In this document: piece after piece, positions 1-35,865 of the stretch
How the letters are laid out: each line of letters begins with the position of its first letter
Position numbering within the stretch: position 1 is the first letter of the stretch
Source: Spirochaetales bacterium
Lineage (GTDB): Bacteria; Spirochaetota; Spirochaetia; DSM-27196; SLST01
Reading direction: 5' to 3'
Assembly (NCBI GenBank): GCA_007127335.1
Contig: SKZO01000068.1
Span: 1-35,865 of the forward strand
DNA length: 35,865 nt
Notes under the pieces: model-generated
What the model saw: the letters and a program-made list of their open reading frames with translations, nothing else
Told to the model about the DNA's origin: nothing
Databases searched by the model: none
Position numbers and translations under genes: made by a program

Positions 1-377
1 CGCTCAGCCGGGACCCCCAGCCTCTGTCCGAGGGTCCGGGTGAGACGATGCGCATCCTCGAGACCGGTGGCAGCCCGCACGTTCGCGATCTTGTTGTTCA
101 CGAGCACCCCCTGCACCGCGGGTTCCCCCAGGCGCTCCCTGCCCAGGATGACCGGCGCCCCCGGGAAGGCATTTCGCGTGAACACACCTGCGAAGCTCTC
201 GACCGGTGCGTCGGCGCAGAGAAGCGCGAGGTCCATCCGGTACGGTTCGAGCGTGGGCCGCTCCTGCGGCGTGAAGGCGATCCGGGAGGTCGCGGCTCGA
301 AAGCCGGCCGGGAGCGCCGACCTCGCCTCAAGAAACGAGAGATACTCAGCCTCGTTGTGGAACTCCGGGAAGGTCAT
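1..377 (-). CDS. ArgJ-like (ornithine acetyltransferase / N-acetylglutamate synthase family) protein, N-terminal part, runs off left edge
   Basis: Not in the supplied ORF track (no stop in window). Translating minus strand from ATG at 377 gives MTFPEFHNEAEYLSFLEARSALPAGFRAATSRIAFTPQERPTLEPYRMDLALLCADAPVESFAGVFTRNAFPGAPVILGRERLGEPAVQGVLVNNKIANVRAATGLEDAHRLTRTLGQRLGVPAE, matching the ArgJ N-terminal pattern (PxGF.AAG....DLALI.SD.PA..AGVFT.N...AAPV...RE.L......A.VVN...AN). Start overlaps the upstream stop (ATGA, 374-377). Confidence 0.72.
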   Translation of the reverse strand, partial: MTFPEFHNEAEYLSFLEARSALPAGFRAATSRIAFTPQERPTLEPYRMDLALLCADAPVESFAGVFTRNAFPGAPVILGRERLGEPAVQGVLVNNKIANVRAATGLEDAHRLTRTLGQRLGVPAE

Positions 378-1162
378 CCGCGAAGCACGAGGTTCCTGCC
401 GGAGATCGAGATGCCGGCATCGGATGCGGTCGTCTCCACCCCCATACGCCTGAGGTACGCCTCCGTGCGTCCCCGGTAGCGCGCGCGCATCTCAACGCCG
501 GTGTCGGTCACCAGGCAGCCGTAGATCTCCCGCAGGGTGGCGCGGACCGTGCTCACGATCTTCGCGTAGTCGCCGGCCGCGAGCGCATCGCGCGCAACGA
601 GCCAGCTTCCACCGCAGGCGACGACCTGGGGCAACGACAGGTAGTCGTGAAGATTCCCAAGGCTGACCCCGCCGGTCGGCATGAAGCGGAGGTCCTTGTA
701 GGGACCGGAGAGCGCCTTGAGCATCGCTACGCCCCCGAGCGCCTCGGCCGGGAAGAACTTGACGACGTCGATCCCGCGGCTGATCGCGAGCTCGATCTCG
801 CCGGTTCCGCTGATGCCGGGATAGATAGGCAGTCCTTCATCCACGCAGTGATCGACGACTGCGGCGTTGAACCCGGGGGTCACGATGAATCTCGCGCCGG
901 CGTCCGCTGCAGCCTTTGCCTGGTCAACGGACAGCACCGTTCCGGCGCCGAGCAGCATGTCCGGGTAGGTCCTTGCCATCGTGCGGATGCCCTCAAGAGC
1001 CGCGTCCGATCGGAAAGTGATCTCCGCCACCGGGAGACCCCCGGCGAGCAGCGCCTCGCCGAGCGGTTCGGCCTGCGCCGGGTCGCTGAGCACGATGACC
1101 GGGACCACGCCGTACTCAGCAAGGCTTCGATCGAGATCCGCCTTTCGCTGCGCGCCGCTCAT
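374..1162 (-). CDS. 2-dehydro-3-deoxyphosphogluconate (KDPG/KHG) aldolase with C-terminal extension
   Basis: MSGAQRKADLDRSLAEYGVVPVIVLSDPAQAEPLGEALLAGGLPVAEITFRS...VVKFFPAEALGG...FMPTGGVSLGN; Schiff-base Lys motif KFFPAE. Start reassigned to 1162 (4-nt overlap with upstream stop at 1159-1162). Confidence 0.9.
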   Translation of the reverse strand: MSGAQRKADLDRSLAEYGVVPVIVLSDPAQAEPLGEALLAGGLPVAEITFRSDAALEGIRTMARTYPDMLLGAGTVLSVDQAKAAADAGARFIVTPGFNAAVVDHCVDEGLPIYPGISGTGEIELAISRGIDVVKFFPAEALGGVAMLKALSGPYKDLRFMPTGGVSLGNLHDYLSLPQVVACGGSWLVARDALAAGDYAKIVSTVRATLREIYGCLVTDTGVEMRARYRGRTEAYLRRMGVETTASDAGISISGRNLVLRG

Positions 1163-2256
1163 CGTTCGACCCTCGCGCTGCCGCCGCCAACAAGCTTCTC
1201 CACCTCGGCGAGCGATGCCATCGAGGTGTCTCCGGGAGTCGTCATCGCGAGCGCTCCGTGCGCCGCGCCGTATTCCACGCACTCCTGCGGCGATTTGCCG
1301 GACAGAAAGCCGTAGATGAGACCGCTCGCGAAGCTGTCGCCGCCGCCCACGCGGTCCATGATCTCGAGCTGTTCGCGGTTGGTGGCCTGATGGAAGCCTT
1401 CGTGGTAGAGCACGGCGCTCCAGTCATTGGACGTCGCCGAGTGGACGTCGCGCAAGGTCGTCGCGACCGCGCGGAAGTTGGGGAACTCCTCGACAACCCG
1501 CGCGATCATCGAGGTGAACTTCGCCGGGTCGAGCCCGGTGAGCGACTCGTCAATACCCTCTACCTCGAACCCGAGGGAGGCCGTGAAGTCCTCTTCGTTG
1601 CCGATCATCACGTCCACGTACTTCGCGATTTCCCGGTTGACCTCCTGCGCCCGCTTCCTGCCCCCGATCGTCTTCCAGAGAGAGGCGCGGTAGTTCAGAT
1701 CGTAGCTGACGATCGTCCCGTGCTCGTGTGCCGCCTGCATCGCTTCAATCACGACGTCGGGGCAGGTGTCGCTGAGCGCGGCGAAGATCCCGCCGCAGTG
1801 GAACCATCGTGCGCCCTCCTCGCCGAAGATGCGCTGCCAGTCGATGTCCCCCTTGCGAAGGGCGCTCGCAGCCGAGTGTGCGCGGTCGGAGACTCCGAGC
1901 GCTCCACGTACGCCGAACCCGCGCTCGGTGAAGTTCAGGCCGACGCGGTTATCCCGGCCGATACCGTCGTAGTCCACCCATCTCACGTGACGCGTATCCA
2001 CACCGCCCTGGAGGATGAGATCCTCGAGCAGATAGCCGACGTCGGTCCGCGGTATCGACGTCACGACGGCCGTGCGCATGCCGAAACAGCGCCGCAACCC
2101 CCGGGCGACGTTGTACTCGCCGCCGCCTTCCCACACTCTGAAGGCGCGCGCCGTCTTGACCCTCCCCTCCCCGGGATCGAGCCGCAGCATGATCTCTCCG
2201 AGCGACACCTGATCCCACAGACACTCCTCAGCGGGACGAATCGTAAGCGAATGCAT
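1159..2256 (-). CDS. PfkB-family sugar kinase, probable 2-keto-3-deoxygluconate kinase
   Basis: Ribokinase/PfkB signature DRVGGGDSFASGLIYGFLSG; N-terminal GEIMLRLDP; coupled to KDPG aldolase. Confidence 0.88.
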   Translation of the reverse strand: MHSLTIRPAEECLWDQVSLGEIMLRLDPGEGRVKTARAFRVWEGGGEYNVARGLRRCFGMRTAVVTSIPRTDVGYLLEDLILQGGVDTRHVRWVDYDGIGRDNRVGLNFTERGFGVRGALGVSDRAHSAASALRKGDIDWQRIFGEEGARWFHCGGIFAALSDTCPDVVIEAMQAAHEHGTIVSYDLNYRASLWKTIGGRKRAQEVNREIAKYVDVMIGNEEDFTASLGFEVEGIDESLTGLDPAKFTSMIARVVEEFPNFRAVATTLRDVHSATSNDWSAVLYHEGFHQATNREQLEIMDRVGGGDSFASGLIYGFLSGKSPQECVEYGAAHGALAMTTPGDTSMASLAEVEKLVGGGSARVER

Positions 2257-2311
2257 AAGTCCTCCGTCTCAGTCACTATACCAGCTCAACCCCGGTGCGC
2301 CAAACGCCCGG

Positions 2312-3454
2312 TCAGAGCGTCTCCACGTCAACCCATCGGCGCTCGCGCCACGACTGCAGACCGAGCTCCGCGAGCTGCACGCCCTTCGCCCCCTCCACGA
2401 GATCCCAGGGGAACGGCTCGTCGTCGACGACGTGGCGCAGGAAGAGCTCCCACTGTGCCTTGAATGCGTTGTCGGCAGGATCGCGCGTGGGCACGGGTTT
2501 CCAGTCCTCGAAGTAGTCGATCGGGCTCTCGATGTCGGGGTTCCAGACCGGCTTCGGGGTGGTCGCATCGGGCTGCACGACGCACTGCGTCAGGCCCGCG
2601 ACCGCGGTACCGTTCGTGCCGTCCACCTGGAGTGTGAGCAGGTCGTCGCGCCGCACGCGCACCGCCCACGAACTGTTGAACTGACAGACGATCCCGTTCT
2701 CGAGCTCGAATGTCCCGTACGCCGCGTCGTCGGCGGTGCACGCGTAGGGCCGTCCGCCCTCGTCGACGCGCTCGGGGATATGCGTGGTACCGATCGCCGA
2801 CAACCGACGGATGGGCCCGAACAGGTTGTCGATTACGTAGCGCCAGTGGCAGAACATGTCGATCATGATGCCGCCGCCGTCCTCCTTGCGGTAGTTCCAG
2901 CTCGGACGCTGCGTCGGCTGGTGGAACCCGTCGAAGACCCAGTAGCCGAACTCGCCGCGAACGCTCAGGATCCGGCCAAAGAACCCGGTCTCAATGAGGT
3001 ACCGCAGCTTCAGCAGCCCCGAAAGCCACAGCTTGTCCTGCACGACGCCGTTCTTCACCCCCGCCTGCCGTGCCTTCTCTGCGAGCGCTCTCGCATCGGC
3101 AAGCGTCGTTGCGGTGGGCTTCTCGCAGTAGACGGCCTTGCCGGCGTCAATCGCCTTTCCCACGCCGTGCATCCGTTGCTCGGTCGTCGCCGAGTCGAAG
3201 TAGACCGTCGCACGATCATCGCCGAGTGCCGCGTCGAGGTCGGTCGTGTAACGCTCGACACCGTGCGTCGCCGCAAGCCGCGCGAGCTTCGCCTCGTTGC
3301 GTCCCACGAGAATGGGATCGGGGATGATCATGTCGCCGTTCTTCGCCGGAACCCCGCCCTGACGGCGGATCGCCAGGATGCTTCGCACCAGGTGCTGGTT
3401 CGTCCCCATGCGTCCGGTTACCCCGTTCATGATGACTCCAATATGGTGGTCCAT
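2312..3454 (-). CDS. Gfo/Idh/MocA-family oxidoreductase
   Basis: [25 protein letters not shown]...[21 protein letters not shown]; start at 3454 preceded by GGAGGAG. Confidence 0.87.
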
Positions 3455-3462
3455 TGCTCCTC

Positions 3463-4326
3463 CTACACGTGCGCGTCGTACGCGTCCACGATACGTCTGA
3501 TGTAGCTCCGCTGTTCGAGAGCCCAGTATTCGGTCGAGAAGATCTCGACCTCGATGAATCCGGTGAACCCGGCCGCCTCGACCCAGCCGCGGATCTCCGG
3601 TATGTCGATGCACCCCTCGCCCATCAGCCCGCGATCGGTCAGCAGATCACGCGTCGGGGTCCTCCAGTCGCAGACATGGAAGGCGAGAATCCGCTCACCG
3701 GCGCGATCGATCTCGGCCTCCAGCGCCGGGTCGAACCAGAGGTGGTAGACGTCGACGGCCACTCCGAGCGCAGCCGCGTCGATCTCCTCGCAGATCCGGT
3801 TCGCGGTAGCCAGGTCGGTAATCGCGCTGCGCGCATCAGCGTACATGGGGTGGAGCGGTTCGATCGCGAGTTTGACGCCAAGCTCCGCGGCAAGCGGCAG
3901 CACCGCTTCGATGCCGCGACGAATCTGGTCGCGTGCGACCGGCAAGGATACGGCAGGATCGGCCCCGCAGACGAGAACGACGAGCGGTGCGCCGAGCTCG
4001 GCTGCCTCCCGGACGGCCGCGCGGTTCTCCTCGATCGCGACGATCCGCTCCTCCTCGTCGGCGTTCACGAAGAACCCGCCGCGACAGAGCGAGACGATCT
4101 CGAGGCCGGCCTTCCGGATTCGCTCGCCGTCGGCGTGGACGTTGCGGCCGACGAGCGCGTCGCGCCAGACCGTGATGCCGCGAACGCCCGCGCGGACGTA
4201 CTCGTCAACGGCGACCTCGAGCGGCAACGGGCGCGTCGTCGCGGTGTGTACGCACAGCCGATCGCGCTCCGGCGGGTGCCTCCCGGTTTCGCCGAGCTTG
4301 TCCTGCGTGCGGTGCACCGCGCTCAT
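3463..4326 (-). CDS. Sugar phosphate isomerase/epimerase (xylose isomerase-like TIM barrel)
   Basis: [19 protein letters not shown]-type motif, [43 protein letters not shown]; start overlaps upstream stop (4323-4326). Confidence 0.85.
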
Positions 4327-5738
4327 GTCGTCCTCCCTGTGTCGAAGAAGCGCTGCGGCGCTCCGCCCTCGGCGAGCCGCTTCACCATGAGCCCGAGCTC
4401 CATCAGGTGGTAGTCGCCCCACATCGCCGACTCGCCGTTCGGTACGGTCTGCCCCGAGGCTACGAAGTCCCAGCCGTTCGGACGGTGATAGACGGTGTGC
4501 AGCAGGATGCCCTCGTGCCCGTCGGCGAGCGAGAGATACGGCTCGGCGAGCAGGGTCCGTGCGACCGAGAGGCCGGCCTGCGTATAGCGAGTCGCGGCCT
4601 GCTCGTCGGACTTCGAACCGGCGTTCCGCGCGAGGTAACGCCCCAGCCGCAGGAGCCCCTGCGCGCCGATCGCGGCGGCCGAGCTGTCGACCGGCTCGTA
4701 CTCGTTGAACGGGTCGGCCGGCCGCTCGAGGTAGTCGCATAGATGTACAAGCCCCGGCGCGCCGGTGTCCCAGTAGGGAACGCCGTCCGTGGGAGTATAC
4801 TCGATGAAGAAATCGGCCACGGCCCGCGCGATCTCGAGGTACCGGGACCGAATCTCGGCGAGACTATCCGCGCTGAACCCGCTCGATCGCACGTCGGCGT
4901 CGCAGAGCGTCTCGAGCCACTCGAGCTGCTCGGGGTAGCCGGCGAGGATCCACGCGAGCCCGCGGGTCCACGTAGTGAACGGCGAGTACCCCTGCTGCGT
5001 CGACGGACAGCGGTACGCGCCGGAGTCGACGTTGAAGATGCTCTCGTGCACCACCCGGCCCCGCACGTCGTAGGCGTCACGCCCCTCCCCGAAATAGACA
5101 TTGTACCGGCCGGTCGTCTCCGCATGCGCGAACAGGCGTCCGAGCAGCGATATCCGCTCGTCCTGCTCGCCCATGAGCACGTGGCCGAGCTGGTGCGCGA
5201 GCGCGAGCGAGCGCATGCTGCGGATCGTGTCCGAAAAGAGGCTGTGCCGACCGTTGAAGCTGCACACGTACCCGAGGCCTCCGGGAAGCGAGGTCCACCG
5301 GCTCGCTTGAGCGGCCCCCGACAGTTTGAGCGCGAGCTCGTAAAAGCTCCGCTGCCACTCGTCCTCCGGAATCGTCCCCTCGCTCATCATCCGCAGGAGG
5401 TTCCCGTACGTGCTCACGTTGTTGAAACCGTGGTCGTGAACCCCCAGGTGCGTGAGGTGAGGCGCCATCTTCGTCACGGTCTCGCGTCGGCCGTACTCCA
5501 GATACTCCTCGTCTCCCGTTGCCTCGAAGAGCAGGAGCGCGCATCCGTACTGAAACCCCTGGGTCCACTCGGTCCAGCCGCGGGTCGTGTACCTGCCGGC
5601 CTCGGTGAACACCGGCGTGCCGTCCGCTTCGTTCCAGCGTCTGCGCAACGCCCCGATGCACCTGCCTGCAACGCCCCAGAGCGACTCGAGGCCGGGCACC
5701 AGGTCGGGCGCCGAAACGTTCGCGTCAATCGCAATCAT
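4323..5738 (-). CDS. GH88-like unsaturated glucuronyl hydrolase
   Basis: HDHGFNNVSTYGNLLRM, FSDTIRSM, WTRGLAWILAGY, TDGVPYWDTGAP, DSSAAAIGAQGLLRL, NGESAMWGDYHLMELGL: consistent with GH88/105 (alpha/alpha)6 fold motifs. Confidence 0.75.
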   Translation of the reverse strand: MIAIDANVSAPDLVPGLESLWGVAGRCIGALRRRWNEADGTPVFTEAGRYTTRGWTEWTQGFQYGCALLLFEATGDEEYLEYGRRETVTKMAPHLTHLGVHDHGFNNVSTYGNLLRMMSEGTIPEDEWQRSFYELALKLSGAAQASRWTSLPGGLGYVCSFNGRHSLFSDTIRSMRSLALAHQLGHVLMGEQDERISLLGRLFAHAETTGRYNVYFGEGRDAYDVRGRVVHESIFNVDSGAYRCPSTQQGYSPFTTWTRGLAWILAGYPEQLEWLETLCDADVRSSGFSADSLAEIRSRYLEIARAVADFFIEYTPTDGVPYWDTGAPGLVHLCDYLERPADPFNEYEPVDSSAAAIGAQGLLRLGRYLARNAGSKSDEQAATRYTQAGLSVARTLLAEPYLSLADGHEGILLHTVYHRPNGWDFVASGQTVPNGESAMWGDYHLMELGLMVKRLAEGGAPQRFFDTGRTT

Positions 5739-5747
5739 CAGTTCCTC

Positions 5748-6518
5748 CTACAATCGTGGGATATGGAGCCCGCCGTCGGTATAGATGACCGACCCGGGTG
5801 AAAAGTCGAGGTGCCCGTCCATGATCGAGCGCACAACCCTGCCGGTGTCCTCAGGGAATCCCCACCGCCCCTGCGGCACGAGTCCATCCGCGATGAGTCG
5901 ATCGTACTTGTCGGTGACACCCGCGGTCATGTCGGTTTTCGTGATGCCCGGGCGCACCTCGTAGACGAAGATCCCTTCGGGGGCGAGACGTGCGGCGAAG
6001 AGCGCGGCGCCCATGGCCAGGCCCGCCTTGCTCACGCAGTACTCGCCGCGCGAGGTCGAGACCATCGTCGCACTGATCGATGTGACAAAGACGATGCGTT
6101 GCGTCTGTTGCCGCGGCGCATCGCGCTCGAGCCAGCGTCGGGCCACGAGTTGCGTCAGGAAATACGGGCCGCTGAGATTGACCCGCATCACCTCATTGAA
6201 GATCTCTTCGTCGGCCGCGATGATGTCGTCCCGCCTTCGGGGGGCGATGCCGGCATTGTTGACAAGACCGTCTATCGCGCCGTAGGCGGCGACTACCTCG
6301 TTCACGAGGCGCGCGCGATCATCGGCGTTCGAGATATCTGCCTGAAACACGCTGCACGCGGCACCGTCGGCAGCCGATTCGCACTCCTTCGCGGTGGCAT
6401 GAGCAGCCTCGCGATTCCCGTTGTAGTGAATCGCAACAACCTTTCCCGCGCGTGCGAGCTCGAGCGCGATGCCGCGTCCAATGCCGCGGCCTGCGCCGGT
6501 GACCAGTATCGCTCCCAT
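5748..6518 (-). CDS. Short-chain dehydrogenase/reductase (FabG/KduD-like)
   Basis: TGAGRGIGRGIALELARAG, NNAG, S...YCVSKAG catalytic motif, C-terminal VIYTDGGLHIPRL; GGAGGAG RBS. Confidence 0.9.
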   Translation of the reverse strand: MGAILVTGAGRGIGRGIALELARAGKVVAIHYNGNREAAHATAKECESAADGAACSVFQADISNADDRARLVNEVVAAYGAIDGLVNNAGIAPRRRDDIIAADEEIFNEVMRVNLSGPYFLTQLVARRWLERDAPRQQTQRIVFVTSISATMVSTSRGEYCVSKAGLAMGAALFAARLAPEGIFVYEVRPGITKTDMTAGVTDKYDRLIADGLVPQGRWGFPEDTGRVVRSIMDGHLDFSPGSVIYTDGGLHIPRL

Positions 6519-6558
6519 ATCTCCTCCTCACAGCGTCGATCCGGCAAAAGGGTACCGG

Positions 6559-6696
6559 TTACCATGGTTCTTCCGTCGGAAGGCCCCTTCGCAGGATCGC
6601 CTCCACGAGCTGCTCCGCCGCCCGTCGCCCCATCTCCTCGCCGGCGAGATCGACGGTCGCGATCTCCCGCGAAACGAGGGCCCGCACCGCGCGGGG
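6559..6696 (-). pseudogene. C-terminal remnant of a LacI-family transcriptional regulator
   Basis: In frame directly after the malQ TAG: PRAVRALVSREIATVDLAGEEMGRRAAEQLVEAILRRGLPTEEPW*, resembling LacI C-termini (..LTTVdqPgeEMGrrAaelLlerI...lPTElvvR). No N-terminal HTH or periplasmic-binding body is present. Confidence 0.6.
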
Positions 6697-8208
6697 CTAC
6701 AGCCGGCCGTACAGATCGCAGAGCGAGCGCAGGCGGTCCGCGATGTCGTCGGTGAGCTCGCCGGGCCGCAGGCGGTACTGCCAGTTGCCGCCGGGAGTGC
6801 CCGGAGTGTTCATGCGCGCCTCGCTGCCCTGGCCGAGGAAATCCTGCACCGGCACCACGGCGAAGTGCGCCGGCGAAGCGAGCGCCGCCCGGATGAAGTC
6901 CCAGGCTGGATCGGCTCCATCGCTTGCGAGATAGGCGAGCGCGAAGGCGCGGTCGGCCGGGTCGGCCGTCGCGAGCCAGCCGAGCACGGTGTCGTTGTCG
7001 TGGGTTCCGGTGTAGACGATCGAGTTTCGCGCGTACCGGTACGGCAGGTACTCGTTGCGCTCGCGCGCCTGAAAGGCAAACTGCAGCACCTTCATCCGCG
7101 CGAAGCCGAAGTGCTCGATGAGCTCGACCACGTCCGGTGTGATCACTCCAAGGTCTTCGGCGATCACGGGCAGCCGTCCCAGGCGGCGCTCGGCCGTCTC
7201 GAACAGCGCGCGTCCCGGCGAGGGCACCCATGAACCCCCCATCGCGGTAGACTCCCCGGCGGGCACGGACCAGTACGCACTGAACCCGCGGAAATGGTCA
7301 ATGCGCACATAGTCGTACAGCGAGAACTTGCTCGCCAGAACGTCGATCCACCAGGAGAACCCGCTTTCCTCATGGACCTCCCAGTCGTAGATCGGGTTGC
7401 CCCACAGTTGCCCGGTTGCGCTGAAGTAGTCGGGCGGGACCCCGGCGATCTCGGTCGGTCTTCCCCTCGCATCGAGCTCAAACAGCTCGCGGTGCGCCCA
7501 GACGTCGGCGCTGTCGTGGGCGACGAAAATGGGTAGATCGCCAATGACCCGAACGCCGTACGATCCGGCTCGTGCGCGAAGCGCATGCCATTGCGTGTGA
7601 AAGAGCCATTGGAGAAACTTGCTCCACTCGATCCTCGCATCGTGCGCGCACGCAAACCGAGCAAGCGCGTCCGGGTCACGGTCGCGGAGCTTCGCGTCCC
7701 ACTCGGTCCACGACGTGCCGTCGTGCGCGTCCTTCAGCGCCATGAACACGGCGAAGTCGTTGAGCCAGTGGGCGTGCAGGTGCGAGAACTGCCGCAATCG
7801 CGCCCGCATGGCGGAGGATGCATCACGCCCGAACCGCTCGAACGCACGGCACAGCGCCTCGGTCTTCCACGGTATCACGGCTCCATAGTCCACCCGATCG
7901 CCGTTCGGGGGAGCGTTCGAGAGATCAGACTCGTCGAGGAGTCCGTCTGCGACGAGCGGCTCGAGCCCGATGAGCAGCGGGTTGCCGGCGAAGGCACTGA
8001 AGCACTGATAGGGAGAGTCGCCATACCCGGTCGGACCGAGCGGACAGACCTGCCACAGCCGTTGTCCGGAGCGAGCGAGAAAATCAACGAAGGCGTCGGC
8101 CTCCGGTCCCAGGCTCCCAACGCCGTACGCGCCGGCCAGCGACGTTGGGTGGAGGAGCACCCCGGAACAGCGCGGGTCGTCTGTGATCGCGTGGTCGCGC
8201 GCGCTCAT
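6697..8208 (-). CDS. malQ: 4-alpha-glucanotransferase (amylomaltase)
   Basis: SGVLLHPTSLAGAYGVGSLGPEADAFVDFLARSGQRLWQVCPLGPTGYGDSPYQCFSAFAGNPLLIGLEPL...RIDHFRGFSAYW...VIAEDLGVITPDV...YTGTHDNDTVLGW...NTPGTPGGNWQYRL. Confidence 0.96.
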   Translation of the reverse strand: MSARDHAITDDPRCSGVLLHPTSLAGAYGVGSLGPEADAFVDFLARSGQRLWQVCPLGPTGYGDSPYQCFSAFAGNPLLIGLEPLVADGLLDESDLSNAPPNGDRVDYGAVIPWKTEALCRAFERFGRDASSAMRARLRQFSHLHAHWLNDFAVFMALKDAHDGTSWTEWDAKLRDRDPDALARFACAHDARIEWSKFLQWLFHTQWHALRARAGSYGVRVIGDLPIFVAHDSADVWAHRELFELDARGRPTEIAGVPPDYFSATGQLWGNPIYDWEVHEESGFSWWIDVLASKFSLYDYVRIDHFRGFSAYWSVPAGESTAMGGSWVPSPGRALFETAERRLGRLPVIAEDLGVITPDVVELIEHFGFARMKVLQFAFQARERNEYLPYRYARNSIVYTGTHDNDTVLGWLATADPADRAFALAYLASDGADPAWDFIRAALASPAHFAVVPVQDFLGQGSEARMNTPGTPGGNWQYRLRPGELTDDIADRLRSLCDLYGRL

Positions 8209-8209
8209 C

Positions 8210-9292
8210 TCATCTCACGGGCGATGATCCGACCGTGATCGCATCGCGCTGGGCGATGAGCGACAGCTCAGCCGCCTTGAACGTGTGCTGCTGCGGCATC
8301 GCGTTCTCGGTCCCGTTCAGACAGTCGAGAATGAGATCGCCGAAGTACGGGAAACCGACGCTCCCGGCGACCGAGAAGTGCTTCTCCCCCTTCCCGTTCA
8401 CGAGGTACACCTGGTCTCCGCCGGCGTCCCTGGCCACCTCCGTGTACTTGCGGAGCTCCAGATAGCCTTCGGTTCCCATGATGAACGTCCGGCCGTCTCC
8501 CCAGGTCGACAGCCCGTCCGGTGTGAACCAGTCAACGCGAAAGTAGTTGGTGACGCCGTTGTCGGCCACGAGCGTCGCATCGCCAAAGTCCTCGAGCTCC
8601 GGGTACTCGGGATGGTTGTAGTTGGCAACCTTGCTGTGCAGGACCGTTGCATCCTTCGCGCCCGCATAGTAGAGAAACTGCTCGGCCTGATGGCTGCCGA
8701 TATCGATCAGTATCCCCCCGTACCGTTCCTTCCGGAAAAACCAGTCGGGGCGGGCCGACGCTCCAAGCCGGTGAGGGCCGAGCCCGATCACCTGCAGCAC
8801 CGTACCGATCGCCCCTTCCTCAATGAGCTGTCCGGCAAAGACGCCGCTCTCGTTCTGTATCCGCTCGCTGTAACAGACCGCCCAGATGAGTCCGGTCTCG
8901 CGCACCCTGGACTTCGCCGCCTCGAGTTGGTCGAGGGTCGTGAACGGCGCCTTGTCCGAGAAGTAGTGCTTTCCGTGATCCATCACCCGCAGTCCCAGCG
9001 GTCCCCGGTCGGCGGGAACCGCCGCGGAGGCCACCATCTGCACGTCCGTCCGTTCGAGCAGCGCCGCCTCCTCGGCCACGATCTCCACGTCCGGGAAGTC
9101 GGCGCGAAACGCATCCATCTTCGCGGCGTCGGGGTCGTGCACCGCGACAATCTGCGCCCCGGCATCTACGAGCCCGTGGCACATGCCGACGATGTGGCCG
9201 TGGTCGAGACCGACGACACCGACACGAAACGCGCCGGTCTCCACAACCCGACGCCCCTGCGCGCGCGGCGCGTAGTTCATTCCATCACTCAT
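8210..9292 (-). CDS. Gfo/Idh/MocA-family oxidoreductase
   Basis: FRVGVVGLDHGHIVGMCHGLVDAGAQIVAVHDPD... GKHYFSDKAPFTTLDQLEAAK (EKP equivalent DKA), GGILIDIGSHQAEQFLYYAG. Confidence 0.85.
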   Translation of the reverse strand: MSDGMNYAPRAQGRRVVETGAFRVGVVGLDHGHIVGMCHGLVDAGAQIVAVHDPDAAKMDAFRADFPDVEIVAEEAALLERTDVQMVASAAVPADRGPLGLRVMDHGKHYFSDKAPFTTLDQLEAAKSRVRETGLIWAVCYSERIQNESGVFAGQLIEEGAIGTVLQVIGLGPHRLGASARPDWFFRKERYGGILIDIGSHQAEQFLYYAGAKDATVLHSKVANYNHPEYPELEDFGDATLVADNGVTNYFRVDWFTPDGLSTWGDGRTFIMGTEGYLELRKYTEVARDAGGDQVYLVNGKGEKHFSVAGSVGFPYFGDLILDCLNGTENAMPQQHTFKAAELSLIAQRDAITVGSSPVR

Positions 9293-9295
9293 CTC

Positions 9296-9904
9296 TCACC
9301 TCTTGAATCTGACTTCTACGCCACCGAAGATCGCAGCGCCCTCTACCCGTACGGCAGGAGCTCCCGGTATGGCCGGAGACTTCCGCCTTCCCGCTTCGAA
9401 CGCGCCGAATATCCCGGCGCCGCTGACCTCTACGTTCGTCCCTTCAGGAACAATGATATCCACTCCCCCGAACATCGCAAACGCCTTGATCGTGATCCCT
9501 CCGGGCGGAAAATGTGCTTCCCGCAGGTCTATGTCGCTGCCTCCAAAGACGGCCAACACATTGAGCGTCCGTGGAGGCGACCAGACACCCTTGCGATCGG
9601 CGCCTGAGAAGATCGCGACCAACGTCGATTCGCCGGGAACCTCGCCCCGGTTCACTGCGAACCGCTCGAGGCCGTCCGCCGCGACCGAGGAATCCGACGG
9701 CACGGCAGGGGGGTTGGGAGACCCGGCGAGCGGGAGATCGACGATCAGACTTCGAAGCTCCGCGTGCCGGTCCGCGCCCGTCGCGGTCTCGAGCCGCTGC
9801 TCGAACTCCTCCTCGCTGAGGAAGTCTCGCGAATAGCCGGTGGACAACTGCTCGATCACGTGCTCCCGCAACCTCTCGAGAGAGTCGTTCCTGGGGTCGC
9901 TCAT
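9296..9904 (-). CDS. DUF1707 + LiaF-like C-terminal domain protein
   Basis: N-terminal RLREHVIEQLSTGYSRDFLSEEEFEQRLETATGADRHAELRSLIVDLP (DUF1707-like) and LiaF-like STLVAIFSGADRKGVWSPPRTLNVLAVFGGSDIDLREAHFPPGGITIKAFAMFGGVDIIVPEG. Confidence 0.8.
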   Translation of the reverse strand: MSDPRNDSLERLREHVIEQLSTGYSRDFLSEEEFEQRLETATGADRHAELRSLIVDLPLAGSPNPPAVPSDSSVAADGLERFAVNRGEVPGESTLVAIFSGADRKGVWSPPRTLNVLAVFGGSDIDLREAHFPPGGITIKAFAMFGGVDIIVPEGTNVEVSGAGIFGAFEAGRRKSPAIPGAPAVRVEGAAIFGGVEVRFKR

Positions 9905-9910
9905 TGGCGA

Positions 9911-9940
9911 AGTATACCGGCTGACCGCAGCATGTGTCAC
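9911..9940 (-). promoter_or_regulatory. Predicted promoter (GTGACA-18-TATACT) for the LiaF-like gene
   Basis: -10 TATACT 9911-9916, -35 GTGACA 9935-9940; -10 ends 6 nt before ATG at 9904. Confidence 0.5.
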
Positions 9941-9958
9941 GCAGAGTGCACCCGGCAC

Positions 9959-11026
9959 TCAATCGAGGAACGACCAATCGAGCTCGACCGCTCGTCCCGT
10001 CCGGGCCGACTCGTAGATCGCATCGAGGATCGCGTTGTTCACAAGCCCGCTCACGGCGTCCGAGATGGGCGTTGTACCCGAAGCAACGGACTCGAGAAAG
10101 TGGCGTGCGAGCAGCGTGCGATGGTCTTCGCCGGCCGGCGCGGGAGCCTCGACATCGACGGGGCGGTCGAACTTCTGCGTGGTGTATACCAGGCGCTTGC
10201 CCCGGATCGAGGCTCCGCCCTCGGTTCCCATCAGGTCAATGAAGTGGCTGTTGTCGCTCAGCGTGTTCACGGCCCAGCTCACCTCGAGCGTGAGCGTGGC
10301 TCCATCGTCCATCTTGATCATCGCGGAGGCGAGGTCCTCGACGTCGAAGCGACCATCCCATTGCGGCGTTCCCCATGAACCCAGGCCCCGTCGCTGAGGA
10401 CCGAACTTCGCATAGGTCGACCCGAAAACGCTCACCGGTTTGGGGTTACCGAGCAGCCACATGGCCATATCCAGGACGTGGACGCCAATGTCGATGAGCG
10501 GCCCGCCGCCGGACTCGTCCATCCGGGTAAACCAGCTTCCCCACCCGGGGATATTCTTTCGCCGCATCATGCCGCACTTCGCGTTGTAGACCTCACCAAG
10601 CTCGCCGCCATCCGCCATCCGCTTGACCTCGCGCAGTTCGGGGAGCCATCGCATCTGGTGCGCGACCATCACGGTCAGTCCGGTGGCTCGCTGCGCCTCG
10701 ACGATCTCCCGCGCCGCATGAGCGTTGAGTGCCATCGGCTTCTCAACGAGGACGTGCTTGCCGGCCCGCAGCGCGGAGACGGTGAGTCCGGCGTGATGGC
10801 TGTTCGGCACGGCGACCACAACCGCATCGACATCCGCAGACTCGATCAGCTCGTCGGCGTTGGCAAAGACCCGCTCCAGGCCGAACCGTCGCGCGGCAGC
10901 GGTCGCGAGATCCGCCGACATATCGGTGCAGCCGACGACAGTTGAGTCGTCGAACTCCCCGAACTTCTCCATGTGCACCCGACCGATGAACCCCGCGCCT
11001 ATGACACCAATGCGAAGCCGACTCAT
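9959..11026 (-). CDS. Gfo/Idh/MocA-family oxidoreductase
   Basis: MSRLRIGVIGAGFIGRVHMEKF...GKHVLVEKPMALNAHAAREIVEAQRATGLTVMVAHQMRWLPE...GGGPLIDIGVHVLDMAMWL. Confidence 0.93.
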   Translation of the reverse strand: MSRLRIGVIGAGFIGRVHMEKFGEFDDSTVVGCTDMSADLATAAARRFGLERVFANADELIESADVDAVVVAVPNSHHAGLTVSALRAGKHVLVEKPMALNAHAAREIVEAQRATGLTVMVAHQMRWLPELREVKRMADGGELGEVYNAKCGMMRRKNIPGWGSWFTRMDESGGGPLIDIGVHVLDMAMWLLGNPKPVSVFGSTYAKFGPQRRGLGSWGTPQWDGRFDVEDLASAMIKMDDGATLTLEVSWAVNTLSDNSHFIDLMGTEGGASIRGKRLVYTTQKFDRPVDVEAPAPAGEDHRTLLARHFLESVASGTTPISDAVSGLVNNAILDAIYESARTGRAVELDWSFLD

Positions 11027-11781
11027 TCGAGACCCTCCGGCACGGTGACGAGCTGCATCTCGCGCCCGACCGCCTTCACGCATTCACGCAGGGCCGGCAC
11101 CGGGTTATCGACGTCACCCTCGTACTCGAGTATGGCCTCTCCGTCGAACCCCGCCTCCGTCATCGCGCGATCAAGGGCTCTCAGATCGAGCGTCCCGGTC
11201 CCCACGACGACATCCTCCGGCGTCCGGTCGCGGCCGAACACGAAGTCCTTGATGTGGACGAGATGCAGCCGATCGCCGAACTCCCGCACCATCTCAACAG
11301 GGTCTTCCCGGGAATCGATCGCCCAGGCCGTGTCCAGGCTCAACCCGACGCGCGAGCTCGTCTTCCCAAAGACCCAGCGCAGGGCGGTGACCGAACCGAG
11401 CCAGTGCCGGCCTCCGTGATTGTGGATGCCCAGCTTGACCCCGTACCGTTCGCTCAGCTCATCGGCAACCTTGAGCGCCTCGTCGATCCCCTCGAGCGGG
11501 AAGTCGACGCTCATCCGCTCAAGGCCCGCGGCCTTCGCGCACTCGAACAGCGTGGTGGCCGCCGTGCGGTCGCCGTCGAGCTTGTTGACGCCAATGCTGA
11601 CGATCGGGACGCCGGCCGCCTCATACTGCCCGGCGAGCGCGCCGAACCCGTCCGGATCGTCGAAGGCAGTGTGCACGCGGCACACCTCGATCCTCCGCAG
11701 ACCGCATGCCTTGACCGTCTTCGCAACCGCCTCGTTGTCGGTGATGCCCCGCAGACAGAAGCTCTGTAACCCGAGTTCCAT
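11023..11781 (-). CDS. Sugar phosphate isomerase/epimerase (TIM barrel)
   Basis: MELGLQSFCLRGITDNEAVAKTVKACGLRRIEVCRVH...YGVKLGIHNHGGRHWLG...VGLSLDTAWAIDSREDPVEMVREFGDRLHLVHIKDFV; ATGA overlap with downstream Gfo/Idh gene; GGAGGATCC RBS. Confidence 0.87.
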   Translation of the reverse strand: MELGLQSFCLRGITDNEAVAKTVKACGLRRIEVCRVHTAFDDPDGFGALAGQYEAAGVPIVSIGVNKLDGDRTAATTLFECAKAAGLERMSVDFPLEGIDEALKVADELSERYGVKLGIHNHGGRHWLGSVTALRWVFGKTSSRVGLSLDTAWAIDSREDPVEMVREFGDRLHLVHIKDFVFGRDRTPEDVVVGTGTLDLRALDRAMTEAGFDGEAILEYEGDVDNPVPALRECVKAVGREMQLVTVPEGLE

Positions 11782-11797
11782 GGATCCTCCTCCAATC

Positions 11798-13732
11798 TCA
11801 AAGAAATGCACTCGCCGAGCGCGACTGATCGCGCCAGTTGAGCGATAACGTCTCGTCGTCGCAGCGTACCCGTACGATGTTCGCGGGGAAATCGGCGGCA
11901 ACGTACGCGTTGTCGTAGCGACGGTACCCGTCGACAGCCGGGTACGGGCTGCCGCGGACGTGCGATGTGATCGGCATCTGCCATCCGCTTACCGTCAGTG
12001 AACCCCGTCTGCCCAGGGCGATCTTCCCGTGCGGAGCGAGCTCGATCTCGACGCGCTCACGCGATCCACGACCGGTGATCTCGAGCGGCGCCTCCGTCAT
12101 CGTCCGGATGAAGTTCTCGAAGGGCCCGTGAGTCACCTCGCGGCCACAGACGCATACGAGAATCGCCGTCGGTCCGGGAGCAACGACATGTGCCTGGGCG
12201 CTCCCCTCCTGCGCCCGCTGCCACGGATGTCGCGTCCAGAGCCCCACATAGCCGCCTCCCCGGCGCGCGAAGAGCCACCCCCCGTTCTGCTCGACCTCGT
12301 CAAACTCCGCGGGGGGAAACCACAGGGGCAGATCTCCGGACCCGTGGCAGATCAGGACGTTTTTGTACTGCACCGCGCGCGGCAGGACCCCCGATCCCTC
12401 GAACAGGCGATCGGTCTGCGGATCTGCGCTCTGGGGCAGCGCACAGACGTGAGCGCGGGGGCCGAGCGTCACCTGCCAGATACGCTGCCGGCCGGTGGCA
12501 TATCCGGGTCGGTAATCCTGTGCGCAACTGAGCATGTAGTCAGGGGTCCGGTACGTGCAGGCATTCACCTCTTCCCGGGTCCTGCCGGCCAGCCTCCGCT
12601 CGAGTGCCCCGGCAAGCGGCCGGACCAGACCGAGCCGTCGGATGAGGGTGATGAGCAGGCGGCGTCGGCGAAGCGGCGCGAAGAACGGATGGTCCCACCA
12701 GCGGTATTCGTCGAGCATCCGTAGCACGAGCCCGGCCGTGCGCTCGTGGAGATAGGCCTCCATCCCAAGAAAGACCATGCCGTCCTCAAACGTGCGGAGC
12801 CCGATTCCCCACTGGTCGGCCTCATCGATCCGGATACCCATACGCTGACGGTTTTCGACCTCCGGTCGCCCGGTATCCGCTGCGATGGATGCGAGTACCG
12901 CGGGCGCTTCGTACCGGATGCTCACCGACAGCTGCGATGCGCCCATATCTCCGGGACGAAACCGGTTCATACCCGCGATCAGACGGAGAACGGAGCCCAT
13001 GGCTTCGTTCGCAGAGTCGCTCGTCCTGCCCTGGGTACACCCGAAGACGCCGCGAAACTGGTTGAGCACGAGATCGAGCAGGATCACATCGGTCACCATG
13101 GTCGCCGCCCGAACGAGCTTCGGATCGTGGGCGAACTCGACGAGGTTCAGCAGCGCTGCAAGGTTCTCATCGTACGGCTGGTCGCTCAACCACTCGCTGA
13201 ATCCGGTCCGAAAACGAAGGTCGAGCCAGCGTTCGATTCGTGGACGGAACCGGTTCATCTGTTCGCGACCGGTACGGCCGGTATTCGTGAAGGACTCTTC
13301 CGGGTAGAGCTGGCCGGCGAGATACGCACCTGCCGCGAAGGCGATCTGATGGCTCTCGGTCCAGTGCAGCATCGCGTCGCGGCCCGGCTCGTCGGGCCAG
13401 TAGCGAAAGCCAAGGATGACCGTGCGTAGCCGTGCGCGCACGTCGGCATCAACCAGGTCGCGTCCGGGATCAGCCGGCTCAGGGAAACGTCCAAGTATCC
13501 CGATCAGGCCGTGAAGCAGGTACTCCGCTCCGTCCTCCCGGTTCTCCACCCGATGCGCCGCGTCGAGGAGCAGGTTCGCATCGGGAGCCTGGCCCTCAAT
13601 CAGTCGGATGAGCTCAGTGTACGGTCCGGTCGGCGGCGAGGCCAGCGTCAGCGTGCGGTATTCCGCGCATCGCTGCGCGTATGAGCTGTCCGTGGGGTAT
13701 TCGTGGTACGTGTTCGAGTTGGACATTGACAT
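11798..13732 (-). CDS. Large uncharacterised protein, possibly alpha/alpha-toroid carbohydrate-active
   Basis: About 645 aa open frame from ATG 13732 (or 13726); sequence such as HWTESHQIAFAAGAYLAGQLYPEESFTNTGRTGREQMNRFRPRIERWLDLRFRTGFSEWLSDQPYDENLAALLNLVEFA suggests a helical toroid followed by beta-rich C-terminus; no family confidently recognised. Confidence 0.7.
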   Translation of the reverse strand: MSMSNSNTYHEYPTDSSYAQRCAEYRTLTLASPPTGPYTELIRLIEGQAPDANLLLDAAHRVENREDGAEYLLHGLIGILGRFPEPADPGRDLVDADVRARLRTVILGFRYWPDEPGRDAMLHWTESHQIAFAAGAYLAGQLYPEESFTNTGRTGREQMNRFRPRIERWLDLRFRTGFSEWLSDQPYDENLAALLNLVEFAHDPKLVRAATMVTDVILLDLVLNQFRGVFGCTQGRTSDSANEAMGSVLRLIAGMNRFRPGDMGASQLSVSIRYEAPAVLASIAADTGRPEVENRQRMGIRIDEADQWGIGLRTFEDGMVFLGMEAYLHERTAGLVLRMLDEYRWWDHPFFAPLRRRRLLITLIRRLGLVRPLAGALERRLAGRTREEVNACTYRTPDYMLSCAQDYRPGYATGRQRIWQVTLGPRAHVCALPQSADPQTDRLFEGSGVLPRAVQYKNVLICHGSGDLPLWFPPAEFDEVEQNGGWLFARRGGGYVGLWTRHPWQRAQEGSAQAHVVAPGPTAILVCVCGREVTHGPFENFIRTMTEAPLEITGRGSRERVEIELAPHGKIALGRRGSLTVSGWQMPITSHVRGSPYPAVDGYRRYDNAYVAADFPANIVRVRCDDETLSLNWRDQSRSASAFL

Positions 13733-13747
13733 AACGGGTTTTCGGGT

Positions 13748-13776
13748 ATCATAGTCGACTCCCCCAAGGTTGTCAC
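13748..13776 (-). promoter_or_regulatory. Predicted promoter (GTGACA-17-TATGAT) for the 11798-13732 gene
   Basis: -10 TATGAT 13748-13753, -35 GTGACA 13771-13776, 17-bp spacer. Confidence 0.5.
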
Positions 13777-14501
13777 GACCTTCGTCGATGGATGCCCCGC
13801 AGGTATTCCGGTATGCTGAGCGCCCAGGAGCGAGCGTGCGACACATACACCTTCCCGCGCTGCGGGAATCACGCAAGGGACGGATCTTCGAGCTCTCCGC
13901 GGCTGCGGTGACCGCGGCGGGGAAGTTCGTGTTCACCGACTGGCTGGATCACCAACTGCCCTACACCGTCGGCGCGATCATTTTCTGGGCAGCCTACGTG
14001 ATGCTGCGGCGGAGAGCCGACGAGTCGGTCATGCGGCGCTGGGGGTTTCGGCGGGCCGGCCTGCGGGAGGCGGCGGCTCTGAGTGGCCTTGCCTTCCTGA
14101 TCGGCGGTGGATTCTGCGCCGCATACGCAGTGATCGCGGGCGATCCGCTGGTGAACCGGAACCTCGCCCTGATCCTGCTCCTCTACCCCGCATGGGGACT
14201 GATCCAGCAGTTCCTCGTCGTCGCCCTGCTTGCCGACAATCTGATGGCACTGACCCGCGAGCGGACCCCCGAGTTCGTCGTGGTCATGGTATCGGCGCTC
14301 GTATTCAGCGCCGTCCATGTTCCTGAGACCGAGCTGATGATAGCCACCTTCTTCCTCGGCACGGCCACGACCCTCATATTCTTCCGCACCCGGAACCTGT
14401 GGATGATCGGACTGCTGCACGGATGGTTCGCTTCGCTCTTCTACTTTCTCGTCCTGCGCTACGATCCGCTTGCGCCGTTGCTTGAGGCCGCACCGTTCTG
14501 A
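13770..14501 (+). CDS. CPBP-family (CAAX protease/bacteriocin-processing-like) membrane protein, noncanonical motif 1
   Basis: Multiple hydrophobic segments; WGLIQQFLVVALLADNLMAL and SALVFSAVHVPETELMIATFFLGTATTLIFFRTRNLWMIGLLHGWFASL. N-terminal start uncertain (13770, 13788 or GTG near 13836). Confidence 0.65.
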   Translation: MSRPSSMDAPQVFRYAERPGASVRHIHLPALRESRKGRIFELSAAAVTAAGKFVFTDWLDHQLPYTVGAIIFWAAYVMLRRRADESVMRRWGFRRAGLREAAALSGLAFLIGGGFCAAYAVIAGDPLVNRNLALILLLYPAWGLIQQFLVVALLADNLMALTRERTPEFVVVMVSALVFSAVHVPETELMIATFFLGTATTLIFFRTRNLWMIGLLHGWFASLFYFLVLRYDPLAPLLEAAPF

Positions 14502-14520
14502 CGGTACCTTTTGGGTAGCC

Positions 14521-15810
14521 ATGCGCGACGGACCCGCAGCCGACGACTGGCTGCGCCTCGACAACGCAGCAAAGATCTACCCGGCAACCAGAAACGATGC
14601 CGCCCCGGCGGTCTTCCGCGTATCCGTGACTCTTCGTCAGCGGGTGCGGGTTGAAAGGCTCCAGGAGGCTCTGGACGCGATCGTGGAACGGGTGCCGTAC
14701 TACCGGGTGCATCTGCGGCGAGGTTTCTTCTGGTACTACCTGCAACGGCACGAAGAGCCCATGCGAGTCGAACGCCTGCCGGTGTACCCACTGACCCGCA
14801 TCATGCTGCACCGCCGCGGAGAACAGCTGCTTCATGTCTACGCACGCGGCGGAATGGTGGCAGCCGACTTCTCCCATGTGTTGACCGACGGCTACGGAGC
14901 CATGCGTTTCCTCGGATCGCTCGTGGTCGAGTACCTGCGTCGGCTCGGCGAGCCCGTCGACCCGGGGCCCCTTCTCATGCGTCCTGATGAGGAGGTGCCG
15001 GGCGCGGAGTTCGAAGACGCGTTCCAGAACCACTACCGCGAAGGGTTGCCCCGGACTCCGGGCCTCGAACCGGCCTACCATATTCCCGGCATCGCTTCGA
15101 TGGGCGGGTACCGAACGGTTACCGGACACATGCCGGTCGACGCGGCGCTTCGTGCGGCCAGGCATTACGGGGCAACGCTCACCGAGTACCTCGTCGCAGC
15201 CTACATGCACGCCATCAAACGGGCATTCGACGAGCAGGCGAGCGGACTGATCGGGCCGCGTCACAGAGTCATCCGGATCGAAGTGCCGGTGAACATGCGC
15301 CGAATCCACCCGTCGCAGACCATGCGGAACTTCTCGCTCTTCGTCTCCCCGGAGATTGACCTGAGGCTCGGGGATTGGCCGTTCGAGCGAATCGTCCGAC
15401 GCGTTCACCACCAGATGAACATCGAGCTCGACCCCGCGGAGCTCTCGCGTCAGATCGCACGCAACGTCGGAGGAGAGCGCAGTTCTGTCGTGAGGGTCGT
15501 ACCGCGGGTGGCGAAGGACCTCTACCTCAGCCACCTGCGACGGACGATTGGAGACCGCAGCTATTCCGGTGTCGTATCCAACCTCGGTCGGTTCATCCTG
15601 CCGGATGATCTGGCCCCGTACGTGGAGTCGACCGGCGTTGTGCTCGGCCCGAACGCCGCATACAAGACCGGATGCGCGGTGGTCAGCTACCAGAACGATC
15701 TGTCAATCACGATCGGCAGCGTCGTCGGGGATCGCACCGTGGAGCGGGAGTTCTTCCGGAGAGTCGCCGCGGATGGTGTGCAGATCCTCATCTCGGAGGG
15801 TAACCGATGA
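14521..15810 (+). CDS. Condensation/WS-DGAT/alcohol acetyltransferase-like acyltransferase
   Basis: MRDGPAADDWLRLDNAAKIYPATRNDAAPAVFRVSVTLRQRVRVERLQEALDAIVERVPYYRVHL..; active-site-like FSHVLTDGYG (HHxxxDG variant); VSNLGRFILPDD. Confidence 0.78.
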   Translation: MRDGPAADDWLRLDNAAKIYPATRNDAAPAVFRVSVTLRQRVRVERLQEALDAIVERVPYYRVHLRRGFFWYYLQRHEEPMRVERLPVYPLTRIMLHRRGEQLLHVYARGGMVAADFSHVLTDGYGAMRFLGSLVVEYLRRLGEPVDPGPLLMRPDEEVPGAEFEDAFQNHYREGLPRTPGLEPAYHIPGIASMGGYRTVTGHMPVDAALRAARHYGATLTEYLVAAYMHAIKRAFDEQASGLIGPRHRVIRIEVPVNMRRIHPSQTMRNFSLFVSPEIDLRLGDWPFERIVRRVHHQMNIELDPAELSRQIARNVGGERSSVVRVVPRVAKDLYLSHLRRTIGDRSYSGVVSNLGRFILPDDLAPYVESTGVVLGPNAAYKTGCAVVSYQNDLSITIGSVVGDRTVEREFFRRVAADGVQILISEGNR

Positions 15811-16529
15811 ACGAGTGCAGCCAGTGCAAGGTCAGAATCGAAGACGGGATCGACGAATGCCCGCTGTGCGGCCTTCCGGTTGCGAAGGAAGGCGACCAGG
15901 ACCAGGCGGCCCGGCCGAATGCATTCCTGCGTCCGGAATCGGAACTGACGCCCGAGACTCAGAGGACGGTGCGCAGCGCGAAGATCTGGTTGTTCGAGAT
16001 GCTCTCGCTCATCGCCTTCACCACGGGCATCATCGTATTCGCCGTGGACTTCGCCTACGGCTTCGCGCTTTCGTGGTCGATTCTGCCGTTGATCGCGATC
16101 GGGTTCGTCTACGCCGCGGCGGTCGTCGTCATTGCGCTACTGCACCGCCCGTCACTCATCCTCGTCGCGGAGATCGCGGTGATCGCAGGCTTCCTGCTCG
16201 CTCTGAACTCCGTCGTCGGCGAACAGAGCTGGTTCCTCGATCTGGGGCTGCCGATCACCCTTCTCACCGGCACACTCATCGGGCTCGTCGCAGCCGTCGT
16301 CAGGAAACTCAGGCTGAATGTGATCCAGGCAATCGCCACGGGGACTCTTGCGGCCGGGCTGGAAGTCGTGGGGATAGAGTTCGTGATGAACCGGGCGCGC
16401 GGCGAGCTCATGGTGAGCTGGTCGCTGATAGCCTTCGCCTGCACGCTCTCCGCATTCTTCCTCATCCTCTTCATCAACAGGCAACTGCGAGGACGGCACG
16501 CCGAGTTCCGCAGGATCTTCCACCTGTAG
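15807..16529 (+). CDS. Zinc-ribbon membrane protein (DUF6320-like)
   Basis: N-terminal MNECSQCKVRIEDGIDECPLCGLPV zinc ribbon followed by several TM segments; ATGA overlap with upstream acyltransferase. Confidence 0.75.
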   Translation: MNECSQCKVRIEDGIDECPLCGLPVAKEGDQDQAARPNAFLRPESELTPETQRTVRSAKIWLFEMLSLIAFTTGIIVFAVDFAYGFALSWSILPLIAIGFVYAAAVVVIALLHRPSLILVAEIAVIAGFLLALNSVVGEQSWFLDLGLPITLLTGTLIGLVAAVVRKLRLNVIQAIATGTLAAGLEVVGIEFVMNRARGELMVSWSLIAFACTLSAFFLILFINRQLRGRHAEFRRIFHL

Positions 16530-16540
16530 CGGGAGACGGG

Positions 16541-17437
16541 CTACCCTCCGAACCGACGCCAGCGCCCGGGCGACACTCCGGTATACTCTCTGAAGACCCG
16601 CGAAAGGTGGAACTGGTCGGTGAAGCCGAACCGCTCGGCGATCGCCTTCAGGGGAAGCTCCGAACCGGCGAGGTCGTGCTTGACGGCATTCACCTTGAGC
16701 GCCATGAAGTACCGGTACGGAGAGGTGCCGACACGGGCGCGGAACCTGCGTCTGAACGTCGTCTCGCTGAACCCGCACTGCGCTGCGAGCCGGGGAAGGT
16801 CGACCCCGGCGGTCACAGCCGCCTGCATCACCCGGATCGCTCGGTCGACGCCGTCGAACCTGCCATGGAGCATCGGATCTTCGGTCCGGGCAATCCGCAC
16901 GACCAGTCTGAGCACCTCCGCGATGATCTCGACATGGGCGGCGGAATCATGGACCGACGCGAGATCGAGCAGACGTTCATAGGTCTCCGCGAGTTCCTCC
17001 GGGTGCGGCGAGCTGATGACCGGCCCCCGCCCCTCGAGACCGAGCAGGCGAACGGCGCGCTCGACCGAGTCTCCCCGCACACCCACCCAGTACTCGCGCC
17101 ACCCGGTGTCCGGATCGGGGTGGTAGCGATGCCAGGTTCCGGGCATGAGAACGAGGCAGGCGCCGGCGCCGACGCTCCGCTGCTCGCCTCGGCAGCCCTC
17201 GAACGACCCGCTCCCGTCGGCAATCAGGACGATCTGGAGCTCATCGAGCACGCGACCGTGGTCGCTCACGGCCCGGTACCTGTACGGATGGCGCAACTCG
17301 TCCGGCGGGTAGCGCTGCCCCGGACGGGTCCGCGACCGACCGGCGGTGACACACCAGCTCCCTATCTCGCGAACCGCCCGGGGAACGGTGAGGTAGTAGA
17401 TCCGGTTGCCGTCAGGTTGGTTGCCGTCGGACCGCAT
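16541..17437 (-). CDS. AraC-family transcriptional regulator
   Basis: C-terminal double [86 protein letters not shown]; divergent from rhaA. Confidence 0.93.
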
Positions 17438-17443
17438 GACCGA

Positions 17444-17472
17444 ATTCTACATTTGCATCACCGATCTGTCCA
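17444..17472 (-). promoter_or_regulatory. Predicted promoter for AraC gene (TGGACA-17-TAGAAT)
   Basis: -10 TAGAAT at 17444-17449, -35 TGGACA at 17467-17472, 17-bp spacer; -10 ends 6 nt before the ATG. Confidence 0.45.
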
Positions 17473-17516
17473 TTCACGGAAACCGCGAGGTGCGTCACAA
17501 TAGGTGCGGAGGAACC

Positions 17517-18785
17517 ATGGACAACGACACGATTTCGAAGAACTACGCTGACGCGCGCGAACAGTACGCGGACCTCGGCGTCGACACCGAAACCGCCCTC
17601 GAGCGGGCAGGGCAGATCGAAATATCCATCCACTGCTGGCAGGGCGACGACGTCACGGGATTCGAGGGCAGTGGACCGCTGACCGGTGGCATCCTGGCTA
17701 CGGGCAACTACCCGGGCAAGGCCCGGACGCCGGACGAGCTGCGGGCCGACTTCGAAGCCGCCTACCGGCTGATCCCCGGCACCCATCGCCTGAATCTCCA
17801 CGCGAGCTACCTCGAGCACGGTGGCACGCCGGTGGATCGCGACCGGATCGAGCCGGCGCACTTCCAGGGGTGGATCGACTGGGCCGGCGGTCTCGGCATC
17901 GGACTCGACTTCAACCCGACATTCTTCTCGCACCCGAAATCCGACGACGGTTTCACGCTCGCGCACCGCGACAAGACGATTCGCGACTTCTGGATCGAAC
18001 ACGGCAGGCGCTCCCGAGGGATCTCCGCGGAGATGGGCCGACGACTCAAGGGGCCGAGCATCAACAACTTCTGGATTCCCGACGGATGGAAGGATCAGCC
18101 GGCAGATCGGCTCATCCATCGCGAGTTGCTCGTGGAGTCGCTGGACGCGATCTTCGCGGAGGAGCTCGATCCGGCCCACACCCTCGACGCGGTCGAGAGC
18201 AAGCTGTTCGGCATCGCCTCTGAGGCGTACGTGGTCGGATCACATGAGTTCTACCTCGCCTACGCACAGTCGAGGAACAAGCTTCTCTGCATGGACGCTG
18301 GGCACTACCACCCGACCGAATCGATCGCTGAGAAGGTGAGCGCGCTCCTGCCGTTCTTCCCGCAGCTGCTGCTGCACGTCTCCCGACCCATTCGGTGGGA
18401 CAGCGATCACGTCGTCCTCTTCGACGACGAGACGCGGGCGATCATGCGCGAAATCACCCGAGCGCAGGCCTGGGAGAAGGTGTTCGTGGCGCTCGACTTC
18501 TTCGATGCGAGTATCAACCGGATCGAAGCCTGGGTAATCGGCACCCGGGCGGCTCTCAAGTCCGCGCTCTTCTCGCTGCTCGAACCGTCGAAGCTCGTCC
18601 GTCAGGCTGAAGAGGACGGTCGTCTTGGCGATCGGCTCGCCTTCCTGGAAGAAGCGAAGACACTGCCGTTCGGTGCGGTCTGGAACGAGTTCTGCCGCCG
18701 ACAGGATGTGCCGGCGGGTGCAGACTGGATCAGTGAGGTCGCCGAATACGAGCGTACGGTGCTCGCCGAACGCACGAAGGGATAG
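17517..18785 (+). CDS. rhaA: L-rhamnose isomerase
   Basis: [125 protein letters not shown]. Confidence 0.96.
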
Positions 18786-18795
18786 GGAGGAAACC

Positions 18796-19110
18796 GTGAC
18801 ACGAGTCGGATTCACGATGCAGCTGAAGCCGGGGAACGAGGCGGAGTACAAGGCGCGCCACGACGCTATCTGGCCTGAGCTCTCGCGCGAGCTCGCGGCG
18901 AGAGGCGTGCGCGACTACACGATCTTCCTCGACGAGGCCACGGGCGTGCTCTTCGCCTTCCAGCGCCTCACGGGGACGAACACGGCCGACGAGCTCCCCC
19001 GTACCGCCGTGATGAAGAAGTGGTGGGACCACATGGCGGACCTGATGGAGGTCAACCCGGACAACTCGCCGGTCATCAAGCCGTTGACGGAGGTCTTCCA
19101 CCTCGATTGA
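18796..19110 (+). CDS. rhaM: L-rhamnose mutarotase
   Basis: GTG start with GGGAGGAAACC upstream: MTRVGFTMQLKPGNEAEYKARHDAIWPELSRELAARGVRDYTIFLDEATGVLFAFQ...WWDHMADLMEVNPDNSPV. Confidence 0.94.
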   Translation: MTRVGFTMQLKPGNEAEYKARHDAIWPELSRELAARGVRDYTIFLDEATGVLFAFQRLTGTNTADELPRTAVMKKWWDHMADLMEVNPDNSPVIKPLTEVFHLD

Positions 19111-19178
19111 GACCGTGCCCCGGCAGGCAGACCATTGACGTGCCGGCGCAGCGCCGCTACGCTCTGCGGTGACTGGAG

Positions 19179-19619
19179 GTGCGCATGCTGAAGGGAGTAC
19201 CGGCGATACTGAGTCCTGAGCTCCTCAAGGTTCTGATGGAGATGGGCCACGGGGACGAGCTGGTGATCGGAGACGGAAACTTTCCGGCGGCGTCGATGGC
19301 GCAGCGCCTCCTGCGGTGCGACGGGCATGAGGTACCGGCGCTGCTCGACGCGGTGCTGCGGTTCTACCCGCTCGACACCTTCGTGGATGCCCCGGTCGCG
19401 CTCATGGAAGTGGTCCCCGGCGACGATACCAGGCCGGCGATCTGGGAAACGTACCGGAACATCGTCGAGAAGCGGTCGCCGGAGGCAGCGGGGATCGAGT
19501 TCGTCGAGCGGTTTGCCTTCTACGACCGCGCCCGTACGGCCTACGCGATCGTGGCGACGGGGGAATCTGCCCTGTACGCGAACATCATCCTCAAGAAAGG
19601 GGTGGTGGTAGACACGTGA
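19179..19619 (+). CDS. RbsD/FucU-family mutarotase
   Basis: MLKGVPAILSPELLKVLMEMGHGDELVIGDGNFPAASMA...YDRARTAYAIVATGESALYANIILKKGVV; start GTG 19179 or ATG 19185. Confidence 0.92.
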   Translation: MRMLKGVPAILSPELLKVLMEMGHGDELVIGDGNFPAASMAQRLLRCDGHEVPALLDAVLRFYPLDTFVDAPVALMEVVPGDDTRPAIWETYRNIVEKRSPEAAGIEFVERFAFYDRARTAYAIVATGESALYANIILKKGVVVDT

Positions 19620-20302
19620 GGCGACTCGAGTTTAAACGCAGGGCGCTGCGTAACCCGTCCGGCTCATGCCTCGTGGGGTTCGGCCTGACGCAGGTTCTCT
19701 GCTCGGCCACGATCGAGAAGGGTGTGCCGCCCTTCCTGCGCGACACGGGACAGGGGTGGATCACCGCTGAGTACTCGATGCTGCCCGGCAGCACGCCGGG
19801 CGGACGCAAACGACGGGAGATCGGCAAACGCGACGGACGCAGCACGGAGATCCAGCGGCTGATCGGCCGCAGCCTTCGCGCGGCGGTGGACATGACCCGG
19901 CTCGGCGAAGTGACGATCACCATTGACTGCGACGTCATAGAGGCGGACGGCGGTACCCGGACCGCATCGATCTCCGGAGGCTGGGTCGCCCTCTACGACG
20001 CGCTGACCGTGCTTGCGACGGAGCAGGGACGCCCCGGCCCGGAACACTATCTGATCGGTCAGGTTGCGGCAATCAGCGTCGGCATCGTCGACGGGAAGAT
20101 CGCCTGCGATCTCGATTACGATCACGACTCCCGTGCGGATGTGGACATGAACGTCGTGCGGCGGGACGGGTCGCTCGTTGAGGTACAGGGTACCGGAGAA
20201 AACGGATCCTTCACGCGCGCCCAGCTCAACGAACTGCTCGACGCCGCCGACGCCGGGATCGACGAGATCATGGCGGCGCAACGGGCGGTCCTCCAGGAAT
20301 AG
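19616..20302 (+). CDS. rph: Ribonuclease PH, shortened N-terminus
   Basis: GSCLVGFGLTQVLCSATIEKGVPPFLRDTGQGWITAEYSMLPGST...GRSTEIQRLIGRSLRAAVDMTRLGEVTITIDCDVIEADGGTRTASISGGWVAL; GTG start overlaps FucU stop (GTGA). Confidence 0.9.
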   Translation: MRRLEFKRRALRNPSGSCLVGFGLTQVLCSATIEKGVPPFLRDTGQGWITAEYSMLPGSTPGGRKRREIGKRDGRSTEIQRLIGRSLRAAVDMTRLGEVTITIDCDVIEADGGTRTASISGGWVALYDALTVLATEQGRPGPEHYLIGQVAAISVGIVDGKIACDLDYDHDSRADVDMNVVRRDGSLVEVQGTGENGSFTRAQLNELLDAADAGIDEIMAAQRAVLQE

Positions 20303-20305
20303 CGG

Positions 20306-21934
20306 CTACCGCCTCGACACCTGACCAAGCACGTTCTTCGCGCCTTCCTCGATCGCGCGGCCGGCCTGGTTGTAGCGGAACCCGACATAGATCCCGAGCC
20401 CGGCGTGCAACGAGTCGTGCAGCACATGGGTCAGGAGCTTGAGATAGGCATTGCGGTTGACGCTTCCATCACGCGCGCGAAGCACGATCCCTCCCCATCC
20501 GGCGGCGTCCACGAGTCGGTTGATCTGATGGACGAGCACCGGATAGAGCTTGCGCACGAGCGTGAAATAGCGACGGTGGTAGGTGTCGTTGCGTTCGATC
20601 AGATTCCGTATCTGGTGACGCCGGTCGCGGACGATGCGCCCGTCCTCGCTCCGTCTCGGGATGACGGCCGCGATGAGCGAGCGGACCTGAGGCGCCGCCG
20701 AGATGAGCAGGACCGCGAGGTAGCACAGCAGGATACCGCCGAGGTTCCGTTCGAACGGCGTCACCGCGTGAGTGTCGACCGCGTCGATCAGCCGACGCAC
20801 GGCCGCGGCGGCCCGGGTGATCGGGCGCCGATCGCCCTGGCCGGTCGCAAAGAGGCGCTGCTGGTCGACGACCTGCTCTGCGGCGCGCTCGATCGCGAAC
20901 ACCGCCTCGCGGAGCGGGACGGTCAGTGGGTGGTCTGCATAGCGATGCACGAACGAATCCACGGCCGCGGCGTCAAACACGCCGTTCGGGTCCCCCGACG
21001 TCGCGGCCGCGGCGGGGGCGCCGTCCTGCCCGGTGAGATACCGGACAGCCTCCTGCGACAGCTCATCCGGCGAAGGCCGCCCCGGATGAGCGCTCAGGTA
21101 GTAGCGCAGCTGGTTCGCCGCGCCGCCGAGCGCGCCACCGGGCTCGATCCCGGCGATCACCGCCTTGTGGAGCATCTGCGTCGCGTCGAGCAGCTTCCCG
21201 AGCACGTGCCCCTCGAACGCGAGCGTCTGCTGCAGGAGATTCAGCGACGGGTCGTCGGGGATGATCGCGACGTGAGAGACCGCGGCGGCGCGGGGGTCTA
21301 TCCGCAGCTCGTCGTCGACGTACCGGTTGTAGTTCCCGATCACATCCACAGGGTTGAAACCGCCCGGCATCGTCTCCCGGTGGCGGTTATGCCAGAACAG
21401 GACCGGCAGATCGGGTCGTATCTCGCGCGCGACCCGGACGTATCCGCCGGCGGACACATGCGACGTGGGCTCGGGATTGGTGACGATGATCAGGGCACCG
21501 ACAAAGGGCAGAAAGGCGAGGTTCTCGTCCCTGCCGATTCCCGCGGGCATGTCACAGATCACCAGGTCGTACCGGGCAAGTAAGTCGGACCGGTTCCGCT
21601 CGAAGAGCGCCGCACGAAGGCGTGCGCTCTCCCCGCGCTCGAGCTTGGGCCGTGGAAAGAGCAGATCGACGTTGCGAAACAGCGGAACGGTCTGATCCGC
21701 GAGCGACGAGGTATCGCGGGTGACCCGCTCGGCCACGCGAACGAGATCCCGCGTGGGCACGTCGAGGATGGTCGCGACGTTCGACAGTGGGTCAAGGTCG
21801 ACGATCCCGACGCGCCGCCCACTTTTCGCCGCGACGATCGCGAGATTGACGGTCGTCGTCGACTTACCGACGCCGCCCTTGCCTGATCCAACTGCGAGCA
21901 CCCGTGCCTGAAGCGATTGTGTTGCGGTAGCCAT
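20306..21934 (-). CDS. MinD/ParA-family ATPase with long C-terminal extension containing a hydrophobic segment
   Basis: Deviant Walker A VGSGKGGVGKSTTTVNLAI; VDLDP; YDLVICDMPAG; C-terminal about 270 aa including NLGGILLCYLAVLLISAAPQVRSLIAAVI. Confidence 0.88.
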   Translation of the reverse strand: MATATQSLQARVLAVGSGKGGVGKSTTTVNLAIVAAKSGRRVGIVDLDPLSNVATILDVPTRDLVRVAERVTRDTSSLADQTVPLFRNVDLLFPRPKLERGESARLRAALFERNRSDLLARYDLVICDMPAGIGRDENLAFLPFVGALIIVTNPEPTSHVSAGGYVRVAREIRPDLPVLFWHNRHRETMPGGFNPVDVIGNYNRYVDDELRIDPRAAAVSHVAIIPDDPSLNLLQQTLAFEGHVLGKLLDATQMLHKAVIAGIEPGGALGGAANQLRYYLSAHPGRPSPDELSQEAVRYLTGQDGAPAAAATSGDPNGVFDAAAVDSFVHRYADHPLTVPLREAVFAIERAAEQVVDQQRLFATGQGDRRPITRAAAAVRRLIDAVDTHAVTPFERNLGGILLCYLAVLLISAAPQVRSLIAAVIPRRSEDGRIVRDRRHQIRNLIERNDTYHRRYFTLVRKLYPVLVHQINRLVDAAGWGGIVLRARDGSVNRNAYLKLLTHVLHDSLHAGLGIYVGFRYNQAGRAIEEGAKNVLGQVSRR

Positions 21935-21949
21935 CGGGGTGACTCTACC

Positions 21950-22654
21950 CTAGTCTCGGCTCTGCATGAAGAGCCAGGCGAGCAGGCGATCCTCTCGTCG
22001 CAGCGCCGCCCACCGATCGGGCTCCTGATCGCGGTATTCGGTATACCGGACGGTCGATCCGACCGCCCAGAGCGCGCCTACCGTCGCGCGCACCGCCTCA
22101 ACCGGCACCCGATCGCTCTCGGCATCCTGGAATACCCAGATCGGTACGCCGGCGATCCGGTCCGCGCGGCCGGAACCTGCGAGCCCGACCACCCGACCAT
22201 TTGCCGCAACCGCGGCGGCATAGTCGTCAGGAGAGGATTCCAGCAGACGCCAGACGAGATCCGCGCCGCGCGCCTCGCCGACGAGATAGACCCGCCGCGG
22301 GTCGACGTCGCGGGAGGCACGCAGCCGCGCGATCGCCGAATGCACCTCGTCCGCGACGGCCGCGTTCGGCCTCGCCCCCTCAGCCTGAACGGTGAGCACG
22401 TAGACCGGATGGTACGCGCGCATCCGCCGCACATCAAAGATCTCGCCTACAGTCGGAAGCGGGTACGCATGGTCCCCAATCAGCACGAGCAACGGGACCG
22501 GTGCCGGCGATCGGGAGACCCCGAGAAACGAGAGTCGTTGCCGAAGCGTCACCGAATCGGCGCCCACGGCAGGATCCTGCGCAACGGCGATCCGACAGCA
22601 GGCGGCCTCAAGGACGAGCAGAAACAGAACGAGCGAGGCACGGCAGGGGCTCAC
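21950..22654 (-). CDS. Exported alpha/beta-hydrolase-fold esterase homolog, catalytically degenerate
   Basis: From GTG 22654: signal-peptide-like MSPCRASLVLFLLVLEAACCRIAVAQ; VYLVGEARGADLVWRLLESSPDDYAAAVAANG and VPIWVFQDAESDRVPVEAVRATVGALWAVGSTVRYTEYRDQEPDRWAAL align with esterase/PHB-depolymerase-type blocks. The longer ORF start (22747 or beyond) overlaps the GH2 gene and is less likely. Confidence 0.6.
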   Translation of the reverse strand: MSPCRASLVLFLLVLEAACCRIAVAQDPAVGADSVTLRQRLSFLGVSRSPAPVPLLVLIGDHAYPLPTVGEIFDVRRMRAYHPVYVLTVQAEGARPNAAVADEVHSAIARLRASRDVDPRRVYLVGEARGADLVWRLLESSPDDYAAAVAANGRVVGLAGSGRADRIAGVPIWVFQDAESDRVPVEAVRATVGALWAVGSTVRYTEYRDQEPDRWAALRREDRLLAWLFMQSRD

Positions 22655-22745
22655 GGGGGGATGATGCGCGCGGTCGACGCGGCCGTCAAGGGCATGGGCG
22701 CTCGAGGCGGTTGCGCCGGACCGCGAGGCACGGTACGGTACCTGC

Positions 22746-25700
22746 ATGACACCCAAACCGTGGGAGCTGCCCGAACTCACCGGCATCAACCGTCTGCCTA
22801 TGACATCGTGCCTCATCCCCTTCCCCGACGAGAGGTCCGCGCTTGACGGAAAACGCGCCGACTCACCCTGGATGCAATCGTTGAACGGCACCTGGAGCTT
22901 CAGCCTCTACGACCGGCCGGAGGCGGTACCGACCGACGCGACCGATCGTGACTTCGACGAAAAGGCGGCCGGCTACCGCGAGATGCCCGTGCCGTCGAAC
23001 TGGACGCTGCAGGACACGGGTGATCTGCCTGTCTACACGAACGTCAAGATGCCCTTCGAGAACAATCCGCCCTTCGTGCCGCAGGAGAACCCGACCGGCG
23101 TCTATCGACGCAGTTTCGAGGTGCCGTCCGGCTGGACGGACCGACGCATTGTCGTGCACTTCGGCGGGGTGGAGAGTTACTACGAGCTCTTCGTCAACGG
23201 GTGCTTCGTCGGCATGGCGAAGGACACACGGCTGCCGAGTGAGTTCGACCTGACCGGCCTGGTACGTTCCGGTGGCAATACGATTGCGGTGAAGGTAGTC
23301 AGATGGAGCGACTCGAGCTACATCGAGGACCAGGACCAGTGGTGGATGGCGGGCATCTACCGCGACGTCTACCTCTACTCCACCGAGCCCGCCTTCATCG
23401 CCGACGTATTCGCACGCGCCGATTACGACGTTCAGGCGACGACGGGACGCCTGCGGGCGACCGCGCACTTCGCGTACGTACCGGTGAGCGACGACGATCC
23501 TTGCTCGCGAGGCGGCCCGGTTGAGCCGTACGAGATCAGGGGCACGCTCGTCGACCGCGAAGGCATGTCGTGCTGGAGCGGATCCGCGCGTGTCGACCCC
23601 TCGTTCCGGGTGGACGAGTACCGGGTGGAGCTTTCAGCCGATCTCCCGGGCGTTGATCCATGGTCGAGTGAAGAGCCGACGCTCTACCGACTTCTCCTCT
23701 CGCTCCACGGACCTGACGGACGGCAGATCGAAACACGATGCGTGCGCGTCGGTTTCCGCAGGGTGGAGATCCGCGACCGGGAGCTCCTGATCAACGGCCG
23801 TGCGGTCATGATCAAAGGCGTCAACCGGCACGAACACGACGACCGGCTCGGGAAGGTCATGACCCGCGAGCTCATGATCAGGGACATCAGGACCCTGAAG
23901 TCGTTCAACTTCAACGCGGTACGCACGAGCCACTATCCGGATACGATCGAGTGGTACGATCTGTGCGATGAGTACGGAATCTACCTCGTTGATGAGGCGG
24001 ACATCGAGGCACATGCAAACTACGATACGATCTGTCGCGATCCTCGCTGGGCGCGTGCGTTCGAGGAGCGGATGATGCGGATGGTGCTGCGTGACAGGAA
24101 CCATCCGTCGATCATCGCCTGGAGCGCGGGGAACGAGACCGGGCACGGTGAGAACCATGTCGCTGCGATCGAGAGGGTCCGTGCCTGCGATCCTTCACGG
24201 GTCATCCACCATGAGGGCGAGGTCAAGCAGCGCTGGACCCAGGGCGGAAACGCCTACACCGGGGGCTGCAATCGCTCGAACGATCTCATCAACCCCATGT
24301 ACCCCACCATCGAAAGCATCATCGAGCACGCCGCCAACAGTCGCGACCCGCGGCCTGTGATTCTCTGCGAGTACTCGCACGCGATGGGCAACAGCAACGG
24401 AAGCCTCGCCGAATACTGGGACGCGTTCGAGCGCTACCACGGGCTGCAGGGCGGTTTCATCTGGGAGTGGGTCGATCACGGCATTCTCCAGACTGACGGG
24501 AAAGGCCGCGAGTACTGGGCCTACGGCGGAGACTTTGGCGAATCGGTGCATGACTCGAACTTCGTCGCGGACGGTCTGGTGTGGCCGGATCGAAGCCCGC
24601 ACCCGGGCATCTACGAGTTCAAGAAGCTCGCGCAGCCGCTGGAGGTCGTGGCGCTCAGCGTCGCCGAAGGCCGCTTCGTCGTGCGGAGCAAGCACGACTT
24701 CGTGTGCCTCAACTGGCTCATCGGCACCTGGCGCCTTGAAGTCGAGGGAAGGCTCATCGAATCCGGGGAGCTGCCGCCGCTCGAGGTGCCGCCGGGGGGC
24801 GAGCTGCCGATCGCCGTGCAGTGGCGCAACCCGGATGCGCTCGAGGAGCCGGAGGCGCACGTGACGTTCTCGTTCACGACGCGCGAGGCAACAGCCTGGT
24901 GCGATGGGGGCCACGAGGTGGCCTGGGAACAGTTCGCCGCGAATCATCGCCCGCTCCCCGCGCCGATCGCACGCAGTTCGGGAACGGACGCGCCGGTGAT
25001 TCGCGTCGTTGGCGATGAGGCGCTTGCGATCGCCGCCGCCGATCGCACCGTGATCACCCGCGGACCGCGCCTCAACCTCTTCCGCGCGCCCACGGACAAC
25101 GACGGGATCCGCGGCTGGGCGGGCCAGGAGTCGAAACCGATGGGCCAGTGGCTCGCGGCGGGGTTCCACGAGCTCGAGCAGATCGACCGGAACGTCGATC
25201 GCACCACTACGGAAGCCGGCGAGCGCTTCGTGGAGACCGCGCGCTACGTCGGGCGCGACCGCGACGCCGCCATCTCCTTCTCGCAGACGATCACCAGTAT
25301 CAGTGCGCACGTGATGCGGTTCGACGTCGAGATCGACGTGCCGAGCTCTTTGCCGACGCTCCCCCGGATTGGCGTCGTGCTCGAAACGGCCCCGGGATTC
25401 GAGGCGCTTCGGTGGTTCGGACGGGGGCCACAGGAAAATCACATTGACCGACGAGCGGGGTATCGCGTCGGCCTGCACGAAGGCACCGTATCCGGGCAGT
25501 ACGTGCCCTACATCATGCCCCAGGAGAACGGCAGCAAGTGCGATGTGCGTTGGTTCGAGCTCTCCGACGGCAGCTGCGCGCTGCGGTTTCGGGCTGACGA
25601 GCAGTTCGAGTTCTCAGCGCATCACTTCACGCCGCATGACCTGTTCGCCTGTCGGCACACGTACGAGCTCGAGGATCGCAGGCGGCCCGAGACGATCGTC

Positions 25701-25832
25701 TGTATAGATCTCGTCCAGCGGGGGGTAGGCACGGGCAGCTGCGGCCCGCAGACGCGCGAGCCGTACTGCATTGCCCCGGGCACCTACCGATTCGGGTTTC
25801 ATCTCGAAGCGAGGCCGCCGAGCGACGCGTAG
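22746..25832 (+). CDS. GH2 beta-galactosidase
   Basis: WELPELTGINRLPM...; acid/base IIAWSAGNETGHGENH; nucleophile VILCEYSHAMGNSNGSLAEYWDAFERYHGLQGGFIWEWVDHG; C-terminal RWFGRGPQENHIDRRAGYRVGLHEGTVSGQYVPYIMPQENGSKCDVRW. Confidence 0.95.
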   Translation: MTPKPWELPELTGINRLPMTSCLIPFPDERSALDGKRADSPWMQSLNGTWSFSLYDRPEAVPTDATDRDFDEKAAGYREMPVPSNWTLQDTGDLPVYTNVKMPFENNPPFVPQENPTGVYRRSFEVPSGWTDRRIVVHFGGVESYYELFVNGCFVGMAKDTRLPSEFDLTGLVRSGGNTIAVKVVRWSDSSYIEDQDQWWMAGIYRDVYLYSTEPAFIADVFARADYDVQATTGRLRATAHFAYVPVSDDDPCSRGGPVEPYEIRGTLVDREGMSCWSGSARVDPSFRVDEYRVELSADLPGVDPWSSEEPTLYRLLLSLHGPDGRQIETRCVRVGFRRVEIRDRELLINGRAVMIKGVNRHEHDDRLGKVMTRELMIRDIRTLKSFNFNAVRTSHYPDTIEWYDLCDEYGIYLVDEADIEAHANYDTICRDPRWARAFEERMMRMVLRDRNHPSIIAWSAGNETGHGENHVAAIERVRACDPSRVIHHEGEVKQRWTQGGNAYTGGCNRSNDLINPMYPTIESIIEHAANSRDPRPVILCEYSHAMGNSNGSLAEYWDAFERYHGLQGGFIWEWVDHGILQTDGKGREYWAYGGDFGESVHDSNFVADGLVWPDRSPHPGIYEFKKLAQPLEVVALSVAEGRFVVRSKHDFVCLNWLIGTWRLEVEGRLIESGELPPLEVPPGGELPIAVQWRNPDALEEPEAHVTFSFTTREATAWCDGGHEVAWEQFAANHRPLPAPIARSSGTDAPVIRVVGDEALAIAAADRTVITRGPRLNLFRAPTDNDGIRGWAGQESKPMGQWLAAGFHELEQIDRNVDRTTTEAGERFVETARYVGRDRDAAISFSQTITSISAHVMRFDVEIDVPSSLPTLPRIGVVLETAPGFEALRWFGRGPQENHIDRRAGYRVGLHEGTVSGQYVPYIMPQENGSKCDVRWFELSDGSCALRFRADEQFEFSAHHFTPHDLFACRHTYELEDRRRPETIVCIDLVQRGVGTGSCGPQTREPYCIAPGTYRFGFHLEARPPSDA

Positions 25833-25875
25833 ACGATGGGCGGGCGCCGCGTCCGATGCCTCAGGCGCCCGGCTC

Positions 25876-26922
25876 CTACCGCCCCGGCTGCAGAATGACC
25901 TTGAGCAGCCCGGGCTCGGTGTCGTACAGCCGCTCGAACCATTGGGGGCCCTCGGAGAGGGGGGCGACGCGTGAGACGAGCAGGTCCGGCCGGAGCTTCT
26001 CCGCGGCGAGCAGTGCGAGCACCTGGTCGAACTCGCCGGCGATCGCACAGCTGCCCTGCAGCCTGATCTGTTGCGTGACGATTCGCTGCAGCGGAACGGC
26101 AGCTTCGGCAGCAAGGTTCCCCACGAGAACCACCGTACCGCCCCGACGCACTGCGGCGATCGCCGTGCCAAGCGGCGCCGCGGTGCCCACGGCCTCGAAG
26201 GAGTAGTCCGCACCTCGGCCCTCGGTCACGGACCGGCACAGCTCCGTCACGCCCTCGTCGCCGCCGTCGCGCGGGTCGACGTCGTGAGTCGCGCCCATCG
26301 CGCGGGCGAGCGCGCGACGGCCCGCGTCGAGATCGACCGCGACCACGGTGCGTAAGCCGGCGGCCGCAAGGATCTGAATCAGACACAGACCAATCGTCCC
26401 GCACCCCACGACGACGGCGGTGCGCCCGGGATCGACCTCGCTGAGGCTCACGGCGTGCATCGCGACGCCGTACGGCTCAACGAGAGCTGCATGCTCGAAG
26501 GACACCCCCTGCGGTATCTCGTACAGGATATGCGCCGGCATCACGGCCGACTCCGCGAAGCACCCGTTGCGGGAGAACTCTCCCGTTGCGACGCCGAGCA
26601 CCTCACGGCCGTCGCTCAGATTGTACTGTCCCCGACGCGAGTACCAGTCGTCCAGCCGGTACACGGTGGAATCGAAGGTGACCCGGTCACCCGGTTGCCA
26701 CCGGTCGACCCCGGTGCCAACGGCCCCGATCACGCCCGACGCCTCGTGCCCCATCACAAGAGGCGGCACGCGGCGGCCGCTCGACCCGTCATACCCATGG
26801 ACGTCGCTTCCGCAGATGCCGACCGCACGTATGTCGACCCGCACCTCTCCAAAGCCGGGTTCGGGAACCGGCAGGTCCTGGATCTCGAGTGCCTTTTCGC
26901 GTGTCAGAACGAGTGCTTGCAT
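25876..26922 (-). CDS. Medium-chain (zinc-type) alcohol dehydrogenase family protein
   Basis: VGICGSDVHGYDG, PPLVMGHEASGVIGAVG, VVVGCGTIGLCLIQILAAAG; start reassigned to 26922. Confidence 0.9.
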   Translation of the reverse strand: MQALVLTREKALEIQDLPVPEPGFGEVRVDIRAVGICGSDVHGYDGSSGRRVPPLVMGHEASGVIGAVGTGVDRWQPGDRVTFDSTVYRLDDWYSRRGQYNLSDGREVLGVATGEFSRNGCFAESAVMPAHILYEIPQGVSFEHAALVEPYGVAMHAVSLSEVDPGRTAVVVGCGTIGLCLIQILAAAGLRTVVAVDLDAGRRALARAMGATHDVDPRDGGDEGVTELCRSVTEGRGADYSFEAVGTAAPLGTAIAAVRRGGTVVLVGNLAAEAAVPLQRIVTQQIRLQGSCAIAGEFDQVLALLAAEKLRPDLLVSRVAPLSEGPQWFERLYDTEPGLLKVILQPGR

Positions 26923-26930
26923 GCGCCAGA

Positions 26931-28271
26931 CTATACCAGATAGACCCCGTCGGCCACCAGCGCGTTGCGCAGCGTCGCGTAGGGCAGGTCCCGGCTGGTG
27001 CAGCCGGCGGCGCTGCAGAGTGCCGCTGCCGTGCCCACCGCCTGCCCCTGGGCCATGCACGATACCGTGTTCCGTGTAGACATGTGGGCCTCGTGATCCG
27101 AGGTGATGAGCATGCCCGCGACGAAGAGGTTTTCAAGACCCTTTGGGACCAGCGCGCGGTACGGTATGCCGTAATCCCCGCCATCCCTGATCTTGATCCG
27201 GGGGGCGTAGTCGTGGAATCCGTAGGTCGCGACGTCGTCGGGAAAGTGTCGACCTTCTACAACGTCGGAGGCGGTGAGGTCATAGTCACAGACGATGCAG
27301 CGGCCTCTGCGGATACAGAGCGACGGGCTCGTCCTGGCGATGTACGCCTTCGCGGCTCCCGGAATCCACTCGCGGATCAGCCTGATCGCGCGGTACTGCC
27401 GGCGTCGCAGCTCGAGCTCGGCGTGAGACGCAACGCTGCGATCCGTCGGACTCGCTGATGCCTGGACGTTGATCTTGACGAACATGAAGTAATCGTCGTG
27501 AACGGTCGTCACCACGATCGCCATGCCGATGGCGTCGGCCTCCCGCAGGAAGGCTTCGGGCAGACGCCTGCGGTTGGCGTCAAGCCGCACGATTTTTCCA
27601 GCCTCTCCGCTGCGGAAGCCTTCGGCATACTGCGCGAGCGCTCCATGCTCCTCGAGCCAGCCGTGGAAGGCCTCCACGTCCACACCGCCAACGCCCATTG
27701 AGTTGGCTACCGGGTAATCGTTGGGTTCGCTGAACTGCGCGCCGGCGGCTGCCGCGAGGTCGCCGTACCCGGTCGCATCAATGCAGGCCGACGCCGCGAT
27801 CTGCTCGGCCCCGCACCGGCTCTGCGTCCGGACCGACGTGATCGATCCCCGGCTGGTCGCCGCACCGGTCACCGTCGTGTTCATCCAGAGCTCGACGCCG
27901 GCTTCGTCGAGCATGTCGAACGCGACGAGCTTGTAGAGCTCCGTGTCCACGGCGGTGCATACCGAATCGTAGTCGTAGCCCCGGGACATCTCGGCGTGCC
28001 CGCTCGTGCCCCCGACAGCGGCAAGCCTCTCCACGATCTCAGCCGGGATGCCCCGGACGATCTGACGCTTTTCGACCCCGGGAAACGCCTTCCAGAGATT
28101 GTAGTAGCTGTGGAGCGCGGTACCGCCCTCCACGACCAGCCCCCCCGGATACCCCTTGGCCTCCACGAGTATGGTCTTTGCGCCGGATCGCGCCGCGGCG
28201 AGGGCCGCAACGACCCCCGCTGTTCCGCCTCCGGCAACGACGACGTCACAGTCGTGAGCCGAGCCTTCCAT
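26931..28271 (-). CDS. FAD-dependent oxidoreductase
   Basis: CDVVVAGGGTAGVVAALAAARSGAKTILVEAKGYPGGLVVEGG; CIDATGYGDLAAAAGA; C-terminal NLFVAGMLITSDHEAHMSTRNTVSCMAQGQAVGTAAAL. Confidence 0.9.
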   Translation of the reverse strand: MEGSAHDCDVVVAGGGTAGVVAALAAARSGAKTILVEAKGYPGGLVVEGGTALHSYYNLWKAFPGVEKRQIVRGIPAEIVERLAAVGGTSGHAEMSRGYDYDSVCTAVDTELYKLVAFDMLDEAGVELWMNTTVTGAATSRGSITSVRTQSRCGAEQIAASACIDATGYGDLAAAAGAQFSEPNDYPVANSMGVGGVDVEAFHGWLEEHGALAQYAEGFRSGEAGKIVRLDANRRRLPEAFLREADAIGMAIVVTTVHDDYFMFVKINVQASASPTDRSVASHAELELRRRQYRAIRLIREWIPGAAKAYIARTSPSLCIRRGRCIVCDYDLTASDVVEGRHFPDDVATYGFHDYAPRIKIRDGGDYGIPYRALVPKGLENLFVAGMLITSDHEAHMSTRNTVSCMAQGQAVGTAAALCSAAGCTSRDLPYATLRNALVADGVYLV

Positions 28272-28822
28272 CAGTTGTCCGCCGGGTTCAGGATCTTCTG
28301 GAGACTCTGGCTGATCGTCTTCGCCGCCTTCTCGGCATCGGTCTTCGGCACACGCGCATCCTGCCAGAGGCTCTTCGCGAAAAACGCGCCCACGGTCTGG
28401 AGAATGTCCGGTTCCTTGAACACGACGTAGGCGAAGTTCTCCCCTTTCGGTTGGAGGATCGTGAAGCTCGTGTACGTGACCACCGGCTCCTTGCCCATCA
28501 TGATCCTGTCCTGCCGCTTGGTGACCAGCGAGTCCACTTCCTTGAATCTGTACGGAATCGCGTGCCCGCGATCGCGCATCGCGGGCTCCATGTGCTTACG
28601 ACTGTAGCTTGCCGGCTCAACGACGACGAACTGCTTGAAGCCGTCCGCCTGGAAGACAATGCCCTCTTCGTTACGATAGATGTCCTTCACATTGTTGTAC
28701 GATGTGACTTCGTACTTCGTGTAGGTCGTTTCTTCGTCGAAGAACGATGTGATGATGAGCCCGCCCTCGGTCGGGAGCTCACTTGCCATGTATGCCTTGA
28801 ACAGGTCCTTGATCTGCGCCAT
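28271..28822 (-). CDS. Conserved hypothetical protein
   Basis: MAQIKDLFKAYMASELPTEGGLIITSFFDEETTYTKYEVTSYNNVKDIYRNEEGIVFQADGFKQF...; good promoter and GGAGGGT RBS upstream. Confidence 0.75.
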   Translation of the reverse strand: MAQIKDLFKAYMASELPTEGGLIITSFFDEETTYTKYEVTSYNNVKDIYRNEEGIVFQADGFKQFVVVEPASYSRKHMEPAMRDRGHAIPYRFKEVDSLVTKRQDRIMMGKEPVVTYTSFTILQPKGENFAYVVFKEPDILQTVGAFFAKSLWQDARVPKTDAEKAAKTISQSLQKILNPADN

Positions 28823-28841
28823 GTACCCTCCGAATACCTCC

Positions 28842-28870
28842 ACTATATCTCGCGTTGTCGCCTACGTCAA
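28842..28870 (-). promoter_or_regulatory. Predicted sigma70-type promoter (TTGACG-17-TATAGT) for the 28271-28822 gene
   Basis: -10 TATAGT at 28842-28847, -35 TTGACG at 28865-28870, 17-bp spacer. Confidence 0.65.
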
Positions 28871-28884
28871 AACACTTTCCCCCG

Positions 28885-28913
28885 TTGAGAAAGTCTGCGG
28901 CAATTATTACACT
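28885..28913 (+). promoter_or_regulatory. Predicted promoter (TTGAGA-17-TACACT) for the J-domain gene
   Basis: -35 TTGAGA 28885-28890, -10 TACACT 28908-28913, 17-bp spacer, ATG at 28923. Confidence 0.55.
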
Positions 28914-28922
28914 TGGCGGGCT

Positions 28923-29747
28923 ATGGCGCCGCATACCGGCCGAGCCTTCATCTCCGCGGAGAAGGCACTCGAGCTCTTCAAGATTGGCCCTGCGGCGTCT
29001 CTCCGCGACCTCAATGCCGCCTATAGACGACTCGTTCGACGCTATCACCCGGACTACAACCCGGATCGCCTCGAATGGGCCCATACCTCTATGGTCAAGA
29101 TCAATGCTGCCTACGACGTAGCTGTCGAGCACCTCGCGGCACTCCGGTATGAGGAGGTTCAGGCCCATCTGGACAAGGAGATCCGCGCGCATGACGAGTT
29201 CAACGCACTCTTCTCGAACGTTGCCAACAGGGTCCTTGACGGCGTGTTCACCTACTATCAGTACGGCCTTGAAAACCCGCATCAGCGCAGGTCAGGGACC
29301 CCCCGTATCCGCTACCGCAGCGCGGTACGCCGTATCACGGAGGCCGTGACCCAGCTCGAACGCCTGCGCGTACCGAACCCGGTGGACGGAGAGACGCTCG
29401 AGGTCTTCACCGGCTTCGCACGCGCATTTCTCCAGTGCATGCAGATCGACCGCACACTCGCACCGACGAGCTCGCGTGAGGAGCACGGGGCGCATCAGCG
29501 ATACCGCGATGGAAGTCGTGCGCTCGACGCGGCAATCCGGCGCGCGTTCTTCCGCAACGAGCTGTCACCACGCGGCGAGCTCGCCTCACCCCAGAGCCTT
29601 GCGCTCAGCCTGAACGAGTACATGTCCGTGGTCACGAACTATCAGAAATCGAGCTGGGTCACTGAGACGGCCATGAAACTATGTCTGCTCGACGCCTTTC
29701 AGGCGCTGCTGGCAATCTCGGAGCGGGTCCCGGAACTCGGCCTGTAG
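28923..29747 (+). CDS. N-terminal J-domain (DnaJ-like) protein
   Basis: ALELFKIGPAASLRDLNAAYRRLVRRYHPDYNPDRLEWAHTSMVKINAAYDVAVEHL with HPD motif; about 200 aa of unassigned C-terminal sequence. Confidence 0.82.
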   Translation: MAPHTGRAFISAEKALELFKIGPAASLRDLNAAYRRLVRRYHPDYNPDRLEWAHTSMVKINAAYDVAVEHLAALRYEEVQAHLDKEIRAHDEFNALFSNVANRVLDGVFTYYQYGLENPHQRRSGTPRIRYRSAVRRITEAVTQLERLRVPNPVDGETLEVFTGFARAFLQCMQIDRTLAPTSSREEHGAHQRYRDGSRALDAAIRRAFFRNELSPRGELASPQSLALSLNEYMSVVTNYQKSSWVTETAMKLCLLDAFQALLAISERVPELGL

Positions 29748-29807
29748 CATCGAACCCACGATGCGTGAAGAGACCGGCAAGGCGCTATCGCGTCAGCCGG
29801 TCCGGCC

Positions 29808-32465
29808 TCACTGGTGCGCGACGGTCTGCCTCGCGGCCGCCTCAGCGGCAACGTTCATCCTGGCTACCGCGTGCTTCGCGATCGGTATCCCATACGCCGA
29901 ACAGCTGGTGTAGTTCAGGCCGATGCTTCGCACGTAGGCGATGTTCTCCGGCTCCGCACCGTGCTCTCCGCAGAGGCCCATGGATATGTCCGGCCGTGTC
30001 AGGCGACCTCGTTCAGCAGCGATGTGAATGAGCTCCTTCACCTGCTCTCCGAGTACCTTGAAGGGGTTGGTCTCCAGCAGGTCGAACTCGTTATAGTCGC
30101 TGAAGAAGCTGTTGAAATCGTCCCTTGAGAGCCCGTTCGTCGTCTGGGTCAGATCGTTCGTCCCGAAGCTGAAGAACTCCGCGTACTGGGCTATACTGTC
30201 TGCGTTCAGTGCCGCGGCCGGAAGCTCGATCATCGTGCCGACCTTGTAGTCGACCGATCTCGCCTTGAACTTCTTCTTGACCTTCTCCTCAATCTCCTTG
30301 ATTCCGACGATTGCCTTCCCTTCGATCCTTTTGCCGTTGCGAATCGTCTTCATCTCATGCGCGCTCATGATGAGCGGGATCATGATCTCCGGTCTGGGGT
30401 TCTTCTTCTCGGCCCTGAGCTTGTAGGCAGCCTCGAAAATCGCCTCCACCTGCATGTTGTAGATCTCGGGGTAGCTGATCGCAACGCGGATGCCACGGTG
30501 ACCGAGCATCGGGTTGAACTCCTTCAACAGATCGCACCGGCTGCGTACCTCGGCCTCGCTCACTTTGGGATACTGCTTGCGGAAATGCCTGATGAACTCG
30601 TCCATGCTCTCACGCGTGTGCGGCAGGAACTCGTGCAACGGTGCATCGAGCAGCCGGATCGTGACCGGCAGGCCGTCCATGATTTTCAGCAGGTCGTAGA
30701 AGTCCTTGACCTGGTACTTCTTGAGGTCGACGAGCGCCTTCTCCCGGTCCTCTTTGGTACCCGCGATGATCATCGTTCTGAACTTGAGGATCCTGTCCTC
30801 GGCGAAGAACATGTGCTCGGTTCGGCAGAGGCCAATGCCGTGCGCGTGGAACTTCCTCGCGAGCTCAGCGTCCTTCGGCTGATCTCCGTTGCAGTGAACG
30901 TCGAAATCCGGCGTGATGTGCGTCTCGCAGATGTCGAGGAACTCGAGCAGACCGCTTCCCTCGGGACTCGGCTTCGTGAGCTCACCCCGCCCGAAATAGA
31001 CGGTAGGCTCCTCGTAGTACGGCACGTTCACGGTGATGTAGTCGCCCTGCTTGATCGTCTTGCGCCCGATCTTCATCTGCTTGTCGCCCCAGGTGATGTC
31101 GGGCTTCACAAGCGCCACTTTCCCGAGACTCCGGGCGACGACCGGGGCATGACTCGCGTACCCGCCTTCGCTCGAGAGGACACCGGTGGCGACCTCGATG
31201 GCCTTTACGTCTTCGGCAAAGGTGGCCGGCATCGCGAGGATGAAGTTCGCGTCCTCGTCCTTCTGCACGGCCATACGATACGCCTTGATCAGGTCCTCGG
31301 TGTCGAAGTAGACCCGCCCGATGGCGGCGCCTACGGCCCCGGCAATACCCCCGGACTGGCTCCCGGCGTCCTTGACCGAACGAACATCGAGAGCAGGATG
31401 GAGCAACTCGCTGAGCCGGCCGGGCTTGATCGTCTCTATGATGTACTTGTCGTCAATGACCTTCTTCTTGTGCAGATCGAGCAGGGTCTTCAGTTCCGCC
31501 TGCGCGCTCTTGTTGATCACCTCCATCTGGTCGATGACCCACAGCTTACCCTGTTCTATGGTGAACCGGACTCGTCTGATCTCCCGGAAGTGAGCCTCGA
31601 GCTCCGATCCGATCGTGTCGAGCTCGGCCTTGACGGCTTTTGCAATCTTCGAGAGTGGCTTGCCGGAGACCTCGGTGTCGTCGAAGGACCCTTCGAAGAA
31701 CTCGCCCGTGATGCCGCTCTCCCCCGTGATGATATCCCGGGTATGAAAATACCCGAACAGACTGTTCTTCCCGAAGTTACCGAACACCATCGTCTGAACG
31801 AGAATCGCCGAGTCGCTCGAGCTCTGGTTGATCTGGAAGAGTTTGTGGTACGTCTTCAGGACATAGCGGAACTGCTCGTAACAGTCGGTGAACACCTCGT
31901 TCGGGAAGACATCGCCGTGCTTCTCGACGGCCCCGAGCACCGCCTTCCGGCTGTCGGTCTTCTCCGCGGCATCATGGAACTCTTTCCTCGCCTTCTCCAG
32001 CTTCGTCTTGCGACGCGCCGGAACGCCCTCGGTCAGCAGTTCCATCTCAGCGATGTGAGCGAGCGCATTGCCGAACTCGTGGTAGGCAAACTGCTCCCCG
32101 ACATATGCGGCGAACCCATCGACCGTCTGGGTAGACAGCCCGATATTGTGGATGGTCGAGAAGGTGTTCACCATGTTCAGCATGGGACTCTCCACGACCT
32201 TGATGAGCAATGGATTCGAGCTGCTGTTGAACTCCTTGAGGAAGATCGTCTCCATATCGGAGAGCGGATCCTTGAGCATATCAAAGACACCCGCCTCGTC
32301 GGCGGCAATCTGGTTCAACGTATCATTGGTGACGATGAACCCCGGGGAAATGGGCGCCCCGAGCGACGCGAGCTCCATGATGCGCCGACCGCGACTGCCG
32401 ACCACCTCAAGAATCTCCGGATCACTGAGATACTCAGTACTGCTAAACGAGTAATACTCCTGCAT
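29808..32465 (-). CDS. Pyruvate phosphate dikinase-like protein with degenerate ATP-grasp domain
   Basis: GGYASHAPVVARSLGKVALV (phosphohistidine), LCRTEHMFFAEDRI, IRLLDAPLHEFLPHT, GHRGIRVAISYPEIYNMQ, MIELPAAALNADSIAQYAEFFSFGTNDLTQTTNGLSRDD, MGLCGEHGAEPENI; N-terminal third divergent from canonical PPDK. Confidence 0.9.
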   Translation of the reverse strand: MQEYYSFSSTEYLSDPEILEVVGSRGRRIMELASLGAPISPGFIVTNDTLNQIAADEAGVFDMLKDPLSDMETIFLKEFNSSSNPLLIKVVESPMLNMVNTFSTIHNIGLSTQTVDGFAAYVGEQFAYHEFGNALAHIAEMELLTEGVPARRKTKLEKARKEFHDAAEKTDSRKAVLGAVEKHGDVFPNEVFTDCYEQFRYVLKTYHKLFQINQSSSDSAILVQTMVFGNFGKNSLFGYFHTRDIITGESGITGEFFEGSFDDTEVSGKPLSKIAKAVKAELDTIGSELEAHFREIRRVRFTIEQGKLWVIDQMEVINKSAQAELKTLLDLHKKKVIDDKYIIETIKPGRLSELLHPALDVRSVKDAGSQSGGIAGAVGAAIGRVYFDTEDLIKAYRMAVQKDEDANFILAMPATFAEDVKAIEVATGVLSSEGGYASHAPVVARSLGKVALVKPDITWGDKQMKIGRKTIKQGDYITVNVPYYEEPTVYFGRGELTKPSPEGSGLLEFLDICETHITPDFDVHCNGDQPKDAELARKFHAHGIGLCRTEHMFFAEDRILKFRTMIIAGTKEDREKALVDLKKYQVKDFYDLLKIMDGLPVTIRLLDAPLHEFLPHTRESMDEFIRHFRKQYPKVSEAEVRSRCDLLKEFNPMLGHRGIRVAISYPEIYNMQVEAIFEAAYKLRAEKKNPRPEIMIPLIMSAHEMKTIRNGKRIEGKAIVGIKEIEEKVKKKFKARSVDYKVGTMIELPAAALNADSIAQYAEFFSFGTNDLTQTTNGLSRDDFNSFFSDYNEFDLLETNPFKVLGEQVKELIHIAAERGRLTRPDISMGLCGEHGAEPENIAYVRSIGLNYTSCSAYGIPIAKHAVARMNVAAEAAARQTVAHQ

Positions 32466-32500
32466 TCCCTCTCTCCATGGTGCGAGCGATCACCAAGGGC

Positions 32501-32537
32501 GTCGCGACGAAGGCCCTCTCCGGGAGGAAGTCGCAAC
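32501..32537 (-). other. Intergenic stem-loop between the 32552-33514 gene and the PPDK-like gene
   Basis: RNA: GUUGCGAC-UU-CCUC-CCGGA-GAGG-GCCUUC-GUCGCGAC; 8-bp outer stem (one G-U) and nested 4-bp stem; no U-tract. Confidence 0.4.
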
Positions 32538-32551
32538 ACCTGCACAGCCCG

Positions 32552-33514
32552 TCAGAATAGGTCCAGCACCTGGTCGTAGCCGCCTTTCAGGAACGCCTCG
32601 AATCGGGGGCTCGCCCCCTCATAGAGGTAGCGCTGCAGCTTGCGGACGTCCTTGATCTCATCGCCCGCGACGCTGAACATGATGGGAACACCATGCTTGA
32701 CCTTACCCCACTTGAAAAGTGAGTTGATATCGTTGATCCGTTCGTTCTCGTACCATATAAGCACATCGAGCCCGGGGTACTTTGCCTGGTAACTGGCAAT
32801 AACCTTCTTCCAGGCTTCGACGTTCCCGTTATGGAAGAGCTCGTTCGTCACGACGACCGAGTACTTCGGTGTTATGCGCTTTCTGCTGCCCGCACGCTGG
32901 GTCGGCGCATCCACAGCTACGGCAGCCGAGGCCGCCGGTGCTGCCTGAGTCTCGTCAAAACTGGGCACCGCGGCAGCGGGCTTCAGGACCCGCCGATTCC
33001 CACGGTATGCGGAATCGTCCTTGACGCTCTTACCGTACAGAACCTTCAGAACGTCGTCGGTCGCTCGTTCAAGTGTCTTCTGATCGAGGGACCCGGTTGC
33101 CGGACCCACCAGCATAAGGAAATACTCGTCCTTCACCAGCGGTAGCACGCCGTCCCAATGAGCCGGGTTCGCCGGGTTGATGACGTACAGCCCAGCCTGG
33201 GGATGGTAGTAACAGAGAATGACGTGAACCTTGCCCCACTTCGACACGGCCTCGATCACCGGCTGAACGTCCTCGACGGTCTTCTCAAGGTTGTGAGAGC
33301 GGGTAACGTAGCCGAGTTTGTCAACCAGAAGTGCGTTCAGAATGGCACGGACCTGGTACCGCTCGAGCGCTCCATCCTCGAGCGCCTCATTGAGGACGTC
33401 GGCGAGGTTATACCCCTCGCCGACATCTTCCGCGAACCCATTGACGCTTTTGAAGTGGCGCAGGGCGGTGTTGAAGCCCGCCCTGCGCGAAAGAAGATTC
33501 AGTGTGTTTTCCAT
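32552..33514 (-). CDS. Conserved hypothetical protein encoded immediately after cfpA
   Basis: 320 aa, two globular regions joined by an Ala/Pro-rich linker (KPAAAVPSFDETQAAPAASAAVAVDAPTQRAGSRKR); ATG lies 3 nt after the cfpA stop codon. Confidence 0.82.
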   Translation of the reverse strand: MENTLNLLSRRAGFNTALRHFKSVNGFAEDVGEGYNLADVLNEALEDGALERYQVRAILNALLVDKLGYVTRSHNLEKTVEDVQPVIEAVSKWGKVHVILCYYHPQAGLYVINPANPAHWDGVLPLVKDEYFLMLVGPATGSLDQKTLERATDDVLKVLYGKSVKDDSAYRGNRRVLKPAAAVPSFDETQAAPAASAAVAVDAPTQRAGSRKRITPKYSVVVTNELFHNGNVEAWKKVIASYQAKYPGLDVLIWYENERINDINSLFKWGKVKHGVPIMFSVAGDEIKDVRKLQRYLYEGASPRFEAFLKGGYDQVLDLF

Positions 33515-33517
33515 ACC

Positions 33518-35494
33518 CTACAGTTCTTGGAGATCATCGGAAGACTTCCGGCGGCGGCGTGACGGCGTCACGTCGGCCTTCCCTTTCACTCCGGCATCAC
33601 TCGACTCCTCGTCATCGGTTGCCGACTCGAAGTGCTGAGCCTCCGGCACCTGGGCGGTGATATCATCGTCCACGGTGGTCATGAAGCTCTGGTTGAGGTC
33701 CTCACGAACCGTGCTGCGGCGGCGCTTGAAGGTTGCGAAGGCCGCATCCTGGAAGCCTTTGGAGACACCGTGCAGGAACTCGTTCAGCACGTTCGCCATA
33801 CCGCTGAGCGTGAACTTCTTTCGCTTGATGCTGGTGATGTCCACGTCGAGAATGAGGCCCGGCTGGATGTGGTACGGGTTGATCAGATAGTCGAACTCCT
33901 CGAACTCCCGCCGCAGGAAGTCGATCCGCTTGTCGACCTCGACTCGCTCCTTGGGATTGAGGTGTCCGTATACGGTCGCAACTGTCTCCTGCGAACGGTT
34001 GAGCATCTTTTTCAGAAGAGCCTTTTCGTGCAGGTACGTGTTGTTGAGCCGCTCGACATCCGTCTCTTCGGCCTTGATCCGCAGGATCTCGTTCCAGGTC
34101 TTCTCGATCTCCTCGTAGAGCGGCTCACCGCTTTCCTGCTTCGCACGCCGAACCCGGCCGCGCATCCGCTTCGCCACGTCATCGAAATCGTTGACCCGCA
34201 TACCGCTCTTGTTGCTGTCGTACAGTGCGCGAACAACGTCCCAGGCATGGGTGATCTCGTTCTTGAACGCTTCCATCTGCTTGTCGTAGGCGTCCCGCTC
34301 CTTCAGCAGCTGTTCCTGATCATAGTACTTCAGCCGCATCTGGTATCGTTCATCCGGCAGGTTTTTGACGTCCGTGTCCTCGTACTCGCGCACGATGAGC
34401 TCGCGAGCATTCTTCAGGTTCTCGATGTACTGGTAGCCCATCTTCGAGGTGTCGAGAATCGAGGTAAGCGAGTTGATCGCCGTGTTGAAGCCACGGTTAC
34501 GGATGTTCTCCGCATCGATGATCTTCTTGATGTTCTCACGGATATTCAGCGGATCGAACTCCTTGGGATCGATCTCCGCCCGCAGGCCCTCGATCTTCTC
34601 GACGAGCTCCTTCGCCATGAAGGTGTACCGCTTTGAGCTCTCGTCCTCCGCATCGTCGTCCGTGTAGTTGGGAACGCGCTTGATCTTCTCGAAGATCATC
34701 TCGCTGTCGGTCAGCTCATCCTTGCCCTCATCAACGAGCTCATCCTGATAGCGTTCGACTTCCTGCTCGATCAGCGTCGTGATCGTCTTGGAGATCTGAT
34801 CCTTGATGAGGAACTCGACGGTGACCTGATACTGGAAGATCGGGCTGATGAGCTCCGAGTCGAGGATATTGACCGAGAGCTTGACGTCGCTGACGTTCTT
34901 CGGCTTGTGAAGGTTGTCCTTGAACGCACACTTCACGATCGAGTACGCGTTTTCGCCCCGGATGAAGGCACCGACGTCGGCCTTCTGCCGCAGCAGCGCA
35001 TTGGTGTCGTTCTCCAGATCGTTCATCCCTCGCTGGATGTGTCCCTGGAGATGGCCGTACATATTGACCATCGACTTCTCGATCTCTCCGGTGTTGAACT
35101 TGTCGGCGCCACCGATCTGATCGAGCATCTCGGCGATCTCTTTGGGCGAGTAGCGCGCAAGGGCCTTGGACTCTTCCTTGTCGATGAAGTTACGAACCTT
35201 CTTCACCATCTCATCTTCAGAGGTAACGATGTACCGGTTGAACATGTTCTGGTAATTCTGGTTGTAGTAGTTGTAGAGCTTTTCCTTCAACCCACCCATG
35301 ACGTCGAGCTGCTCGAGCACTTCGTTCGGCAGCTTGACCTGAATGTCCTTGAGGATGTTTTCTACCTCTTCAGCGATGACCTGCTTGTACTCGTCCTTCT
35401 GGCTTCGCCCTTCCTGGGCCAGACTGTTGCGTGATCCAACAGCTGACGGCTTGCGAGGGTGAAATACGTTTGGACTCCTCGGGATATCGGACAT
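33518..35494 (-). CDS. cfpA: Cytoplasmic filament protein A (CfpA)
   Basis: 658 aa, highly charged, coiled-coil-rich; recognised as treponemal CfpA ([66 protein letters not shown]...); RBS AGGAAGGAG; same neighbours as recalled for T. pallidum cfpA. Confidence 0.87.
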
Positions 35495-35566
35495 ACTAAC
35501 TCCTTCCTGGTGGTGGTATTGGGCGACAGCACTACGCTCCGCCCGGCTCTCGTTCTCCCCGGCCTA

Positions 35567-35594
35567 AGTATAATACACTTTCCCACGTTAACAA
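35567..35594 (-). promoter_or_regulatory. Predicted cfpA promoter (TTGTTA-16-TATACT)
   Basis: -10 TATACT 35567-35572, -35 TTGTTA 35589-35594, 16-bp spacer, A-rich stretch upstream (TAAAAAG); AT-rich island in a high-GC region. Confidence 0.65.
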
Positions 35595-35622
35595 CTTTTT
35601 ACCCCTTCTCTCCTCCTTCGGT

Positions 35623-35865
35623 CTACTCGCCCCAACGATCAAGGGTCTCATCGACCAGGCGGGTAAAATTCTCGGTGTGCGACGCCTCGCCGAGAACCGC
35701 CAGCGACTCGGCAATCTGTGACCGACGCGCGTCTCCGGTGGCCTGGTCCTCATACTCGGATACGAGTCGCGTGTACCGGTCGTAGTCGCTGCGCAGACGA
35801 GCCACCATGTACCGGACAGTGATCTCCCACAGAGTGTCGCCCCGCACTACAGTGTAGCGCGTGCC
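35623..35865 (-). CDS. LysM-domain protein, C-terminal end (runs off right edge)
   Basis: The in-frame reading extends past the listed ORF start: GTRYTVVRGDTLWEITVRYMVARLRSDYDRYTRLVSEYEDQATGDARRSQIAESLAVLGEASHTENFTRLVDETLDRWGE*; YTVVRGDTLWEI is a LysM core motif. Confidence 0.65.
   Translation of the reverse strand, partial: GTRYTVVRGDTLWEITVRYMVARLRSDYDRYTRLVSEYEDQATGDARRSQIAESLAVLGEASHTENFTRLVDETLDRWGE

Follow-up and report, generated by a model that had tools for sequence, protein, structure and literature searches.

The window analysed here is a stretch of 35,865 nucleotides of contig SKZO01000068.1 (assembly GCA_007127335.1), from a Spirochaetales bacterium. It carries a gene related to pyruvate phosphate dikinase (PPDK), which we designate ppdkL. 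The ORF lies on the minus strand (32465..29808), a detail that an earlier reading made from the sequence only had not given, and the genes mid and cfpA are both located upstream of it on the same strand. The features are listed below, with residues in the PPDK reference numbered as in C. symbiosum PPDK.

29808..32465, minus strand: ppdkL, 885 aa, a PPDK-fold protein in which the ATP site is lost and the His and PEP domains are kept
31506..32465, minus strand: N-terminal ATP-grasp-derived domain of ppdkL, residues 1-320, rewired, pLDDT about 90 in most blocks
32391..32393, minus strand: codon for ppdkL R25, equivalent of the catalytic K22 of C. symbiosum PPDK, Arg in 99/99 orthologs
32193..32195, minus strand: codon for ppdkL V91, equivalent of R92, Val/Ile in 99/99 orthologs
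31566..31568, minus strand: codon for ppdkL R300, equivalent of E323, Lys/Arg in 96/99 orthologs
30996..31358, minus strand: swivelling phospho-His domain of ppdkL, about residues 370-490
31149..31151, minus strand: codon for ppdkL H439, equivalent of H455, invariant in 100/100 orthologs
29853..30908, minus strand: PEP/pyruvate barrel of ppdkL, residues 520-871, with R548, R604, E747, N770 and C832 invariant
32552..33514, minus strand: mid, 320 aa, homolog of TDE0843, third module member and candidate phosphate acceptor
32831..32833, minus strand: codon for mid H228, in NELFHNGNVEAWK, invariant in 77/77 homologs
33518..35494, minus strand: cfpA, cytoplasmic filament protein A, 658 aa (NF040882, 1094.8 bits)

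Convergent with ppdkL is a 332-aa ORF with a DnaJ domain (32 bits; window 28749-29747, plus strand), whose start codon is uncertain, and adjoining this is an uncharacterised ORF of 190 aa (window 28271-28843, minus strand).

Pfam matches in ppdkL are the PEP barrel, at 232.8 bits, and the mobile His domain, at 37.6, while the score for PPDK_N is 19.8, below the cut-off of 27; the canonical PPDK of the same genome scores 184.7. With the PPDK family profile TIGR01828, ppdkL reaches 653, short of the cut-off (843), and the T. pallidum-like (608) and T. denticola-like (648) orthologs also fall below it. The profile for Enzyme I of the phosphotransferase system (PTS), TIGR01417, gives 115 bits, under its curated cut-off of 342. 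In a profile search the best solved relatives of ppdkL are PPDKs (E about 1e-141). The structure prediction is confident (mean pLDDT 89.7, pTM 0.85) and every one of its closest solved structures is a PPDK, although the alignment behind the model contained canonical PPDKs and the model is thereby biased towards that fold.

The second, canonical PPDK that the sequence-only reading had proposed to search for is present in this genome (G000 C303, L008 5473..8127). All the ATP residues are present in it, and it scores 1369 with TIGR01828; the genome also encodes pyruvate kinase. In a phylogenetic tree the ppdkL orthologs form one deep clade apart from all canonical PPDKs, on a long branch with SH-aLRT support of 100; for this tree the program issued a long-branch warning. 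Such a long and fully supported branch rules out a recent origin of ppdkL by duplication of the PPDK that this spirochaete has. Two further loci of this genome (L006 975-4151 on C409 and L007 5715-8327 on C357) encode large proteins with PPDK_N (ATP-grasp) alone and no PEP domains.

The residues of the ATP site were compared in two sets, one of 94 orthologs with 17 canonical spirochaete PPDKs as the reference, the other of 100 orthologs with a reference of 70 canonical PPDKs drawn from many phyla. The earlier manual pairing of K22 with R25, R92 with V91, D321 with R298 and E323 with R300 is reproduced by a profile alignment to C. symbiosum PPDK, and the loss of ATP-grasp residues in cfpA-linked homologs, by comparison with true PPDKs, proves to be family-wide in the alignments of about 100 orthologs. 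K22 is replaced by Arg and R92 by Val or Ile in 93/93 sequences of the first set, and both are retained in 17/17 canonical spirochaete PPDKs. The larger set of 100 orthologs gives Arg at K22 in 99/99, Val or Ile at R92 in 99/99 and Lys or Arg at E323 in 96/99, while K, R and E are conserved at these sites throughout the 70 canonical enzymes, of which the second copy of this genome is one. D321 is seldom kept (D in 2/94 orthologs). Two of the earlier assignments stand less firmly. An ungapped comparison does give Asp at Q335, as claimed, but there is an invariant Gln one residue further on, which MAFFT can align to Q335 and which the two family alignments place differently, so that this position is ambiguous. 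The window does have Met at R337, but Arg occupies this position in 41/94 orthologs in the 94-ortholog alignment. Because of this, and of the ambiguity near Q335, R337 is a weak marker.

There are also changes that the earlier reading had missed. In nearly all orthologs the lid is incomplete, with Cs 222-225 and neighbouring residues absent; S262 is replaced by Val or Ile, and R135 by Phe or Tyr. The old ATP site has in turn acquired the invariant residues R25, K89, S93 and R297, which implies that the N-domain has been rewired and held, and is not simply decaying. Mean identity among the orthologs is 0.41 for the N-domain versus 0.63 for the PEP domain, the reverse of the order in canonical spirochaete PPDKs (0.68 and 0.60 respectively). 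Since the changes in the ATP site are invariant across about 100 genomes, chance can be excluded as their cause, and the family-wide alignments likewise rule out an error of manual alignment. The existence of about 100 intact orthologs, among which the catalytic residues do not vary, rules out a lone pseudogene. It is concluded from these alignments that the ATP-binding site is lost, as judged by its residues, in every spirochaete ortholog examined.

Two orthologs, from two families (L076 and L089), have an insertion of roughly 80 residues inside the N-domain that is not found in the others. One near-complete genome from the T. pallidum genus group has the ortholog split by a frameshift near residue 634 (L101/L221, G226:C1:2157444-2160055), which reflects either a pseudogene of recent origin or an error in sequencing.

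The PEP side of the protein presents the opposite picture. All the motifs quoted earlier for the swivelling His, the PEP domain and the catalytic Cys are present in the ORF. In the set of 100 orthologs H455, R561, R617, E745, N768 and C831 are kept in every sequence that reaches them, and T453 of PPDK is replaced by Ser or Ala. The half-reaction in which PEP phosphorylates the His and pyruvate is released is common to PPDK and to PTS Enzyme I. The earlier proposal, that the protein is not a PPDK and keeps the PEP/His chemistry, therefore agrees with both the residues and the profile scores, with PEP exchange itself as a prediction.

The link to the filament gene was suggested earlier from operon placement, and it is real. 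Across 295 spirochaete genomes cfpA was found in 95 and the ppdkL ortholog in 94, and 93 of the 96 carriers have both (Fisher P = 1e-73, a value that ignores relatedness). A genus-level test inside families holding both states gives P = 1.2e-6. The usual order is cfpA, mid, ppdkL, with mid directly upstream of ppdkL in most genomes. In 68 genomes cfpA is just upstream of ppdkL, leaving a gap that would accommodate mid; another 12 have it 6-8 kb upstream on the same strand, and in 13 the two are unlinked or on other contigs. The pairing is thus usually adjacent and is kept even when unlinked; one assembly (G039) has all three genes, each on a contig of its own.

The three exceptions are as follows. 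One genome has the ortholog without cfpA (G247), and there mid is at the start of a contig, so that cfpA is missing because the contig end cuts it off. Two have cfpA without the ortholog. In G242 CfpA is divergent (about 40% identity) and mid and ppdkL are both absent, and G097 has cfpA and lacks both the other genes, possibly because of the assembly. The CfpA-like ORF of G242 (L222, 813 aa, G242:C1, about 3899-6337, minus strand) is flanked by the genes that flank mid-ppdkL in the genome G159, described below. Another genome (G249) has two full-length copies of cfpA, at G249:C1:845179-846993 and 2843679-2845493.

Published work on T. denticola places the two proteins together. In an envelope fraction, band 1 was identified as TDE0844, annotated as 'pyruvate phosphate dikinase', and band 3 as CfpA (TDE0842), both being among the major proteins of the fraction (PMC3931704); and TDE0842-0844 are jointly repressed in co-culture (PMC3914990). 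The ortholog adjoins cfpA in one of the genomes analysed here (G139, 2,843,201 bases), with a canonical PPDK 680 kb away. We take this genome to be T. denticola. Given this arrangement, and given that TDE0844 is numbered next to TDE0842, TDE0844 is the ppdkL ortholog and not the canonical PPDK. Co-fractionation with CfpA in the envelope is no proof of binding.

The N-domain has been removed naturally in one genus. A complete chromosome of 4,059,867 bases (G159), which is presumably that of T. primitia, so that we refer to the genus as T. primitia-like, has an ortholog of only 587 aa that starts after the ATP-grasp domain and has the His and PEP residues intact. Here mid is directly upstream of the shortened gene, without room for more between them. 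A second genome of the genus (G325) likewise lacks the N-domain, with a ppdkL of 548 aa and mid adjacent. Both proteins retain the His, the CRTEH, RLLDAPLHEF and ND motifs, and the Cys. From these two forms it follows that loss of the N-domain is compatible with retention of His, PEP domain and mid. The earlier idea that the protein exchanges phosphate between PEP and His only, as Enzyme I does, gains from this natural deletion; phosphorylation by PEP only is putative, its basis being the residues conserved. In a different genus there is a relative that also lacks the N-domain (L240, G301:C13), in which the GTND motif has become GGND and no mid was found in the 6 kb examined; it may represent change or loss carried one stage further. 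Orthologs of two other genomes (G300 and G342) appeared at first sight to be truncated at the N- or C-terminus, and both are cut by contig ends.

The sequence-only reading left the phosphate acceptor open. There is now a candidate, mid, encoded between cfpA and ppdkL, at the level of fold similarity. The protein has no family match in Pfam or NCBIfam. In the model its invariant H228 is directly before a predicted helix (229-245), and His15 of HPr likewise precedes a helix. A Foldseek search with this model (pLDDT 71) placed HPr in about 35 of the best 50 PDB matches, with probability up to 0.97 and E of 0.067 or worse; the output does not locate the matching part, and both halves of mid are ordered beta-alpha-beta-beta-alpha-beta-alpha. 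Neither domain gave a PTS-HPr match in Pfam and PDB HMM searches. When mid was aligned to an HPr profile using hhalign, with 100 shuffled decoys, the score for the C-domain was equalled by 3/100, and that for the N-domain by 0/100 over only 19 columns. The scores are near decoy level, and homology of mid to HPr is not established by sequence using the Pfam and PDB HMMs or hhalign. A weak match to NusA (E 0.0023) did not recur with domain profiles. The model makes mid a lead as a putative HPr-like acceptor. Ordinary HPr, which is encoded in 72/73 of the module-bearing genomes, could be an alternative acceptor.

Comparison with known systems helps to place ppdkL. It shares with PPDK (C. symbiosum 1DIK/1KBL) the full-length three-domain fold, the phospho-His and the PEP/pyruvate barrel with every catalytic residue, and differs in the loss of ATP-grasp residues, lid segment and docking residues, in its separate deep clade, and in falling below the TIGR01828 and PPDK_N cut-offs. 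With PTS Enzyme I it would share a nucleotide-free chemistry, and the T. primitia-like form is cut down to the same His and PEP domains; however, its domain ancestry is reversed, being from PPDK, and it is without the helical HPr-binding subdomain of Enzyme I. VadK of M. tuberculosis (Rv1127c) is a documented PPDK relative that has turned to protein phosphotransfer, and is likewise a histidine phosphotransfer protein tied to neighbour genes (PMC13400623). It is a mirror image, in that VadK has ATP and His domains but no PEP domain, whereas ppdkL has apparently lost the use of ATP and kept PEP. Finally, the CfpA cytoplasmic filament of treponemes is the system to which the neighbour and constant companion of ppdkL belongs. 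It has been described as a single-protein structure (PMC3398590). In the literature found, which covers few subscription papers, mid and ppdkL are not described as filament parts, and earlier notice of the divergence is possible; the same literature gave no established partner or control of CfpA filaments.

Because the ATP site is lost, the PEP chemistry apparently kept and the gene co-inherited with CfpA, ppdkL probably serves the CfpA filament as a partner in phosphate transfer or sensing, and is probably not the glycolytic enzyme (PPDK) as which databases list it, T. pallidum included. More specifically, with a confidence a little above even, we favour the reading that it is an ATP-independent, PEP-dependent histidine kinase, derived from PPDK and acting like Enzyme I, which passes phosphate to a protein acceptor, the likeliest being mid at H228, and which forms a module with CfpA and mid. 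PEP would phosphorylate H439 with release of pyruvate, as expected from PPDK and Enzyme I chemistry, and phosphorylated ppdkL would then hand the phosphate to its acceptor, a step with less support. The CfpA filament, mid and ppdkL would be three parts of one module held together through spirochaete evolution. If mid is the acceptor, it would follow, speculatively, that the state or assembly of the filament is tied to the PEP/pyruvate ratio.

The main rival is a non-catalytic scaffold or sensor, in which the protein bridges, anchors or scaffolds the filament and binds PEP or pyruvate as a signal, with no phosphate transfer. Its prominence in the envelope fraction alongside CfpA (PMC3931704) and its abundant transcript in T. 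pallidum (PMC8525777) would suit such a role, and bridging and anchoring components of treponemal filaments have been reported, unnamed as far as the title shows (Izard et al. 2004, cited in PMC3398590). Catalytic residues can persist for ligand binding alone. However, the phospho-His, the general-acid Cys and all other catalytic residues are invariant in about 100 sequences, a pure ligand sensor has no need of the His, and the form without the N-domain keeps His and PEP domains; we regard this role as a serious possibility, though a minority one. A PEP-dependent phosphotransferase for a small molecule, with the rewired basic pocket of the N-domain binding a new acceptor in place of ATP, would explain why nearly all species keep this domain and its new basic residues (R25, K89, R297 and K/R300), and other PPDK relatives such as rifampin phosphotransferase have switched substrate. 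It is nevertheless improbable, given that one genus has lost the N-domain yet keeps mid and the His/PEP unit, and that ppdkL is tightly linked with a filament gene rather than with a metabolic pathway. Least probable is a still-working PPDK with its ATP-contact residues displaced in our alignments. The overall predicted fold, the invariant Gln one residue from Q335, the charge retained on replacing K22 by Arg and the lack of any other PPDK or pyruvate kinase in T. pallidum would fit it, but R92 is replaced by Val or Ile, E323 by Lys or Arg, and lid residues are missing throughout; the single mutants K22A and R337A (1jde, 2dik) were built to disable the ATP site; the present genome already has a canonical PPDK and pyruvate kinase; and one genus has deleted the ATP-grasp domain altogether.

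The consequences are most direct for T. pallidum. Two reported variants of TP0746, at nt 810772 and 811414 (PMC10013896), both fall inside the ortholog at 810749-813310 of a genome of 1,139,633 bases (G041), which identifies this genome as T. pallidum and the ortholog as TP0746. It has the degenerate residues R22, V92 and R323, and a search of the whole genome found no canonical PPDK and no pyruvate kinase. The genome does encode GTP-PEPCK (141081-142181) and oxaloacetate decarboxylase beta (66496-67560), so that a route from PEP through oxaloacetate to pyruvate is possible. A relative (G018) has the reverse pattern, with pyruvate kinase and PPDK found, and GTP-PEPCK and oxaloacetate decarboxylase beta absent. 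One paper states that TP0746 forms pyruvate and ATP from PEP, AMP and PPi (PMC10013896), another takes the abundance of its transcript as a sign of pyruvate metabolism (PMC8525777), and a complete set of glycolysis enzymes has been claimed for the organism (PMC7512555). The annotation as a glycolytic PPDK is doubtful, because only the ppdkL form is present, without canonical PPDK or pyruvate kinase.

A more extended proposal is that a PTS-like phosphorelay acts on a bacterial cytoskeleton, with phosphate passing from PEP to H439 of ppdkL and on to H228 in an HPr-like domain of mid, so that CfpA is controlled by the PEP/pyruvate ratio; the T. pallidum 'PPDK' would then be a relay protein, and pyruvate would be made via PEPCK and oxaloacetate decarboxylase. 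Taken as a whole this is tentative and rather doubtful. The published assignment of TP0746 (PMC10013896, PMC8525777) is called into question; if the protein is unable to use nucleotides, glycolysis in T. pallidum must end by other means. Although CfpA filaments help to define the treponemes, they are poorly understood, and this analysis names two co-inherited partners for them, mid and ppdkL.
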